Assembly: GCA_001548435.1 (NCBI GenBank)
Contig: AP017308.1
Coordinates: forward strand, 4,659,030-4,723,029
DNA: 64,000 nt
Direction of reading: 5' to 3'
Origin: Leptolyngbya sp. NIES-3755
GTDB taxonomy: Bacteria > Cyanobacteriota > Cyanobacteriia > Leptolyngbyales > Leptolyngbyaceae
The first letter of the stretch is position 1. Each line of letters opens with the position of its first letter. The translations under genes and the position numbers were made by a program. Shown piece by piece: positions 1-64,000 of this stretch. The notes under the pieces were generated by a model. The model worked only from the letters and a program-made list of their open reading frames with translations, was not told where the DNA came from and did no database searches.

Positions 1-265
1 TCAGAATCGGAACTTCACCAAAGGAAATTGGGGCATCGTGTTGTCCGAGGGGCATTTCGATTCCTTCAGTCGATCGAAAAATAGCAAGCCGTCCAGCCGA
101 TAAAACAAAGTAGCCTTTTCCAGCTTCACCTTCGTGAATCAGAACCTCACCAGGATCAAGATGGAGTTCTTCAGCGCGATCGCAAATCCATTTCAATCTT
201 GATTCTGGTAGCGTTTGAAACAATTCGAGTGCTTGTAAATCTTTGATACACAACACAGCTATCAT
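1..265 (-). CDS. Cyclic-nucleotide-binding domain protein, N-terminal part (runs off the left edge)
   Basis: The first 88 codons read as a CRP-type cyclic-nucleotide-binding fold. A short helix (LQALELFQTLPESRL) is followed by the glycine-marked beta roll with DPGEVLIHEGEAG and GYFVLSAGRLAIF. The ATG at 265-263 sits directly against an AAGGA, so the GTG three codons later has better Shine-Dalgarno spacing and may be the true start. The gene is divergent from the receiver/flavoprotein fusion at 350. In cyanobacteria such flavoproteins often neighbour histidine kinases that carry an N-terminal domain of this type, so this may be such a kinase. That is inference, because the catalytic part lies outside the window. 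Confidence 0.75.
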   Translation of the reverse strand, partial: MIAVLCIKDLQALELFQTLPESRLKWICDRAEELHLDPGEVLIHEGEAGKGYFVLSAGRLAIFRSTEGIEMPLGQHDAPISFGEVPIL

Positions 266-299
266 TCCTTAACGAAACGATCAGTTTTGGCATTGTAAC

Positions 300-320
300 G
301 AGTAACAGGATAGATTACTC
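300..320. promoter_or_regulatory. Short inverted repeat between divergent genes
   Basis: GAGTAA (300-305) and TTACTC (315-320) form a 6-bp inverted repeat with a 9-bp spacer, in the 84-bp gap between the divergent cyclic-nucleotide-binding gene and the flavoprotein gene. It is a plausible operator, but six bases can match by chance and no regulator is identified. Confidence 0.2.
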
Positions 321-349
321 TTAAATGTCTCTTCATTTGGGTTCTGGTT

Positions 350-2005
350 ATGGTAAAACCCATTATTCTTACCGTTGACGATGATGTTGATGTCTTGAGC
401 GCGATCGCACGAGATTTGAGAAAACAATATGGCGATCGCTTTCGGATTGTCAGAGCCGATTCGGGAATGAGCGCGATCGAGGTTGTGCAACAGGCAAAAT
501 TGAAAAATGAAGCGATCGCTCTGTTCCTTGTCGATCAACGAATGCCGAATATGAGCGGTGTTGAATTTTTAACAGAAGCATTGCAGACCTTTCCGACCGC
601 AAAACGGGCATTGTTAACGGCGTATGCAGATACGGATGCTGCGATCGAGGCAATTAACAGCACCCAAATCGACTATTACTTACTCAAGCCTTGGAACCCA
701 CCTGAAGAGCGGCTTTATCCGGTGTTGGATGACTTGTTAGAGGATTGGATGTCGGCATTTCGTCCACCGTTTGAAGGGATTCGGGTGATTGGAAATCGTT
801 GGTCGCCGCAATCGCATCAAGTCAAAGATTTTTTGGCTCGAAATCAAGTTCCGTATGAGTGGTTTGATGTTGAGCTTTCAGAAGAAGCACAGCAATTAGT
901 TCAGTATGCACAATGCGATCGATTACAGTTGCCGCTCGTGTTATTTCCTGATGGTTCAAGTGTGCTGCAACCGACTCCAGCGCAAATTGCCGATCGAATT
1001 GGTCTACATACGCAAGCTGGAAATCCCTTTTACGATTTGGTGATTGTTGGAGGAGGTCCCGCAGGACTCGCAGCAGCAGTTTATGGGGCTTCTGAAGGTT
1101 TGGATACGGTGATGGTTGAGCGAGAAGCACCGGGCGGACAAGCGGGAACCAGTTCGAGAATTGAGAATTATCTAGGCTTTCCGGTTGGGTTAAGTGGGAG
1201 TGATTTAGCACGACGAGCAGTCACGCAAGCAAAACGATTTGGAGTTGAGATTTTGACTCCACAAGAAGCAACTGGCATTCGGATTCAAGATGCTTATCGA
1301 ATCGTGACCTTAGCGGATGGAAGTGAGATTAGTTGTCATGCACTGATTCTTGCATTGGGTGTGTCGTGGCGACGATTGAACATTCCGGGCATCGATCGAT
1401 TAACAGGAGCCGGAGTCTATTACGGAGCCGCTCAAACAGAAGCGATCGCATGTCGGGACGAAGATGTTTATATTATCGGTGGGGCGAACTCTGCGGGACA
1501 AGCAGCAATGTATTTCTCGAAGTATGCTCGACAAGTCACGATGTTAGTACGTGGAGAATCACTGACGAAAAGTATGTCTCAATACCTAATCGATCAGATT
1601 GATTCCACAGCAAATATCACGGTAAAGACTTTTTCGAGTGTGGTGGAAGTGAAGGGTGAAAGCAGTTTAGAAGCGATTACAATCGAGAATGCGAACACTG
1701 GAGAACGAGACACCGTTCCAGCCACTTCATTGTTTATCTTTATTGGTGCAGAGCCGAGAACGAAATGGTTAGACGGCGTGATCGATCGAGACGATCGAGG
1801 TTTTATTTTCACAGGTGCGGATCTAGAAAAACGTCCGAAAGGATGGATGCTCGATCGTGATCCGTATTTGCTTGAAACGAATATTCCAGGTGTGTTTGCA
1901 GTTGGAGATGTAAGGCACAATTCAGTCAAGCGAGTCGCATCTGGTGTGGGAGAAGGCTCGATTTGTGTTCAGTTTGTTCACCAATATCTCAGCAAGGTCT
2001 TATAA
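350..2005 (+). CDS. Response regulator receiver fused to a thioredoxin-reductase-like FAD/NAD(P) oxidoreductase
   Basis: Three parts are visible. Residues 1-125 are a receiver domain with acidic cluster D10-D12, phospho-acceptor D62 in VDQRMPN and a conserved Lys in LLKPWNP. Residues about 140-215 form a thioredoxin/glutaredoxin-like linker. Residues about 228-551 are a two-dinucleotide-domain flavoprotein with VGGGPAGLAA for FAD, IIGGANSAGQAA for NAD(P)H and the C-terminal FAVGDVR box. Where thioredoxin reductases carry the redox CxxC, this protein has Y358-GAAQTEA, so it cannot be a classical disulfide reductase. Phosphorylation probably gates an electron-transfer or redox-sensing activity (inference). 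Family-typical length; ATG start. Confidence 0.9.
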   Translation: MVKPIILTVDDDVDVLSAIARDLRKQYGDRFRIVRADSGMSAIEVVQQAKLKNEAIALFLVDQRMPNMSGVEFLTEALQTFPTAKRALLTAYADTDAAIEAINSTQIDYYLLKPWNPPEERLYPVLDDLLEDWMSAFRPPFEGIRVIGNRWSPQSHQVKDFLARNQVPYEWFDVELSEEAQQLVQYAQCDRLQLPLVLFPDGSSVLQPTPAQIADRIGLHTQAGNPFYDLVIVGGGPAGLAAAVYGASEGLDTVMVEREAPGGQAGTSSRIENYLGFPVGLSGSDLARRAVTQAKRFGVEILTPQEATGIRIQDAYRIVTLADGSEISCHALILALGVSWRRLNIPGIDRLTGAGVYYGAAQTEAIACRDEDVYIIGGANSAGQAAMYFSKYARQVTMLVRGESLTKSMSQYLIDQIDSTANITVKTFSSVVEVKGESSLEAITIENANTGERDTVPATSLFIFIGAEPRTKWLDGVIDRDDRGFIFTGADLEKRPKGWMLDRDPYLLETNIPGVFAVGDVRHNSVKRVASGVGEGSICVQFVHQYLSKVL

Positions 2006-2035
2006 AACAATAAGATTGCATCGTTTTGAAGCAGG

Positions 2036-2260
2036 TTTGTTATCAAATTGATTAGATCTATAACAAACAAGATTTGACCAATAAGATATGTTTATCGAGA
2101 TGTTGTATGTAATTTCGATAACATTATCGATCTAACCTGGTTTGTTATAAAAATAATTCAACTAATAAAATACTTTTATGCAATTATAATATGTAGTTTT
2201 AATACACTTATTGATCTAACCTGATTTGTTATAAAAGCAATCAGTTTGATTAGAAGAACA
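2036..2260. repeat. Diverged AT-rich tandem repeat in a gene-free stretch
   Basis: Units begin with TTTGTTAT at 2036, 2141 and 2225. The first two units run 105 and 84 bp and end in nearly the same string, GATCTAACCTG followed by TTTGTTATAAAA. Their last 65 bp align with about 70% identity by eye. The third unit is partial. The repeat fills most of the 312-bp space between the flavoprotein gene and the downstream FAD oxidoreductase and is far richer in A+T than its surroundings. No gene or RNA was recognised here. Confidence 0.6.
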
Positions 2261-2317
2261 ACGCCAACTCAGACAATAATCAAACAATTAGCTTTACTCT
2301 CTCCTTAGTTTCTTCTT

Positions 2318-3475
2318 ATGCGAACCTACGATTGGATTGTGATTGGTGCAGGGATTACGGGCGCATCGCTTGGCTACGAACTCACTCAGCAAGGATTCTC
2401 TGTTCTTCTGCTTGATCGCGATCCCAATCCTCCTTCTGCGACTCGCTTTAGCTATGGTGGAATTGCGTATTGGTCAGGGACAACTGATCTCACTCGTCAA
2501 CTCTGTGCTGAAGGCAAGACAATTCATCAGAACCTCTCGGCTAAATTAGAGGCTGATACCGAATTTCGGGAGATTGACTTATTGTTAACGATCGCACCCG
2601 AATCGAATCCTGAAACACTGATTCAGAACTATTCTCACTTTGCAGATCCACCAAAATTTCTCACAGTTGAAGCTGCTTGTGAACTTGAACCTTTACTGAA
2701 TCCAAATGGAATTGCTGGAGGATTAACAGTTAAACATGGACACATTGATGCTGAAAAAACTACACGCGCTTACATTTCAGCAATGCAACAATCGACTGGA
2801 ACTTACAAACTTGCAACAGTGACAGGCTTAGTTAAAGGTGGAGTTAGCACAACAGAAGGAGACTTCTTTGCAGCAAATACTGTCGTTTGTATTGGGGCAT
2901 TGACGCGGCACTTTTTGAAACAGTCGGGATTGTCGATCGCTCAATATTTCACTCATGCCGAGATCATCGAGATTCCCCAAAGCAATTTACGCCTGAATAC
3001 TTTAGTGATGCCTGCGGAAGCAGAACGATTTAAGCTCGAAGCTGAAGCGACTCGTGATGATGCAGTTTGGGATCAACCTGGACAAGAGCCTGCACCTGCA
3101 ATTCTTGATGCGGGAGCCGTTCAGTTTCAAGATAGTCGAATCATTATTGGGCAAGTGAGTCGGACATTGACCGATCCGAATGCAGCGATCGACCAAGTTC
3201 AAAGTGAAGCTAAATTACGCCAAAAGATCAGCCGAGTAATGCCGAAAGTGGGTGAATTAGAAGGAACCTGGCAGCATTGTTTGATTGCTTTCAGTCGCGA
3301 TCGCTTACCGCTGGTTGGAGCCGTTCCGGGCGCTGAAGGGGTTTATGTCTTTTCTGGTTTTAGTAATCCATTAGCGATCGTGCCACCCTTAGCTCGAAGA
3401 TTTGCAATTCAAGCAAAAGGCGAACGCGATCCACTCCTACAACAAGTTTCGCTCGATCGATTTGTGAGTCTTTAG
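2318..3475 (+). CDS. FAD-dependent oxidoreductase, DAO (D-amino-acid/sarcosine/glycine oxidase) superfamily
   Basis: The 385-residue protein opens with the Rossmann FAD motif VIGAGITGASLGYEL (residues 8-22) and an acidic ribose-binding end, LLLDRD. The middle has the DAO-type substrate region, and the C-terminus has the second FAD contact region, LPLVGAVPGAEGVYVFSGF. Members oxidise amine or hydroxy substrates, but the substrate cannot be read here. Its stop overlaps by 4 nt the stop of the convergent Uma2 gene. It follows the repeat-rich AT stretch, so it probably has its own promoter there. Confidence 0.85.
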   Translation: MRTYDWIVIGAGITGASLGYELTQQGFSVLLLDRDPNPPSATRFSYGGIAYWSGTTDLTRQLCAEGKTIHQNLSAKLEADTEFREIDLLLTIAPESNPETLIQNYSHFADPPKFLTVEAACELEPLLNPNGIAGGLTVKHGHIDAEKTTRAYISAMQQSTGTYKLATVTGLVKGGVSTTEGDFFAANTVVCIGALTRHFLKQSGLSIAQYFTHAEIIEIPQSNLRLNTLVMPAEAERFKLEAEATRDDAVWDQPGQEPAPAILDAGAVQFQDSRIIIGQVSRTLTDPNAAIDQVQSEAKLRQKISRVMPKVGELEGTWQHCLIAFSRDRLPLVGAVPGAEGVYVFSGFSNPLAIVPPLARRFAIQAKGERDPLLQQVSLDRFVSL

Positions 3476-4035
3476 CGGAAAAATTCAGCGACTGCACATT
3501 CAAATTCAGGTAGCAGTGGAGAGGTGAGCCTATCTTGAGCAAATAGCGTTAGAACCAATTTTAGGAGTGCATCTTGGCGGCGGTACACTTCTAGTTGTTG
3601 AATGCGCCAGTCTAAAATCCAATACTCCTGAACTCCACGTTCTGCATAAAGCTTGAGTTTGGTTTCTCGGTCTCGTCGCTCATTCTGAGTTCCAGGTGAG
3701 AGCACTTCGATAATGAGTTCAGGAGCGATCGTAAAATGTCCTTCTTCATCGATTCCCGATGCCAATCGTTCATTGCTAATCCAAATCACATCTGGAATTA
3801 CATTATCCGCATCGTCAAAAATGACTCCCGGAGTTGGAACGGTTTGCCCTAATTCGGATCTACCTGACCAGACATTTAGCACTTGATAAGCTTGTCCGAT
3901 CGCTTTTTGATGCTTCCAATGCGGTGCACGAGTCATGAGCAAATGTCCATCAATAATTTCGTAGCGATTGCTGCTTTCGGGCAACAGCTTGAGATCTTCA
4001 GTTGTCCAATAGACTCGATTGGTAGCTTGAGACAT
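3472..4035 (-). CDS. Uma2 family (DUF820) putative restriction endonuclease
   Basis: A 187-residue Uma2 protein, a PD-(D/E)xK-fold family greatly expanded in cyanobacteria. Visible signatures are the N-terminal RYEIIDGHLLM, the PDVIWIS strand carrying the active-site Asp, PELIIEVLSPGTQ with the catalytic Glu, and KLKLYAERGVQEYWILD with the usual Lys. Family members are predicted nucleases of unknown target and are frequently solitary. It lies in a small accessory zone together with an alpha/beta hydrolase, a toxin-antitoxin remnant and an Mrr-type nuclease. Confidence 0.9.
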   Translation of the reverse strand: MSQATNRVYWTTEDLKLLPESSNRYEIIDGHLLMTRAPHWKHQKAIGQAYQVLNVWSGRSELGQTVPTPGVIFDDADNVIPDVIWISNERLASGIDEEGHFTIAPELIIEVLSPGTQNERRDRETKLKLYAERGVQEYWILDWRIQQLEVYRRQDALLKLVLTLFAQDRLTSPLLPEFECAVAEFFR

Positions 4036-4077
4036 AGGGACAGGCGGTTAAAGAATACATCTATTGTATGCGATAGG

Positions 4078-4977
4078 TCATTTCAGCGAATCGACAAATC
4101 CTTGAATTGCCTTAAGATACGAAGCATTTCCAGGCTGATAGATTCTCACATGATCAGCATTTGGAATCAGAAATAATTGTTTGGGTTCTGATGCAGCATT
4201 GTACAGCGTTTGACTCATCTGCATGGGAACAACTGAATCTCTAGTACCGTGCAAGAACAGGACGGGGACTTTCAGCGATCGTATTTTTTCGATCGAGTTG
4301 AATCGCTCGGTTAAAAGAATGTCGATCGGGAACAATCCAAACACTCCTCGCTGTTTTGTTACCTCAGCTATTGAAGTGAATGTACTTTGCAAAATTAGCC
4401 CTTTAGCTTCGGGATGTTTGATTGCTAAATCAAGAGCGATCGCTCCTCCCAACGATTCTCCATAAATCACAATCTGATCTGCTGGAACAGTTTGCCGCAA
4501 ATGATTCAAAACTGCTTCAGCATCTTCATAAATTTGCTGTTCAGTGGGAAAGTTTCCTGTACTTCGACCATAGCCCCGATAGTCAAAGACCAACACCGAA
4601 AAGCCCAACTGTCGAAAGGCTTGCATTCGAGCAAGATAGTTATAGTCGCCCATGTTTCGCCCAACTCCGCAAAAGTAAAGCATCACTTTGGGAGCTTTGA
4701 GGATTCGAGTCGGTTCATTTGCGATCGGGATAAATTGCTCTTGATTGGAAGGTGCTGGAATCCACCAGCTATAGATACGATCGTGTTTAACCGAAATCCA
4801 AACTTCCTGAAACGGCATTTTGAACTCAGATGCACTCGGTAACATTGCCATCTGAGAACTCGGTCTGTAGATGAGTTGACGTTGAAAGATGAAGAGTAGT
4901 AGACAGGCGGAGAGGTAAGCGATCGACAAAACTTTCAAACCTAGAAAGAGGCAATTCCGTTTGCTCACAAAACCCAA
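4078..4977 (-). CDS. Membrane-anchored alpha/beta hydrolase (ABHD13/BEM46-like)
   Basis: The 299-residue protein has an N-terminal hydrophobic segment at about residues 10-31 that would anchor it in the membrane. The hydrolase core has the nucleophile elbow YGESLGGA, the acid in LHGTRDSVVP and the His in NADHVRIYQ, so the catalytic triad is complete. GVGRNMGDYNYLARM and VFDYRGYGRS match the BEM46/ABHD13 serine hydrolase group. Substrate unknown; an esterase, lipase or peptidase role is possible. Confidence 0.85.
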   Translation of the reverse strand: MGFVSKRNCLFLGLKVLSIAYLSACLLLFIFQRQLIYRPSSQMAMLPSASEFKMPFQEVWISVKHDRIYSWWIPAPSNQEQFIPIANEPTRILKAPKVMLYFCGVGRNMGDYNYLARMQAFRQLGFSVLVFDYRGYGRSTGNFPTEQQIYEDAEAVLNHLRQTVPADQIVIYGESLGGAIALDLAIKHPEAKGLILQSTFTSIAEVTKQRGVFGLFPIDILLTERFNSIEKIRSLKVPVLFLHGTRDSVVPMQMSQTLYNAASEPKQLFLIPNADHVRIYQPGNASYLKAIQGFVDSLK

Positions 4978-5013
4978 TCCTACATCCTGTCTAACAAACC
5001 TATTCTTACAACA

Positions 5014-5070
5014 CTATGAGCCGATCGCTGCCAAATTGGTAATCACTGACGTATCACTAATAACAATCAC
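5014..5070 (-). pseudogene. Stub of a DUF3368 PIN-domain toxin
   Basis: A GTG overlapping the UPF0175 stop codon (GTGA) begins an 18-codon frame reading VIVISDTSVITNLAAIGS and then a TAG. This is the conserved N-terminus of DUF3368 PIN toxins (xIVISDTSxxTNLAAIG), including the first catalytic Asp. After that homology is lost, and the next gene's start lies only 37 nt beyond. The rest of the toxin has been deleted, leaving the antitoxin alone. The assignment rests on a short but characteristic match in the position expected for this toxin. Confidence 0.7.
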
Positions 5071-5315
5071 AATCGCCCTAACTCTTTCAAGTTCTTCAAA
5101 TCGAGTTCAAAATCCTCGACATCATAAGAATAAAGCGGAATGTTGCGCTGGCTAAGGAGTTGACGAAAATCATGAATGGAGAGATTCGCTAGTTCACTGG
5201 CATAGCCCAAGGTTAAACGACCTGTCTGAAATAGATACAGGGCGATCTCTTGTCGAAACTCGCTGGGTGAAAGCTGAGAGGCTTGCAGGATTTCATCCGA
5301 GATGACAACGCTCAT
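5067..5315 (-). CDS. UPF0175 family antitoxin (orphan)
   Basis: An 82-residue UPF0175 protein. SPSEFRQEIALYLFQTGRLTLGYASELANLS and the RQLLSQRNIPLY motif are typical of these small DNA-binding antitoxins, which usually precede a DUF3368 PIN toxin. Here the toxin survives only as the overlapping 18-codon stub, so the antitoxin is an orphan. It may persist to neutralise a related toxin elsewhere or as an autoregulatory remnant (inference). The 174 bp upstream hold no recognised gene. Confidence 0.85.
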   Translation of the reverse strand: MSVVISDEILQASQLSPSEFRQEIALYLFQTGRLTLGYASELANLSIHDFRQLLSQRNIPLYSYDVEDFELDLKNLKELGRL

Positions 5316-5489
5316 AATCAGGTGATACTAGCAATTACACTTTCAGCGTAACCTGAAATTTTTGATATCCACTCTGCGATCGCTAAATCCGGTCTTTTGT
5401 GTCTAGAGAATTAGCGATCGACATTTCAACGACGGATTCGATCGGATATTCAATCTCAGCAGCATAAATCTATGTCAGCGACCATCTTA

Positions 5490-6512
5490 TCAATCAGCTA
5501 ATACGTAAATCCGCTTGAGTGGAATTAGGCTTTTCACTTCCTCATCAAGTTTTTCATAATAATCAACAAATAGCTTTCGCAACTCCACAATCCCAAGCAG
5601 TGTAATTGGAATACTAGATCGATCTGCTTCATACCGCGCTTCTTTCGTATATCCTCCTGTACTCACATACAGACACCGATCACCTGCGCTACGACCTCCA
5701 ATAAAAGAACGGATGTCTTGAGAACCCATACTGGTATTTGGGCGATGCTTCACTTCTACGAAAATGCGTGGCTCCTCCAAACCAAGACCATCAGGTGAAG
5801 CAAATACATCTACGCCGCGATCTGCACCGCGTGATGAAACTGTTGTGCGATAGCCCATTGCGCGAAGAATACCAGCACAAAGCTCTTGAACTTGCTCCCA
5901 CTGTAATCGGGCGATTCTATCTTCGATCGCCTGTTCAGACTTCTCTAGGAGTTCTGCACGAATTTCCCGCTCAAGCTCATTCTGTTCTTGGGTCTGAATT
6001 AGTAATGCTGGAGATGTGGGTACAGAAGGCGTTTGTTGAATGGCTTGTTGTTTTGAGTGTATTTCTGTAGTTGGCTTTCCTTTAATCAAAAAGAGTGTTT
6101 GTATTGCACCCAGTGTATTTTTCGTATCGCTACTCAATGATGTACGTGGAATTTGATATTTCCATTCAACTTCTCGTATACGCGGCAGTTCTGCAATGAT
6201 TTCAGGCTTCCACTGATAGTCAGATGTGATTGTACCGATATAGTACATTTGCTTACTGCGATCGTGAGTCATCACTTCATCGCCTACCTTGATTTCTTGC
6301 ATGAAGCGTATAATTTGGCTGACAGCAACTTGAATACTACCGTCTGACTGGGTAGGGTATGCTTGCTTGTACAGCGGTACAAGGTTGGCTTTGATCAGGG
6401 TTTTGTCAACTTCACCTAAATCTGTCCAGCCAATCGCAATAACTTTCTTTTGGATAAACTCGTCCGCATAAACACTCTCTCGACCCGCACGAACAAACCA
6501 AATATCACTCAT
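5490..6512 (-). CDS. Mrr-type restriction endonuclease with N-terminal EVE/PUA-like domain
   Basis: The start was placed at the ATG at 6512 (MSDIWFVRAGRESVY) because the 27 codons upstream look non-native. Residues about 1-110 resemble the EVE/PUA-like modified-base-reading modules of type IV restriction proteins (AIGWTDLG, VGDEVMTHD, YYIGTITSDY). Residues about 190-310 are an Mrr_cat nuclease: GADRGVDVF supplies the active-site Asp and IFVEVKHR the E-x-K pair, followed by a conserved Gln/Arg-containing helix. The likely role is cleavage of modified foreign DNA. Mrr family membership is clear; the modification specificity is inferred. Confidence 0.82.
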   Translation of the reverse strand: MSDIWFVRAGRESVYADEFIQKKVIAIGWTDLGEVDKTLIKANLVPLYKQAYPTQSDGSIQVAVSQIIRFMQEIKVGDEVMTHDRSKQMYYIGTITSDYQWKPEIIAELPRIREVEWKYQIPRTSLSSDTKNTLGAIQTLFLIKGKPTTEIHSKQQAIQQTPSVPTSPALLIQTQEQNELEREIRAELLEKSEQAIEDRIARLQWEQVQELCAGILRAMGYRTTVSSRGADRGVDVFASPDGLGLEEPRIFVEVKHRPNTSMGSQDIRSFIGGRSAGDRCLYVSTGGYTKEARYEADRSSIPITLLGIVELRKLFVDYYEKLDEEVKSLIPLKRIYVLAD

Positions 6513-6649
6513 ACTCAGACGCAGATGGCGACCCGTATAATATGCCACACAAAAGAAACATAGACCAATAAAAAAGGCGGGCGTTGTACCCACCTAAAAC
6601 TTGAAGAGATTGTGGCGATCGCCAATCAAAAACGACGATCGCTCAAATC

Positions 6650-7735
6650 TTATTCTTCGTCCAACGCTTCCTCTTCGTTGTCATGCTCATCGACCTGACC
6701 GACCGAATTCGCAGACACTTGAGCACCCATTTCTAACTTCTCGCGAACTTGAACCTCAAGCTCCTTCGCAAGTTCTGGGCGTTCTTCCATGTACTTGATC
6801 GCATTATCGCGACCCTGGCTGATATTCTCGCCTTTGTAGCTGTACCATGCACCCTTACGAACCAATACGTTCGTCTCTTCTGCCAGGTCAACCAAGCAAC
6901 CCAAAGTCGAAATTCCCTTACCAAAGATGATGTCAAACTCTGCAATTCGGAATGGAGGCGCAACTTTGTTCTTCGCGACCTTCACTTTCGCACGAGTTCC
7001 AAACTCTTCAGTGCCCTTCTTCAGCGTTTGAATCCGGCGGATGTCGAGCCGCACCGAAGCGTAATACTTCAGCGCTTGACCGCCTGTGGTGGTTTCCGGG
7101 CTACCGTAGGTCACACCGATCTTTTGTCGCAATTGGTTGATGAAGATCACCGTACAGCCTGATTTACCGATGTTGCCTGTGATCTTCCGCAGCGCTTGGC
7201 TCATCAATCGCGCTTGCAGACCCATATGAGAGTCGCCCATTTCCCCTTCGATTTCAGCACGAGGAACCAATGCGGCAACCGAGTCCACGACCACGACATC
7301 CACGGCAGTCGATCGAACTAATTGATCCACGATTTCCAGGGCAGATTCTCCCGTGTCCGGCTGAGAAATCAGCAAGTTCGCAATATCTACTCCCAAAGCT
7401 GCTGAGTAGTTTGGATCGAGTGCGTGTTCAGCATCGACGTAAGCCGCAATTCCGCCAGCCTTTTGCACTTCTGCGACCGCATGGAGCGCCAGCGTCGTTT
7501 TACCCGAACTTTCAGGACCGTAGATCTCGATCACCCGACCTTTCGGCAAACCGCCGCCCAGCGCCAAATCCAGCGTCAAGGCTCCCGTCGGAATCGTTTC
7601 TACTTTCATTCGGGTGGCATCGCCTAGACGCATAATGCTGCCTTTCCCGAAGTTGCGCTCGATCTGAGTCAGAACGAGATTTAGGGCTTTTTGCTTATCG
7701 TTTGTTTCAGTTGTTGTTGTTGTTTTAGCTGCCAT
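6650..7735 (-). CDS. recA: RecA recombinase
   Basis: The 361-residue protein carries Walker [10 protein letters not shown], the [19 protein letters not shown] Walker B segment, the mobile loop and DNA-binding region, and the usual acidic tail ([13 protein letters not shown]). It forms ATP-dependent filaments on single-stranded DNA for homologous recombination and repair. It is divergent from xseA, with 161 bp between the two start codons. I saw no LexA box of the AGTAC-N-GTACT type in that gap, consistent with reports that cyanobacterial recA is not a classical SOS gene. Confidence 0.98.
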
Positions 7736-7896
7736 TAGCGCCTCAGAAAGTGATGTAGAAAAGAGAGTGGGGACAGATCAGGATGGGCAATTGTAGCCGA
7801 ATTACGATCGAACTATGATCGAATTGCCAAACTTTGTAGCATAGAGAGGATACCGCTCTCAGCACAATTCGTATTTCTTCTTCTAGGGTAACGAGT

Positions 7897-9147
7897 ATGA
7901 CCGCGAAATTGCCGAATTTGTTGGTACCGGATACCGCCCTGACGGTGGCGGGTCTTACGGCATATATTCAGTCGCTGATCGAGCAGGATGATCAACTGCG
8001 CCAAGTTTGGCTCACTGGAGAAGTGTCGAGTGCGACGCGGTATCGCAGCGGGTTGTTTTTTACGCTGCAAGACCCTGATGCCAAGGCTGCGATCCAATGT
8101 GTGATTTGGAATAGTCAGTTGCATAAGTTGACGACGTTACCCGCTCCGGGTGAACAGTTGATTTTGCTCGGTCGTGTGCATGTCCAGCCGCATCGAGGCA
8201 GCTATCAGTTGATCGTTTGGCAAGCGCTTCCAGCGGGGGAAGGCTTACGGGCATTGCGATCGCGTCAATTAAAAGACCGTCTCGAAGCCGAGGGACTATT
8301 TGACTCCGATCGCAAGCGTCCGATTCCCGCTCATCCACAAACCGTGGCAGTGGTGACTTCACCGCAGGCTGCCGCTTGGGGAGACATTCAAAGAACGCTC
8401 AAGCGACGGTATCCAGGTTTGCGGGTGCTGTTTTCGCCTGCGTTAGTACAGGGAGATCAAGCACCGGCTTCGATTGTGTCTGCGATCGAGCGGGTTGAAC
8501 GGGATGGAAGAGCAGATGTACTAATTCTATCACGAGGTGGCGGTGCGATCGAAGATATGGTCTGTTTTAATGATGAAAATGTGGTGAGAGCGATCGCAAA
8601 TTGCTCGATTCTGGTGATTGCGGGGATTGGACATCAGCGGGATGAGTCGCTTTCGGATTTGGCGGCGGATGTGATGGCGCATACTCCCACCGCAGCGGCA
8701 GAACAGGCAGTGCCGTGTTTATCGGATTTGTATGAGTTGCATCACAATCGATTAGAAGCGCTTAATTTAGCGGTGTTGCAATATATGAGCGTGGAGCACG
8801 ATCGATTAAGTGGATTGCACAAGCGAATGTCTCGATTGAAGCTCGATCGAGCGTTGAAACAAGAGACTCAGGTAATTTCTTGGCTGCGTCAACGGTTGAT
8901 TCAATCGACGCAGAGCCGGTTCCAGACGGCTTCACAGCACTGTCAAATGCTTCAGGAGAAATTGACTACGCTTGATCCGGAGGCGGTTCTGAAACGCGGA
9001 TATGCGGTAGTACGGGCAGAATCGGGAATTGTTCGATCGACGGATGACGTTCAAATCGGTGAAGATTTAACGATTCAGCTTGGAAAGGGGCAGATTGATG
9101 TTACTGTGACCAGCGTATCAGTCCAGTCTGAGGATGAGACGGTATAA
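7897..9147 (+). CDS. xseA: Exodeoxyribonuclease VII large subunit
   Basis: A 416-residue XseA. It has the N-terminal OB-fold (VWLTGEVSSATRYRSG, with FTLQD and QCVIW), the catalytic segment with VAVVTSPQAAAWGDI, the LILSRGGGAIEDM loop and GIGHQRDESLSDLAADVMAHTP, and a C-terminal helical stretch ending in LKRGYAVV. With XseB it degrades single-stranded DNA processively to oligonucleotides. It forms a two-gene operon with xseB (25 bp apart) and is divergent from recA. Confidence 0.97.
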   Translation: MTAKLPNLLVPDTALTVAGLTAYIQSLIEQDDQLRQVWLTGEVSSATRYRSGLFFTLQDPDAKAAIQCVIWNSQLHKLTTLPAPGEQLILLGRVHVQPHRGSYQLIVWQALPAGEGLRALRSRQLKDRLEAEGLFDSDRKRPIPAHPQTVAVVTSPQAAAWGDIQRTLKRRYPGLRVLFSPALVQGDQAPASIVSAIERVERDGRADVLILSRGGGAIEDMVCFNDENVVRAIANCSILVIAGIGHQRDESLSDLAADVMAHTPTAAAEQAVPCLSDLYELHHNRLEALNLAVLQYMSVEHDRLSGLHKRMSRLKLDRALKQETQVISWLRQRLIQSTQSRFQTASQHCQMLQEKLTTLDPEAVLKRGYAVVRAESGIVRSTDDVQIGEDLTIQLGKGQIDVTVTSVSVQSEDETV

Positions 9148-9172
9148 ATGAATTAGCGATCGACTTGTCTAG

Positions 9173-9427
9173 ATGAATCAATCCTCAAATGCGAAACCTG
9201 AAAAAATTACTCGTCTTGCGACTGAATCTTGGAACTACGAAGAAACAGTAGCGAAAGTCGAGCGGATTTTAACGCGGATTGAATCAGGGGAGTTGGAATT
9301 GGCGGATGTATTTGAAGAGTTTTCTGCTGCGGTTAACTACTTGCGCCAATGTGAATCATTTTTGGCAGAGCGGCAGAAGCAGGTTGATTTGTTGATTGAA
9401 ACTCTGACAGATGAAGCGGAATTCTAG
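9173..9427 (+). CDS. xseB: Exodeoxyribonuclease VII small subunit
   Basis: An 84-residue XseB with the signature helices [20 protein letters not shown] and [17 protein letters not shown]. It bundles around the C-terminal helices of XseA to form the holoenzyme. It begins 25 bp after xseA in the same direction, the usual arrangement. The N-terminal 20 residues are a non-conserved polar extension. Confidence 0.95.
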
Positions 9428-9463
9428 CTGTTCTCATACTAAAATTCCGCACGATAACAAGCA

Positions 9464-10636
9464 TTAAAATTGCCAGATTTTTATAGAGTTTCCGACACTG
9501 GTAATCATCGATCGACCTTGCGAACTAAATCCGATCGATTGCCAAATTCCTTGTCCTAATTCAGAACTACATTCAACCTGTTTTCCAGTCTGTGTATTCC
9601 AAATTCTCAACACATTCTGCCGAGTGACATAGTGATGATGTCTCGGATGAATCTCAGTCCGTTGAAATCCAGCCGCAAACCATTTTCCATCAGAACTGAG
9701 AGCAGACACTTGAATGGCTCGATCGAATAAATCCAACTCAATTCGACATTGAACCTCGCCTGTTGTGACTTTGCGAATGGTGACTTGTCGATCGAGTACT
9801 GTTGCTGCACTTTCCCAATCTGACGCGATCGCCAACACTTGTTCGCAATCTTTTAACCAGTTCAACCGTGGAATGGTTCGCCCAGTTTCTAAATTCACCG
9901 CTTCTAATTGCTGCTCGTATTTCAGCAACACTTTTCCGCACTTTCCCATCATCAACATCGGCACATCGGTGAGACAAGGCAAGGTATGAATAATTTCGCC
10001 TTCGGAAAGATTCCAAATTCTGAGAACGCGATCGCGTTTTGTAATCTGCAATTGACGATCGCAAATCTGATAATTATCACAGCCGCTACTGACTAGGGTT
10101 TTCCCATCAGGACTGAGTGCGATCGCAGTGACAGAACTCTCCTGATTGAGTGTAGAAAGTTCTTCCCCTGTGAGCGCATTCCAAACTTTGATGGTGCGAT
10201 CGTCACTGCCACTGACTAGGATTTTTCCATCCTGGCTGAGCGCAATGGTGCGAATCGGAGCGGTGTGACCTTTGAAAGTGAGAACACGATTGCTCGATCG
10301 CCAGTTCCAAGCCTGAATGGTATTCGTCGATTCGGGTGAGCTGTTGCGCGTCGGAGAACCGACTGTGAAAAGGATGTCTTGATTTGGGTGAATTAAGATT
10401 CGACGGACAGAGTGATCAAACCGAAGGGTCTGAAGGCAAGAAAATACAGGTGTTTGAATGGTAGAAAGGGGCTGAACAACCCAATCCGTATCCAGAGATT
10501 TTTCTAAAGGAGGAATTTCATCATCGAGCCAATCGTGAGCATCGTGGAACAAATCGGGGGCTGAATCTGGAAGGCGATCCAACAAAACAGGCAGTTCATC
10601 GATCGAGGCATCTTGAAACATGGCGCTTGCCCTCAC
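9464..10636 (-). CDS. WD40 repeat protein
   Basis: A 390-residue beta-propeller protein of about six to seven WD40 blades, starting near residue 70. The best-kept ones are FKGHTAPIRTIALSQDGK with SDDRTIKVW and SSVTAIALSPDGK. Later blades are degenerate (VLRIWN, SIKIWQF). There is no signal peptide, transmembrane segment or enzymatic domain, so it is probably a cytoplasmic protein-interaction platform. Partner unknown. It lies 115 bp downstream of an ABC transporter ATPase gene in the same direction and might be co-transcribed with it. Confidence 0.85.
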   Translation of the reverse strand: MRASAMFQDASIDELPVLLDRLPDSAPDLFHDAHDWLDDEIPPLEKSLDTDWVVQPLSTIQTPVFSCLQTLRFDHSVRRILIHPNQDILFTVGSPTRNSSPESTNTIQAWNWRSSNRVLTFKGHTAPIRTIALSQDGKILVSGSDDRTIKVWNALTGEELSTLNQESSVTAIALSPDGKTLVSSGCDNYQICDRQLQITKRDRVLRIWNLSEGEIIHTLPCLTDVPMLMMGKCGKVLLKYEQQLEAVNLETGRTIPRLNWLKDCEQVLAIASDWESAATVLDRQVTIRKVTTGEVQCRIELDLFDRAIQVSALSSDGKWFAAGFQRTEIHPRHHHYVTRQNVLRIWNTQTGKQVECSSELGQGIWQSIGFSSQGRSMITSVGNSIKIWQF

Positions 10637-10751
10637 CAGTGGGGATCACTGCCAGTGTTCACTCTGTGCTCCATTAGCTCTACGGTGTTCTTGATGATCT
10701 CTAGATAAAGTTTCGATGAATGCTCCTTGGATTTACTGAGGTAATGGAGAA

Positions 10752-11732
10752 TCAGCGACTTGATTCGATTCCACGCTCTCTCAATTGACGCACGAAGAAC
10801 TCTTCAAGCGATGGACGGGCAAGTTCGATCGAGATTAATTGAGCATTCATCAGCCGCAAACTTCCGAGAAAATCCTCTGGTTGTCCATGCAGTTGTCCTG
10901 TCCATAACCCGTCTTGAAGGTCGAGATTCGGAATCCACTGATTGAGCATTTCCGGTCTTCCCCCTTTCACCGTCACTTGATAGTGTTCAGCGGTTCCTAA
11001 GAGATCTTGCATGGAACCGATCGCGATTAATTCACCTTTGGCAAGAAGAGCAACGCGATCGCAAATTTTTTCAACATCAGACAAAACGTGACTATTAAAG
11101 AAAATCGTTTTGCCCTGAGATTTAAGCGACAGAATGATTTCCCGCATTTGATAACGACCGAGCGGATCAAGTCCTGACATCGGTTCATCTAGAAAAACGA
11201 GATCCGGATCGTTAATTAACGCTTGTGCCAGTCCAATTCGTTGCAGCATTCCTTTAGAGTACTGGCGCAATTGTTTCTTCTTGGCGGCAGATTGAGCGAG
11301 ACCGACGAGATCGAGCAGTTCAGGAATGCGTTTTCGTTGCTGCGATCGCTCAATTCCAAACAAGTCTCCAGTAAAGTTCAGCACTTCCCAACCTGTGAGG
11401 TAATCGTAAAAGTAGGGATTTTCGGGTAAGTATCCGATCCGTTGTTTTACGGAGCGATCGCCCAAAGGTTCACCTAAAACGGTGGCTCGTCCCGCAGTTG
11501 GGCGAACAATTCCGAGCAAGGTTTTGAGCAAGGTCGTTTTTCCTGCTCCATTTTGTCCGAGCAAGCCGAACGTTTCACCTTCGTAAACGGTGAGACTAAC
11601 CGAATTGAGGGAAGCGACTTTTTTATTCATCCAGAACCCAGTGCGATACGTTTTGCTGAGTTCATAAGTTTGGAGTGCGATCGAACGTTCAAATGTCGGA
11701 AGTTGAAGGCGAGATGCAACAGCAGAATCCAT
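10752..11732 (-). CDS. ABC-2 type transporter ATP-binding protein
   Basis: A 326-residue nucleotide-binding subunit of the DrrA/CcmA type. It has Walker A GQNGAGKTT, signature YSKGMLQR (replacing the common LSGG with YSKG, typical of ABC-2 exporters), Walker B LVFLDEPMSGLDP and the switch His in NSHVLSD, followed by a C-terminal domain of about 80 residues. It would power efflux with a separate membrane permease, and none is adjacent. The substrate cannot be inferred. Confidence 0.9.
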   Translation of the reverse strand: MDSAVASRLQLPTFERSIALQTYELSKTYRTGFWMNKKVASLNSVSLTVYEGETFGLLGQNGAGKTTLLKTLLGIVRPTAGRATVLGEPLGDRSVKQRIGYLPENPYFYDYLTGWEVLNFTGDLFGIERSQQRKRIPELLDLVGLAQSAAKKKQLRQYSKGMLQRIGLAQALINDPDLVFLDEPMSGLDPLGRYQMREIILSLKSQGKTIFFNSHVLSDVEKICDRVALLAKGELIAIGSMQDLLGTAEHYQVTVKGGRPEMLNQWIPNLDLQDGLWTGQLHGQPEDFLGSLRLMNAQLISIELARPSLEEFFVRQLRERGIESSR

Positions 11733-11866
11733 AAGTACCTCGATCTCTACTGAGTAGCCATTTAATCACTCCTTACGATTCCCGCATCAGCATTTTTTGC
11801 GATCGCGTCTCTCGCCCTTTCCAAAATTTTGTAAACTTTGGTTAGGCGCTTTATGTTTTCTCACTT

Positions 11867-12013
11867 ATGACTCGTTCAAAATTTGTTGCTATCTTGACCG
11901 GAATTGTTTCTCTGGCGTTGGGTTTGGGGTATTTGCTCCTGGTTCAATTGCTCGATTTTCGGGGAGAAATGCTTCCGGCTCCGATCGAGGTTATTCCCCC
12001 ACTCTTTTTCTAA
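11867..12013 (+). CDS. 48-residue single-span membrane protein
   Basis: ATG at 11867 opens a 48-codon frame with one clear transmembrane helix (about residues 7-28, VAILTGIVSLALGLGYLLLV) followed by QLLDFRGEMLPAPI. I recognise similar short proteins with a conserved LLDFRGEMxPAP motif from other cyanobacteria, but know no function. The frame's 3' end overlaps the 3' end of the convergent prmA by 23 nt. Support is the hydrophobicity pattern, the motif and the compact gap; there is no alignment to prove it. Confidence 0.7.
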   Translation: MTRSKFVAILTGIVSLALGLGYLLLVQLLDFRGEMLPAPIEVIPPLFF

Positions 12014-12875
12014 AGACCAGCGCGATCCAATCCCCAGTTTGTTCTCGATCGATCAGGTCAAATTCCTCAAGCGTTTCGATCAGTTCCGATTCGTATTCGA
12101 TCGTGAATCCCGCCAGAATCAAGCTTCCATTGGGTCGGAGTGCTTTGTTCAAATCGTCGCTTAGATCAAGAATGATTCGAGCAAACACATTGAAAACGAT
12201 GACATCGAAAGTTTCAGTGCTTGAAATCGAGCGAATTTCTCCAACTTCACCGCCCATCCAATGTCCTAGATCGCTTCCTTTTCCGAGGCTGGCTTGATCG
12301 ACTCGAACCCGATCGCGGACTGAATTTTGATCAATTGCGGATTGAGTGGCTTCAACTGCGATCGCATCATTATCGACTGCGTAAACTTGCGCTCCTAATT
12401 TCGCCATTGCAATACTTAAAATTCCAGAGCCGCACCCTAGATCAAGAATTTCCAAATCTGGCGTAATATGTCGTTCAATTAATTGCAAACTGAGAATGGT
12501 TGCTGGATGAAAACCGCTACCAAATGCGAGACTTTCTTGAATATTGAGCGCGATTTCACTCGGTTGAATTTGATAATTTTCGTCTGAAATTACAAAATTA
12601 CCGACTCGATGAATTGCGCTGGAATAGTTTAGTTTCTCTTCAACGATCGACATTTCTAATTCGCTCGTCATTCCAGTTCGATGAAGCGATGACAACGCCG
12701 ATTCAATCTGATCAATTCTCGCTCGATCGCCTTCTGGCAAATAGAATCGAACCTGATACGCCCAAGGTGATTTTGCTTCTTCGACTTGAAGATTATCTGT
12801 AAAATCAACTGTGGCTAATAAAGATCGAATCCAATCGATCGCTTCTGTAGTGGCATCTAAACTCAGTTCTATCAT
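11991..12875 (-). CDS. prmA: Ribosomal protein L11 methyltransferase
   Basis: The 294-residue protein has an N-terminal L11-recognition domain and a class I SAM-dependent methyltransferase core. The core carries LDLGCGSGILSIAMAKLGA (motif I), YAVDNDAIAVEA, and FDVIVFNVFARII with the substrate-side Asn. It trimethylates ribosomal protein L11. AFGSGFHPAT is the PrmA signature (GTGxHxTT-like). Its ATG overlaps the stop of the SGNH hydrolase gene (ATGA), so it is the third gene of a translationally coupled trio. Confidence 0.95.
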   Translation of the reverse strand: MIELSLDATTEAIDWIRSLLATVDFTDNLQVEEAKSPWAYQVRFYLPEGDRARIDQIESALSSLHRTGMTSELEMSIVEEKLNYSSAIHRVGNFVISDENYQIQPSEIALNIQESLAFGSGFHPATILSLQLIERHITPDLEILDLGCGSGILSIAMAKLGAQVYAVDNDAIAVEATQSAIDQNSVRDRVRVDQASLGKGSDLGHWMGGEVGEIRSISSTETFDVIVFNVFARIILDLSDDLNKALRPNGSLILAGFTIEYESELIETLEEFDLIDREQTGDWIALVFRKRVGE

Positions 12876-13552
12876 CTGGCTTTTTGAATCGCGGCTTCTG
12901 CAAGTGGACTCATGATCTTATAACCTGCGTCGTTCGGATGCAAACCATCAGTAGATAAATGAGATTGTAAAAAACCTCGATCGTCTACCATTTGGCTGTA
13001 ATAATCCAAATAAATGCAGTCATTCCCTGCACAATATTGCTCAATCCAAGCATTCAAAGTTTGAATCTTTTTAGGCGATCGAGTGACAGAAACAACTTCG
13101 CTAACTGGCAGAATTGAACATAAAATCATGCGAATTTGATGATACTTTGCCAATTCAACGATCGACATTAGATTGTTCTGAACTTCTTCGATCGTCATTC
13201 TGCCTGTATTCCCTGCAATATCGTTCGTTCCAGCTAACAGAATCACGATTTTGGGGCGAAGCGCGATCGCATCTGGACGAAACCGCACCAGCATTTGAGG
13301 AGTTGTTTGCCCAGAAATTCCACGATTTACATAAGACTGACTAGGAAAACAATTTGATAAATCCCAACAATCAGTAATGGAATCCCCGAAGAAAATAACG
13401 CGATCGTCATCCTCTTTCAATTCAGCATTCGCTTTTTGATAGCGCTGTAATTGTGCCCAATCAGTCATTCGTTCCTGAATCAATTCAAAACCGTAAATGC
13501 TTAGAGATTTGAATTGATTTAGGCGTTCTTCAAGCTTTCTAATAATCTTCAT
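12872..13552 (-). CDS. SGNH/GDSL hydrolase
   Basis: A 226-residue SGNH hydrolase with all four blocks: VIFFGDSITD (Ser nucleophile), GISGQTTPQ (Gly), LLAGTNDI (Asn) and DGLHPNDAGY (Asp-His). The family comprises esterases acting on lipids, acyl groups or acetylated sugars. The protein has no signal peptide. Translational overlap (ATGA) with the GH76-like gene upstream suggests a shared job, such as deacylating a glycan that the glycosidase then cleaves (inference). Confidence 0.9.
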   Translation of the reverse strand: MKIIRKLEERLNQFKSLSIYGFELIQERMTDWAQLQRYQKANAELKEDDDRVIFFGDSITDCWDLSNCFPSQSYVNRGISGQTTPQMLVRFRPDAIALRPKIVILLAGTNDIAGNTGRMTIEEVQNNLMSIVELAKYHQIRMILCSILPVSEVVSVTRSPKKIQTLNAWIEQYCAGNDCIYLDYYSQMVDDRGFLQSHLSTDGLHPNDAGYKIMSPLAEAAIQKAR

Positions 13553-14916
13553 CTCAAATTACGCGAAACATCGATCGATAAAGTATCCAGTGATAAAGGA
13601 TTCTGACTTCCCTTACTCGAATTGAAGATCACAGAAACCGAATTTTCGCCTGCATTCAGCCAGACATTTTCGATTTTGAGCGATCGCCGCTCTTCCCAAC
13701 TGCCCGTTGCCGGAAATGCCTCTCGATCAATCAAACTTCGACCATTCACATAAATGTATCGATTTGCCCCAGTCGGAGACGCATATCGAAACACCAAATC
13801 ATACCGACCTGAACACCCAACCGAGACGTTATATCGAATAAAATCATCGTTGCTCTGCGTCATTCGACTCAGTGAAGAAGGGACTGGCTGAATGAATTCA
13901 GTGGTAGGAGTAAAGGTGTTTGCAGTCGAAAGCGCGATCGCAGCATTCAACGCATCGATCGCACTGGTCTGACGAGTCGCATCCGCTTTATCGATCGAGC
14001 CTGCCCAATTCAATCCAAACTGATTTTGCTCATTGCGATTCGCCCAAATCGATTCTGCATTTCTTTGAATAAATTCACGGTAAGTTGGCTTAGGTCTAAC
14101 TTGATATAAATCTGCCAAATTCCGCATGAAGATCCCTTTGAACTGCGGACCATCGTTGCCACAATCGTTGTTATCCTCGCAAGGCTCACGAAGAATACCA
14201 TTGCGGGAGAGTTTGACGATCGAAGCACCAGCGATCGCTTCCGCTTGTTTCAATAATTCAGCATCTTTTGTACCACGATACATATCTACGAGCGCACCAA
14301 TCAAAACGCCCTGATTGTATGTCCAGACAGTCTTTCCATTGTTCTGACAGTTGCTATCTAAACCATCATTTACCAAGTTATCAGCGTTAATCATTCCACT
14401 TTGCTGATACCATCTCCAAATCTTCTGCGTCCATTCCAAATAACGCTTATCATTCGGTTCACGTAGATGCAATTTCGCTGCAACCGACATTAACAAACCA
14501 TTCGTGATCGCATTCTTATAATTTAATTCTCGTTTGTGCCAATAAAGCCCACCATTGCAAACATTATCCCAACCCGTGGTCATATCCCAGAAGATAAATT
14601 TGGCTTGGTCTAAATACTTCTGTTCGCCTGTGAGATCATACGCCCGAATCCAAGCGATCGCCCACCAGCCATCATCATCTCGAAACCACGGATTAATGAA
14701 ATTCGGATATCTCGGCTTTTGGTAAAACGTATTATAAATATTGCTGCGATACGTGAGCGAATCCGTAATGCGTGAATACTCGATCGTTGCTTCGAGTGCG
14801 TTTGCTGCATTCCACCAATTCGTGGTATTCCACAGTCCCGTTCCTGTGTTGTAAAACATCTGTAGCGCTGCCATGCCTGCCGCAATGCCTGGAGCACAAG
14901 TCGCGGGTAGTACCAT
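13549..14916 (-). CDS. Glycoside hydrolase family 76-like protein with C-terminal carbohydrate-binding module
   Basis: Residues about 10-325 form an (alpha/alpha) barrel with the GH76 active-site signature RDDDGWWAIAWIRAYDLTG, carrying adjacent Asp residues, and GGLYWHK. GH76 enzymes are alpha-1,6-mannanases or related endo-mannosidases. Residues about 335-455 look like a CBM6/35 jelly roll (DFIRYNVSVGCSGRYDLVFR, LNAGENSVSVIF). No signal peptide is seen at this start, although the family usually acts outside the cell, so an upstream start or non-classical export should be considered. First gene of a coupled trio with the SGNH hydrolase and prmA. Confidence 0.85.
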   Translation of the reverse strand: MVLPATCAPGIAAGMAALQMFYNTGTGLWNTTNWWNAANALEATIEYSRITDSLTYRSNIYNTFYQKPRYPNFINPWFRDDDGWWAIAWIRAYDLTGEQKYLDQAKFIFWDMTTGWDNVCNGGLYWHKRELNYKNAITNGLLMSVAAKLHLREPNDKRYLEWTQKIWRWYQQSGMINADNLVNDGLDSNCQNNGKTVWTYNQGVLIGALVDMYRGTKDAELLKQAEAIAGASIVKLSRNGILREPCEDNNDCGNDGPQFKGIFMRNLADLYQVRPKPTYREFIQRNAESIWANRNEQNQFGLNWAGSIDKADATRQTSAIDALNAAIALSTANTFTPTTEFIQPVPSSLSRMTQSNDDFIRYNVSVGCSGRYDLVFRYASPTGANRYIYVNGRSLIDREAFPATGSWEERRSLKIENVWLNAGENSVSVIFNSSKGSQNPLSLDTLSIDVSRNLR

Positions 14917-15035
14917 CTTTCAATCCTTGAATGTTCCAGGATCGACACTACCAAACGATCGACAAATTCAACACAGATCTTGGCAAAACATTCTCACCTA
15001 AATCATACGTTGTGTCAGAAATTTGCATAGTACGA

Positions 15036-15064
15036 TTGAACTTTGGAAAATCTTGCACTACAAT
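15036..15064 (+). promoter_or_regulatory. Sigma-70-type promoter of the HU gene
   Basis: TTGAAC (15036-15041) and TACAAT (15059-15064) are separated by exactly 17 bp, a near-consensus pair. The ATG lies 27 bp after the -10 element, with GAGGA just upstream of it. Confidence 0.7.
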
Positions 15065-15091
15065 GCAGCGAATCATTGTGAGGACACACAG

Positions 15092-15373
15092 ATGAACAAA
15101 GGTGAATTAGTAGACGCGATCGCTTCTAAAGCAAGCGTCACCAAGAAAGAAGCAGATGCTATCCTGACCGCAATGGTCGATACGATTTTGGAAACGGTGG
15201 CAAGTGGGGATAAAGTGACGATCGTGGGATTTGGCAGCTTTGAAGCGCGGGAACGTCAAGCCCGCGAAGGTCGTAACCCGGCGACTGGTGCAGCGATCCA
15301 GATTCCAGCAACGCGAGTTCCTGTGTTTGCACCCGGAAAAGGATTCAAAGACCGGGTTGCACCAGAAGATTAA
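15092..15373 (+). CDS. hup: HU family DNA-binding protein
   Basis: A 93-residue bacterial HU, starting MNKGELVDAIASKASVTKKE and containing GFGSFEARERQAREGRNPATG with the proline-tipped DNA-binding arm. It is a dimeric nucleoid protein that bends DNA. The start is the ATG at 15092 because a GAGGA ribosome-binding site lies at 15080-15084 and homologues begin here. The gene is flanked by its own promoter and by a hairpin terminator, so it is monocistronic. Confidence 0.96.
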   Translation: MNKGELVDAIASKASVTKKEADAILTAMVDTILETVASGDKVTIVGFGSFEARERQAREGRNPATGAAIQIPATRVPVFAPGKGFKDRVAPED

Positions 15374-15413
15374 TTTGAGTGCGTCCGGCGAATCGATTCG
15401 CTAACCATCCCAG

Positions 15414-15448
15414 GGCTAGGAGTAGGTAAAGAGGCTCCTAGCCTTTCT
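15414..15448 (+). terminator. Rho-independent terminator after HU
   Basis: GGCTAGGAG (15414-15422) pairs perfectly with CTCCTAGCC (15435-15443), followed by TTTCTC. The loop is 12 nt. It closes the HU transcript just before the left end of the tnpB element. Confidence 0.75.
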
Positions 15449-15619
15449 CATTCAGTGCTACCTGAATCATGCTGAGAGCCTTCGGTTTCTAACCGAGGGG
15501 TGAAAGCTAGCTACAGGCTTTAGACTGCTGTGTGTCCGGGTTCCAAGCTGTTTATCTTATCGCTTTTCCCAGAATACTTCTACTAAACGCCGTATAATTT
15601 AGTAGGAGGTAAATGAGCA

Positions 15620-16882
15620 ATGTTAAGCCTGACTTACGAGTACAAAGCAATGCCCACAAACGAGCAAATTCAGCTTATCGAACACACATTAACTGTGTGC
15701 CGAAAAGTGTGGAATTTTGCCTTGCGTGAACGTAAAGACTGGCTCAATGCTCGGAAATGTCCGATTAACGCTTGCTCAATCGTCTCTGAATACATCACGC
15801 CTGCTGATATGCCTTATCCCAATTGGGCGAAGCAGTGTAAAACGTTGACGGTTGCGAAAGCACAGTTTCCAGAACTCAAAACGGTTAACGCTCAAGTGCT
15901 GCAACAGGTTTTGAGAAAGTTAGAAACCGCTTTTGTCGATATGCAGCGTAAGGGCATGGGATTCCCTCGATTCAAGAACAAATATCGGCTGCGCTCGTTT
16001 GTGTATCCACAGTTGGGTAAGTCGCAGTTCTTGAAAGGGAATCAAATCAAATTGCCGCAGTTGGGCTGGATGGAATATGTCAAATCTCGCGTTCTGCCTG
16101 ATGGCTTCACCGTGAAGCAAGTTCGTGTAGTTCGCAAGGCTTCGGGATATTTCCTCATGTTCACACTCGGATGTGATGTGAATGTGCCTGATCCCGTCCC
16201 TGCTGGGCATCCACGGGGGATTGATTTAGGACTCGATCAATTTGCTGTGACCTCTGATGGTGAACTGATTGCTCGTCCTCGGTTTCTCGATAGCCTGCAC
16301 CGCAAGCTGAAATTGCTGCAACGCAGACTAAGAAACAAGCAAAAGGGGTCGAACAATCGGCACAAGCTGAATCGGAAAATTGCACGGCTGCATCAACGCA
16401 TTGCGGATACTCGCAAAGATTGGCAATTTAAGCTGGCTCATAAACTTTGTGATGATGCTGGAATGCTGTTTGTCGAGGATATTGACTTTCGCACTTGGGC
16501 AAAAGGAATGCTGGGTAAGCACACGCTTGATGCGGGATTTGGGCAATTCGTCTCAATCCTGCAATGGGTGTGCTGGAAGCGAGGGGTTTACTTTGGCAAA
16601 GTGAACAAAGATTACACTTCGCAGGTCTGCCCACAATGCGATATGCACACCGGGAAGAAAGATTTAAATGACAGGCTTCATGTTTGTCACAACTGCGGTT
16701 ACACGACTCATCGAGACGTTGCCGCCGCGCAAGTGATCCGCAATCGTGGGATCTCTGGGCTGGGACGCAGCCTGGAAGAAAATGCCTGTGGAGACGGTCT
16801 GACGGGGACTGGTAACAGTCTAGTGAAGAGTCAGCGAAGCAGGAAGAAGAAAGGGGACGTAGCGGTGCTTCAGCCCGCGTAG
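15620..16882 (+). CDS. tnpB: RNA-guided endonuclease TnpB (IS605 OrfB)
   Basis: A 420-residue TnpB with an intact RuvC triad: D202 in RGIDLGLDQ, E286 in FVEDIDF and D366 in THRDVAAAQV. The zinc ribbon is complete (CPQCDMHTGKK and CHNCGYTTHRD). An AGGAGG about 10 nt upstream fixes the start. TnpB is a programmable nuclease guided by the omega RNA from the element's right end; it favours retention of the transposon. With no tnpA here, movement would need a TnpA in trans. The arginine/lysine-rich tail is usual. Confidence 0.95.
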   Translation: MLSLTYEYKAMPTNEQIQLIEHTLTVCRKVWNFALRERKDWLNARKCPINACSIVSEYITPADMPYPNWAKQCKTLTVAKAQFPELKTVNAQVLQQVLRKLETAFVDMQRKGMGFPRFKNKYRLRSFVYPQLGKSQFLKGNQIKLPQLGWMEYVKSRVLPDGFTVKQVRVVRKASGYFLMFTLGCDVNVPDPVPAGHPRGIDLGLDQFAVTSDGELIARPRFLDSLHRKLKLLQRRLRNKQKGSNNRHKLNRKIARLHQRIADTRKDWQFKLAHKLCDDAGMLFVEDIDFRTWAKGMLGKHTLDAGFGQFVSILQWVCWKRGVYFGKVNKDYTSQVCPQCDMHTGKKDLNDRLHVCHNCGYTTHRDVAAAQVIRNRGISGLGRSLEENACGDGLTGTGNSLVKSQRSRKKKGDVAVLQPA

Positions 16883-16932
16883 TCTCTTCCTTCGAGAATC
16901 TCCCGTCTTTTAAACGGGGGAGTACGTCAACG
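16700..16932 (+). ncRNA. Predicted omega RNA (reRNA) overlapping the tnpB 3' end
   Basis: In IS605-type elements the guide RNA scaffold spans the end of tnpB and the right-end hairpin, with the guide taken from flanking DNA. The right-end hairpin at 16900-16922 fits. If so, the natural guide would begin near 16933 and read into the leader and first codons of the ABC-F gene. Boundaries are inferred from the family; no transcript evidence is available here. Confidence 0.35.
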
Positions 16933-16960
16933 TTAATCAGCGGGTTTCGGTTCATCAGCT

Positions 16961-18850
16961 ATGAGTGTTCTAACGCTACGATCGATTAAAAAAGATTTCG
17001 GCATCAAGGAAATTGTGCGCGATGCCAGTTTCACGCTGGAAGCAGGCGAGAAAGTTGGGCTGATCGGCACGAATGGTTCAGGCAAATCGACTCTGCTGAA
17101 AATGATCGGCGGTTTGGAATCGATCGATGAAGGTGAACTCACAAAAGCTTCTGGCAGTCGGATTATTTATCTGCCGCAAGACCCCGATCTTGACCCAGAG
17201 CGAACTGTTTTAGAACAGATTTTTGCAGATAGCGGTGATCAGATGGCACTCGTTCGCGAATATGAGCAGCTATCAGAGCAACTGGCGCATGGAAATTCTG
17301 ATGCAGTCATGGCGCGATTGTCCCAAGTGACGCAGAAAATGGATTCGCTCAATGCTTGGGAACTAGAAACCAAAGCAAAAATTGTGTTGTCCAAGTTAGG
17401 AATTCAAGACCTTAGCGCTAAAATTCAGCAGCTATCGGGTGGCTATCGGAAACGAATTGCACTGGCGACCGCATTATTAGCGGAACCAGATGTTTTGTTA
17501 ATGGATGAGCCGACGAATCATTTGGATGCGCTATCGATCGAATGGTTGCAAAGCTATCTCAGCCGATTCCGAGGTGCGTTATTGCTAGTGACGCACGATC
17601 GATATTTTCTCGATCGAGTGACGAATCGGATTATCGAACTCGATCGCGGTGATCTATTCAGCTACAACGGTAATTATTCGTATTATCTAGAAAAGAAAGC
17701 GGCTCAAGAAGCTTCAGAAGCGAGTTCGCAGCGGAAACATCAAGGTGTTCTGAGACGTGAATTAGAATGGCTCAAACGAGGAGCAAAGGCACGGAGTACG
17801 AAGCAGAAAGCGAGAATCGATCGCGTTCATGAAATGCAGGACACCGAGTTTAAACAAGCTCAGGGGAAAGTGCAAATTTCGACCGCTGGACGACGAATCG
17901 GAAAGAAAGTCGTTGAATTAGATCATGTGACGAAAGGATTTGGCGATCGCATTCTCATCAAAGATTTTACCTACAATTTCAATCCTGAAGATCGAGTCGG
18001 AATTATTGGCGAAAATGGTGCAGGAAAATCGACCTTACTGAATTTAATTACTGGAAGATTAGAGCCGGATTCTGGCACGATCGAGACAGGCAGTACGATT
18101 CATTTCGGCTATTTTGATCAACATTCTGAAGATCTTCACGTGAATGAAAATCAGCGCGTGATCGAATATTTGAAAGACGTTGCAGAACTGGTTAAAACTT
18201 CGGATGGTGAAGTGATTACTGCTTCTCAAATGTTGGAGCGATTTCTATTTTCGCCTAATCAGCAATACGCACCAGTTAATAAATTATCGGGTGGAGAAAG
18301 ACGGAGATTATTCTTGCTTCGGGTGTTGATGAGTGCACCAAATGTTCTGATTTTGGACGAGCCGACGAACGATTTGGATGTGCAAACATTGGCGGTATTA
18401 GAGGAATATTTAGAGGATTTCAATGGCTCTGTGATTGTGGTGTCGCACGATCGCTATTTTCTCGATCGAACAGTTGATAAAATCTTTGCACTCGAAGGAG
18501 GCGGAAACGTTCGCGAATATCCCGGCAATTATTCGGTCTATCTCGATTACAGAAAAGATGAAGAAATTGTCGTAGAAAAGCCAGCGGAATCGAAACCCGT
18601 TGTAGCAAAATCAGTTTCTAATAAACCGCGAAAATTATCGTTTAAAGAGAAGCGCGAATTAGAAACGTTAGAGACAAAGATTCCAGAATTGGAAGAAGAA
18701 AAGGCATCGATCGAGCAAAAACTCTACAAGAATCCACCCGCAGGTTTTACCGAGGTTCAGCAACTTTCGGAGAAATTAGCGAACCTAGAAGAACAGATTG
18801 AAACGTCCACAATTCGATGGATGGAACTCTCTGAAATCGACTCGAACTAG
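16961..18850 (+). CDS. uup: ABC-F family ATPase, Uup-like
   Basis: The 629-residue protein has two ABC cassettes in one chain and no membrane segments. Cassette 1 has IGTNGSGKST, LSGGYRKRI and LLMDEPTNHLD. Cassette 2 has IGENGAGKST, LSGGERRRL and LILDEPTNDLD. A C-terminal coiled coil from about residue 555 (FKEKRELETLETKIPELEEE) marks the Uup branch. ABC-F proteins act at the ribosome or on recombination intermediates. Only 28 bp separate the ATG from the right end of the tnpB element, so its original promoter region may have been displaced. Confidence 0.93.
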   Translation: MSVLTLRSIKKDFGIKEIVRDASFTLEAGEKVGLIGTNGSGKSTLLKMIGGLESIDEGELTKASGSRIIYLPQDPDLDPERTVLEQIFADSGDQMALVREYEQLSEQLAHGNSDAVMARLSQVTQKMDSLNAWELETKAKIVLSKLGIQDLSAKIQQLSGGYRKRIALATALLAEPDVLLMDEPTNHLDALSIEWLQSYLSRFRGALLLVTHDRYFLDRVTNRIIELDRGDLFSYNGNYSYYLEKKAAQEASEASSQRKHQGVLRRELEWLKRGAKARSTKQKARIDRVHEMQDTEFKQAQGKVQISTAGRRIGKKVVELDHVTKGFGDRILIKDFTYNFNPEDRVGIIGENGAGKSTLLNLITGRLEPDSGTIETGSTIHFGYFDQHSEDLHVNENQRVIEYLKDVAELVKTSDGEVITASQMLERFLFSPNQQYAPVNKLSGGERRRLFLLRVLMSAPNVLILDEPTNDLDVQTLAVLEEYLEDFNGSVIVVSHDRYFLDRTVDKIFALEGGGNVREYPGNYSVYLDYRKDEEIVVEKPAESKPVVAKSVSNKPRKLSFKEKRELETLETKIPELEEEKASIEQKLYKNPPAGFTEVQQLSEKLANLEEQIETSTIRWMELSEIDSN

Positions 18851-20571
18851 GCGGCAACCAATTGAAGTCGTCGATCGTTAATCAATAACGTCTGCATTTC
18901 ATCCGGTGGAACAGGAGGACTGTACAGGAATCCTTGAATCGCATCGCAACCTCGATCGCGGAAAAATTCGAGTTGATTCTCGTCTTCAATTCCCTCCGCG
19001 ACGATGTGCAATTTCAAACCTTTTGCCATTGTGATGATCGCGTTAGAAATTGCAGTAGCACGTTCGTTGATATTGATTTGTTTGGAGAACGAGCGATCAA
19101 TTTTCAACGAATCGATCGGCAATTGATCGAGGCAATAAAGTGACGAATAACCTGTCCCAAAATCATCGATCGAGATTTCAATGCCAAGACTCTTCAACGC
19201 TTTCAAAGTCGAGATCGTTGCCTGAACATCCTGCATCAAACAGCTTTCAGTTAGCTCCAAAATCAGCAACTTCGGATCAAGCCCTGTTTCGTTCAAAATT
19301 GCTCCAACTCGCTCCGGTAGATTGCGCTGTTGAAACTGCCGCATTGAGAGATTGACCGAAACTCTTAACGGCTCCATATAGACACTCTGCCAGCGTTTTG
19401 CCTGCTGACACGCCGTTTTCAGAACCCACTCCCCCAATGGCACAATCAAACCCAACTCTTCCGCGATCGGAATAAACGTGGCAGGCGACACCATTCCCCG
19501 AATCGGATGATGCCAGCGCACCAGCGATTCCATCCCCACGATTTGACCCGTTTGCAGATCGACTTGCGGCTGGTAGTACACCTGAAATTCTGCTCGGTCG
19601 ATCGCTTTAGTCAAATCCATCTCGATCAAGCGCCGCTCCATTTCCATCGCATCCAGTTCCGCATCATAGCGACGGTATCCGGTTATTCCAGGCTGTTGAC
19701 ACCAATGCTGTGCTGTTTCTGCCTGAGTTAACAAATCTTGCGGCGTTCCCTTCAGTTCATCCGTCCAAGTGATCCCGACACTGGCATGAAACCGGATCTC
19801 GTGACCATCCACCAAACAAGGTGAAGTCACTCGATCGAGAACTTTCTGGGTAAAAGACTCAACCTCAGATTCCGACAGATTCGCCAGCACAATCCCAAAC
19901 TGGTCGCCATTCAGCCGCGCCAAAAAGCCACTCGCTTGCACCACTTTACTCAAACGATTCGCCACCATTTGCAGCACGATATCGCCTGTCGTATGCCCAA
20001 AACTCGAATTAATCGCATGGAATCGCTTCAGATTCAGACACAACACCGCGATATTCGACTCGGTTTGACCCGTCAGCAAATTGTGGAGATGCTGATACAG
20101 CAAACCGCGTGTGGGTAGATTCGTCAGCGGATCGAGCATGGCTCCCCGTCGAAACGCTGCGGTGGCTTGCTGTTGTTGTTGAGCGAATCGCTGTAAGTAC
20201 GCCGCCTGCTTCTTCAAGCGTGAACTAATTGCACCGATCAATTCATGCACTGAACAAGGTTTCACAAGATAATCGTCCGCGCCCAGATTCATTCCCCGTC
20301 GTAAATCGCTTTGTTCGCTTTTGGCGGTGAGGAATATGACTGGAATCGTTGAAGTCTGAGAAGTCGATCGCAATGATTCTAAAACCCCGTACCCATCCAG
20401 TTCAGGCATACAGATGTCGCACAGGACGAGATCGGGCAGAAGGGAACGGGCTTTCTGGATTCCGACTTCACCATTTTCTGCCTCGATCGCACGAAAACCT
20501 TCGAGTTCCAGGATCTCTAGCAGATTTTGCCGGATCAGTTCATCGTCTTCAATAACAAGAATCGTCTTCAT
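18847..20571 (-). CDS. Response regulator with GGDEF and EAL domains
   Basis: The 574-residue protein is ordered receiver (1-125; acceptor Asp in LVLCDICMPELDG), GGDEF (about 140-300) and EAL (about 315-560). The GGDEF site reads RLNGDQFGI, so the catalytic signature is degenerate and cyclase activity is doubtful. The EAL part keeps the Glu in ESLVRW, ELTESCLM, DDFGTGYSSL and KIDRSF, so it is likely an active cyclic-di-GMP phosphodiesterase, perhaps GTP-regulated by the inactive GGDEF domain (inference). It converges on uup with a 4-nt overlap. Confidence 0.92.
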   Translation of the reverse strand: MKTILVIEDDELIRQNLLEILELEGFRAIEAENGEVGIQKARSLLPDLVLCDICMPELDGYGVLESLRSTSQTSTIPVIFLTAKSEQSDLRRGMNLGADDYLVKPCSVHELIGAISSRLKKQAAYLQRFAQQQQQATAAFRRGAMLDPLTNLPTRGLLYQHLHNLLTGQTESNIAVLCLNLKRFHAINSSFGHTTGDIVLQMVANRLSKVVQASGFLARLNGDQFGIVLANLSESEVESFTQKVLDRVTSPCLVDGHEIRFHASVGITWTDELKGTPQDLLTQAETAQHWCQQPGITGYRRYDAELDAMEMERRLIEMDLTKAIDRAEFQVYYQPQVDLQTGQIVGMESLVRWHHPIRGMVSPATFIPIAEELGLIVPLGEWVLKTACQQAKRWQSVYMEPLRVSVNLSMRQFQQRNLPERVGAILNETGLDPKLLILELTESCLMQDVQATISTLKALKSLGIEISIDDFGTGYSSLYCLDQLPIDSLKIDRSFSKQININERATAISNAIITMAKGLKLHIVAEGIEDENQLEFFRDRGCDAIQGFLYSPPVPPDEMQTLLINDRRLQLVAA

Positions 20572-21682
20572 TTGGGAGTAGAGCAGCCTAAGCGAATCAT
20601 CAACTGAGCAAGTAAAGAATATTACTGTATAGAAAATGTAATTGGGCTACACCCAGAAGATTAATAGACAAAAGGTGAAAAATCTGCTGTTAAAATTTGT
20701 GAACGAAGCCAGACTTGAATCCCGTAGCCGTTCAATCAGCGCTACGCACAGAGCGAAAACTGGGTCTACCGTTTACTGTATGCAGCGGTTTCGGAAGCAA
20801 CAGGAACCCCTTCAACAAGATTTTTGTTTCAAAGGCATCAAAGCCATTTTTATACACTTGCGCCACATCTGAAAATGTTCTCTTTGTAACAAATTGAGTC
20901 ACTACCATAAATCCCACCTCAAGCACCCTAAATCACTCAAGCTCAAACTCTATAGCAGCCAGAATCCTCTTCACTTGTATCTCGTCTTTGCCAAATCGAA
21001 ACGACACTAAGATTCTTTCAGAGATATTTCTGAGAATAGAGGTATCGCTAGGCTCGACGGAATTCGTAAAATTGCTGATGCGAATTGACGACTATCTCTG
21101 AATAGTGTGCCCCGCAACTGGACAATTGACTACGAAAGATCACTAATTAAGTGCACCAGTTAAGTAAATGGCTCAAGAATGACCCAGTGGTATGACCCAA
21201 TCGGATGAGCGATCGATCAATCTGAAATCAAGTCCGGACTTTGGACGAATGTTCCAATTCACCAATTTTTCTCCAGCATGACAAGTCTCTGAAATTGAAT
21301 CGACTTGCAGAATTTTAATCACGCCCGACGATGCTATCTGGAAGTCACTCAGAACTTCTCAACATTAAGCAATTGAACTCTGCAAAGTTTCGCAAAATGA
21401 ACTCCGAAATTCTACGGATAAATTGCATTTTCCTTACTAAGTTGATGAGGATTGATTTAAAGCGCAAATTATCGATTTCGTCCGCCATTCAGCGGATTTT
21501 TTGGACATTTAACGCAATCATTCATTGTAAAGAGAATTCATTTCTACGAAGTTTTACCGATAGAATCTTTAGAAGCCTTTTTGATGGTAGAGTAATTTAC
21601 TCTTTTCAGGAAAAAGATTGTGCTTCTGTCTCTATTCACTATCAACTGCCTGTGTTTTTAAAAGCCTATCTCCGTCACGCTA
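20572..21682. other. 1.1-kb stretch without a recognised gene
   Basis: Only short or low-quality frames are present. The longest, 21331-21750 (+, 139 codons), shows no family signature and overruns the start of the next real gene by 68 nt. HIP1-type motifs are scarce, unlike neighbouring coding DNA. The only structured element noticed is a small hairpin plus T-run at 21481-21502. The stretch may hold leader sequences, a small RNA or decayed DNA; nothing more can be supported. Confidence 0.5.
21481..21502 (+). terminator. Possible small terminator inside the long gap
   Basis: TCCGC (21481-21485) and GCGGA (21492-21496) form a 5-bp stem with a 6-nt loop, followed immediately by six T. The stem is short, so this could be chance. 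If real, it ends a plus-strand transcript that arises within the 1.1-kb gap. Confidence 0.3.
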
Positions 21683-23029
21683 ATGGTATCCATGTCTTAC
21701 TCCCAGCCTCCCCGACCGCCAGCCAAACGAAAACGAGGAATCATACTTAGTACTCGCGGGTGGCAACGCCTTCAAGCTGCTGAACAACGATCGACGAATC
21801 AGCATAATTTTGGCAAGCCTTATACGCTACAAGAATTAAGCGATCGAACGGCATTAAGTCCGAATACGCTCGCACGAGTTCGCAGCCGTAAGGTTCCCGT
21901 TGACCAACAAACGCTAGAGAACTACTTTCGAGCCTTTGATCTCGCTCTGACTTCAGAAGACTATACCGATTCAGACAGTGCTGCCTTTAGCAATCGACAA
22001 TTCATTCTCCTCAGTGGTCAGCTTCCGGTCGATTCGCCGTTTTATGTCTACCGTCCACCGATCGAGAATACCTGCTACGAAGCGCTCCTACAACCTGGCG
22101 CACTGATTCGAGTAAAAGCGCCACGCCAAATGGGGAAAACCTCGCTCGTGGCAAGAACGATGTCTCAATTGAGAGATCAACAGTATCAAACGACGATCAC
22201 CAGTTTGCAGCTTGCGGATGCGTCTGTGTTTACAGATTTAAAGCGATTTCTGCAATGGTTTTGTGCGATCGTCTCTCAGAACTTGGGACTGCCGAATCAA
22301 GTCGATCGATATTGGGATGATTTATTCGGAAATAGCTACAACTGCACAAACTATTTCGAGAACTACATTCTGACTGAAATCGAAGATCCGATCGTGCTTG
22401 CACTAGATGAAGTCGATGCGGTGTTTGAACATCCTGAAATTGCGACCGATTTCTTTGGAATGCTGAGAGCTTGGTATGAGAAATCCCGCTACGGAGATGC
22501 CAAAAGCGAATTGTGGCAAAAACTTCGATTGATTTTGGTTCACTCAACTGAAGTGTATGTGCCGTTGAATTTGAACCAGTCCCCGTTTAATGCAGGACTC
22601 TCGATCGAGCTTCCGACCCTGAATGCAGAACAGGTGTTAGATTTAGCTCAACGCTACGGAGTGGACAGCTTAGAAACTTCTGCGGATACGCTTCTAGAAC
22701 TGACCGGAGGCAATCCTTTCCTGGTTCAGGTTGGGCTACATCACCTCAGCGTTCAGACGCTTGGCATGGATGAACTCTTGAGAACGGCGGCAACCAGTGA
22801 TGGAGTCTACGGAAACCATTTACGCAACTTGCTCTGGGATCTGCAAAAATATCCGGAGTTGATGGCAGCTTTGAAGCGAGTGGTTCTCTCAGCGTCTCCG
22901 GTTGAACTCGAACCGATTCAAGCCTTTAAGCTTCAGAGCAAAGGGTTAGTACGCGTCAAAGATACCCAGATTTCGCCAAGCTGCCAACTGTATCGTAAGT
23001 ACTTTCAGCAAGCTCTTTCTTCAACGTGA
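21683..23029 (+). CDS. AAA-like ATPase with N-terminal helix-turn-helix
   Basis: A 448-residue protein. Residues about 28-85 look like a DNA-binding domain (YTLQELSDRTALSPNTLARV resembles a helix-turn-helix). Residues about 115-400 are an AAA-like (AAA_35-type) P-loop domain with Walker A APRQMGKTSL and Walker B VLALDEVDAV. The product may be a DNA-binding NTPase switch. A second in-frame ATG lies four codons in. Its stop overlaps the GTG of the next gene (GTGA), so the two are translationally coupled. No effector domain is present. Confidence 0.85.
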   Translation: MVSMSYSQPPRPPAKRKRGIILSTRGWQRLQAAEQRSTNQHNFGKPYTLQELSDRTALSPNTLARVRSRKVPVDQQTLENYFRAFDLALTSEDYTDSDSAAFSNRQFILLSGQLPVDSPFYVYRPPIENTCYEALLQPGALIRVKAPRQMGKTSLVARTMSQLRDQQYQTTITSLQLADASVFTDLKRFLQWFCAIVSQNLGLPNQVDRYWDDLFGNSYNCTNYFENYILTEIEDPIVLALDEVDAVFEHPEIATDFFGMLRAWYEKSRYGDAKSELWQKLRLILVHSTEVYVPLNLNQSPFNAGLSIELPTLNAEQVLDLAQRYGVDSLETSADTLLELTGGNPFLVQVGLHHLSVQTLGMDELLRTAATSDGVYGNHLRNLLWDLQKYPELMAALKRVVLSASPVELEPIQAFKLQSKGLVRVKDTQISPSCQLYRKYFQQALSST

Positions 23030-26000
23030 CCTCCCAACTCCTCAATTCGCGGTATCAAGTTGGCGGAAGTCTGCCACCGGATGCGACCTGTTATGTCGAA
23101 CGGAAAGCAGATACAGACCTGTACCGCGCTCTTTTGGCAGGGGAGTTTTGCTACGTGTTTAATTCGCGGCAGATGGGAAAATCTAGCCTGCGAGTGCGAT
23201 CGAAGTTACGTCTGCGCGAAATCGGGGTGCAATGCTGCACGATCGATATGACGGCGATCGGGGTGCAACAAGTCAGTGCGGAACAATGGTATGCCTCGAT
23301 CGCGGCTTCGATCGTCAGTAGTTTTGGCTTGAAGGTGCAATTCGGGCAGTGGTGGCGCGATCGTGCTCATTTAACCTTTGTGAATCGGCTTGAACTTTTT
23401 CTCGAAACGATCTTATTGGCGCAAATTCCGCAAAATGTCGTAATTTTCATCGACGAGATTGATAGCGTACTGGCACTGAAGTTTCCAGCGGACGACTTTT
23501 TTGCGTTGATTCGATCGTGTTACGACCAGCGATCGGAAAAGTCGGTATTTAATCGATTAAGCTTTGCCTTATTGGGTGTGACGACTCCAGCAGAATTAAT
23601 CAGCGACAAGCAGCGAACTCCCTTTAATATCGGACGGGCGATCGAACTGTCTGGGTTTCGCTTTTCAGAATCGGCTCCTTTACTGGCTGGTTTGAGGCGC
23701 GTGGTCAAAAATCCAGAAACAGTCCTGAAATATATTTTGAATTGGACAGGGGGACAGCCGTTTCTCACTCAGAAATTCTGCGACATTATTGTGCGTGAAG
23801 TGCACGAACAGACGACATCTGAAGAATTTGAACCTGTCCACATTTCTGCTCTGACTTTAGAGTATCTCTTTCAGCTTCGGGTGATTGAGAACTGGGAAGC
23901 TCAAGATCGTCCTGAACATTTGAGAACGATTCGCGATCGCGTTCTCGGTAATCAAGCTCAGACCGGAAAATTACTCGAACTGTATCAGCGAATATTGCGA
24001 TCGCCGAAACTCGAATTGGATCAGAACTATCCGATTTTTCAACACCGTCATCGAGGAATTGAGATTGATAGCAGCGTCGAACAAATTGCGCTCTTGCTCT
24101 CAGGATTAGTCGAAAAATCGGATGGTTACTTGCGGGTGAAAAATCCGGTGTATCAAGCCGTTTTTGACTTGAATTGGATCGATCGGCAATTTGCCAAACT
24201 GCGCCCGTATTCCGAAGCGTTGAATCAATGGAAGCGATCGGACTACGAAGATGACTCTCGATTGCTGCGGGGACAAGCCTTAATCGATGCTCAGAAATGG
24301 TCGATGGGCAAGCAATTGAGCGATGAAGACTATCGATTTTTAACGGCGAGTCAAGCCGCTGAGGAACAAAGCAAACTCCGAGACTTAGAAGCCGATCGCG
24401 CTCAGGTCATTGCTGCTCGACTTGCCCTGGAGCGGAGAAGTACAAAATTACAGCGAAGACTGCTTGCTTTATTAAGCTTAGTTTTAGCGGCTGCAATTTT
24501 GCTTGGATTAATTGCGTTTTCTCAATATCGTGGTGCAACTCGTAGCAGTGTGAACGCGATCACGAGTAACTCTGAATTGCTCTACTCACTCGGTCAGGGA
24601 ATGGATGCCATGATCGAGGCGATGCGCGCCCGTACCAAAGTCGAAGCCCTTCAGATTCAAGATCCAACAACCTTGGCACAAGTCGATCGAGTTCTAGGGC
24701 AAACCGTTTACACCGCAGCAGAAGCGAATCGTTTTTCCGGTCATACCGGCGGCGTTCGGTGTGTCAGTTTCAGTCCAGATGGAGATTTCGTTGCAACCTG
24801 TTCCGAAGACCAAACGGTAAAAATTTGGCGCACCGATGGTTCTCAACTTGCAACGCTCAAAGGTCATGCAGGAAGTGTTTTTGCAACCGCATTTAGTCCC
24901 GATGGAGAGCTAATCGCGACAGGCGGCGCAGACAATTCTATTCGCTTATGGAGTCATGATGGATGGTCAATGGCTCGACTCGAAGGACATGCAGGCACAA
25001 TCTACAGCATTAGTTTTAGTCCAGACGGACAAACGATCGCGACCGGAAGCGGTGATACGACGATCAAACTTTGGTCACGTGAGGGCAAACTTCTTCGCAC
25101 CTTGAGCGGACATCAGCAAGTCATCAACTCAGTTGCCTTCAGCACAGACGGAAAAACGATCGCATCCGGTTGTGCCGATCGCAAAATCAAACTCTGGTCT
25201 GTCGAGGGGACACTGCTCAAAACCTTGGAAGGACACGACGATGCAGTTCAAGCGATCGCATTTAATCCAGATGGAACCGGGCTTGCCTCTGCGAGTTTGG
25301 ACGATACGATCGCGATTTGGGATTTACAAGGCAATCTAATTCGCAAAATTGACACCCAGAGCGATGGTGTGACCAGTTTGGCTTGGAGTCCGAGCGGAGA
25401 AACGATTGCAACGGTTGGATTTGATAAAACGCTGAAACTTTGGCGACGGGATGGAACCTTATTACGATCGCTGCAAGGACATCGGAACACCCCTTGGTCA
25501 GTCGCTTTTAATCCGGATCAATGGTCGATCGTCACCGGAAGCGCAGACAAAACGGCGCGACTATGGCGATTGAGCAATGATTGGCTGATTCGGTTAGAGG
25601 GACATACCAGCGATGTCAACCAAGTTGCGTTTAGTCCTGATGGTCAATGGATCGTGTCTGCCAGTAAAGATCGATCGATTCGGCTCTGGTCACAAGGCGG
25701 CAACTTTGTCCGGCAGTTTAAGAGCGATCGCAGTTGGAAGTTTGATGCTGAATTTAGCCCGGATGGTGGAATCATTGCCAGCAATGGCACGAATGGAATG
25801 ATTCAACGCTGGAAACTGGATGGAACCCCGCTCAAACCGTTGCAAGATCCGTCTGGCAGTGCGATCGAAAGTTTGGCATACAGTCCAATCCAGGGGAATC
25901 TCGTGACTGGAGGACAGGATAAGCAATTGCGGTTATGGAATACGGAAGGGAAACTGATTCGAGCTTGGTCAGCCCACGATGCTCCGATTCAAAAAGTCGT

Positions 26001-26550
26001 GTTCAGTCCTGATGGTCAATGGATTGCCTCTTCTGGTCTGGATGGAGCCGTAAAGCTTTGGCAAGCGAGTACGGGAGAATTGGTTGCGCCTTTGGTTGGA
26101 CATCGCGGAGAAGTTCGTGCGATCGCAATTTCCAAATCGATGATTGCGACCGGAAGTCTCGATCGGACAATCAAGCTTTGGAAACTCGATGGCACACTAT
26201 TAAAAACGCTGGAGGGACATCAAGATCAGATTTACAGCATTGCCTTTAGTCCCGATGGAACGCAGTTTGCTTCAGCGAGTTTAGACAAAACAATCAAGCT
26301 TTGGTTAATAGAGGGCAGGTTGATCACAACGCTCAGCGGGCATACAGATGGAGTCCGGAGTGTTGCCTTTAGTCCAGATGGAGCGCTATTAGCTTCTGCA
26401 AGTCGCGATCGTACCGTCATTGTCTGGAATCTCAATCAAGTCACAAAAACGAATCCGACGATCGCGGCATGTCGCTGGCTCTCGGACTATCTTTCGACGA
26501 ATGTTGCGCTTGAAGAATCTGATCGATCGCTTTGTAAAGGAATTCAGTAA
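23026..26550 (+). CDS. AAA-like ATPase with transmembrane helix and 14 WD40 repeats
   Basis: A 1174-residue protein. Residues about 15-330 are an AAA-like domain (Walker A NSRQMGKSSL, Walker B FIDEIDSVL). A transmembrane helix lies at about 479-503 (LALLSLVLAAAILLGLIAF). From about 565 to 1145 I count 14 WD40 repeats, each ending in a xxxW blade end (VKIW, IRLW, IKLW and so on), enough for two seven-bladed propellers. Start is a GTG within the preceding stop. The topology suggests a membrane-tethered NTPase sensor with a large propeller platform, related in layout to STAND-type switches (inference). Ligand unknown. Confidence 0.9.
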   Translation: MTSQLLNSRYQVGGSLPPDATCYVERKADTDLYRALLAGEFCYVFNSRQMGKSSLRVRSKLRLREIGVQCCTIDMTAIGVQQVSAEQWYASIAASIVSSFGLKVQFGQWWRDRAHLTFVNRLELFLETILLAQIPQNVVIFIDEIDSVLALKFPADDFFALIRSCYDQRSEKSVFNRLSFALLGVTTPAELISDKQRTPFNIGRAIELSGFRFSESAPLLAGLRRVVKNPETVLKYILNWTGGQPFLTQKFCDIIVREVHEQTTSEEFEPVHISALTLEYLFQLRVIENWEAQDRPEHLRTIRDRVLGNQAQTGKLLELYQRILRSPKLELDQNYPIFQHRHRGIEIDSSVEQIALLLSGLVEKSDGYLRVKNPVYQAVFDLNWIDRQFAKLRPYSEALNQWKRSDYEDDSRLLRGQALIDAQKWSMGKQLSDEDYRFLTASQAAEEQSKLRDLEADRAQVIAARLALERRSTKLQRRLLALLSLVLAAAILLGLIAFSQYRGATRSSVNAITSNSELLYSLGQGMDAMIEAMRARTKVEALQIQDPTTLAQVDRVLGQTVYTAAEANRFSGHTGGVRCVSFSPDGDFVATCSEDQTVKIWRTDGSQLATLKGHAGSVFATAFSPDGELIATGGADNSIRLWSHDGWSMARLEGHAGTIYSISFSPDGQTIATGSGDTTIKLWSREGKLLRTLSGHQQVINSVAFSTDGKTIASGCADRKIKLWSVEGTLLKTLEGHDDAVQAIAFNPDGTGLASASLDDTIAIWDLQGNLIRKIDTQSDGVTSLAWSPSGETIATVGFDKTLKLWRRDGTLLRSLQGHRNTPWSVAFNPDQWSIVTGSADKTARLWRLSNDWLIRLEGHTSDVNQVAFSPDGQWIVSASKDRSIRLWSQGGNFVRQFKSDRSWKFDAEFSPDGGIIASNGTNGMIQRWKLDGTPLKPLQDPSGSAIESLAYSPIQGNLVTGGQDKQLRLWNTEGKLIRAWSAHDAPIQKVVFSPDGQWIASSGLDGAVKLWQASTGELVAPLVGHRGEVRAIAISKSMIATGSLDRTIKLWKLDGTLLKTLEGHQDQIYSIAFSPDGTQFASASLDKTIKLWLIEGRLITTLSGHTDGVRSVAFSPDGALLASASRDRTVIVWNLNQVTKTNPTIAACRWLSDYLSTNVALEESDRSLCKGIQ

Positions 26551-26659
26551 GAATCGTCCTTCTTTTGTAGATAAATCTGTCTAAATGGGTGAGTGACTTG
26601 CGGGAAGGCATAAACTATCACAAGCTCTACCCATATTGAGAAATAGACAGGTGATTGTG

Positions 26660-28246
26660 ATGTCTAATTTGATGTGGTCTGCCCCAACGCGTCAAACCTT
26701 GCCAGTTATTCTAGTGCGTGGATTTGCTGCGGGTGATAGTGCAGATGAACGACGATTAACGTATCAGGGGTTCAATGATGGCAGTGTCTATCCACAAAAA
26801 CGAGGCGAGAACTATATCTACGAAGGGATGATTCTGCGCTTTATGAAATCGGATTGGCGCTATAACGATGCCACAAATGTGGTGGGATACTATCCGAATC
26901 AGATGGGGAGTCCGCCTGTCGTGCCTGATGAATTAAAGGACTTCGATCAAAGCTTTTTTAACGGTCGAGTGATCATTGATCCAGCAATGGCACTTCATTT
27001 TCTCAAGTCAGAAGATCCTTGGAAGAGCCTTTGGGTGTTTCGCTACTACGATTTATGCGATCGAACTTTCCCGATCTATGGTGAAGCGTTAGTCCGTCTG
27101 ATTGATTTTATTCGATCGCTCTGTGCGTTCAAACTCGGCGCAAAACCGAAAGTGAATATCATCGCTCATTCAATGGGCGGTTTAGTGGTACGAGAAGCGA
27201 TTCAGCGCACTTATCCGCAGCGCAGTACGACCGCAGCCGATGAATCGATTAATAAGATCGTGACCTTAGGAACCCCGCATAAAGGTGTCGCATTTCAACT
27301 GTTGAGAGATTTACGCTGGTTGCCGATCGACTCTGCGGACGAACTCGAACATTTCAATCCACAAAATCAAGCTGATCCGACAAATCCGGCTTCTGCTGTG
27401 AATTTTGCGCGGAATTTTCCGGTCGATCGCTTACTTTGTGTAGTGGGTACGAACTACAAAGCTTATAACAATCAAGCCGCATCTTTACTCAATCGCCTGT
27501 CTCCGATTTCTGGTGAATTAGGTCTGAACTACAACCGCAGTGATGGTTTAGTCAAACAAGCCTGTGCTCAGATCGATGGCGCACCGCGTACTTTTATTCA
27601 CAAACCTCATGGCGGCTTTGATTCGATCATTACCTCACGCGAATCGTATGAAATTGCGACTCGATTCTTCTGTGGTGATGTCAGAACGCGACTGAGACAA
27701 GTCCGCGCACAAGTCAAACGGGGATTCGACCTCTTTGGTAAGAGTGAATTTTTCTTGGGTGTATCCGTTAAACCGCGTGGAGTCGATTTTGAACTATTTC
27801 ACCAAAGTAAAGAAGCCGAAAATTGTTATGGTCCGTTCCGGACTGGAGACTTTAGCGACACGAATTTAACGTTTCCTTGGGCAGACAATCAAAAACTAAT
27901 TTGGGAGGGCTATCTCAATACGGGCGCGAGTTTGTCCAAAACTGATTTTGTCATGCGGCTTGAATTCTATGTGGGTGAACGCGATGTCTTTGGTATTGGT
28001 TTTTCCGATAACATCGTATTCTCGAAACAATATTATATTCGTGCTGTTTTGCAACCTTCACTGCAATTGTATCTGTATAACAGTGAGGACTTTATGGGCG
28101 ATGATCCGATGCGAAATGCAATTCCCATGAAAGAAGTGGCGGGGGGTTGGGAATTTGATGCGATCGGCACAGGATTCTCTGGAACGTATCGGATCGAACT
28201 CGATCGAATTCCCGAAACTGGAGCGCCTCAGAGTCTCGCGGGTTAG
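26660..28246 (+). CDS. Lipase-like alpha/beta hydrolase (528 residues)
   Basis: The start was set at the ATG at 26660 (MSNLMWSAPT), preceded by AGGTG; the frame is open upstream only from a TTG. The N-terminal half has the lipase pattern: LPVILVRGFAAG as the oxyanion strand, NIIAHSMGGLVVREA with the nucleophile Ser, VTLGTPHKG, and a late His in HGGFDS. The C-terminal about 150 residues look beta-rich and unassigned. It follows the WD40 ATPase by 109 bp in the same direction and may be its operon partner. No signal peptide is evident. Confidence 0.82.
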   Translation: MSNLMWSAPTRQTLPVILVRGFAAGDSADERRLTYQGFNDGSVYPQKRGENYIYEGMILRFMKSDWRYNDATNVVGYYPNQMGSPPVVPDELKDFDQSFFNGRVIIDPAMALHFLKSEDPWKSLWVFRYYDLCDRTFPIYGEALVRLIDFIRSLCAFKLGAKPKVNIIAHSMGGLVVREAIQRTYPQRSTTAADESINKIVTLGTPHKGVAFQLLRDLRWLPIDSADELEHFNPQNQADPTNPASAVNFARNFPVDRLLCVVGTNYKAYNNQAASLLNRLSPISGELGLNYNRSDGLVKQACAQIDGAPRTFIHKPHGGFDSIITSRESYEIATRFFCGDVRTRLRQVRAQVKRGFDLFGKSEFFLGVSVKPRGVDFELFHQSKEAENCYGPFRTGDFSDTNLTFPWADNQKLIWEGYLNTGASLSKTDFVMRLEFYVGERDVFGIGFSDNIVFSKQYYIRAVLQPSLQLYLYNSEDFMGDDPMRNAIPMKEVAGGWEFDAIGTGFSGTYRIELDRIPETGAPQSLAG

Positions 28247-28250
28247 TCGC

Positions 28251-28283
28251 AAAAAAAACTGGGTGAGTCAAATGCCACCCAGT
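28251..28283 (-). terminator. Terminator of the peroxiredoxin gene
   Basis: On the minus strand ACTGGGTG (28283-28276) pairs perfectly with CACCCAGT (28265-28258) and is followed by a run of eight T (plus-strand A at 28251-28258). It lies between the convergent hydrolase and peroxiredoxin genes. Confidence 0.75.
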
Positions 28284-28308
28284 CAATAAAATCACAGCAA
28301 AAGAAACC

Positions 28309-28950
28309 TTACTTATTCGGTTGCGGAGTCATCCGGAGGTAGGGTTTCACTTCAGTCAAGCCTTTCGGGAATTTCTCACGAGCTTGCTCCGTCGGAATCG
28401 AAGGCACAACCACACAATCGCCACCATCTGTCCAGTTTGCCGGAGTTGCAACACTGTAGTTATCGGTCAATTGCAGCGAATCAATCACCCGCAGCAACTC
28501 ATCAAAGTTCCGTCCAGTGCTAGCTGGATAGGTAAAGGTCAAACGCAGTTTCTTGTTGTTGTCGATAATGAACACCGATCGCACCGTCAAAGCCGGACCC
28601 GTGCTGGAATTCGGGTGAATCATATCGTACAGTTCTGAAACCTTCTTGTCGCCATCTGCCAAGATCGGATAGTTGACGCTACACCCTTGGGTTTCGTTGA
28701 TGTCGCTGATCCAGCCCTTGTGCGATTCTGCATCATCAACACTCAGCGCGATCACTTTCACGTTGCGCTTGTCGAATTCGGGCTTGATTTTTGCCACTTG
28801 ACCCAATTCGGTCGTACAAACTGGGGTGTAGTCTGCGGGGTGCGAGAACAGCACAACCCAGCTATCGCCAGCCCAGTCATAAAAATCGATCGTTCCCTCA
28901 GACGAATCCTGCGTGAAGTTGGGAACGGTATCACCAAGTCGAAGAGCCAT
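28309..28950 (-). CDS. 1-Cys peroxiredoxin (Prx6 family)
   Basis: A 213-residue peroxiredoxin. The peroxidatic Cys is in HPADYTPVCTTELG (about residue 46), with the conserved Thr and a downstream Arg in ALTVRSVFIID. The C-terminal extension YLRMTPQP is typical of Prx6-type enzymes. Cys also occurs at GCSVNYP and GGDCVVVPS; the latter is common in this subgroup and not a classical resolving Cys. It reduces H2O2 and alkyl hydroperoxides. The gene stands alone with its own terminator. Confidence 0.95.
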   Translation of the reverse strand: MALRLGDTVPNFTQDSSEGTIDFYDWAGDSWVVLFSHPADYTPVCTTELGQVAKIKPEFDKRNVKVIALSVDDAESHKGWISDINETQGCSVNYPILADGDKKVSELYDMIHPNSSTGPALTVRSVFIIDNNKKLRLTFTYPASTGRNFDELLRVIDSLQLTDNYSVATPANWTDGGDCVVVPSIPTEQAREKFPKGLTEVKPYLRMTPQPNK

Positions 28951-29311
28951 ATCGCGTAATTTCCTCTTTTTCTGTCGATCGCATTACTTATCGATCATGC
29001 CACAAATCCCGGTTTCCCGGTCGGAGTTTAGATCTTTTAAAGATTCTATAGTTGATGAAGAATTCCGTAAAGTTTCCTGAGCAGAGAATGAAAGTCTGTA
29101 CGGAGAAAAAGGTTCGGTTCTCCGTATCAAGTTTAAAGATCCGGAGAAGTTCGGGCATGAATTCGTTGAAATTGCGGACTCTGAGCGCGTGAGATTCTAG
29201 TTTAATCGCAATGGTCGAGCGCGATCGTGCCCGAACTCGTGGCAAGATCTCACAAGATCTCAATGGATTCAGCACGTTAACATCGATTTGGACATCGCAC
29301 AGATTACCTTC
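28951..29311. other. 361-bp intergenic stretch
   Basis: This is the divergent control region between the peroxiredoxin gene and the PpiC gene. A 177-codon minus-strand frame (28988-29521) covers it but runs antisense into the PpiC gene, has a Cys/Arg-rich composition unlike a protein and is probably a shadow. No tRNA or recognisable operator was found. Confidence 0.4.
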
Positions 29312-30073
29312 ATGGACACAAACGCTTTTCTGACGATCGACGACAATTCTCTCAGTCTCCGGGATTGTCTTCGTTATTTGCAAACCTCTGGAAAACTGCA
29401 AGGCTTTATTGGTGATATCTTGCGGCAGCACGTCCTCGAAACCGAGATCAAAACCCGCGAAGACCTTGATATTAATCCAGCCGTGATCGAGCAAGCGGTT
29501 GTGGACTTTCGACTTCAGCAACAGTTAACCGACCCAAAAGTGTTCCAAGAATGGCTGAATCGTAACGGACTCGATTACACCACATTTCATCAGCAGATTG
29601 CAACGAACTTTAAAAACGAAAAATTAAAGATTGTTGCGACCGAACCGAAGCTGCAAGAGTATTTCATCGAACGTAAAGTCTTTCTCGATCGAGTCGTGCT
29701 ATCCCGCATTATTGTGGAGAGTCAGGAATTAGCCGACGAGTTGAAGCTGCAAGTCACTGAGGGCGAAAGTTTTGAAGCGTTAGCGCGGGAGCATTCGATC
29801 GCAGACGATCGTATTGCAAATGGCATGATGGGTCCGGTCAGTCGCGGTACAATGCCCGATACGGTCAGAGCGGCGATCGATTCTGCCAATTCGGGCGATA
29901 TTGTCGGTCCAATTGAATTGGAAGGTCGATGGGCGCTTTTCCGGGTCGAAGATGTTCTGCCTGCAACCTTAGATAATCCTCAATTGAAGCAGATGCTAAC
30001 GACGGAATTATTCGATCGTTGGATCGCCGAAAAAATCCAAAAAATGACGGTGAAGCTCCAAGTTAACGATTAG
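29312..30073 (+). CDS. PpiC/parvulin-type peptidylprolyl isomerase
   Basis: A 253-residue protein starting at the ATG at 29312 rather than the TTG 24 nt earlier. An N-terminal SurA-like helical region is followed by a parvulin domain at about residues 128-225: VVLSRIIVESQELADELK, EGESFEALAREHS, GGxxGxVxRG-like NGMMGPVSRGTMPD and IVGPIELEGRWALFRVEDV. No signal peptide is evident. It is followed 47 bp later by a type I-like ABC exporter gene; cyanobacteria often pair these genes, so the isomerase probably assists folding or presentation of the exported substrate. Confidence 0.88.
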   Translation: MDTNAFLTIDDNSLSLRDCLRYLQTSGKLQGFIGDILRQHVLETEIKTREDLDINPAVIEQAVVDFRLQQQLTDPKVFQEWLNRNGLDYTTFHQQIATNFKNEKLKIVATEPKLQEYFIERKVFLDRVVLSRIIVESQELADELKLQVTEGESFEALAREHSIADDRIANGMMGPVSRGTMPDTVRAAIDSANSGDIVGPIELEGRWALFRVEDVLPATLDNPQLKQMLTTELFDRWIAEKIQKMTVKLQVND

Positions 30074-30120
30074 ACTGAAGAACCTTTAATTTCAGCCCCC
30101 CTCATCTTTAGATTGCCCTC

Positions 30121-32649
30121 ATGCTAACGAACGATCTTGCTGCCAGCTTGCCCTGGGAATCCCCACCTCTCTGTTTTCTCAATCCTGAACAACAGGTACA
30201 GTTCAAAACCAAAGCCGAAGTGCGTCGCTACAAGTTGGGCGAGGTGCTGTGGTCGAGTGAAGATGCGGGAGTTCAATTAATTGTTCTCTCTGGAAAGGTT
30301 CGGCTGGTCGGAGAGGATAACAGTTCCCGTGTGTTGCAGCCCGGTGAATGGATTGGAGATTTGATCGAGTTGTCGGGATGGAAAGCGAGAGCCGCGAGTA
30401 GTGATGTGCAAGCGGTTCAATGGCGGAGTGATCTTTGGATGGGATTGAATTCACCGGATATCGATCGATATTGGGCAATTGCTCGATCGAAGTATCTTCC
30501 CCAGACGGATCAATCGCCCCAACCTGTATCGGGCTTTCCGTTTGTTCCAGGAATGAATAGTGCGGCAGCTTGTCTGACGATGGTTGCGAATCATTTGCAG
30601 AATCCAGTTCAGATGGATTGGGTACAGCGGCAGTTGAGAGGACAACGCCCGACGAATGTGGTTGATGCAGCGGAAAAGTTAGGCTTGCAACTGAGACGAG
30701 TTGAAACGACTTGGCAGAATGCGCGATTGTTGACGTTTCCAGCCTTGATGCTTTGGGGGGATACGGAAGAGCCGCATTGGGTTGTGGCGTATGCGGTGAG
30801 AGGCGATCGATTAGTCATTTCTGATCCGCATGATCCGATGATGACTCCACAGGCGGTTCATCGATCAACGGTGGAGCAGCTTTGGGATCGGCAACTCTGG
30901 CAGGTTGAAGCAGTTCAGCAGCAAGAAAAATTTAATCTAACTTGGTTTCTTCCTGCGGTTTGGAAGTATCGAGTGTTGCTCGGTGAAGTCTTGTTTGCTT
31001 CATTGACGTTGCAGTTATTGGGGTTAGCGACTCCATTGATCACACAGGTCGTGATCGATCGCGTCATGGTGCAGGGCAGTATTCCGACTTTGGATGTGAT
31101 GGCGATCGCGCTTCTCGGAGTTGCCATTTTTGAGGCGATTCTTGGAATTCTACGATTGTTTATCTTTACTCATACTGCTCGAAGATTAGATTTGAGTCTA
31201 TCGGCTCAATTGTTCCGTCACTTGATGCGGCTGCCGTTAGCCTATTTTGAATCGCGACGGGTGGGAGATACCGTTGCACGAGTTCAAGAGCTAGAAAACA
31301 TTCGGCAATTCTTGACGGGAACGGCTCTAACCGTTGTACTCGATTCAATTTTTGCAGTTGTCTATCTTGCATTAATGTTCTTCTATAGCATTCCGCTTAC
31401 TGGAGTCGCTTTAGCAGTTCTGCCTTTGTATGCAGCCTTAACTTTGACGACCACACCGATTCTAAGAAATTGGTTGAATGAGACGTTTAATCGGAGTGCG
31501 GATAGTCAATCATTTTTGGTTGAGACTGTCACAGGAATTCACTCGGTAAAAGCGCATAGTGCAGAGAAACCTTCACGCGATCGCTGGGAAGGATTGTTCG
31601 CCCGCTACATTCGCACCAGTTTCAAAGCTTCGACCACTTCTAATATCAGCAACAACTTAGGAGATTTTCTCACGAATTTCTCGTATCTATTGATTCTCTG
31701 GGTCGGTGCACACTTGGTCATTAAGCAAGAATTAACCGTGGGTCAACTGGTCGCGTTTCAGATGCTTTCGGGACGGGTGACGGGTCCATTGTTGCGATTG
31801 GTACAACTTTGGCAGAACTTACAGCAAGTGTTGTTGTCGGTCGATCGTATTGGTGACATTCTCAATGTGGCTCCAGAAGCTGAGCCGGGATCAGGATTGG
31901 TACTCCCTACTCTGAAAGGACAAGTTTCGTTTGATCAAGTCTTTTTCCGCTACAGCCCGAATCAAGAGCCTGTCTTGAAAGGCATTTCATTCGAGGTTGA
32001 ACCGGGAATGTTAGTCGGTGTCGTAGGACGGAGCGGTTCCGGGAAAAGTACCCTATCGAAACTATTGCAGCGATTGTACCTACCTGAAGCCGGACGAATC
32101 ACAGTAGACGGATTCGACATTAAAAGTGCGGATCTTCACTCCTTGAGAAGTCAGATGGGAGTCGTGCTGCAAGAAGACTTTCTCTTCAACGGCAACATCA
32201 TTGATAACATTAGCCTCGGTCGTCCGGACATTACCGCTGAACAAGTGGTCGAAGCGGCACGAATGGCAGCAGCTCATGATTTTGTGAGTGAATTGCCTCA
32301 AGGTTACGAAACGAATGTGGGAGAGCGAGGAACGGCACTCTCTGGGGGACAAAGACAGCGGATTGCCTTGTCGCGATTGTTCCTCTCGAATAGTCCGATC
32401 TTGGTGTTGGATGAAGCGACGAGTGCGTTAGATAGTGAAACGGAACAGCAGGTTTTACAGAGTTTGCAATCGATCTCAGCAAATCGGACCGTGTTCTTGA
32501 TTGCTCACCGATTTGCACCTTTGAAACGGGCTGATTTGATTTTGGTGATGGAGAAGGGTGTGATTGCTGAGAAGGGCACTCACGAGGAACTATTGCGGAA
32601 GAAGGGCTTATATTGGTCGCTGTATCAACGTCAGCAGGCTTCGGTTTAA
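30121..32649 (+). CDS. Peptidase-domain-type ABC exporter with N-terminal cNMP-binding-like domain and degenerate C39 domain
   Basis: The 842-residue protein has four parts. Residues 15-125 resemble a cyclic-nucleotide-binding fold (YKLGEVLWSSEDAG, LSGKVRLVGED, LQPGEWIGDL). Residues 140-265 are a C39-like domain. Residues about 275-560 form the exporter membrane domain. The rest is the ATPase with [22 protein letters not shown] and VLDEATSALDSE. In C39 peptidases the nucleophile lies in D-C-G-x-A-C; here the string is N146-S147-A-A-A-C151, so the catalytic Cys is Ser. That makes it HlyB-like: a substrate-binding domain rather than a leader peptidase. Likely an unprocessed protein or peptide exporter. 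Confidence 0.9.
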   Translation: MLTNDLAASLPWESPPLCFLNPEQQVQFKTKAEVRRYKLGEVLWSSEDAGVQLIVLSGKVRLVGEDNSSRVLQPGEWIGDLIELSGWKARAASSDVQAVQWRSDLWMGLNSPDIDRYWAIARSKYLPQTDQSPQPVSGFPFVPGMNSAAACLTMVANHLQNPVQMDWVQRQLRGQRPTNVVDAAEKLGLQLRRVETTWQNARLLTFPALMLWGDTEEPHWVVAYAVRGDRLVISDPHDPMMTPQAVHRSTVEQLWDRQLWQVEAVQQQEKFNLTWFLPAVWKYRVLLGEVLFASLTLQLLGLATPLITQVVIDRVMVQGSIPTLDVMAIALLGVAIFEAILGILRLFIFTHTARRLDLSLSAQLFRHLMRLPLAYFESRRVGDTVARVQELENIRQFLTGTALTVVLDSIFAVVYLALMFFYSIPLTGVALAVLPLYAALTLTTTPILRNWLNETFNRSADSQSFLVETVTGIHSVKAHSAEKPSRDRWEGLFARYIRTSFKASTTSNISNNLGDFLTNFSYLLILWVGAHLVIKQELTVGQLVAFQMLSGRVTGPLLRLVQLWQNLQQVLLSVDRIGDILNVAPEAEPGSGLVLPTLKGQVSFDQVFFRYSPNQEPVLKGISFEVEPGMLVGVVGRSGSGKSTLSKLLQRLYLPEAGRITVDGFDIKSADLHSLRSQMGVVLQEDFLFNGNIIDNISLGRPDITAEQVVEAARMAAAHDFVSELPQGYETNVGERGTALSGGQRQRIALSRLFLSNSPILVLDEATSALDSETEQQVLQSLQSISANRTVFLIAHRFAPLKRADLILVMEKGVIAEKGTHEELLRKKGLYWSLYQRQQASV

Positions 32650-32663
32650 AGAGAAATTGTAGG

Positions 32664-32680
32664 GTGGGCATCTTGCCCAC
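32664..32680. repeat. GTGGGCA/TGCCCAC interspersed hairpin
   Basis: A perfect 7-bp inverted repeat (GTGGGCA, TCT loop, TGCCCAC) within GTAGGGTGGGCATCTTGCCC, 15 bp after the exporter gene. Strings of this type recur between genes in many cyanobacterial genomes as small interspersed palindromes. It could also weakly terminate the exporter transcript. Confidence 0.5.
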
Positions 32681-32694
32681 TAGACCTATCAGCA

Positions 32695-32820
32695 ACCTTG
32701 CCGCAAATTCAAGGCTGTGAGAATTTACAAATTTCGATTCAAGGTACGCTGTCGCAACAACTCTAAACGGCAAATTCAGCCGTAAACTTTGCAGCACAGC
32801 GCGAAGAGCAATCAGAAAAA
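32695..32820 (+). pseudogene. Fragment related to the C-terminus of the 48.2-kb membrane protein
   Basis: The plus frame from 32695 reads TLPQIQGCENLQISIQGTLS, matching GTLPQIQGCENSQISIQSTI of the protein encoded at 48223-48696. It is broken by a stop, then resumes after a frameshift as LNGKFSRK (compare LRGNLSLK). No start or N-terminal half is present. It is therefore a decayed duplicate of part of that gene, left between the exporter and the vapC remnant. Confidence 0.65.
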
Positions 32821-32826
32821 TTGCAT

Positions 32827-33258
32827 TCAAACTGTCCAGTCCTCAATCTTCAGCCCTGGCACTTGTTCAAAGTCTCTACGATTTCGAGTCACAACTGTGG
32901 CATTTTGAGAAATTGCAATTGCAGCGATTCGTAAATCTTTTTGTAAGCGCTTCTTACGCAGATTTTGAGATTGAACTAACAGCGACTCGTATTGATCGAA
33001 AGCCACACGATCAAACTCTAAAATCGGTAAATTTTTGAATAACTCTACCACTCGAAAAAGCTGGCGGTACTGATTCAAAATTGCTGTTCGTGCAGGATTT
33101 GATTGGTTTAGCTCACCCATCCAACCATTAAAAATTTCTTGCACAGTGATAATCGTTGTGCTGGTTTGTGTAGGAACTTGATTCAAACGATCGAGAATTT
33201 GAGAATTCCCACGAAGAATAAGAGAGACATGATCCGTGTCAAAAATTCACAAGCTCAC
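32827..33258 (-). pseudogene. vapC: VapC-type PIN toxin with an in-frame stop at codon 4
   Basis: The frame GTG-AGC-TTG-TGA starts at 33258, overlapping the antitoxin stop. After the TGA (33249-33247) it reads IFDTDHVSLILRGNSQILDR and continues without interruption to the end. Intact homologues begin MSLWILDTDH, so a Trp TGG has become TGA. The remaining 139 codons are complete: catalytic Asp residues in FDTDH, Glu in TVQEIFNGW, Asp in KDLRIAAIA and a last acidic site in NRRDFEQVPGL. The next plausible start (TTG at 33186) would lack the first Asp. The toxin is probably dead unless the stop is read through. Confidence 0.8.
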
Positions 33259-33599
33259 ATCACCCTCAGACTGTCTTCGATCGACAATTCTTCATCCTCG
33301 TCAATGCCCTGCTTTTCAGCCCAGAAACGGTCGCTCCATTCAATAAAGCTGGCATCATCTTTCAACAATCCAGCGAGCTTCGACCAAGCATTTTCAGATG
33401 AAGCCTGCAACGGTAAAACTTGAATCGTTGTCATCCGGTGCTTGAGCAGATCTTCCAACGCAGCGATCGCAGCAGTTTGAGAGTCAGCAACCACTCTACA
33501 CTCTGGCAGTTCTGCAACCCAAGCGGCGATTTTTCCTTGGTCTATCGTTTCCAGGAAGAGATGCCACGTCAGATCCGAGGGCAAAGAGGAAAGATTCAT
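33255..33599 (-). CDS. Antitoxin partner of the VapC gene
   Basis: The ATG at 33599 (MNLSSLPSDLTWHLFLETI) was chosen over the longer frame at 33695, whose extra codons overlap the upstream membrane protein gene and look like leader. The 114 residues hold a small domain (IAAWVAELPECRVVADSQTAAIAALEDLLKHR, a HicB/DUF-like fold) and an acidic tail ending EDSLRVM. It overlaps the toxin GTG. It resembles antitoxins found before VapC genes of the MSLWILDTDH type, but I cannot name the family with certainty. Confidence 0.7.
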   Translation of the reverse strand: MNLSSLPSDLTWHLFLETIDQGKIAAWVAELPECRVVADSQTAAIAALEDLLKHRMTTIQVLPLQASSENAWSKLAGLLKDDASFIEWSDRFWAEKQGIDEDEELSIEDSLRVM

Positions 33600-33669
33600 G
33601 TGCTGTACCGTGTGCGATTTGCCTAGTTCAATTCTATCAAAGACTGTTGTACTTTTATTCTCTTCCAAA

Positions 33670-34161
33670 TCAAGAAGTGATTCTAAAGGCTTCATTGATG
33701 TGAACGTAGACTGCGATCGCAGAAATACAATTAAAGATCGAGCATAACAAGTAGACTCGATAACGCTGTGTATCCTGATTTTTATTCAGAAAAACCGCAC
33801 GTATCAGCAACCCCAAGATCAGAATTGGGGACAGAAAGACTGTCAACATGAAAAAGTAGTTGATCACGGTCGGAACGAGAAAACAAACACTAATGATCGT
33901 GCGATCGAAAGATTTGAGCATCAATTCATAATAGACCGCTTCAAACGCCGCTATTGCAAATACGACTGCTAAAACATAGCGATAATCGACATAGCTTTGA
34001 ATACTGGGAGGCAATCCTGTCTCTCGGTACACTTCTCGCAGCGGCACATTCGAGAAGATGAAACTGAGATTCAGCACGTATTCCTGATGAAGCCAGAACA
34101 TGAAACCACCGAGTGCGATCGCGGCAATGGACGCAAGCACGAATGGCTGAGAAAGTCGCAT
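33670..34161 (-). CDS. Four-span membrane protein of unknown function
   Basis: A 163-residue hydrophobic protein with predicted helices at about 7-24, 63-82, 90-117 and 138-156. Between helices 1 and 2 is a loop containing FSNVPLREVYRETGLPPSI. No family was recognised. It lies between the toxin-antitoxin remnant and the restriction endonuclease gene, in the same orientation. Confidence 0.6.
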   Translation of the reverse strand: MRLSQPFVLASIAAIALGGFMFWLHQEYVLNLSFIFSNVPLREVYRETGLPPSIQSYVDYRYVLAVVFAIAAFEAVYYELMLKSFDRTIISVCFLVPTVINYFFMLTVFLSPILILGLLIRAVFLNKNQDTQRYRVYLLCSIFNCISAIAVYVHINEAFRITS

Positions 34162-34182
34162 ATTAGTAAAGAGTGTTAGTGA

Positions 34183-35178
34183 TTAAAGATTACACAGCCA
34201 ACGTGAGAAAGAACTCACTTGAACGTCTTCAGTCAAGTTAGCTGCATTATTAAGTATGCCGCCTTCGAGTTGGTTCCAAATTTCGTCAGCCATTCTTCTC
34301 GCGATCGCTGAACCCACGAAAAAGGTGAATGGCGCGTGGTCAACTCTCGCAAAAGCTTCCCGAATTCGATTCAGAGCAGCTTGAGCAGTCTTCCAATGTT
34401 CGTCCGCGCCCGCTGGATCAATTCCTCCTTTCAATTCACCCAAAGCAATCACGAAAGGTGCAGTGGCAGAAGGGGCGATCGCACTAGATTTATTTGCCAC
34501 TAATTCGGCAGGAGTTGTATTAAACAGACAGAGATCGATATTACTTCTCACCAGCGGCACAGTGAGATTGTAAAGCAAGGTGCGATCACCATTCCCTCCC
34601 GTCCAGTGGATTCCTCGAAGAAACAGTTCAATTTCTGAATCATCGCTGCTCATAGCAATCCATTTCTTAGTTTTCGAGTGTTGCCAACGATAAGAAATTC
34701 CCGCGATCGTCAATGTTGAAAGAATGGCACGAGTCAGTTTTCTCTGTGCTAATACCCCACCCACATTCCGCATCGAGCCACCCAGGGTATCGCCACGAGT
34801 CAGCAAAAAACGGAAGATTAATTCCTCTACAAAATCTGCGCCTGCGGGTTCAAGAAAATTTCGGATTAGTCCGTCGATCGCGTCCGCCTTGTCTGATGCA
34901 GCGAGATGAGTCAACGATTTATCTGATAGCCCTGCCGCAGTTAGCAATCCCATTTCAATGCCTTGAATACTAGGTAACTCACTGGGGCGATTTGCTTGAA
35001 TGGCTGCGGCTCGAAGTGCTCTTGCTTCTGCGATATAGGGTGTTGCCCGTCGATTTTTCTCCAGTGCTAAAGCGACGAATCCTGCGCGAGTCGCTTCATA
35101 AGTCGTGACCAGATCACGACTCGATCGAAGATGATTGCGATGAGAGAAGCTCAAGGTTTTCTCCAAACATAGACACAC
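34183..35178 (-). CDS. Type II restriction endonuclease, AvaI/BsoBI family
   Basis: A 331-residue enzyme. The N-terminal [20 protein letters not shown] and [20 protein letters not shown], and the catalytic strand [20 protein letters not shown] with its E-x-K, are the hallmarks of AvaI/BsoBI endonucleases. These cut C/YCGRG; the same specificity is likely but not proven. The start overlaps the methyltransferase 3' end by 28 nt; a later start near the [10 protein letters not shown] segment is possible. Co-translation after the methyltransferase would let protection precede cutting. Confidence 0.88.
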
Positions 35179-36560
35179 TTGCGGAGTGGATCACGCCCGT
35201 GATTTCCCATTTGCTGACTACTATTTCCTTTATCACCTGGCAGAACGAGAATGTTTTCTATCACAAATCCAAGCTTCTCAGCAAAGTCAGAGAGAATCAT
35301 GTCCACAGAAATGCTAACTCCTGCATAACGTACGTTATCGTTCACGAGAAATAGAAAGGAACCAGGTTCAAGCACTCGAAAGCATTCCTGAATCACGCAA
35401 GCCATTTCATAAAAATAGCCTTTCACCATTCTAGGAATGCCATTATTGTTGAGAATACCTTGCGATTTTTGATCTTCTAAATAGCTCAAAATCGTCTGTA
35501 ATAATCGCTGTGAATCTGCGATCGCAGTTGCCGTTTTCCAACCTGGGTTAATCTTTAACAATTCTTTAGGACGATTCTCGACAGTGCAACTCAACATCTC
35601 TTGGCGCATTGCAATCAATTGCTGCTCAGAAATACCCAGTAAAGCCAGTTCTAACGCATAAGTTCGAGTATAGTCGTAGCGATTACAGTAAGGGGGAGAA
35701 GTAATAATGCTTTGATATGAATTGTCTTGAAGATGAGGCATGATCTCAAGACAAGAACCTTTATAAAGTTCAATTTTTCCACAATTTTTTGCTGTCGAAA
35801 ATAGCTCGATTTGTTGGGCTGATGGAATTAGATCATTAATAATTTCACTCAGTTTGCCTGTAATTGCAGTTTCAAAATCTAGGATAACTCCCTTGTTAAA
35901 TGTTTTCTTTCCTTGTCCGCGACCAGAACGGCAATCCCATCGTAAATACTGTCCATCTTTTCGGGTATAGCTAATCGATTCTAGAACACACAATAAGGCA
36001 AGCATCAAAACAGCTTGAATTCTAGAGTTTTCTAACTGACAGGCTTCACAATATTGTTGGATTGCAATTCTATTCGTTTGAGCGTATGCGCCTTTTGTAA
36101 TTCTTAGCTCTGGTAGAGTAACTTTTCCCTCGAATTTCTGCCAAACTTTGCAGTCTAACCAGGCTTTTAATCTGTGTAAATCTTCGGGATTGAATTCGCT
36201 TTCTAGAATTCTTCTTGCCTCAATAATATGTTGCCCGATCGGTAATAATTCAATCCCATCTGCATCAATTCCTGCTTCACTTGCAGCGAACAAAGCCGTT
36301 CCACTTCCTGCAAACGGATCTAAAATTTTTCCTGCAAGTCTGTATTTTTCAATTAGAAATTCGACAAGCGATGCAGAAAACGCCTCTTTATATTTGTACC
36401 AGCGATAAATAGGTCTAGTTTTATTTGCTTGAAAGCTAACTAGAAGCCGATTGAGTGCAGGTTGAAGCACAAACTTGTTCTGAAAGTGTTGATAGAGTTG
36501 GCTATCTAGAAGCGTAATTTCTGCACAATAATCCTTCGAGATTTTTGCTAAGCTTTGCAC
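35151..36560 (-). CDS. DNA methyltransferase of the AvaI-type restriction-modification system
   Basis: A 469-residue amino-methyltransferase. The catalytic motif [17 protein letters not shown] lies at about residues 290-306. The SAM motif [20 protein letters not shown] lies before it, at about 82-101, giving the beta-like motif order. SPPY is the form common in N4-cytosine enzymes, so m4C is likely (inference). It is followed by the AvaI/BsoBI-type endonuclease with a 28-nt overlap. No controller (C) protein gene was found next to the pair. Confidence 0.88.
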
Positions 36561-36576
36561 ACCGATTCCTCAATCA

Positions 36577-37122
36577 TCAGACCAGTATATCAGCACCAGA
36601 TTCAGCCAAAACGGGCGCTTCCTCTGGTTGAGGTTGCGATCGCTTCTGAATCAACTGCCCAATATCTTGATTGATCTGGAAATACTGATGAAACTTATCC
36701 GTCACTTGCACTAATGACGATCGACCATCTGAATTTTTCCGCTTCCGCACAAATCCCATCTCGACTAATTCTGGAATGTGCTGATATACGCCTGATCCAC
36801 GAATTTCGACCAGTTCCGTTTGGCTAAGGGGACCTTTCAAGGCAATCACCGCCAACGTTCTCAGCGCTCCGACTCCGATATCTGCGGGAATTAACGTATT
36901 GATCAAATTTTGGTAGCTTGCTCTGAGTTGCAAACTGTAGCCCGATTCGGTTTCCGCAATTTCTAGAGCACCGTCGCGATGAGCATAATCCGACATCAAT
37001 TCCATCAATGCTTCCTCGATCGTTTTGCGATCGAATCCTGCTATCTCGGATAATTGCGCGATCGTCAACGGTTGCGCTTTCAGGTAGAGAATGGCTTCGA
37101 GCGTCGTCGTTAAACGAGACAT
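36577..37122 (-). CDS. scpB: Segregation and condensation protein ScpB
   Basis: A 181-residue ScpB with tandem winged helices: LTTTLEAILYLKAQPLTIAQL at the start, then ALRTLAVIALKGPLSQTELVEIRG and LVEMGFVRKR. It dimerises and, with ScpA, loads onto SMC for chromosome segregation. The ATG at 37122 was used because the frame upstream only adds a TTG codon. It has a short proline/glutamate-rich tail. Confidence 0.95.
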   Translation of the reverse strand: MSRLTTTLEAILYLKAQPLTIAQLSEIAGFDRKTIEEALMELMSDYAHRDGALEIAETESGYSLQLRASYQNLINTLIPADIGVGALRTLAVIALKGPLSQTELVEIRGSGVYQHIPELVEMGFVRKRKNSDGRSSLVQVTDKFHQYFQINQDIGQLIQKRSQPQPEEAPVLAESGADILV

Positions 37123-37218
37123 AAGCAATACATCGAAAAGAATGAGTAATAGAGTAACAAAAATCAGACAGGTCGCTTAAGTTGTTACATTGGAATTGCC
37201 CTAATTTTGCAAAATCTC

Positions 37219-37389
37219 ATGAGTGAAGCCCCAGAAACACCCGTAACTTCAGAAGAACCGAAACCGAGCTACGTCAAACTAGCCATGCGGAACATGGTGC
37301 GGAAACGTGGCAAATCGATTTTTCACTTCGCCCTGACCACGATCGGGCTTTTGGGTACGCTTGTCGTTCTTTCGTACTTGACCCGATAA
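37219..37389 (+). CDS. DUF3285 family small membrane protein
   Basis: A 56-residue cyanobacterial DUF3285 protein. [19 protein letters not shown] is followed by one C-terminal transmembrane helix ([18 protein letters not shown]). The ATG at 37219 is used; the frame extends upstream only to a TTG. Function unknown. Its stop overlaps the ATG of ybeY by one base (TAATG), indicating translational coupling with the rRNA-processing gene. Confidence 0.9.
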
Positions 37390-37883
37390 TGCAGATCGAA
37401 GTAAGCGTTCAGGATTGCTTTCACGAGGAAGTGCCGATTCAGTCCGAAACCTGGGAGATTTGGTTTCGGAAATGGCTCGAATTGCTCCAGCCGATGCACG
37501 AAGGAGAACCGCTGCATCCTCAGGAACAGTACGAATTGAGTCTACGATTGACGGACGATCGAGAAATCCAATCACTCAATCAGAATTATCGATACAAAGA
37601 TCAGCCAACCGACGTACTAGCCTTTGCCTCACTGGAGGTAGACTATCCGCAGTTCGATGAATTAGAGGCAGAACCGCTCTATTTGGGGGACATCGTGATC
37701 TCAGTGGAAACTGCCGATCGACAAGCACCTCCGCATAATCTAGAGACGGAACTGGCTTGGCTCGCGGCTCATGGACTTCTTCATCTGTTGGGCTGGGATC
37801 ATCCCGACGATGCGAGTTTGCTGCGAATGTTAGATCAGCAACAGATCTTACTTAATGCGGTGGGATTGGAGGCGAAACGTTAG
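37389..37883 (+). CDS. ybeY: Endoribonuclease YbeY (rRNA maturation factor)
   Basis: A 164-residue UPF0054 protein with the zinc site [14 protein letters not shown] and the conserved [27 protein letters not shown]. It processes the 16S rRNA 3' end and supports ribosome quality control. It is coupled to the DUF3285 gene and followed by dgkA and pabA/trpG, an order I recognise from other cyanobacteria. Confidence 0.96.
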
Positions 37884-38079
37884 AAAATGTTGAAATTGTA
37901 ATGTTAAGAACAACCTAACTTGAGGAAATGTTCAAGATTACAGTCTTAACTTTGATTTTCCCAAATGGCGCTTTACCTTTCCTCACAATGTTGTAATACT
38001 GTGTGTTGAATTCTGATGCGATAGTCGCGCCATCGGGTATTCATAAGATATCTTGATTGGCTGTTCACCTGGTTTGCTT

Positions 38080-38538
38080 ATGTCTCAAGAACTTCCCACT
38101 CCAACTCCCAAGCGATCGAAGGTTGTCCCGCTCGTCAAGCCAGAACGGGATCTTGCTTGGCAAGTGGCTCCGACGCTGTTCACCAGTTTTCGCTACGCCT
38201 GGATGGGTGTGAGTTACGCCTTTGTGACACAGCGAAATTTTAGAATTCACGTCTGTTTGGGGTCGATCGCGATCGGGTTAGGACTGCTCTTAAAAGCCTC
38301 GGTCGTCGAATTGGCAGTGATTGGATTGACGATCGGACTCGTGCTGGCGATGGAGCTTCTAAATACGGCGATCGAGTCGGTGGTCGATTTGACGGTGAAA
38401 CAGACCTATCACGAATTGGCGAAAATTGCGAAAGATTGCGCGGCGGCGGCAGTTCTCGTGGCAGCGATCGCGGCAGTTCTCGTAGCGGGCTGCATTCTGC
38501 TTCCAAAAGTTTGGGTGTTATTGCTCCTGATCTTCTGA
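38080..38538 (+). CDS. dgkA: Diacylglycerol kinase / undecaprenol kinase family
   Basis: A 152-residue protein with the DgkA core: [16 protein letters not shown] as the N-terminal amphipathic and first helix, [15 protein letters not shown] as the catalytic Glu/Asn motif, then [22 protein letters not shown] as helix 3. A soluble N-terminal extension of about 40 residues is usual in cyanobacteria. It phosphorylates diacylglycerol or undecaprenol at the membrane. The ATG at 38080 was chosen over an upstream TTG. Confidence 0.93.
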
Positions 38539-38572
38539 GAAACTGAGAGAGCGGATTCAAGAGCGCTTTCTC

Positions 38573-39169
38573 ATGATTATAGTGATTGATAATTACGACA
38601 GCTTTACTTATAACCTGGTGCAGTATTTGGGCGAATTGGGCGAAGAATTCGCGATCACGTCTGACATCCAGGTTTATCGAAACGATCAAATTACGCTCGA
38701 TCGAGTTCGGGAATTAAAACCGGATGCGATCGTCATTTCTCCGGGACCCGGACGACCTGAAGATGCTGGGGTTTCGATGGAATTGATTCGACAATTGGGA
38801 GCCAACACTCCGATTCTGGGCGTGTGTTTGGGACATCAAAGTATTGGACAGGTTTTTGGCGGCGATATTGTTTCAGCGCCCGAATTAATGCACGGAAAAA
38901 CTTCGGCGGTGAACCATACGAATACCGGAGTCTTTGAGGGATTGGACAATCCGATGACCGCGACTCGGTATCATAGTCTGGTAATCGATCGAGAAAGTTG
39001 TCCGGCAGTCCTGGAAATTACCGCATGGGTGGATGATCAAACGATCATGGGCGTTCGGCATCGCGAGTATCCGCATATTCAAGGGGTGCAGTTCCATCCA
39101 GAAAGTGTTCTCACCGCTTCAGGAAAGCAACTGTTGAGGAACTTTTTGCGATCGATTCAAGATCAGTAA
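38573..39169 (+). CDS. Anthranilate/aminodeoxychorismate synthase component II (glutamine amidotransferase)
   Basis: A 198-residue class I amidotransferase. [47 protein letters not shown] (nucleophile Cys) and [17 protein letters not shown] (His/Glu) complete the triad. It releases ammonia from glutamine for component I. TrpG and PabA cannot be separated from sequence alone, and cyanobacteria often use one amphibolic subunit. It lies 34 bp after dgkA. Confidence 0.95.
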
Positions 39170-39195
39170 TTTCAAACCTTGGTGTGAAGTAAAGT

Positions 39196-39942
39196 ATGAA
39201 ACGCAGGCAGTTCATTCAGTACGCGACCGCAGGATTAGCTTCAAGTGTCGTTGCCGGACAAGCTCAGGCACAATCTGGAGTGCTCTCGGTGCGCTATCTC
39301 GGTCACATGTGCTTTCTATTCACTGGGAGCGGTCAGCGAGTTTTGGTTAATCCGTTTCGCAGTCAGGGCTGTACGGCTGGATATCGTCCCCCGAATGTAC
39401 AAACTGATTTGGTGATGATTAGTAGCCAGATTTTGGATGAAGGGGCGGTTGATGTCGTGCCAGGAAATCCGAAACTGCTGGTAGAAGCGGGTGCGTACAA
39501 TGTGGGCGGCTTGAAAATTCAGGGCGTGGCGACGGATCACGATCGCATTGGTGGCAGACGGTTTGGACGGAATATTGCTTGGCGCTGGAATCAGGGTGGA
39601 TTGAATCTATTGCATTTGGGTGGAACTGCTGCGCCGATTACGTTGGAGCAAAAGATTTTGATTGGATCGCCTGATGTGGTGTTTATTCCAGTGGGTGGAA
39701 GTGCGAAGGCTTATAATCCCCAGGAAGCTCGACAAGCACTGCAAGTTTTGAATGCGAAGATGATTGTGCCGATGTATTTCCGCACCAGTGCAGCGAAAGG
39801 GGAATGTGAGCTTGGCGGATTGGATGCGTTTCTCAGTTTGATGAGTGGGACACCTGTGCGGAGAGGAGGAAATACACTTTCGATGAGTCGATCGGATTTG
39901 CCGAAAGAGGGATCGGTGATTCAGGTGATGACGTACAGTTAG
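39196..39942 (+). CDS. Tat-exported MBL-fold protein lacking the metal-binding motif
   Basis: A 248-residue protein with a twin-arginine signal (KRRQFIQYATAGLASSVVAG, cleavage after AQA at about 25). The remainder follows the UlaG-like beta-lactamase-fold pattern (LSVRYLGHMCFLFTG, VLVNPF, DLVMISSQILDEG). Where metal enzymes have TH-x-H-x-DH it has ISSQILDEG, and only GVATDHDRIGG keeps a His, so it is probably not a zinc hydrolase. It sits 26 bp downstream of the amidotransferase gene and may share its transcript. Confidence 0.82.
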   Translation: MKRRQFIQYATAGLASSVVAGQAQAQSGVLSVRYLGHMCFLFTGSGQRVLVNPFRSQGCTAGYRPPNVQTDLVMISSQILDEGAVDVVPGNPKLLVEAGAYNVGGLKIQGVATDHDRIGGRRFGRNIAWRWNQGGLNLLHLGGTAAPITLEQKILIGSPDVVFIPVGGSAKAYNPQEARQALQVLNAKMIVPMYFRTSAAKGECELGGLDAFLSLMSGTPVRRGGNTLSMSRSDLPKEGSVIQVMTYS

Positions 39943-39984
39943 CGAAAATGTGCGATCGGGTTGCTTCGTTTATAGACTTGGGTA

Positions 39985-40153
39985 GCCCCCTAAATTCCCC
40001 ATTCTGGGGGACTTTGAGGAAAATGGACTCATTCAGTTTCGAGAACAAGTTCATGAGGTTGTCTCTCTAAAGCGTTTTGTTTGGAGACATTTAGTGAAAT
40101 ATATTTCCGCTTCACCTGTTCAAAGTCCCCCAGAATGGGGGATTTAGGGGGCA
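39985..40153. repeat. MITE-like element with 32-bp terminal inverted repeats
   Basis: The left arm (39985-40016, GCCCCCTAAATTCCCCATTC...) is the reverse complement of the right arm (40122-40153, ...CAGAATGGGGGATTTAGGGG) with one mismatch in 32. Each arm is itself partly palindromic (CCCC/GGGG). The 105-bp core has no frame of note. Strings of this type recur in cyanobacterial genomes as small non-autonomous repeats. It separates the MBL-fold gene from the glycosyltransferase gene. Confidence 0.8.
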
Positions 40154-40213
40154 CAAATCGCTCAAAACGAAGCGAGTATCCTCCTTGCAATCTTTTTGCC
40201 AGAAGTTGCACCA

Positions 40214-41878
40214 ATGCACATTTTAGAAACTATTATCCAAGCAATTTCAGACGGCAAAAGATTAGAAATTGAATTAATCTTTCAAGGCTTCTTCGTCCTA
40301 TTTTTCATCGGACTCATTCCTGCATTTTTAATCTTTCGATTTCGCAATTTGTTCGATCGATTCCTTCACCCCATTCTGTTATTCCTTGCCAGTCTCATTC
40401 TGCTCAATTACATTGGTTTGGTTCTTCTCTATCCGACATGGGCAGATTACGCCGATCCCGCTGAAGCAAATGTCGCGATCGTCTCTTGGCTTTTCCACCG
40501 GGGTCAGCCTCTCTATCCCGATTTAGATGCTCCTGAACGCTACATTAACAACTACGGTGCATTCTCTTACATCGTTCAAAGCCTATTTCTCAGCTTGCTC
40601 AGTCCCAGTATTTTCTCTTCAAAAGTCGCAGGCTGTTTGGCGGGACTGTCTAGTTTAGGCTTAATCTTTCTGCTGATTCGGCATCAATTAGGGTGGAAAT
40701 CGGCAATTTATGGAAGCGCGATCGTCTCTCTGTGTTTTCTCGCTCAAACTTCTGCATCGGGATTATTAACTTCATCGTTTTGGGTTAGACCCGATGCGTT
40801 ATTGCTATCTTTCACAGTATTGGGATTGTTTGTTGTCGTTCGAGGAAAGAAATGGGTCGCGATCGTGGGAAGTGCGATCGCACTCGGAATCAGCACGAAT
40901 CTAAAAATCACAGCCTTTCTCCATTTCATGCCAATCTATGTTTTATTACTTTATCGGTTCGGATTTGTTTCTATATTCATTTCATCGAGTATTACTTTAT
41001 TCATAACTGCATTACCTTATCTAATCTTTTCTCAAATCTCATTGGCGAATTATTGGACGTGGCTTCAGCAAGTTCGACGTAAAGGAATTAACCCTAATCA
41101 AATTCCAAAGAATCTTCTATGGACGGGATTTGTTGGAGTGCCAGTCGTAACAGCACTTTTCCAATCCGTTCTTACCGATTCCTTCAAACGTTGGCTTCCA
41201 AAAAATTTCCTTTTCTGCATCACTCTAATCATTGGAATTGTTGTCAATGCAGTGATTAGCTCGACTCGTGGCGCATTGGAAAATAATATGTTGCCATTTG
41301 TGCCACTATTCGTTTATCTGGCGATCGAGCTATTTCAAATCGCACAGCAGTCTAAGGTTCTGACTCCGATTAGTCTCAGTGCCGCGATCGCATTCACACT
41401 TTCTCTCTGTTTAGCAGTCTATTCAACTGAAGTGAAATTTGTCGATCGTATGATTACCGCGCCTGGACATCGAGCGATCTCAGATTTGAATCAATTCATG
41501 GCAGCGAATCCGAATCGCACGATCGGGATGGGATATGGCGCAGTTAGCTATCAACTCTCAAGCTATCGCCCGCAATTAGTATTCAAAGGCAATCCTTATC
41601 TACTAGATTCTGCTTCACTGATGGAAATGCAAGCATCGGGATTGAACAATACACCGGACAGTACGCTTAATGCTTTGAGAACTTGCCAAACCGAGATTTG
41701 GTTGATTCCAAAAGGGAAGCCACCGTTTCAGGTTTATAGTTACTATCCGCCCTTGCAAAAACTATTTAGTGATGAGTTTAGAAAGGTCTTTGCAGAGAAC
41801 TATGAGAAGCAATCTAGCACTGAATTCTATGATGCTTGGGTTTGTACTAAAACGAATCTGAACCCAGAAAAACCGTAA
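40214..41878 (+). CDS. Multi-span membrane glycosyltransferase (GT-C / ArnT-like)
   Basis: A 554-residue protein beginning MHILETIIQA (ATG at 40214) with about ten to twelve hydrophobic helices. The first extramembrane loop carries YADPAEANVAIVSWLFHRGQPLYPDLDAPERY, with the acidic residue pattern of GT-C transferases that use polyprenyl-phosphate sugars. A C-terminal periplasmic domain of about 140 residues follows. Donor and acceptor are unknown. It converges on the truncated LCP gene with a 32-nt overlap. Surface glycan assembly is the likely setting. Confidence 0.75.
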   Translation: MHILETIIQAISDGKRLEIELIFQGFFVLFFIGLIPAFLIFRFRNLFDRFLHPILLFLASLILLNYIGLVLLYPTWADYADPAEANVAIVSWLFHRGQPLYPDLDAPERYINNYGAFSYIVQSLFLSLLSPSIFSSKVAGCLAGLSSLGLIFLLIRHQLGWKSAIYGSAIVSLCFLAQTSASGLLTSSFWVRPDALLLSFTVLGLFVVVRGKKWVAIVGSAIALGISTNLKITAFLHFMPIYVLLLYRFGFVSIFISSSITLFITALPYLIFSQISLANYWTWLQQVRRKGINPNQIPKNLLWTGFVGVPVVTALFQSVLTDSFKRWLPKNFLFCITLIIGIVVNAVISSTRGALENNMLPFVPLFVYLAIELFQIAQQSKVLTPISLSAAIAFTLSLCLAVYSTEVKFVDRMITAPGHRAISDLNQFMAANPNRTIGMGYGAVSYQLSSYRPQLVFKGNPYLLDSASLMEMQASGLNNTPDSTLNALRTCQTEIWLIPKGKPPFQVYSYYPPLQKLFSDEFRKVFAENYEKQSSTEFYDAWVCTKTNLNPEKP

Positions 41879-42710
41879 CATCTGAAGTGACATCGCCCAC
41901 AGATGCGACCTGAATCTGTCCCTTGTTCAATGCCTTACTCACAAGTTCTGCCGCTTCAGGATTTCCATGTTCTGCAATCACCTGAGTTTTCGGCTCTAAC
42001 AATGGATCGTGATCACAACGATAGACATTGTTAAATCCTTGCTGTTTCAACCGTTGAATCGCTGAATTTGCAGCCTCGTCTGAGGGGGAAACGATCGCAA
42101 TTTTCATCTGAGTTGAGTCATCTTGAGTTTGAGCAACCGTAGGAACATTAAAATACCGACTGAGAATTGGCGGAATCGCATCAGAATCAGCGATCCAATA
42201 GCTTGCACTGAACTCAGATGGACGGCTGAATCGACCTGGGAGCATGACTAAATTCATACTCGATCGAGGAATTGTAGTCATGGTTCGATAAGTCGCCAGC
42301 ATTTCTTCGAGCGAAAAATCAGTGTCGGTGTTTTGCTGAACCACTTGTAAAACCTTTGGAAGCAGCGTGATCATTTGGGGCTGAAGCAGTTTTTGCATCA
42401 ATGCTTTGATCACTTCTTGCTGACGTTGAACTCGCCCAATATCACCTAATTCATCATGTCGAAATCGAACATATTCCTCTAAATGCTGTCCACTGAGCTT
42501 CTGAAGTCCAGGCTCAAAATGAATATTTAGATTTTGTGTGTGATCGACATAGTTCATTGCTTTCGGAATGTTGACCTCTAAACCTCCGATCGCATTAACT
42601 AAATGCACGAGTTCTTCAGTATCTACGCGAACATATCTGTCGATCGCAATTCCAGACAGCAGTTTACTTACCGTACTTTCTGCAATTGACACTCTCAGGT
42701 CTAAAGACAC
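41847..42710 (-). pseudogene. LytR-CpsA-Psr (LCP) family protein, 5'-truncated by an IS element
   Basis: The 287-codon frame has the second half of an LCP domain: GIAIDRYVRVDTEELVHLVN, NAIGGLEVNIPKAMNY, LSGQHLEEYVRFRHDELGD and IGRVQRQQEVI. A LytR_C-like domain follows at the C-terminus. The N-terminal membrane anchor and the first LCP strands (the DTIMV and SIPRDT regions) are missing. The frame now begins with a GTG inside the right-end hairpin of the tnpB element, and no 5' part was found on the other side. LCP proteins attach glycopolymers to the cell wall. It is likely inactive. Confidence 0.8.
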
Positions 42711-42714
42711 TGAG
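42694..42714. repeat. Right-end hairpin of the second tnpB element
   Basis: CTCAG (42694-42698) pairs with CTGAG (42710-42714), and GTCT pairs with AGAC inside, with one bulged base. It is 19/21 identical to the hairpin at 44321-44341. It overlaps the tnpB stop codon and the apparent GTG start of the truncated LCP frame. Confidence 0.7.
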
Positions 42715-44026
42715 ATTCTGCTGACAGGCGTTTAACCGTAGGCACTACCCACAGTTGAACCCTCGCTACGGTCGTCAAACACCGTCTACCCAGTTGGTTT
42801 AGGTCTATGCCTAACTTGCTGGCTACTTTTCTGAGAATATTCGCCGCTCCATTGAGATCAGCATTCACAATCGAGCCATCTGCGGACTGATACAAGCCAC
42901 GTCGAACACGGTTACCTGATGCTTTCCACCCGTCCGGTTTTTCTCCGAACTTGGGTAGGGAGTCGCCATCTAAGTAGCTTGCTTTCGATGTATAGGCTTC
43001 CTCAGTTTCCTCAAATCGAATCCCGTGTAATTCACAAAGCTGTTTTAGTCGGTCTTTCAGCTTGCCTAACGGCATCTGAACAAACGTTTGATTGTTCAAT
43101 CTGCCCATATTGGCATCTAGCTTAAAGCCTTGATTCCAGCCAATCACGAGCGTTCCAATGCCATATCTTAAACAGTGGCTAATCATTGACTTTGCTGCTT
43201 TATTGATGCCGTCTCTCATTTGATGGTTGCGCTTACGAGTCACACGGTCTAACCATCCATCCCAGTAAGCTTGTTCCTTGCCTTCTTTGCGAGTCGCTAC
43301 CTTTTTGTTCCATAGCTGATTCATCGCCTTCATTGCTCTAGCGTCAATCAGCAAAGAATTACCTAAAGTATCAACACAAGCAGCAAGATTATCGGCAGTT
43401 CCAAGATCAATCGATAATGCCTGATTCATATCAAGAGCGTTTGTCTGTAGCTTGACTTCGTAAGACAGTTCCAGATAGAACGCCCCATTTTTAGGCAGAA
43501 TCGTAAATTCTTTCACCTTGGCAATGTCAATGTTTGACGGCATTGGTAGAAAAAACTCAGACAACCCAAACCATCGTCTAACTGCTAACCCTAGAGAGAA
43601 TTTCAACCGACCATTCATCAAAATTGGTTTTTGCCCACCGGAATTGGGGTAGGCAACCTTGAATCGTTTTGAGCCTTTGAGGTAATCAGGCGCTTTCGGT
43701 TTGAAGTGCAACTGACCTTTAAGATACAAGTCGCGTAGTCCCTTGAACGATTTGAACGCCTCAATCACAGATCTTAGGGTTTGTTGCGCGGGTGTAGACG
43801 GTAGAGATTGGGCTACCGCAGTTTTAGAAACGGTTGGCTCAAAATCTAAATCAAACTTGCCTGTCAGAATTTTCCCAGTCTTGAAAAACGTCTGACGCGC
43901 AAAATAAACGCCGTTGTTGTAGTGCTTTCCTGACTGCTCACAAAGATAACGCAGAATCGATTCTGTCTCTTGATCTGGATGTAGCAAAACTTGCTGGACA
44001 CCCATTTGCTTTTTAATCTTTGCCAT
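42701..44026 (-). CDS. TnpB-family protein with divergent RuvC and no zinc ribbon
   Basis: The ATG at 44026 (MAKIKKQMGVQQ) has AAGG about 7 nt upstream; the TTG at 44041 is an alternative. The 441 residues carry RuvC motif I ALSIDLGTADN (about residue 205) and a late Asp in NADLNGAANIL. At the motif II position the Glu is replaced (TLVIGWNQGFKL), while a downstream acidic cluster (FEETEEAYTSKASYLDGD) could supply it. No CxxC pair exists in the zinc-ribbon position. Family membership is firm; nuclease activity is uncertain. The stop codon lies inside the right-end hairpin. Confidence 0.85.
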   Translation of the reverse strand: MAKIKKQMGVQQVLLHPDQETESILRYLCEQSGKHYNNGVYFARQTFFKTGKILTGKFDLDFEPTVSKTAVAQSLPSTPAQQTLRSVIEAFKSFKGLRDLYLKGQLHFKPKAPDYLKGSKRFKVAYPNSGGQKPILMNGRLKFSLGLAVRRWFGLSEFFLPMPSNIDIAKVKEFTILPKNGAFYLELSYEVKLQTNALDMNQALSIDLGTADNLAACVDTLGNSLLIDARAMKAMNQLWNKKVATRKEGKEQAYWDGWLDRVTRKRNHQMRDGINKAAKSMISHCLRYGIGTLVIGWNQGFKLDANMGRLNNQTFVQMPLGKLKDRLKQLCELHGIRFEETEEAYTSKASYLDGDSLPKFGEKPDGWKASGNRVRRGLYQSADGSIVNADLNGAANILRKVASKLGIDLNQLGRRCLTTVARVQLWVVPTVKRLSAESQCL

Positions 44027-44081
44027 TGATTCGACCTTCAATGATTGCTATACTGTCTAGTATACCAGATATAAACAGAAA

Positions 44082-44249
44082 ATGCCAACTCAGAAATTTA
44101 AGCCTAACGAGTCCGTTGCTTACGCTAAAACGCCTGTTCAGGTTAAGGTCTTGCCAGGGGTTCGAGAAAGATTGAAGACTGTACCAAACTGGCAAGACAA
44201 GCTGAGGCGGTTAATTGATCAATTAATCCAGGAAGAGTTAGGCGGTTAA
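44082..44249 (+). CDS. 55-aa protein encoded divergently from tnpB inside the element
   Basis: ATG at 44082 to TAA at 44249. The product is basic and helical (MPTQKFKPNESVAYAK, then PVQVKVLPGVRERLK, and WQDKLRRLIDQLIQEEL). It resembles short proteins that I believe accompany tnpB in other cyanobacterial elements. A ribbon-helix-helix-like or RNA-binding role is conceivable; neither is shown. It starts 55 bp from the tnpB start, so the two are divergent across a shared palindromic promoter region (44050-44065). Confidence 0.6.
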   Translation: MPTQKFKPNESVAYAKTPVQVKVLPGVRERLKTVPNWQDKLRRLIDQLIQEELGG

Positions 44250-44254
44250 AAGCG

Positions 44255-44294
44255 CTCAGCCCTGGAGGAGGGTTTCCCTCCGCAGGGGACTGAG
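44255..44294. repeat. Long hairpin at the left side of the second tnpB element
   Basis: CTCAG-CCCTG-AGGAGGG, a TTT loop, then CCCTCC-CAGGG-CTGAG: a nearly perfect stem of about 17 bp, 5 bp after the 55-aa ORF. It shares CTCAG/CTGAG ends with the two terminal hairpins. It may terminate the small ORF transcript or be part of the element's left end. Confidence 0.65.
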
Positions 44295-44320
44295 TAAGAA
44301 CCGCTCGTGTGCGCTTTCCT

Positions 44321-44341
44321 CTCAGGTCTGAAGACGCTGAG
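44321..44341. repeat. Left-end hairpin of the second tnpB element
   Basis: CTCAG (44321-44325) pairs with CTGAG (44337-44341), with inner GTCT/AGAC pairing and one bulge. It is the direct-orientation twin of the right-end hairpin, 1627 bp away. Confidence 0.7.
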
Positions 44342-44379
44342 CTTCCAGCGCTACCACTTATTTCTTGTGAAATTCTGCG

Positions 44380-45605
44380 CTAAGAACTAAGGCGTTTTTT
44401 GACTTGAGATGGAGTTTTATCAACAATTGTTTGATGCACGATCGCACCTCCAGCACTGAGTTGTAATTGTTTCCCGCGCCATTCGACCGTATTTCCGAAG
44501 AAGCCATAGCACCAGAGACAAAAGCTGAGACAATCTCGCAGCGGAACCGACCACAACAATCGTTTTGCGATCGCATCTTTCAAACATTGCACTCCAATAA
44601 ACCAAGCCGCAAGGTATCGGACTGTCCAAGTGATGGCGAGTAGCATTCCCGATGTCAGAGAAGGAGCAATCAAGAATAGAAGCAAGCTACTGACGGTTCC
44701 ATAAGTGAAAATCATCCAAGATAGCCCGTCGATCGTGCAAACCTGTTTCCCCGAAACCAACGAGTTTGATGCTGTAAAAGCTGCGGAATCGTGGCAGTTG
44801 AAAGCACATGATCCACGACATAATCTGAAAGTACGACTTGATAGCCTGCTTGTGCAGGAAGATTGCCCAATTGAAAATCATCACCGATATAATTCGCGAT
44901 CGCATTAAATCCACCAATCTCATTTAGAACCGATTGTCGAAGTACGATCGTGGCTCCAAACGCAAACGCCATTCCTTCTAGCTTTCGAGCGACTAATACA
45001 CCTGGTAAGAATTCGGTTGAAATCCCCAAAGCTTCAAAGGCAGAAACGAAATTATGCGATCGAGATCGATACAGACAAGTTACAACTCCAACTCTCGAAT
45101 CGCTCAAGGGCTGTACCACTTGTTTGAGATAGTTCGGACCCACCCAAATATCACTATCGGCAAGGACTAAAATCTCATGTTCTGCTTTGAGTGCAATGTT
45201 ATGGAGATTGTTCACTTTCGGATTGATCCCGATCGTGCGATGACTGATGACCAGTTGAATGTCTTGTTTGGGAAAATCTTCGATTAACTGTTTGACGATC
45301 GCAATACAAGGATCACTCGGATCTTGAGTTCCAAAAATAATCTGATAGTTCGGATAGTTCTGATTGCAGAATGAAGCTAGATTTTCATAAGTATTATCAT
45401 CCAAGCCGCAAACGGGTTTTAGGATGGTTACTGGAGGCTGAAAATTGCTATTTTGCGATCGCTTCGGACGAAAGAACTGAATCGCAGCCTGAATCGAAAA
45501 GAGATAGAAAAAAACTGTCGATAAACTCAGAACAAACAATACTGCAAATAGCAGATACTCCGCATCCTGAAGCAGAGTTTGAACAGTCGTAAGTGGATGA
45601 TTCAT
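44380..45605 (-). pseudogene. hpnI: HpnI-type glycosyltransferase (GT21 / ceramide-glucosyltransferase-like), frameshifted
   Basis: Frame A (45605-44712, 297 codons) has an N-terminal membrane helix and a complete GT2/21 catalytic set: VTILKPVCGLDDN, LADSDIWVG (DxD), NYIGDDFQLG and QHQTRWFRGNR (QxxRW). It then stops just after STGYLG. The adjacent frame continues MIFTYGTVSSLLLFLIAP with three to four membrane helices to 44380. One missing base near 44715 separates them; repair gives about 408 residues, the family size. HpnI transfers N-acetylglucosamine to bacteriohopanetetrol. Without repair the C-terminal membrane helices are lost. It is the last gene of a five-gene operon. Confidence 0.85.
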
Positions 45606-45624
45606 CGTCTAACATTGGGTGAAG

Positions 45625-45999
45625 TTAACCGATCGAGACAAACGCCGCACCAATACACACCAACAGAGTCCCAAACAATCGAGCCGGAGTAATTCGCTCT
45701 TGTAGAACATACCGCGCTCCAATCAAGCTAAATAGATAAGTCAGAGCCGTTGAGGGATATACAAAGCTAAGATTCGCCCAACTTAGGAGCGAGATGAAAA
45801 GGAAGAATGCGATCGTCAAAGAGAAAATCCCACACAGAATCTGAAAGTTGCTTAAAACGCGCAACAATCGACGCGGCAAAGTTCTCAAAGGTAATGGCTG
45901 AAAGTCACCCAGTTGTTTCATTCCTGCGGTGAGATACACATTTCCGATCGAGTCGGTCAATATCAGGATTAGTAACGTAATCCAAGTTCTGCCTTCCAT
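45625..45999 (-). CDS. SMR/EamA-type four-helix transporter half (second of pair)
   Basis: A 124-residue protein with four helices: ITLLILILTDSIGNVYLTAG, LSLTIAFFLFISLLSWANL, FVYPSTALTYLFSLIGARYVL and a last one ending GTLLVCIGAAFVS. SFVYPSTALTY followed by a Glu-containing turn (LQERITPARL) is typical of EamA halves such as the ArnE/ArnF flippase subunits. With its neighbour, 5 bp upstream, it probably forms a heterodimer. It lies 19 bp before the HpnI gene. Confidence 0.82.
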   Translation of the reverse strand: MEGRTWITLLILILTDSIGNVYLTAGMKQLGDFQPLPLRTLPRRLLRVLSNFQILCGIFSLTIAFFLFISLLSWANLSFVYPSTALTYLFSLIGARYVLQERITPARLFGTLLVCIGAAFVSIG

Positions 46000-46004
46000 T
46001 GTTC

Positions 46005-46391
46005 TTACCTTGACTGTTTTTGCTCATCCCATCCCACAACAAACGCGCCTGCTGTAATAATGCAAGTCCCGAACAACCGAGGGGCTGATACATGTTCGCG
46101 CAGAATAAAGATTGCTAATGCGGTGCTCAGAACATACGTAAAGGCAGTAATGGGCAGCACATAGCTTAAATCAAACCGCGAAAGTGCTACGAGATAGAGA
46201 ATCAGACTGGTAATCAAAAAAGCAATTCCCAACCAGATCCACGGACTGGTGAGGAACTGAATCGCGATCGCAATAAACGATCCCAAATCGATCACATTTA
46301 CTGCTCCGATATTCCGCATTCCCCGACTCAGCCAAACATCTCCAAACACTTGACACACGATATGCAGCAAAATGACGATCGTTCGGTTCAT
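46005..46391 (-). CDS. SMR/EamA-type four-helix transporter half (first of pair)
   Basis: A 128-residue four-helix protein. VILLHIVCQVFGDVWLSRGM forms helix 1, IWLGIAFLITSLILYLVALS helix 2, and SYVLPITAFTYVLSTALAIF with LREHVSAPRLFG leads to helix 4. It is similar in plan to its downstream neighbour but clearly diverged, as in ArnE/ArnF-like heterodimers. It overlaps the HpnK stop by 4 nt (ATGA). By context it would flip the glycolipid made by the HpnI-type transferase (inference). Confidence 0.82.
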   Translation of the reverse strand: MNRTIVILLHIVCQVFGDVWLSRGMRNIGAVNVIDLGSFIAIAIQFLTSPWIWLGIAFLITSLILYLVALSRFDLSYVLPITAFTYVLSTALAIFILREHVSAPRLFGTCIITAGAFVVGWDEQKQSR

Positions 46392-47242
46392 CCAATCGAT
46401 CCCACCCGTTCAAATCCGTGTTGTTCAAGCGCATCTCGAACTCGATCGCTTAATAGTGCCTCTAGTTCTGCAAATCCCAGATTTAAAGGTGCATTACTCG
46501 GCTCTCCTGGAACTGCGATCGCGGGATGCGAATAGATCTCCACGACATTCGCAGTAATTCTCGGAATCAGTTCAAGCAAATACGACTCGGTAATTCGTCC
46601 AGTTTGTAGCAAACCATAAACGCGATCAGCAAATTGAATTCGATGGTTTTTCAAAAGGGTCTCTCCATAGCGTCGTAGTCCAGTAAAAACAACTGAACCA
46701 ACGGTTTTGGCAACTCTACCCGAAGCATCGATCGCAAGGGCAATCTTGAGTTCTTCGGATGGCAGGCGAATTTCAGGAATTTCAAACTCTGTTGCTAAGT
46801 CAACTAAATGCTTTAGAACAATCGGATGTGAATGTAGATGCAAATGTCCATCGACATGAGAAAGCTTTAAGCCTGTTTGCCGAAATTTCTCAAGCTGAGC
46901 ACGAATTTCAAGGGGAAGTTCTTGACGTGCTTTGGCATTAAATTGATAGTTCAATCCAGCTTGAGCCGGATCATCTATGAAGCGACCCTGAGCATTGACG
47001 AGATTTGGAATCTGTTCAGGAGAAAGTACCGATCGACCCATTCCTAGAACCAGATGTAATCCAACTGCTAGAGAAGGATTTGCTTTAGCAAGCTCGATCG
47101 CATCTTCAACGGCATCTCCCGTAATCATCAAGCTCGTACTGGTCAGCACCCCTTTCTGATGAGCCGTCACGATTGCTTGATTTACCCCAGTCGAAAAGCC
47201 AAAATCATCCCCATTAATCCGCACTAAACGACGATTTGGCAT
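46388..47242 (-). CDS. hpnK: HpnK/ChbG (YdjC) family carbohydrate deacetylase
   Basis: A 284-residue YdjC-fold protein. RINGDDFGFSTGVNQAI holds the metal-binding Asp, VGLHLVLG the first His, and SHVDGHLHLHSHP the His cluster. IYSHPAIAVPGEPS near the C-terminus is conserved in the family. HpnK removes the acetyl group from the HpnI product to give the glucosamine form of the hopanoid. Coupled at both ends: a 1-nt overlap with the ferritin-like gene (TAATG) and 4 nt with the first SMR gene. Confidence 0.9.
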   Translation of the reverse strand: MPNRRLVRINGDDFGFSTGVNQAIVTAHQKGVLTSTSLMITGDAVEDAIELAKANPSLAVGLHLVLGMGRSVLSPEQIPNLVNAQGRFIDDPAQAGLNYQFNAKARQELPLEIRAQLEKFRQTGLKLSHVDGHLHLHSHPIVLKHLVDLATEFEIPEIRLPSEELKIALAIDASGRVAKTVGSVVFTGLRRYGETLLKNHRIQFADRVYGLLQTGRITESYLLELIPRITANVVEIYSHPAIAVPGEPSNAPLNLGFAELEALLSDRVRDALEQHGFERVGSIG

Positions 47243-48108
47243 TAGCTACTCGCTTCTACTTTCATTTCAGTAGATCGTTTGAGCAACAGGGTCGCTGCTT
47301 TGAGTGCGATCGAGGCAAGTTTCGGTAGCAATCGCGGTTCAAGTAAGCGATCGTCAAATTTGCTCATCCGTTTCTGATTCTCGTGAATCGTCGCAGATAA
47401 GAACTGTGGCAGTGTCAAATCATCAACAAAAGTTTTCGCTCCGGTTGCTGTAAATCCACCACTATTACCATCAGTCGTGAGCACCATTTTGCCCATGTTA
47501 AATAAAGCTCGACCGTAGTGCAGTAGTGAATGTGCACCGCGTAGAATATTCGCTCTACCCTTTTGCGCCTGAGCGTATGTAATCCAATTGATAAAGAACA
47601 CGATGTGCCGCGCTTCTTCATCCAAAATTGGATCAAACAAAGTGAACATAGATTCTGGTAGATAGTTCGCTTCTCGTGCCAATCCGAACATTCCAAAAGC
47701 GAAAAACGAATCTAAGCATTCCTCGAATCCAAAGTCCGTGAATGCGAGATTGACATTCTTCGGTAATACAGCAGCGGGAGGTTCTTCGACCTGCAAATCA
47801 TAGTGGCGAATCAGACAATCAATCAGTCGAGCATGGCGGGCTTCTTCTTCGCCTTGAAGTGCGATCGCGGCTCGAATATCGGGATCATCGATCGTATTCG
47901 CCATTGCGCTCACCATCAGTCCCGCTTCTCGCTCAGTGCTGAGTGCAATTTGCCAGAATGGAATTCGTCTTAAGCGTTCTAGCTCAGTTTCGTTTAGTTC
48001 TGGAAATGCGATCGTCTCCGGTTCATAGTGAAGATGGGTATTGATAAAATTCTGACAAAAAAGCTGTTTATGTTCTTCTGATCCAAGCTTCATAGACATA
48101 GACACCAC
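47242..48108 (-). CDS. Ferritin-like di-iron domain protein
   Basis: A 288-residue helical protein with two helix-pair iron motifs: STEREAGLM with GEEEARHARLIDCLI, and GLAREANYL with LDEEARHIVFFINW. These make a classic E...ExxH pair. Such proteins include oxygenases and oxidases (AurF/CmlI-type), but the reaction here is unknown. As first gene of the operon with HpnK and the SMR pair, it may hydroxylate or desaturate the lipid part of the product (inference). The start may be any of the Met codons at 48108, 48099 or 48093. Confidence 0.8.
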   Translation of the reverse strand: MVSMSMKLGSEEHKQLFCQNFINTHLHYEPETIAFPELNETELERLRRIPFWQIALSTEREAGLMVSAMANTIDDPDIRAAIALQGEEEARHARLIDCLIRHYDLQVEEPPAAVLPKNVNLAFTDFGFEECLDSFFAFGMFGLAREANYLPESMFTLFDPILDEEARHIVFFINWITYAQAQKGRANILRGAHSLLHYGRALFNMGKMVLTTDGNSGGFTATGAKTFVDDLTLPQFLSATIHENQKRMSKFDDRLLEPRLLPKLASIALKAATLLLKRSTEMKVEASS

Positions 48109-48222
48109 TTGATTAAGACAGCAGCAATAAACACTGTTTTGTATGATGTTCCGAGTTTCGTCGAATCTTGAAAATACGCAGAACTTTTTTAAGGATTAAG
48201 GTGGCGAATAAATCACCTGAGA

Positions 48223-48696
48223 TTATTTCTTGATTTCAGAGGGTTCTTCAAGCTTTGCTACAAAGCGACTCGCTGAATCCTTTAGGCTGAGATTGCCTCT
48301 GAGAATGGTTTTGTCGATCGTACTTTGAATCGAAATTTGCGAATTCTCACATCCTTGAATCTGCGGCAAAGTTCCTGATAGTTCTAAATTCGGCTGCCTA
48401 AACTTTCCGGTTAAAGAGGGTTTCTTTTTAGAAGCCGTTTGTTCTTGAGTGGAATGGGGCGTTTCTAAAATTGAGCCGTTTAGATAAACACCAGATTGGT
48501 CGATCGACAAAATCAGATCTTTGCCTCTCAAGCATCCCGGTAAATCTGTTGCTGATAGTTTGTACCGTCCTGAAATTTTCGGCTGTGCTTTCAAGTTCGC
48601 TTCTCCGTAGTTCGTCACCAGACTGAAAAGTGCAATCACAAACGCGATCGTACCTCCATAAAACGTCAGCCATTTCGCACTAAACAAGCCTTTCAT
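48223..48696 (-). CDS. Single-span membrane protein of unknown function
   Basis: The ATG at 48696 is preceded by GGAGG at ideal spacing; the frame upstream adds only a TTG. An N-terminal helix (about 11-28) is followed by a 125-residue beta-rich outer domain with three Cys (LPGCLRGK, IQGCENSQ and neighbours). No family was recognised. Its start lies within the end of the antiporter gene (17-nt overlap), so the two are coupled, and it may be an accessory subunit. A decayed copy of its C-terminal part lies at 32695-32820. Confidence 0.75.
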   Translation of the reverse strand: MKGLFSAKWLTFYGGTIAFVIALFSLVTNYGEANLKAQPKISGRYKLSATDLPGCLRGKDLILSIDQSGVYLNGSILETPHSTQEQTASKKKPSLTGKFRQPNLELSGTLPQIQGCENSQISIQSTIDKTILRGNLSLKDSASRFVAKLEEPSEIKK

Positions 48697-50821
48697 GAGC
48701 AACCTCCAACAGCGATATGAGATGCGATGATTGGTTATGTCTCCGCGTGATTAAGAGCGACGATCGGCATTCTGTTGCTAGTTCATCGGTATACCGTCCT
48801 AAAGTTTGCCGCTCGATTCCCCATTCACGACTGGTTCCAGCGATCGTTAAATCTGCTTGTTCTGAAGCTTCGATCACGGCTTGAATTGGGGAACTGGCTT
48901 CGATGATCGGTAACTCAATCCGGCGACGAATGCGATCGGGAAGTCGATCGAGCATTGCATTAAATTCAGAACTAAGCTCACTAAACGGTTGCACTCTCAA
49001 AATCTTCAATTGCGTCTGTTCTCGATTGATCAAAAGCCGTAGAGCAAGTTCTAAACCTAAATCAGTGTGGAGGTTTGGAACATAAGGAAGTAAGAGATTT
49101 TCGAGCTTTGTGGACTGTCGATCGACAAATACAGCAACATCCACGGGAGCACTGGTTAAGATTTCTCCGACTCTTCCGCCCAATCGATTGTTGTGAAATG
49201 CGGGACGATGCCAACCGACTAGGATCAAATTTGCTCGATCGCGTATTGCAATCTGAGCGGTGGCGCGGGCAACATCCCGATCGACTTGGACAATCGAATT
49301 GACGTAACGGCGATATTCCGCAGGTTCTAAGGTTTGAATCAATTTTTCAAGCTTCTCAGTCGTACGGGCAATTTGACGGTTTGCCTCAATCGGAAGGCTC
49401 TCGTAGACGTAATCCTCATCGAGTTGAATCAAACTTAAGGGAGTGACGATCGCGGTTTTTTTAGAAGAATTACCAATCGCGATCGACATGGCGAGTTCAA
49501 TTAATCCTCTTTGTGTGGTTGGATTCGCAATTGGAACTAGCACATGATACTGATTAGATTCAGAAACACTTTCCTGATCAATTGAGTGTTGTCGAATTTG
49601 TTGCTTTGGATAAATTAACTCTAACAATGGTGATGTCATAAATGTAGTTACTAGCGCCATAATGACAAGCATCGTGAAGAGTAATGGCGAGATCACATTT
49701 AAGCTCAAACCAATGTTCAAAACGATTAGCTCAGTTAAACCGCGAGTATTCATTAACCAACCCAGTGCTGAAGCTTCTCGTTTCTCGACTCCTGAAACTC
49801 TTGCAGCCACGTAAGTTCCGACGTATTTTCCGACGATCGCAACCGCAACGACGATCGCACAAAGTCCCCAAAGTATCGGACGATTCAGCAATCCAATCTG
49901 AGTTCGTAACCCACTATAGGCAAAGAATACAGGTAATAGAAACGTTAGAACAAAATCCTCTGTTTTTTGAGCCAATTCGCGGGTTAAGCCAGGGTGTTTT
50001 GGCATGGTCACGCCAACGAGAAACGCTCCGAAAATTAGATGAATTCCGATTAGTTCAGTGATTAAGGCAGAAATCACCACCACCATGTAGATGATTGCGA
50101 GAACGGTTTGGGTCAGTCTGCCTCTACGATCGTAGATCATTGCAAACTTTTTCAAGAGCCAGCGTCCGACGGTGAGCATAATCGCGATATAAGCGATCGA
50201 TTCTAGAACGGTAGGAATGGCAGCGATCATATTGTTGTAGCGGGTAACTGCGATCGCTAATGCCAATAAACACCAAGCTGTAACATCATCGACTGCCGCA
50301 CAAGTTAACGCTAAAGCACCAAGACGACTATTCTGTAGATTATTTTCTGTGATAATTCTTGCCAATACTGGAAATGCCGTAATCGACATCGCTGCACCTA
50401 AAAATAACGCAAACGCTGTAAACGATACGCCACTATACGAAACTAATGGATACAACAATAGAGAAGCTAACGTTCCGAGTGAAAATGGAACTAATATGCT
50501 GACATGCGAAACCAGAATCGCTACATTCAACCCGTTTTTAAGATATTTGGGATCGAGTTCCAATCCGATTAAGAACATGAAAAAGATCAGCCCAATCTGA
50601 GACAAAACACCGAGAAATGGAATTGTTTCAGGTGGGAATAACCATGCAGCCGTATTCGGTGCAACCATGCCAAATAGCGACGGACCTAGCATAATTCCTG
50701 CTACAATTTCACCGATGACAAGCGGTTGATTGAGCCGTCGAAATCCAAGCCCGACCAGGCGCGATAATCCGATAACTAGAATAATCTGAATTAAAACTTG
50801 GACAACAACATCGAGGTGCAT
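48680..50821 (-). CDS. CPA2 family cation:proton antiporter with C-terminal Usp-like region
   Basis: The 713-residue protein has about 12 to 13 membrane helices over residues 1-390, with the CPA2 core elements GEIVAGIMLGPSL, FFMFLIGLELDPKYL and CAAVDDVTAWCLLALAIA (the ion-binding DD-like site). Residues about 430-700 are a soluble region with two Usp-like halves (YHVLVPIANPTTQRGLIELA, LLPYVPNLHTDLGLELAL). It exchanges Na+ or K+ for protons, with the soluble part probably sensing nucleotides. The start is at 50821. Confidence 0.93.
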   Translation of the reverse strand: MHLDVVVQVLIQIILVIGLSRLVGLGFRRLNQPLVIGEIVAGIMLGPSLFGMVAPNTAAWLFPPETIPFLGVLSQIGLIFFMFLIGLELDPKYLKNGLNVAILVSHVSILVPFSLGTLASLLLYPLVSYSGVSFTAFALFLGAAMSITAFPVLARIITENNLQNSRLGALALTCAAVDDVTAWCLLALAIAVTRYNNMIAAIPTVLESIAYIAIMLTVGRWLLKKFAMIYDRRGRLTQTVLAIIYMVVVISALITELIGIHLIFGAFLVGVTMPKHPGLTRELAQKTEDFVLTFLLPVFFAYSGLRTQIGLLNRPILWGLCAIVVAVAIVGKYVGTYVAARVSGVEKREASALGWLMNTRGLTELIVLNIGLSLNVISPLLFTMLVIMALVTTFMTSPLLELIYPKQQIRQHSIDQESVSESNQYHVLVPIANPTTQRGLIELAMSIAIGNSSKKTAIVTPLSLIQLDEDYVYESLPIEANRQIARTTEKLEKLIQTLEPAEYRRYVNSIVQVDRDVARATAQIAIRDRANLILVGWHRPAFHNNRLGGRVGEILTSAPVDVAVFVDRQSTKLENLLLPYVPNLHTDLGLELALRLLINREQTQLKILRVQPFSELSSEFNAMLDRLPDRIRRRIELPIIEASSPIQAVIEASEQADLTIAGTSREWGIERQTLGRYTDELATECRSSLLITRRHNQSSHLISLLEVAHERLV

Positions 50822-50947
50822 AGTGAAGCGATAAGGTACACCTCAAAAGTATTCAGGGTGAATTAGAACAATTGCGCGATTCATCCGCGAATCTTTACAT
50901 TTCTAACTGTGTGAATAAATTAGGCAGTGTGCAACGTTAAACGCAGC

Positions 50948-51003
50948 AAATAGAATTCGTTGCAAATTCGTACTCAAGGTAGACGGAGCCGCGAATTCTA
51001 TTT
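50948..51003. repeat. 12-bp inverted repeat between CysA-type and antiporter genes
   Basis: AAATAGAATTCG (50948-50959) is perfectly repeated in inverse as CGAATTCTATTT (50992-51003), with a 32-bp loop, 32 bp downstream of the CysA stop. It could terminate that transcript or act as an operator for the antiporter gene. There is no T-run on the minus strand, so simple rho-independent termination is not evident. Confidence 0.5.
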
Positions 51004-51034
51004 ACTAAAGCTTTGGAAAGTTACCGATCGCTCT

Positions 51035-52054
51035 TTAACTTAGTGCATAAGCTGGAAATGTTTTCACAGACTTCGGCTTGATGTAGATGGGTTGATCCGT
51101 CCGTAAATGAAGCTGATTAAAGCGATCGCGGCTCAAGTTAACCGTGACCAATTCCCCAGATTCGATCCGGACTTCGACAATCACTTCCCAGCCCAAGTGC
51201 ACAATCCGATCGACTCGTGCCGGAACCGATTCAGCCGAGGCAGTGTACTCGATTTCAATGTCATGAGGACGTAGAAAAACGCGATCGGACTCCAAAACTT
51301 TACTGTCTTGTCTCGGTAAAATTCCCGCCCGTGCAGGCACAACATTCACCGGACCAATAAAGCTCATCACAAACGCACTCGCAGGATGATCATAAATATC
51401 AGTTGCTGTTCCGACTTGCTCGACTTTCCCTTGGTTCATCACCACAATTTCGTCCGCCACTTCCATCGCTTCTTCCTGATCGTGCGTCACGAATACAGTC
51501 GTCACACTGACTTCTTTGTGCAATCGACGTAACCAAGCCCGAAGTTCTTTCCGCACTTTGGCATCCAGCGCTCCAAATGGCTCATCTAAAAGTAGAACTT
51601 CAGGCTGAACCGCCAGAGCACGCGCCAGTGCGACCCGTTGCCGTTGTCCACCTGACAATTGAGAGGGATATCGATCGCCTAATCCTTGTAGCTGAATCAG
51701 CGATAACAATTCCTCGACTCGATCGCGAACTCTCGATTTTGGAGTTTTACGAAGTTCTAATCCGAACGCGATGTTTTGGCGAATGGTCAAATGTTTGAAC
51801 AACGCATAATGTTGAAACACAAATCCAATATTGCGCTTCTGAACCGCTGTATAAGTAGCATCTCGTCCGAGCAAGGCAATTCGTCCTTCATCCGGTTGCT
51901 CTAGTCCTGCAATCATTCGGAGCAACGTTGATTTTCCTGATCCTGAAGGACCTAAAAGTGCGACCAATGAGTTTGTTTTAATGCTGAGGCTTACTTGGTC
52001 CACAGCGTGAAACGTTCCGTAGAACTTTGATACATTCTGAACTTCAATTCCCAC
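51035..52054 (-). CDS. cysA: Sulfate/thiosulfate-type ABC transporter ATP-binding protein
   Basis: The 339-residue protein has Walker [10 protein letters not shown], signature [15 protein letters not shown], Walker [19 protein letters not shown] and switch [14 protein letters not shown]. The C-terminal TOBE region after [14 protein letters not shown] is typical of CysA. It would energise sulfate import with CysT/CysW and a binding protein, none of which is nearby, so another anion is possible. It is divergent from a LysR regulator gene that may control it. Confidence 0.88.
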
Positions 52055-52083
52055 AATGATTTGCTCCTACCATTTGCTTTATC

Positions 52084-52112
52084 TACAGTTTGTCTATTTG
52101 GCTACAGTATAT
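52084..52112. promoter_or_regulatory. Direct repeats and -10 element upstream of cysA
   Basis: CTACAGT occurs at 52084-52090 and again at 52103-52109 (19 bp period), the second copy overlapping a minus-strand TATACT (52112-52107) that could be the cysA -10 box. Repeats two helical turns apart at a divergent LysR gene fit a LysR-type operator. This is inference from position and spacing. Confidence 0.35.
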
Positions 52113-52303
52113 TACAGTTAAATCAGAATATATGTAGCTTTTATCACGCTTCTCAAAGGGTCAATTCTGAGTAAAATGCCGAGTCGGATAGTCGATCGAC
52201 AAAACATTCTCCGTTTCGTTGATCGATTTATGTGAGTTTAATAGTATAGTAAAGCCACCCCAACTGAAAAGCCCTTACCTGAAGCTGAATGGGCGATTGC
52301 TAA

Positions 52304-53209
52304 ATGACACTCGAACAGTTGCGAATTTTTTTGGCAGTTGCCGAACATCTCCATTTCACTCGTGCTGCCGAAGCGTTGTATATTACTCAACCTGCGGTCA
52401 GTGCTGCAATTCAAACGATCGAGGCGGAGTATGGCGTGAAGTTGTTTCACCGAATCGATCGCCGCATCGAAATTACCAATGCAGGACAATTGCTGCAAAT
52501 CGAGGCACAGAAGATTCTTGATCAGGTGGCGTTTGCAGAGCGGCAATTGAGAGAGTTGAACAATCTGCAACGAGGCGAACTCAAGATTGGCTGTAGTTTA
52601 ACCGTGGGAAATTATTGGTTGCCCGATCGAATTAGTCGATTCAAGCAACAGTATCCGGGAATCTATGTGCATTGCATTCTTGGAAATGCAGAAGAAATCG
52701 GAGAAGGAACATCGCTTGGACGGTTTGATCTTGGACTGGTTACGGGTGGCGTGAAGCAATCATTTCAGGAATTTCTTCATCAAGAATCCGTCGGGCAAGA
52801 GCGCTTACAAATTGTGGTCGGTCAGAGTCATCCTTGGTTTGGACGATCAACAATCACAACCGATCAGCTTTCGACAAGTCACTGGGTGATGCGTGAGTCG
52901 GGATCAGGTGCACAACAGATGTTTGAGCAAGCCTTAGTTCGGTGGAACGTGGAATCGTCGTTGTCGATCGCGCTTGTGCTCAGTACGAGTGAAATGGTGA
53001 AAGCCGTTGTTGAACAAGGAGTCGGAGCGGCAGCATTACCAGAGTTGATGATTCAGAAAGAATTGAAGTTAGGAACACTTTGGGCGATTCAAGTGGTCGA
53101 TGCACTGGGCGATCGATTAGAAATTGTGCAACCGATTCTCAAGCTCAAACACCAGAAGCGATTTCAAACCCAAATTATCGAAGCCTTTGAGCAGTTTTTG
53201 ATTGAGTAG
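52304..53209 (+). CDS. LysR family transcriptional regulator
   Basis: A 301-residue LysR protein. The N-terminal helix-turn-helix is LRIFLAVAEHLHFTRAAEAL followed by YITQPAVSAAIQTIE, then the linker helix. The C-terminal two-lobed effector domain runs from about residue 92 (ELKIGCSLTVGNYWLP). It is divergent from cysA across 249 bp, the usual LysR arrangement with a regulated target. A sulfur-related effector is possible but not shown. Confidence 0.92.
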   Translation: MTLEQLRIFLAVAEHLHFTRAAEALYITQPAVSAAIQTIEAEYGVKLFHRIDRRIEITNAGQLLQIEAQKILDQVAFAERQLRELNNLQRGELKIGCSLTVGNYWLPDRISRFKQQYPGIYVHCILGNAEEIGEGTSLGRFDLGLVTGGVKQSFQEFLHQESVGQERLQIVVGQSHPWFGRSTITTDQLSTSHWVMRESGSGAQQMFEQALVRWNVESSLSIALVLSTSEMVKAVVEQGVGAAALPELMIQKELKLGTLWAIQVVDALGDRLEIVQPILKLKHQKRFQTQIIEAFEQFLIE

Positions 53210-53273
53210 TCTTTGATCAAAGTTTGTCACAGCGGGGATAATTGCCGTTGTGCGTCCTTAAAGATTCAAAGTT

Positions 53274-53888
53274 ATGAAGCGATCGATATGGTTATTTCCT
53301 CTATTAATAATGGGCTGCGAGTTCGATCGAACCCTTTCCCAAGTTCCGCAACCGAGTCAAACCGTACAAGCGGCTCCCGTCGATCGCTCAATCTGGTCAC
53401 AACTTCGACAGGTAGAAACTTTTACCGTGATTCTGATGCGTCACACGCAAGCTCCCGGAACAGGCGATCCAAGCAATTTCCGCTTAAATGATTGTTCAAC
53501 GCAGCGCAATTTGTCGCAGGATGGCAGACGACAAGCGAAACAAATTGGTCAAGTTTTTCGACAGCGGCAGGTTCCAGTTGCAAGAGTGCTATCGAGTCAA
53601 TGGTGTCGCTGTTTAGATACGGCTCGATTGTTGGAATTAGGGAAAGTTGAGCCATTTCCCGCATTGAATTCATTTTTTCGCGATCGCTCGACCGAATCCC
53701 GCCAAACCGAAGAACTGCGGCAATTCATGATTCAAAATAAAAGCGATCGACAAGTCGTAGTCATGGTGACGCATCAAGTGAATATCACAGCAATCACCGG
53801 AACAATTCCCGCTCAGGGCGAGGCAATCGTACTGCAACTCGACAATCAAAATCAGTTCAAATCAATCGGAACGCTCAACCCCAACTAA
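53274..53888 (+). CDS. Histidine phosphatase superfamily lipoprotein
   Basis: The 204-residue protein starts with a lipoprotein signal (IWLFPLLIMGC, Cys at about 15). The phosphatase core has the phospho-His motif VILMRHTQA (RHG-like), RNLSQDGRRQAKQIGQVFR, VLSSQWCRCLDTARLL and the second His in VMVTHQVNITAITG. It is probably tethered at the outer face of the membrane. Substrate unknown. It lies 64 bp after the LysR gene and 40 bp before the TIGR01777 gene. Confidence 0.87.
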   Translation: MKRSIWLFPLLIMGCEFDRTLSQVPQPSQTVQAAPVDRSIWSQLRQVETFTVILMRHTQAPGTGDPSNFRLNDCSTQRNLSQDGRRQAKQIGQVFRQRQVPVARVLSSQWCRCLDTARLLELGKVEPFPALNSFFRDRSTESRQTEELRQFMIQNKSDRQVVVMVTHQVNITAITGTIPAQGEAIVLQLDNQNQFKSIGTLNPN

Positions 53889-53928
53889 TCCCCGATATAC
53901 TTTGATCTGGCGTTTGTCTTGGATATTT

Positions 53929-54837
53929 ATGAAAGTCGCGGTGACAGGGGCAACCGGATTCGTCGGGTCGCGGTTGGTTGAACGATTATTGGCAGAGGGG
54001 CATTCGGTTGTCGCATTCACGCGCAGTCAAACTTCCTCAAAATTTTCCCCATCTCCAAACCTGGAAGTCGTGACTTATAACCCGAAGGAAGTGGGAGACT
54101 GGCAAGCGAAAATCTCCGGTTGCGATGGCGTGGTCAATTTGGCAGGAGAACCGATCGCGGAAAATCGCTGGACTCCTGAAGTGAAAAAAGCTCTCTTAGA
54201 AAGTCGGACGTTGACCACTCAGAATGTAGTGAATGCGATCGCACAATCCAACCCGAACCCGTCTGTTTTGGTGAATGCTTCAGCGATCGGCTTTTATGGC
54301 ACGAGTGAAACCGCAGAATTCGATGAAACGAGCGCATCTGGTCAGGACTTTTTAGCCGAAGTGTGTCAAGCCTGGGAAGCGGAAGCCAGCAAAGTGAAAG
54401 AGACTGGAACTCGTCTTGTCATTCTACGAATCGGAATCGTGCTCGAAAATGGCGGCGCATTAGGCAAGATGCTGACCCCCTTCAAGATGTTTGCAGGAGG
54501 ACCGATCGGGTCTGGAAAGCAATGGTTTTCCTGGATTCACCGCGAAGATTTGGTCAATTTGATTATGAAAGCCTTGACCGATTCGAGTCTGGAAGGCACG
54601 TATAACGCGACCGCTCCAAATCCTGTAAAAATGGCAGATTTGACGAACACTTTAGGCGAAGTGATGAATCGTCCATCTTGGTTGCCTGTTCCCGGATTTG
54701 CATTAGAAGCACTCTTGGGAGATGGCGCGATCGTCGTTCTGGAAGGACAGCAAGTTTTACCCAAACGCACCCTTTCGACTGGATTCGAGTACGAATATCC
54801 GACCGTAAAGCAAGCACTGAGCGCGATCCTCAAGTAA
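53929..54837 (+). CDS. TIGR01777 family SDR-type epimerase (YfcH-like)
   Basis: The ATG at 53929 (MKVAVTGATGFVGSRLVERL) was chosen because the glycine-rich NAD(P) motif starts there. The 302 residues include DGVVNLAGEPIAENRW, NASAIGFYG and LRIGIVLENGGALGKM, all family signatures, and a C-terminal DUF1731-like part (PVPGFALEALLGDGA). Function is unproven in bacteria; sugar-nucleotide chemistry and cell division effects have been proposed for relatives. Confidence 0.93.
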   Translation: MKVAVTGATGFVGSRLVERLLAEGHSVVAFTRSQTSSKFSPSPNLEVVTYNPKEVGDWQAKISGCDGVVNLAGEPIAENRWTPEVKKALLESRTLTTQNVVNAIAQSNPNPSVLVNASAIGFYGTSETAEFDETSASGQDFLAEVCQAWEAEASKVKETGTRLVILRIGIVLENGGALGKMLTPFKMFAGGPIGSGKQWFSWIHREDLVNLIMKALTDSSLEGTYNATAPNPVKMADLTNTLGEVMNRPSWLPVPGFALEALLGDGAIVVLEGQQVLPKRTLSTGFEYEYPTVKQALSAILK

Positions 54838-54927
54838 TCCGGGCAAAACCCTAGATTTCATCAGGATTTCAGCCCCGATCCCATTCTTAAATTTGTGCTA
54901 AAATTAACCAATGTGAGCCGAAGCAGG

Positions 54928-54933
54928 TATACT
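54928..54933 (+). promoter_or_regulatory. Probable -10 element of gyrA
   Basis: TATACT lies 68 bp before the gyrA ATG, in a 164-bp intergenic region. A weak -35-like TTAACC occurs at 54904-54909 with an 18-bp spacer. Confidence 0.4.
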
Positions 54934-55001
54934 TTCTAGGCATCTTTTTTCGCTCATATTTGTTTGCTTTTCGGTAGTACAAAAGTATTTCGGAGTCTTC
55001 T

Positions 55002-57599
55002 ATGACCTTCTCCCAGGAACCGCCCCAAGATCGGATTATTCCCACCGATTTACGCAACGAAATGCAGCGGTCTTACCTGGAATACGCGATGAGCGTCATC
55101 GTCGGAAGAGCGCTACCAGACGCACGAGACGGACTGAAACCTGTGCATCGCCGTATTCTCTATGCCATGCACGAACTCGGATTAACGCACGATCGACCCT
55201 TTAGAAAGTGTGCCCGTGTCGTCGGGGAAGTCTTGGGTAAATATCACCCTCACGGAGATACCGCCGTTTACGATGCGCTCGTGCGGATGGCTCAGGACTT
55301 TTCCATGCGATCGCCCCTGATCGACGGGCACGGGAACTTCGGCTCGATCGATAACGATCCTCCAGCAGCAATGCGATATACCGAGTGTCGTCTCACTTCC
55401 TTAACGTCCTTTTCGCTACTCCAGGACATCGAATCGGAGACCGTCGATTTCGCGGATAACTTTGATGGCTCAGTTCAAGAGCCGACCGTTTTACCCTCAA
55501 GACTGCCGCAACTCTTGTTAAACGGTTCCGCTGGGATCGCGGTCGGGATGGCAACGAACATTCCACCTCACAACGTAGGGGAACTGATCGATGGACTCGT
55601 CGCACTGATTGAAAATCCAGACCTGACTGATCTGGACTTGATGCAGTATATTCCAGGTCCTGACTTCCCCACAGGCGCACAAATTCTAGGGCGGACTGGA
55701 ATTCGAGAAGCTTACACCACAGGGCGCGGCTCGATCACGATGCGAGGTGTGGCATCGATCGAGACGATCGAACAACGTGGCAGACCCGACAAAGATGCCA
55801 TCATCATCACAGCACTGCCGTATCAAACGAACAAAGCAGCTTTGATCGAACGGATTGCGGAATTAGTCAACGATCGCAAGATCGAAGGCATTTCGGACGT
55901 GCGGGATGAAAGCGATCGAGATGGAATGCGAGTGGTGATCGAACTTCGACGCGATGCTTATCCACGTGTTGTGCTGAACAATCTCTACAAGCAGACTCCG
56001 ATCCAAGCAAACTTTGGCGCGAATATGCTGGCGTTAGTGAACGGCGAACCGCAGTTACTCACGCTGAAACAGTTCTTATCCGTGTTTCTGGATTTCCGAG
56101 TCGAATCGATTACTCGTCGAACTCAGTTCCAACTCCGCAAAGCAGAACAACGCGATCACCTCTTACAAGGATTGTTGATTGCGCTGTCAAATCTCGATCG
56201 AATTATCGCGCTCATTCGTCATGCAGCCGACACCGCGACCGCAAAACAGCAATTGATCGAAACCTATTCGCTTTCAGAACAGCAAGCCGATGCAATCCTT
56301 CAAATGCAATTGCGCCGATTGACTGCACTCGAAGCTGAAAAGATCGAACAAGAACACCAAGACTTACAAGCTCAGATTCAGGACTTGCTCGATATCTTGG
56401 CGAAACGCGAACGTATTCTTGAAATCATCACTCAAGAAGTTACTCAGCTTAAAGCAACTCACGCCACTCCACGCCGCACTGTTATCGAACAATCTGAAGA
56501 TGAGTTAGGTGACATTGATCTGATTGCGAATGAGAAGTCGATCGTGCTTGTCACCGAGCAAGGCTACATCAAACGGATGCCGATCAGTACCTTTGAAGCT
56601 CAGAACCGCGCAACCCGTGGTAAATCTGGAGCGCGAATGAAGGAAGATGATGCCGTAGAACACTTCATTAGCTGTTGCGACCATGACAGCGTGTTGTTCT
56701 TTAGCGATCGAGGAGTCGTCTACGCACTGAAAGCCTACCAAATCCCGATTGGATCTCGTACTTCTCGTGGAACTCCGATCGTCCAACTCCTTACCGTCCC
56801 GCACGGGGAAAAGATTACGTCGGTGGTTTCAGTCAGCGAGTTCTCTGATGATGAGTACTTAGTGATGTTAACCAACAAAGGCTACATCAAGAAGACTGCT
56901 CTCTCCGCTTTTGGCAACATTCGCACCAATGGACTCATTGCTATCTCGCTCGAAGAAGGCGATCAACTCCGATGGGTCAGACTTTCACGAGTCGAAGACA
57001 GTATCATCATTGGTTCGAGTCTCGGTCGATCGATTCACTTCCGCGTCAATCATGAGCAACTTCGTCCACTCGGTCGTGCGACTCGTGGTGTGAGAGCCAT
57101 GTCTCTCCGAGAAGGTGATAGCTTAGTCGGGATGGCAATCTTACCTGGTCAAATCGTGGCAGATGTCGCCCAAGCACAAGCAGAAGATCCGTCAGTCGGT
57201 GAAGATGATGCAGGCTTGGATGAAAACGCAGAACTGCCTGCACAGTCTGGACCTTGGGCATTAGTGGTCACAACCGGAGGCTACGGTAAGCGGGTTCCCG
57301 TGAAACAATTCCGATTGCAAAATCGTGCAGGAATGGGAATTGTGGTTACGAAGTTCCGTAAACCAGGTGACACTCTATCCTCGCTGCACATTGTGAACGA
57401 AGGCGATGAAATGATGCTCATTACCAATCGGGGTATCATCATTCGACAAGCTGTTGATGCAATCTCGTCACAATCACGAGCAGCAACCGGAGTGAGAGTC
57501 CAGCGATTGGATGAAGATGATGCGATCGCGGCAGTCGCTCTAGTTCCACCGACGGCTGAAGAAGCTGGAATCGTGGATCTCGAAGACGAAGCTGAATAA
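55002..57599 (+). CDS. gyrA: DNA gyrase subunit A
   Basis: An 865-residue type IIA topoisomerase A subunit. The breakage-reunion domain has [40 protein letters not shown] and the active-site Tyr in [10 protein letters not shown]. The C-terminal propeller from about residue 505 contains repeated blades ([30 protein letters not shown]). The usual gyrA-box QRRGGKG is replaced by [11 protein letters not shown] Thr occupies the E. coli Ser83-equivalent position. It is terminated by a strong hairpin. Assignment as GyrA rather than ParC rests on length and propeller. Confidence 0.95.
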
Positions 57600-57606
57600 T
57601 CGAGAG

Positions 57607-57628
57607 GCGGGAGCAATCCCGCTTTTTT
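57607..57628 (+). terminator. Rho-independent terminator of gyrA
   Basis: GCGGGA (57607-57612), a GCAA loop, TCCCGC (57617-57622) and then six T. A textbook intrinsic terminator, 8 bp after the gyrA stop. Confidence 0.9.
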
Positions 57629-57705
57629 AATCTGCGATCGTGCTGAGCTAATGAGCAGTAAGGCTTCCCGATACAATGTAAACAGTGATTCTCTTTAATG
57701 GCACT

Positions 57706-57930
57706 ATGAACTATCAGCACATTATTACGATCGAACCCGGCAAGCGCAGTGGTAAGCCGTGTATTCGGGGAATGCGAATCACAGTGTCAGACATTCTAGA
57801 GTATTTGGCAGGTGGAATGACCGAGGCGGAAATTCTGGAAGACTTTTCTGAACTCACATCGGAAGACATTAAAGCTTGTCTGGCGTTTGCTGCCGATCGT
57901 GAGAAGAAGTTGTTTGTGGCATCGCTGTGA
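57706..57930 (+). CDS. DUF433 family antitoxin
   Basis: A 74-residue DUF433 protein starting MNYQHIITIEPGKRSGKPC (ATG at 57706; a GTG at 57685 is possible). GKPCIRGMRITVSDILEYLAGGMTEAEIL is the family winged-helix signature. It is a DNA-binding antitoxin paired with the DUF5615 gene that overlaps its stop (GTGA). A truncated relative occurs at 60368. Confidence 0.92.
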   Translation: MNYQHIITIEPGKRSGKPCIRGMRITVSDILEYLAGGMTEAEILEDFSELTSEDIKACLAFAADREKKLFVASL

Positions 57931-58259
57931 AACTGTTACTAGACGAAAACTTATCAGACAGAATCATTTATAGAATTGTGGATCTGTATCTAGAGTCTCA
58001 GCATGTTAAGGGATTAGGTCTGAGCAACACAGATGATGCTGTGATTTGGGAATATGCAAAGACTAACGGATTTCTAATCGTTTCTAAGGATTCTGATTTT
58101 CATCAGCGTAGTATTCTTTATGGTCATCCACCTAAGTTCATTTATCTTAGGATTGGTAATTGCCCAACATCAGCGATTATTCAAATTTTGAGAGACAGCT
58201 TTGACACGATCGTTCAGTTTGAGAATAGCGAAACAGAGAGCATTTTGGTGCTGACGTAA
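57927..58259 (+). CDS. DUF5615 family PIN-like toxin
   Basis: A 110-residue PIN-like protein beginning with a GTG: MKLLLDENLSDRIIYRIVDL holds the first acidic pair, DDAVIWEYAKTNGFLIVSKDSDF the second, and FIYLRIGNCPTS a C-terminal strand. It is the predicted RNase toxin of the DUF433 pair, translationally coupled by a 4-nt overlap. All expected acidic residues are present, so this copy looks functional. Confidence 0.9.
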   Translation: MKLLLDENLSDRIIYRIVDLYLESQHVKGLGLSNTDDAVIWEYAKTNGFLIVSKDSDFHQRSILYGHPPKFIYLRIGNCPTSAIIQILRDSFDTIVQFENSETESILVLT

Positions 58260-58528
58260 CAGACACTGTTTCAGTCAGAGCACGGTGAACGATGGAGGGG
58301 GTGCGATCGCGTTTAATCGGAAAGAATGCTAAAAATTTCCGTATATTCGCCTCCACAAATGTATCGTATAAGTCCTGTGTTACAATGTGATATGCCGAAA
58401 ACACCCTATATATTGAGCTAATTCGGAATGACGTATTGAAATTGTAGGTAGTGAATAGATAGCTTACAAACTACCAATAGAATTGTGCATTAAAATCACT
58501 CGTAAGATGTTGACCTCGATAGAGCAGA

Positions 58529-59476
58529 ATGACAGACCATTCTTCAATTATTTCAACCAAAGAAAAGCCTAGAATTTGTGCAATTGATCTGGAACAAGAG
58601 ATTGTTGAAGCGTTACAAGCCAAAGGTTTGCAGTGTTATTCAGGCACACTGGGGTCTCAAGTCAAAGTGCCAAATTTGGGCAGACAAACTACACATTCAT
58701 GTCTCCTGAATTTTGATTTTCCACCCAACCTGCATGAGTACGACATTATAATTGTTGACCTGCACAAGAAAGAGCCAATTGAATATATAGATTCTGAACA
58801 TACTCATCAATCCTTCAAAGGAAGCGAGCAAACTGTTTTATTGAGTAGCTATCCTGAGACAATTTTTGATCCCCGCCCACTATCGTCAAATATTCTGAAA
58901 AGAGAACTACAAGACTTCTTTTCTCACGAGACTCTTGTTATTGTCTTCTGTTCCGCACAAGAGATCGTTGAGTACCATCCTATGAAAATAACTCGTAGCG
59001 GCACTTATACGGATTATGCAGTACGTCACTCCCTATACGAGTTCATTCCACTCTTGCCATCCATAAGTAATAAAATAGGTGAGAATGTAATAGTTTCAGA
59101 TATTGGAGAAGATCTAAGAAGCTTACTTCAGAAGTACAGCAAAGATTTTTTCTATGAAATCGTATTTCAACATCCTGGTGAGTGGAAACAGGATGAACGC
59201 AAGTACATAGAGAGGAATGATTTTGTTCCTTTATTACTTAACTTAGACAATGAAATCATAGGGTTTATTGATTTTCATTTAACAAACTCAGCGATTCTTG
59301 CCTTTCCTCAATTACAGAATAAGAAGAACTTTTTACTTGAGCTTGTTGATGAGCAATTACCTAAATTATTTTCTAATATTTTCCCCTACTCCGAACAGTT
59401 TTCTTGGTTAAAATCAGAAGAATATCTCCTTCCAAATCAGGCAGCTCTTCTCTTCTGGCAAGAAAAGCGAAATTAG
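58529..59476 (+). CDS. Unrecognised protein, probable N-terminal part of a frameshifted gene
   Basis: A 315-codon, AT-rich frame without HIP1 motifs. I recognise no family. Visible features are RICAIDLEQEIVEALQAKGL, DYDIIIVDLHKKEP (a Rossmann-like alternation) and a C-terminal EYLLPNQAALLFWQEKRN followed by TAG. One extra A in the AAAA run near 59461-59466 would give LFWQEKAKLEDEYKAALAEI and join it to the next frame, making about 586 residues. Flanked by an intact and a decayed DUF433/DUF5615 pair, it looks horizontally acquired. Confidence 0.6.
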   Translation: MTDHSSIISTKEKPRICAIDLEQEIVEALQAKGLQCYSGTLGSQVKVPNLGRQTTHSCLLNFDFPPNLHEYDIIIVDLHKKEPIEYIDSEHTHQSFKGSEQTVLLSSYPETIFDPRPLSSNILKRELQDFFSHETLVIVFCSAQEIVEYHPMKITRSGTYTDYAVRHSLYEFIPLLPSISNKIGENVIVSDIGEDLRSLLQKYSKDFFYEIVFQHPGEWKQDERKYIERNDFVPLLLNLDNEIIGFIDFHLTNSAILAFPQLQNKKNFLLELVDEQLPKLFSNIFPYSEQFSWLKSEEYLLPNQAALLFWQEKRN

Positions 59477-60288
59477 AAGATGAATATAAAGCAGCTTTGG
59501 CTGAAATCGAGAGCGAGATAAAAAGAAACCAGCTTGAGTATCAGTTCTTACATAGTTTAATTACTGGAACAGAGGCTTCATTAGTTAAAGCCGTCGAATA
59601 TTTCTTCGTTTGGCTTGGTTTCGAGAATGTTATCAATATGGACGAAACTCATCCAGAGATCAAGGAGGAAGATCTTCAAATCCCCTTGGAGAACGGTTTG
59701 CTAGTCGTAGAAATTAAAGGTATTGGTGGTACTTCTAAAGACAGTCAATGTTCGCAGATAAGTAAGATTAAGTACCGAAGGGCTAAAGAACGAAATAGCT
59801 TTGATGTCTTTGCACTCTATATAGTGAATCATCAGAGATATGTTTCTCCCCTTGAGAGAAGAAATCCTCCCTTTAGTGAACAACAAATTAATGATGCTCA
59901 ATTAGACGAAAGAGGACTGCTAACTACGTATGAACTCTTTAAGCTATATAACCATGTTGAAGAGAGATTAGTAAACAAGAAAGATGCTAGACTTGCCTTG
60001 CTGAACTTTGGACTTGTGCAGTTCAAGCCATCAAGTTCGTATCTACTTGGATGTCCTTTAGAGGTTCATCACAAGGGACAAGTTGCTATACTTTATGTCT
60101 CTAATGTGACTATCAATAAGGGAGCATCAATCATTGTGTGTAGCGAAGCGACTTGGTTTAGAGCAGAGATTCTAGAAATCCAGCTCAATAATCAACAACT
60201 TGAAACCGTGTCGGAGGGTGAAATAGGTATAAGGCTCAGCCGTAGTGTTCTGAAAACATCTGAGTTATGGCTGGAAAGTAGTTACTGA
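59404..60288 (+). CDS. Unrecognised protein with a PD-(D/E)xK-like segment, probable C-terminal part of the frameshifted gene
   Basis: This frame opens at a TTG at 59404, but its first 20 codons read as out-of-frame sequence, and homology-like character begins with AKLEDEYKAALAEIESEIKR, a coiled coil. Downstream, KAVEYFFVWLGFENV is followed by EEDLQIPLENGLLVVEIKGI, with the spacing of Asp and E-x-K seen in PD-(D/E)xK nucleases. RRNPPFSEQQINDAQLDERGLLTT then leads to a C-terminal small domain. Best viewed as the nuclease-like half of one gene with the preceding frame; a defence role is speculation. Confidence 0.6.
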   Translation: MVKIRRISPSKSGSSSLLARKAKLEDEYKAALAEIESEIKRNQLEYQFLHSLITGTEASLVKAVEYFFVWLGFENVINMDETHPEIKEEDLQIPLENGLLVVEIKGIGGTSKDSQCSQISKIKYRRAKERNSFDVFALYIVNHQRYVSPLERRNPPFSEQQINDAQLDERGLLTTYELFKLYNHVEERLVNKKDARLALLNFGLVQFKPSSSYLLGCPLEVHHKGQVAILYVSNVTINKGASIIVCSEATWFRAEILEIQLNNQQLETVSEGEIGIRLSRSVLKTSELWLESSY

Positions 60289-60367
60289 ACCTAAGTAGCA
60301 ATCTTTTTGAAGCGAACTAACTAGAGATTTTAGTTCTTGGTTATAGGCTTCTTGAAGTCGCTGTTTA

Positions 60368-60529
60368 AGAATCACAGTTTATGAAGTGCTTGAATATTTG
60401 GCTTCTGAGATGACTGAAGCAGAAATTCTCGACGATTTTCCCGATCTGATGCAAGAAGATCTAAAGGCTTGTATTGTTTATGCTGCCGATCGTGAGCGTC
60501 GGTTGATGATCACGCCCCTACCTGCATGA
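60368..60529 (+). pseudogene. 5'-truncated DUF433 antitoxin fragment
   Basis: An in-frame segment reading RITVYEVLEYLASEMTEAEI and LKACIVYAADRERRL to a TGA matches the C-terminal two thirds of the DUF433 protein at 57706. The N-terminal 22 codons, including GKPCIRGM, are missing, and there is no start codon. It is a diverged duplicate left behind after rearrangement. Confidence 0.8.
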
Positions 60530-60649
60530 AGCCACTTTTTGATGAAAACTTGTCACCTAAATTACCGAACCGTTCGAGTGCTCTTTTCCCAAATTCGCTT
60601 CATGTTCGAGATGTTGGCATGAAGACAACGATCAACGAATCCCATAAAT
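60526..60649 (+). pseudogene. 3'-truncated DUF5615 toxin fragment
   Basis: ATG at 60526 overlaps the DUF433 fragment's stop (ATGA), as in the intact pair. About 38 codons (MKPLFDENLSPKLPNRSS, NSLHVRDVGMKTT) match the N-terminus of DUF5615 toxins. The similarity then ends where the convergent tadA begins. The frame stays open antisense through tadA by chance. The toxin core, with its later acidic residues, is lost. Confidence 0.75.
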
Positions 60650-61120
60650 TTAGCGATCGCGCCTTTGCCGAAACCACTCTTGTAATTGTTCTCGGCAAGG
60701 CACTTCCAAAATTCCTCCAAATACCGTTAATCGATGGTTCGAGGCTAGACTATCTGGAAGATTCAACACCGTCCGAACCGCTCCCGCTTTTGGATCATCG
60801 GCTCCATACACGAGCATTCCGAGTCGTGCCAGAACGATCGCACCTGCACACATCGGACAGGGTTCGAGCGTCACATACAAAGTACAGTCATTCAAATGCC
60901 AGCTTTGTAATACTTGACCCGCTTGCCTGAGTGCGAGAACTTCAGCGTGAGCCGTTGGATCGTGATCGCGTTCTCGTCGATTTTCTGCTTCTGCGATAAT
61001 TTCTTCATCTCGAACCACGATCGCACCGACCGGAACTTCTCCCGCTTCTCCCGCTTGGTGAGCCAGTTCCATTGATCGACGCATTCGATCGCAGTGTTGG
61101 AGATAGTCGGCGTGATTCAT
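60650..61120 (-). CDS. tadA: tRNA-specific adenosine deaminase
   Basis: The start is taken at the ATG at 61120 (MNHADYLQHCDRMRRSMELA), giving 156 residues, the family length; longer frames add non-conserved codons. Zinc site and catalytic Glu are in DPTAHAEVLALRQ and EPCPMCAGAIV. It converts A34 to inosine in tRNA-Arg(ACG), an essential step. Its 3' end abuts the truncated DUF5615 fragment. Confidence 0.94.
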   Translation of the reverse strand: MNHADYLQHCDRMRRSMELAHQAGEAGEVPVGAIVVRDEEIIAEAENRRERDHDPTAHAEVLALRQAGQVLQSWHLNDCTLYVTLEPCPMCAGAIVLARLGMLVYGADDPKAGAVRTVLNLPDSLASNHRLTVFGGILEVPCREQLQEWFRQRRDR

Positions 61121-61233
61121 TGAAACTGCTGTGAACTTCATCAGAGCTTTAAGGGAATACTGAGGACAATTGCCTTGAATGTCTATTTTGAGGCAAATCA
61201 GGATCAACTGTTCTGTATTGCGTCGATGCCCTC

Positions 61234-62805
61234 ATGAGCTATTGCCTAAATCCCGTCTGCCCGACTCCCGAAAATCTCGCGAACACGGAGCGCTGTCAGG
61301 CTTGTGGTGCTTCTCTTCTGTTGCGCGATCGCTATCGAGTGCTTCATGCACTGGGGCAGGGAGGATTCGGAGCCACATTTTTATCGAAAGATGAATCGCT
61401 GCCGGGTCAGCCTTACTGTGTGATTAAACAATTGCGTCCAACGGCAACGGCTCCTCATGTGATGCAGATGGCGCGGGATTTGTTTGAACGAGAGGCACAA
61501 ACGCTCGGCAGAATTGGCAATCATCCGCAAATCCCACGATTGCTCGATTATTTTGAGGCAAATCAGGAATTTTATTTAGTTCAGGAATATGTCAGCGGCT
61601 CGACGTTGCAACAGGAAGTGAAGCGATCGGGCGCGTTTAGTGAGGCAGGGGTGAAACAGTTTCTCAGCGAGATTCTGCCGATCATGCAGTACGTTCATAG
61701 TCATCAGGTGATTCACCGGGATCTTAAGCCTGCGAATTTAATTCGTCGATCGCAAGATTGTAAGTTAGTCCTGATCGATTTCGGAGCGGTGAAAAATCAG
61801 GTGAGTACGAGCGCTGCAAGTTTATCGGATCAAACTGCTTTGACGGCTTATGCGATCGGGACTCCTGGTTTTGCACCTCCTGAACAGATGGCGATGCGCC
61901 CGGTGTATGCCAGCGATTTATATGCACTGGGTGTCACTTGTATTTATCTGTTAACTGGGAAATCTCCGAAAGATCTGGATTATGATCCCGCAACCGGTGA
62001 ACTCCTTTGGCAGAAACAAGTTCATATCAGTGATCATTTCGCGGGTGTGCTGAAGAAGATGCTGGAAGTCTCAGTTAGACATCGCTTTCAGTCTGCGAAT
62101 GAGATTTTACGGGCGCTTGATTTGGAACCGTATCTCGATAGTTTGGCGAACAGCATGAACAGTGTGAATTCGCGATCGACTCCCGCCAAACGCGAACCGG
62201 ATTCTCAGCCAAGTTCTCCTGCCGCTCGTGCTGCGATGGCGATTCGGGCAAGAAATACGCGATCGGAATCAACAAATTTACAAACTGGGGTGGCTCGGAG
62301 TCGAGTCATGGCAGCAAAACCGCGGGATTCTGGAGGAACGAGCGGAACAACGGGAAGTAAATCTCAGAATGAACCGAAATTAGATGCGGTGACTCTGGTG
62401 AATCTTTATGCCAAAGGAAAACGCGATTTTGCGTCTCATGATCTCTCAGCGCTAGTTGCTCCAAAAATTAATCTGTCTGGTGCAGTCTTCCATCAATCGA
62501 ATCTGAAGCAGATTAATTTACAGGGAGCCAATTTATTTAATGCAGATTTTGGACGGGCAAGTCTGAATCGGGCGAATTTACGAGATACAAATTTGGCACA
62601 AGCTTATTTAAGTAATGCAGATTTAGAAGGGGCAGATTTACGCGGATCTGATTTAACCCAGGCTTATTTATTGAACGCAAACTTACGGGGAGCGAATCTC
62701 TGTGGAGCAAATCTGACAGGAGCGAAACTGACCGAAGAGCAATTAGCGACCGCGAAAACAAATTGGTTAACGGTGAAACCGAACGGAAAACGCGGAATTT
62801 TGTAG
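61234..62805 (+). CDS. Ser/Thr protein kinase with N-terminal zinc ribbon and C-terminal pentapeptide repeats
   Basis: The 523-residue protein starts with a four-Cys ribbon (YCLNPVCP and RCQACGASLL). The kinase domain spans about 32-300, with LGQGGFGATFL, catalytic VIHRDLKPANL, LIDFGAVKNQ and APPEQM. A low-complexity linker (about 310-385) leads to pentapeptide repeats (LQGANLFNADFGRASLNRAN and onward), which form a right-handed square helix. This ribbon-kinase-pentapeptide plan is common in cyanobacteria. The kinase looks active; targets unknown. Divergent from tadA by 113 bp. Confidence 0.93.
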   Translation: MSYCLNPVCPTPENLANTERCQACGASLLLRDRYRVLHALGQGGFGATFLSKDESLPGQPYCVIKQLRPTATAPHVMQMARDLFEREAQTLGRIGNHPQIPRLLDYFEANQEFYLVQEYVSGSTLQQEVKRSGAFSEAGVKQFLSEILPIMQYVHSHQVIHRDLKPANLIRRSQDCKLVLIDFGAVKNQVSTSAASLSDQTALTAYAIGTPGFAPPEQMAMRPVYASDLYALGVTCIYLLTGKSPKDLDYDPATGELLWQKQVHISDHFAGVLKKMLEVSVRHRFQSANEILRALDLEPYLDSLANSMNSVNSRSTPAKREPDSQPSSPAARAAMAIRARNTRSESTNLQTGVARSRVMAAKPRDSGGTSGTTGSKSQNEPKLDAVTLVNLYAKGKRDFASHDLSALVAPKINLSGAVFHQSNLKQINLQGANLFNADFGRASLNRANLRDTNLAQAYLSNADLEGADLRGSDLTQAYLLNANLRGANLCGANLTGAKLTEEQLATAKTNWLTVKPNGKRGIL

Positions 62806-62844
62806 CCAGGTCGCTATGATTAGAAAAATTCCCGATCGCGCTTT

Positions 62845-63183
62845 ATGTTAATCGCCGTTGTCGTTCTAAATCTCGCCCTCGCCTCTTATGTGTTTTATCT
62901 CACCTGGCAAATGTGGAACCTGAGACGGACGTTCTCTCAAGCCGCAGATGCTCTGATATTGGCTGAACGAAATACTCATAATGTCTTGAACGGCGCACCT
63001 GAAGAAATCGATCGTAAAGGAACTGGGATTCGGCAATTTCATCAAAACTACCGCGCCTTAGAACCGAAATTGCAGCAGGCACAGAAGGCACTCGCACTGA
63101 TTGGAATGGGACGATCGCTGATGTTGAACCCTCGATTGAGCCAAGGTTTAAGAAAATCTGCTACAAAACGAATGAACCGCTAG
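62845..63183 (+). CDS. Small membrane-anchored protein of unknown function
   Basis: A 112-residue protein with an N-terminal helix (LIAVVVLNLALASYVFYLTW) followed by an amphipathic helical region (TFSQAADALILAERNTHNVL, EPKLQQAQKALALIG). No family was recognised. It is followed by a YtxH-like and a DUF948-like gene in the same direction; together they look like a small envelope-associated cluster. Confidence 0.75.
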   Translation: MLIAVVVLNLALASYVFYLTWQMWNLRRTFSQAADALILAERNTHNVLNGAPEEIDRKGTGIRQFHQNYRALEPKLQQAQKALALIGMGRSLMLNPRLSQGLRKSATKRMNR

Positions 63184-63260
63184 ATCCGTCTTTCGTCTGG
63201 CAGAATGGTGATACGGTTCGCACAGTCGATCCATTATTGTTGAGAAAACCATCGAACATT

Positions 63261-63608
63261 ATGTCTAATCGATCCGGATCATTTTTAGGCGGCATGATTG
63301 TCGGAGCGGCGATGGGCACGATCGCGGGATTGCTAATTGCACCACGAGCAGGACGGGAAACGCGACAGTTGATCAAAAAATCAGCGGATGCGCTCCCTGA
63401 ACTTGCGGAAGATTTATCCACCAGTGTCCAACTTCAGGCAGATCGCTTCTCCGAGTCTGCTCTGCGAAACTGGGAAGGAACCCTTGGAAGACTCAAAGAA
63501 GCAATTTCCGCAGGTCTCGAAGCGACTCAACGCGAACATCAACTTTTGAGCCGAGATTCCGAATCTGGGGTTGATCCAAAATCTCCCGTCCGCGATCGTT
63601 TGCGATAG
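63261..63608 (+). CDS. YtxH domain-containing protein
   Basis: A 115-residue protein from the ATG at 63261 (MSNRSGSFLGGMIVGAAMGT). The glycine-rich hydrophobic stretch GGMIVGAAMGTIAGLLIAPRAGRETRQ is the YtxH signature, followed by a helical tail. Such proteins are small membrane-associated factors induced by stress in some bacteria. The frame extends upstream only to a TTG. It is followed 7 bp later by the DUF948-like gene. Confidence 0.88.
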   Translation: MSNRSGSFLGGMIVGAAMGTIAGLLIAPRAGRETRQLIKKSADALPELAEDLSTSVQLQADRFSESALRNWEGTLGRLKEAISAGLEATQREHQLLSRDSESGVDPKSPVRDRLR

Positions 63609-63615
63609 GTGAAGT

Positions 63616-64000
63616 GTGGCTGATCCAATTTTCTGGCTAGGTTTATCGATTCTATTGGTGGCGATCAGTTTGACCGCACTGTTGACTGTGGCGATTCCGG
63701 CGTTTAATGAGATGGGGCGGGCGGCTCGCAGTGCGGAAAAATTATTCGATACGCTGAATCGAGAATTGCCACCGACCTTAGAAGCCTTGCGATTAACTGG
63801 ATTGGAAGTGACGGATCTAACCGATGACATGACTCAGGGCGTTCAGAGTGCAACGCAGGTCGTGAAACAAGTGGATGAAAGTATTTCAGGTGTAAAACAA
63901 CAGGTTCAGAAAGCTCAAACAACCAGCCGAAGTGTGTTTGCGGGAATGAAAGCTGCATGGCGAACCTTTTCACAGCCGAATCGATCGCGTCGATCGACGC
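63616..64000 (+). CDS. DUF948-like membrane protein, N-terminal part (runs off the right edge)
   Basis: A GTG at 63616, 7 bp after the YtxH stop, opens a frame with no stop to the window end (128 codons). It begins ADPIFWLGLSILLVAISLTA, a membrane helix. Coiled-coil repeats follow, LFDTLNRELPPTLEALRLTG and TQVVKQVDESISGVKQQVQK, as in DUF948 proteins that often accompany YtxH genes. Confidence 0.8.
   Translation, partial: MADPIFWLGLSILLVAISLTALLTVAIPAFNEMGRAARSAEKLFDTLNRELPPTLEALRLTGLEVTDLTDDMTQGVQSATQVVKQVDESISGVKQQVQKAQTTSRSVFAGMKAAWRTFSQPNRSRRST

Follow-up and report, generated by a model that had tools for sequence, protein, structure and literature searches.

This study identified a family of ferritin-like di-iron proteins, here called FER, as a strong candidate for the missing hydroxylase that makes bacteriohopane pentols and hexols. 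Hopanoids are bacterial cholesterol-like lipids, and few molecular fossils see more use than bacteriohopanepolyols (BHPs). The window analyzed, a 64,000-nucleotide stretch of the Leptolyngbya sp. NIES-3755 genome, carries a FER gene in a five-gene operon that, in our moderately confident reading, tailors the polyol side chain of BHPs: FER would act as a di-iron oxygenase yielding pentols, HpnI and HpnK would handle the amino sugar, and the half-transporters SMR1 and SMR2 would provide transport. According to a November 2025 survey, the genes for pentols and hexols were unknown and a look around hpn clusters gave no candidate (PMC12583986). The FER family provides a concrete one on the basis of its linkage, its restriction to HpnH-positive genomes, and its fitting putative active site, and a single gene deletion or heterologous expression could now put the biosynthetic question to the test. 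If the reading is true, the sources of pentols and their oxygen need would be readable from genomes.

Organization of the operon

The ORF coordinates confirmed the operon and its spacings as given in the first-pass annotation, with all genes on the minus strand. FER (47242..48108) encodes a 288-aa ferritin-like di-iron protein, proposed here to be a BHP side-chain hydroxylase of the FER2 type acting at C-30. It overlaps HpnK (46388..47242) by 1 nt, HpnK overlaps SMR1 (46005..46391) by 4 nt, and gaps of 5 and 19 nt separate SMR1 from SMR2 (45625..45999) and SMR2 from HpnI (44712..45605), respectively. FER probably starts at an ATG inside the ORF, near 48093, because most relatives begin with MKxGS. 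A 159-aa ORF at 48223-48702 was rejected as a sixth operon gene; three genus-mates carry an 842-aa ORF upstream instead.

Both hopanoid assignments made earlier were borne out. HpnK, a BHT-N-acetylglucosamine deacetylase of the YdjC family (PF04794), scored 281.2 bits with TIGR03473 (cut-off 232.6), and the upstream part of HpnI, a BHT N-acetylglucosaminyltransferase, passed the curated model TIGR03472 by itself (318.4 bits; cut-off 310). This 297-aa catalytic part is shortened by a frameshift, and the C-terminal part lies in another frame (44380..44760; TIGR03472 profile positions 291-371). The lesion suspected in the glycosyltransferase gene was found as a one-base gap near window position 44715 relative to all three genus-mates compared, and the HpnI reading frame including the C-terminal part is not intact; in G003, G005, and G007 the C-terminal frame is continuous with the catalytic part. 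These three FER-bearing genus-mates share the same five-gene order, their HpnI is unbroken at 397-403 aa, and FER matches were absent in the four other genus-mates searched (G001, G002, G004, and G006). The genome (G000) also carries a squalene-hopene cyclase (TIGR01507, 885.8 bits; G000:C1:4535-6475) and HpnH (TIGR03470, above cut-off; G000:C1:431320-432279), the gene pair used as the mark of a BHP producer. The hopanoid setting that had been proposed for the operon consequently held on each count: the hpn linkage is conserved in relatives, the transferase is HpnI, and the strain has hopanoid genes.

In the literature pathway, HpnI adds N-acetylglucosamine to BHT, HpnK deacetylates the product, and HpnJ makes the cyclitol ether, and the same steps would apply here up to HpnJ. 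No TIGR03471 match for HpnJ at E<=1e-100 was obtained in this genome (99.99% complete) or in G003 (1060 contigs, 96% complete); HpnJ was found in 14 of 58 relatives, including G005 and G007, where it lies elsewhere in the genome. Because the strain is without HpnJ, its cyclitol-ether branch is probably broken. Among the 12 relatives with FER beside HpnI (this genome included), 10 have HpnJ, which suggests that the cyclitol ether is the usual HpnI/HpnK end product there. The glucosaminyl-lipid route of the first-pass annotation was therefore retained for its HpnI and HpnK steps but not for a free glucosaminyl lipid as the usual product.

SMR2 scored 34 bits with the EamA profile (cut-off 28.2), and SMR1 fell just below the cut-off at 25.1 bits. 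At six other loci, the counterpart of the pair is a single fused protein of about 270-300 aa, located in operons with HpnI in five cases and directly after FER in one. The N halves of all six fused proteins scored higher with the SMR1 model than with the SMR2 model, and all six C halves scored higher with SMR2. The two halves thus behave as one unit, a split form of the fused transporter. An ArnE/ArnF-like flippase had been suggested; the pairing of the halves stood, but membership in ArnE/ArnF did not (SMR1, 21.3 bits against the ArnE cut-off of 92), and SMR2 had no NCBIfam match at E<=0.001. We infer that SMR1 and SMR2 may form a heterodimeric drug/metabolite-superfamily transporter, which would move an amino-sugar hopanoid or its precursor across the membrane as a flippase. 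The fused relatives weakly matched a CMP-sialic acid transporter (E 0.0018). A Foldseek search with the fused-transporter model (mean pLDDT 76) produced no significant row (the best had E 0.035 and probability 0.41); further down that non-significant list stood drug/metabolite transporters and Gdx-Clo, an SMR protein.

It is possible, although we consider it doubtful, that the pair carries something else, such as a small cation or an amine, and shares only the transcript. A related transporter gene was present in only 10 of the 52 cyanobacterial FER loci among the best 80 of at least 523 relatives. Nevertheless, nine of these 10 transporter genes, split or fused, either belong to the FER/HpnI cluster or come immediately after FER; the remaining one, at locus L072, is preceded by an HpnI gene about 7 kb away from FER.

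Association of FER with hopanoid genes

FER was linked to hopanoid genes well beyond the genus, also where the half-transporter was absent. When flanks of at most 10 kb were fetched, one or more further hpn genes were present in 44 of the 52 cyanobacterial loci and in 8 of the 28 proteobacterial loci, these loci being the best 80 of at least 523 confirmed relatives; the 20 proteobacterial loci in that set without an hpn gene in the flanks count against the hydroxylase reading. In many other cyanobacteria, FER lies beside HpnI/HpnJ/HpnK or HpnA/HpnH/HpnG-like genes, and in some Proteobacteria it lies within HpnI-HpnJ-HpnK operons. The alphaproteobacterial loci L121, L124, L130, and L132 have the order HpnI-HpnJ-HpnK-FER1-FER2, and FER1-FER2 also occurs as fused tandem copies.

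The co-occurrence with HpnH was complete in the two classes compared, the Alphaproteobacteria and the class to which strain NIES-3755 belongs. Among the 637 genomes searched for both genes, all 69 FER-positive genomes carried HpnH, and none of the 412 HpnH-negative genomes carried FER. FER was present in 27 and HpnH in 106 of 385 Alphaproteobacteria, and in 42 and 119 of 252 Cyanobacteria, respectively, with every FER-positive genome among the HpnH-positive ones (Fisher test with kinship ignored, 5e-17 and 2e-16). HpnH was likewise above cut-off in all 28 named FER-positive proteobacterial genomes drawn from the best 80 of at least 523 relatives, compared with none of 14 controls. In the Gammaproteobacteria, where 190 genomes were HpnH-negative, the FER comparison covered the 29 HpnH-positive genomes, 3 of which carried FER. 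The first-pass annotation had set the di-iron gene aside as extra lipid chemistry; being confined to HpnH-positive genomes in two classes and linked to hpn genes without the transporter, it is instead the most informative part of the operon.

These patterns bear on two other readings of FER. It is very improbable that FER is no lipid enzyme but serves to handle iron or peroxide and shares its regulation with hopanoid stress responses. Similarity to Pfam models among 59 FER members was weak and partly of this kind (Rubrerythrin in 19, Ferritin_2 in four, and the R2 model in one), but a stress ferritin would not predict restriction to HpnH-positive genomes in two classes, repeated placement in hpn operons, or fused FER1-FER2 tandems. 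A different side-chain oxidation, for example through a keto intermediate, or a part in the step from ribosylhopane to BHT is also improbable, though less so. The authors of the survey suggest, as speculation, that pentols arise through an oxo intermediate, and they treat the BHT-forming enzyme as not established (PMC12583986). However, FER matches were missing in 77 of 119 cyanobacterial and 79 of 106 alphaproteobacterial HpnH-positive genomes; FER is thus unlikely to be needed for BHT, and we rejected it as the BHT-forming enzyme. Presence in a subset of hopanoid makers is as expected of a tailoring step, in line with the hydroxylase reading.

Of the 106 HpnH-positive Alphaproteobacteria, 80 were searched for 16S genes, and only 12 gave a match. 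The search misses genes, with none found in Gluconacetobacter diazotrophicus (G071) and matches in 9 of 14 controls; three of the 12 matches were compared with named plasmid records, too few to test an absence of both pentols and FER in Hyphomicrobiales. The FER-positive G424 was nearest to Azospirillum (91.9%) and shared 98.4% 16S identity with G348, also FER-positive; the FER-negative G445 and G113 were nearest to Bosea/Methylosinus (about 92%) and Skermanella (89%), respectively.

Predicted active site and lipid phenotypes

The putative di-iron ligands E59, E89xxH92, E130, and E165xxH168 (288-aa numbering) were invariant in all 106 related domains. The structure model (mean pLDDT 91.5) predicted an all-helical, R2/R2lox-like bundle with the ligands on helices 51-69, 75-102, 118-145, and 151-181 (287-aa numbering), as in a di-iron carboxylate motif. 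FER had no Pfam family match, and no characterized oxygenase was matched above noise. Enzymes of the di-iron carboxylate type as a rule either insert oxygen or desaturate, which further argues against the keto-type oxidation. As a hydroxylase, FER would take oxygen from O2 and insert it at an unactivated C-H bond in the BHP side chain, with pentols as the products.

The other usual reaction, an acyl-ACP desaturase-like introduction of a Delta6 or Delta11 double bond into hopanoid rings, is in our view unlikely for FER. The fold class is the same, and the plant desaturase 2uw1 is among the Foldseek rows of the FER model. Ring unsaturation of hopanoids is rare in cyanobacteria, whereas pentols are commonly reported there, and the presence of FER in 42 of 119 HpnH-positive cyanobacteria fits the latter better. 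In favor of a desaturase, acetic acid bacteria often have unsaturated hopanoids (PMC12583986), and two members of this group, Gluconacetobacter and Acetobacter fallax, carry both FER1 and FER2. Table 3 of the same survey speaks against it: among 48 BHP-making strains, 21 have pentol/hexol and 14 have unsaturation; seven strains have more than 1% pentol/hexol without unsaturation, and one, Afipia, is unsaturated but has no pentol, a separation that concerns lipid profiles only (PMC12583986).

Lipid data from two bacteria agreed with their FER content. G. diazotrophicus, with 6% pentol/hexol BHPs and 49% unsaturated BHPs (PMC12583986, Table 3), carries FER1 and FER2 at locus L118, in agreement with its pentol/hexol BHPs. 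In Burkholderia cenocepacia, some features are annotated as bacteriohopanepentol cyclitol ethers, and the species also has an unsaturated cyclitol ether (PMC8560942); its FER1 was found in a different strain from the one profiled, so the agreement is across strains. Because both have unsaturated BHPs, the profiles of these two species would also suit a desaturase.

FER falls into two clades, FER1 in Proteobacteria and FER2 in cyanobacteria and as a second copy in some Alphaproteobacteria. Of the eight alphaproteobacterial genomes with FER2, seven also have FER1 or a FER1-like gene. In the 19 FER-positive Alphaproteobacteria that have no FER2, the FER1 model always gives the higher score, in two cases by a narrow margin. 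According to PMC5642901, the 30,32,33,34,35-pentol has been observed in cyanobacteria alone, which fits their FER2-type gene. In the alphaproteobacterial survey, pentols were recognized by homohopan-31-ol and hexols occurred only in Rhodospirillales (PMC12583986); FER1 fits the C-31 hydroxyl of proteobacterial pentols, and genomes with both genes fit hexols. We tentatively propose, at less than even confidence, that the two ancient clades set pentol regiochemistry, FER1 hydroxylating C-31, FER2 hydroxylating C-30, and both together giving hexols, so that gene content would predict the cyanobacterial 30,32,33,34,35-pentol, the proteobacterial 31,32,33,34,35-pentol, and hexols. If this is true, pentols and hexols made through FER would be O2-dependent, and the cyanobacterial pentol would be an oxygen-linked marker.

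Several observations limit this scheme. The aminopentol of type I methanotrophs has oxygen at both C-30 and C-31, and G807, which is methanotroph-like with two pmoA matches, carries just one FER gene, of the FER2 type, which counts against it; FER was absent in three other HpnH-positive genomes with a pmoA/amoA-family gene. A bacteriohopanepentol cyclitol ether is reported from Rhodopila strain LVNP in a study that used both anoxic and oxic cultures (PMC8590665), and a pentol made without O2 would need an enzyme other than FER. Enterovirga (Hyphomicrobiales) is listed with 1% pentol plus hexol in Table 3 of the survey, although its text says none in the order (PMC12583986). In one study, Dolichospermum made the cyclitol ether and no pentol; the absence of this or any genus from the best 80 of at least 523 relatives is no evidence that it lacks FER.

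Comparison with known systems

The closest described system is hpnI-hpnK-hpnJ (Schmerk et al. 2015, as cited in PMC12583986), with which the operon shares HpnI and HpnK and, in many relatives, HpnJ in the same cluster. The described pathway is without FER or a half-transporter pair; the NIES-3755 operon has both, with a frameshifted HpnI and no HpnJ found. Like ArnE/ArnF, SMR1 and SMR2 are two short membrane proteins side by side in an amino-sugar-lipid operon with EamA/DMT similarity; unlike them, they fall far under the ArnE cut-off and are fused into one protein elsewhere.

For FER, the best PDB sequence-profile match was a MiaE-like di-iron hydroxylase, a weak one (E 0.0023, profile positions 54-171 only). 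MiaE, the tRNA (ms2io6A) hydroxylase, is a di-iron enzyme that oxidizes an isoprenoid side chain, on a substrate unrelated to BHPs. With R2lox and the RNR R2 protein, the FER prediction appears to have the four-helix di-metal carboxylate fold in common (VIA Z of about 13-14.6 over about 200-240 residues; best Foldseek E 0.005), although sequence identity is only 7-16%; R2lox binds a long-chain lipid.

Operon structure and hopanoid genes of the strain

The ORF positions confirmed the arrangement described in the first-pass annotation, namely five minus-strand genes joined by overlaps of 1 and 4 nt and gaps of 5 and 19 bp. FER, a ferritin-like protein that we propose as a hydroxylase of the bacteriohopanepolyol (BHP) side chain, is encoded at 47242-48108 (-), and a Pfam search of this ORF revealed no family match. 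The deacetylase HpnK (46388-47242, -) and HpnI, the N-acetylglucosaminyltransferase acting on bacteriohopanetetrol, both passed their NCBIfam models, which bears out their identities. Of the two half-transporters, SMR1 (46005-46391, -) scored slightly below the Pfam EamA cut-off and SMR2 (45625-45999, -) passed it. The reading frame of HpnI is interrupted (44712-45605, with the C-terminal frame at 44380-44760, -), and the suspected lesion is real: a one-base gap is present near 44715 compared with three genus-mates, in which HpnI is uninterrupted.

An IS605-type OrfB/TnpB-like gene (42701-44041, -; PF01385 and PF07282) immediately precedes a LytR-CpsA-Psr gene (41847-42710, -), whose Pfam match does not start until position 55 of 150 in the model, as if its N-terminal part had been removed by an insertion. 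A divergent 55-aa ORF with no Pfam match occupies 44082-44249.

Squalene-hopene cyclase and HpnH were both found in the genome; hence, the strain has the hopanoid genes that the first-pass reading of a glucosaminyl-lipid export route presupposed. A genome profile search for HpnJ, which performs the cyclitol-ether step, detected no match in this genome or in the more fragmented genome of the genus-mate G003, and HpnJ was present at another locus in the genus-mates G005 and G007. Because HpnJ was not found and HpnI is frameshifted, this strain probably makes neither glucosaminyl nor cyclitol hopanoids. The FER reading frame is intact, and the strain is predicted to contain free pentols without composite ones.

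Distribution and genomic neighborhood of FER

We compared the occurrence of FER with that of HpnH, the marker of hopanoid genes. At thresholds of E<=1e-10 for FER and E<=1e-60 for HpnH in Alphaproteobacteria, FER was found in 27 and HpnH in 106 of 385 genomes, and all 27 FER-positive genomes were among the 106. The 252 cyanobacterial genomes yielded 42 with FER and 119 with HpnH, the former again entirely within the latter. In both classes combined, 69/69 FER-positive genomes carried HpnH, and FER occurred in 0/412 HpnH-negative genomes. The evidence is weaker than the Fisher values (5e-17 and 2e-16) suggest, since these take no account of kinship, but both classes show the same result. HpnH was also above the cut-off in 28/28 named FER-positive proteobacterial genomes versus 0/14 control genomes. 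Among 219 Gammaproteobacteria, 29 were HpnH-positive, and a FER search of these 29 identified three carriers. FER thus occurs in only a minority of hopanoid makers, a distribution typical of an optional tailoring step rather than a core step.

A profile search identified FER in 22 of 58 relatives but not in the genus-mates G001, G002, G004, and G006; all three genus-mates with FER retained the five genes in the same order, so the association with hpnI and hpnK is conserved. Some other FER loci of the family and class formed clusters with HpnI, often together with HpnK and a B12-binding radical SAM protein, both tested members of which passed the HpnJ model; the order in one genome (G048) was FER-HpnJ-SMR1-SMR2-HpnI. 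HpnJ was present in 10 of the 12 genomes in which FER adjoins HpnI and in 0/10 other FER-positive relatives. Many of the remaining loci had, in the vicinity of FER, genes whose tested members passed the models for HpnA and HpnH, together with an HpnG-like phosphorylase, the tested member of which fell below the HpnG cut-off. A few relative loci (e.g., L041 and L043) had none of the HpnI, HpnK, HpnJ, HpnA, HpnH, or HpnG-like genes near FER.

Scanning named genome contigs yielded at least 523 confirmed FER relatives. Record titles assign 52 of the best 80 of these 523 to cyanobacteria and 28 to proteobacteria, and at least one other hpn gene was found in 44/52 and 8/28 of these loci, respectively, within flanks of at most 10 kb that were often shortened by contig ends. 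Four alphaproteobacterial loci among these 80 showed the order HpnI-HpnJ-HpnK-FER1-FER2, where FER1 and FER2 denote the two clades of FER. Gluconacetobacter, Nguyenibacter, and Acetobacter fallax carried a FER1-FER2 tandem with no hpn gene nearby. FER1 was close to HpnA and HpnH in Cupriavidus metallidurans; in Burkholderia cenocepacia and Caballeronia sp. SBC1, FER1 was located on a megareplicon, and the fetched 18.8 kb contained no detected hpn gene. In L173 and L175-L179, FER lay near HpnK, HpnJ, HpnI, HpnA, or HpnH.

Four FER clusters (L033, L034, L037, and L063) contained two HpnI-like genes, possibly reflecting a second sugar acceptor or a second sugar. Several Nostocales loci (e.g., L060, L074, and L084) carried a divergent RND efflux-type permease between HpnA and FER-HpnG, a possible candidate for a cyanobacterial hopanoid exporter. 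The FER matches in G043:C368, G047:C1:4157510-4157830, and G513:C81 were fragmentary and are possibly decaying genes.

Of the 52 cyanobacterial loci among the best 80 of at least 523, 10 yielded a transporter related to SMR1/SMR2: L055, L056, L072, and L101 carry a split pair, whereas in L063, L064, L069, L075, L077, and L078 the two halves form one fused protein (266-298 aa). In 6/6 fused proteins, the N half matched the SMR1 model best and the C half the SMR2 model, which supports the reading of SMR1 and SMR2 as one functional unit of two unlike halves. In L069, L075, L077, and L078, four of the six loci, HpnK and HpnI flank the fused gene; HpnJ and HpnI flank it in L063, and in L064 it immediately follows FER. 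SMR1 and SMR2 fell outside the model of ArnE, part of the ArnE/ArnF flippase with which their architecture was compared earlier.

FER clades and pentol and hexol chemistry

FER1 formed a separate clade of 24 exclusively proteobacterial rows with 100/100 support in a maximum-likelihood tree built from 106 domains; in the remainder of the tree, FER2, the second alphaproteobacterial copy, nested among cyanobacterial sequences. FER2 was present in 8 of the 27 FER-positive alphaproteobacterial genomes; five of these also had a clear FER1, two a FER1-like copy, and the eighth (G454) an unclassified second copy. For the other 19, the FER1 model outscored the FER2 model (narrowly for L160; L161 is a fragment), and several of them fell outside the strict FER1 clade in a quick tree. 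The gammaproteobacterial L170 scored equally with both models. These FER1-like or ambiguous members indicate that further subgroups exist. FER1 and FER2 were fused in one frame of about 580-620 aa in L106, L108, L116, and L122, and both domains occurred in one 1353-aa frame in L127, maybe another fusion. The fusion suggests that FER1 and FER2 act sequentially or as a dimer.

FER1 was found in proteobacteria, FER2-type sequences alone in cyanobacterial loci, and both in Gluconacetobacter and similar genomes. A survey of November 2025 (PMC12583986) assigns no genes to pentols and hexols and reports no candidate from a look around the hpn clusters. Pentols are recognized there by homohopan-31-ol, a product that implies a C-31 hydroxyl, and the 30,32,33,34,35-pentol is described in PMC5642901 as seen only in cyanobacteria. 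The clade distribution matches the C-31 pentols of proteobacteria and this cyanobacterial pentol. G. diazotrophicus PA1 5 (L118) carries FER1 and FER2, and 6% pentol plus hexol is listed for strain PA 5 in PMC12583986. B. cenocepacia CMCC(B)23006 carries FER1, and a metabolomics study (PMC8560942) detected features in this species that were annotated as cyclitol ethers of bacteriohopanepentol and of bacteriohopenepentol, the latter in 3/3 strains tested. These name-matched organisms agree with the prediction; they are two matches only and not a test. Among the open-licence papers listed, no title or opening of an abstract proposed a di-iron enzyme of this kind for hopanoids.

In acetic acid bacteria and Burkholderia, pentols and ring unsaturation occur together, which makes a desaturase role the main rival explanation for FER. 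By lipid content, 7 of 48 BHP-making strains in Table 3 of PMC12583986 had more than 1% pentol or hexol without unsaturation, and 1 of 48 showed the reverse.

Other observations weigh against the proposed hydroxylation by FER. The methanotroph-like genome G807, with two pmoA-family matches, has one FER2-type gene, and no FER was found in G699, G845, and G884, which are HpnH-positive and carry a pmoA/amoA-family gene. The aminopentol of type I methanotrophs bears oxygen at C-30 and C-31. Since G807 has a single FER2-type gene and aminopentol two such oxygens, either G807 makes none, one enzyme performs both steps, or the proposed regiochemistry is wrong. A bacteriohopanepentol cyclitol ether was described for Rhodopila LVNP in work that included both anoxic and oxic cultures (PMC8590665), and a pentol formed without O2 would require another enzyme.

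Protein type of FER

Six residues (E59, E89, H92, E130, E165, and H168) were invariant in 106/106 domains, and an AlphaFold model of FER (mean pLDDT 91.5) places them on four long helices. The closest solved folds were R2-like ligand-binding oxidases and ribonucleotide reductase R2 proteins (best Foldseek E 0.005; Z of 14.6 and below by VIA). In a helical bundle, such Z values can reflect a common arrangement; the ligand pattern is therefore the stronger argument for FER as a putative di-iron protein. Single FER members showed weak Pfam similarity to Rubrerythrin (19/59) and AurF (10/59). Among PDB sequences, the top profile match to FER was a MiaE-like tRNA hydroxylase, at a weak E of 0.0023.
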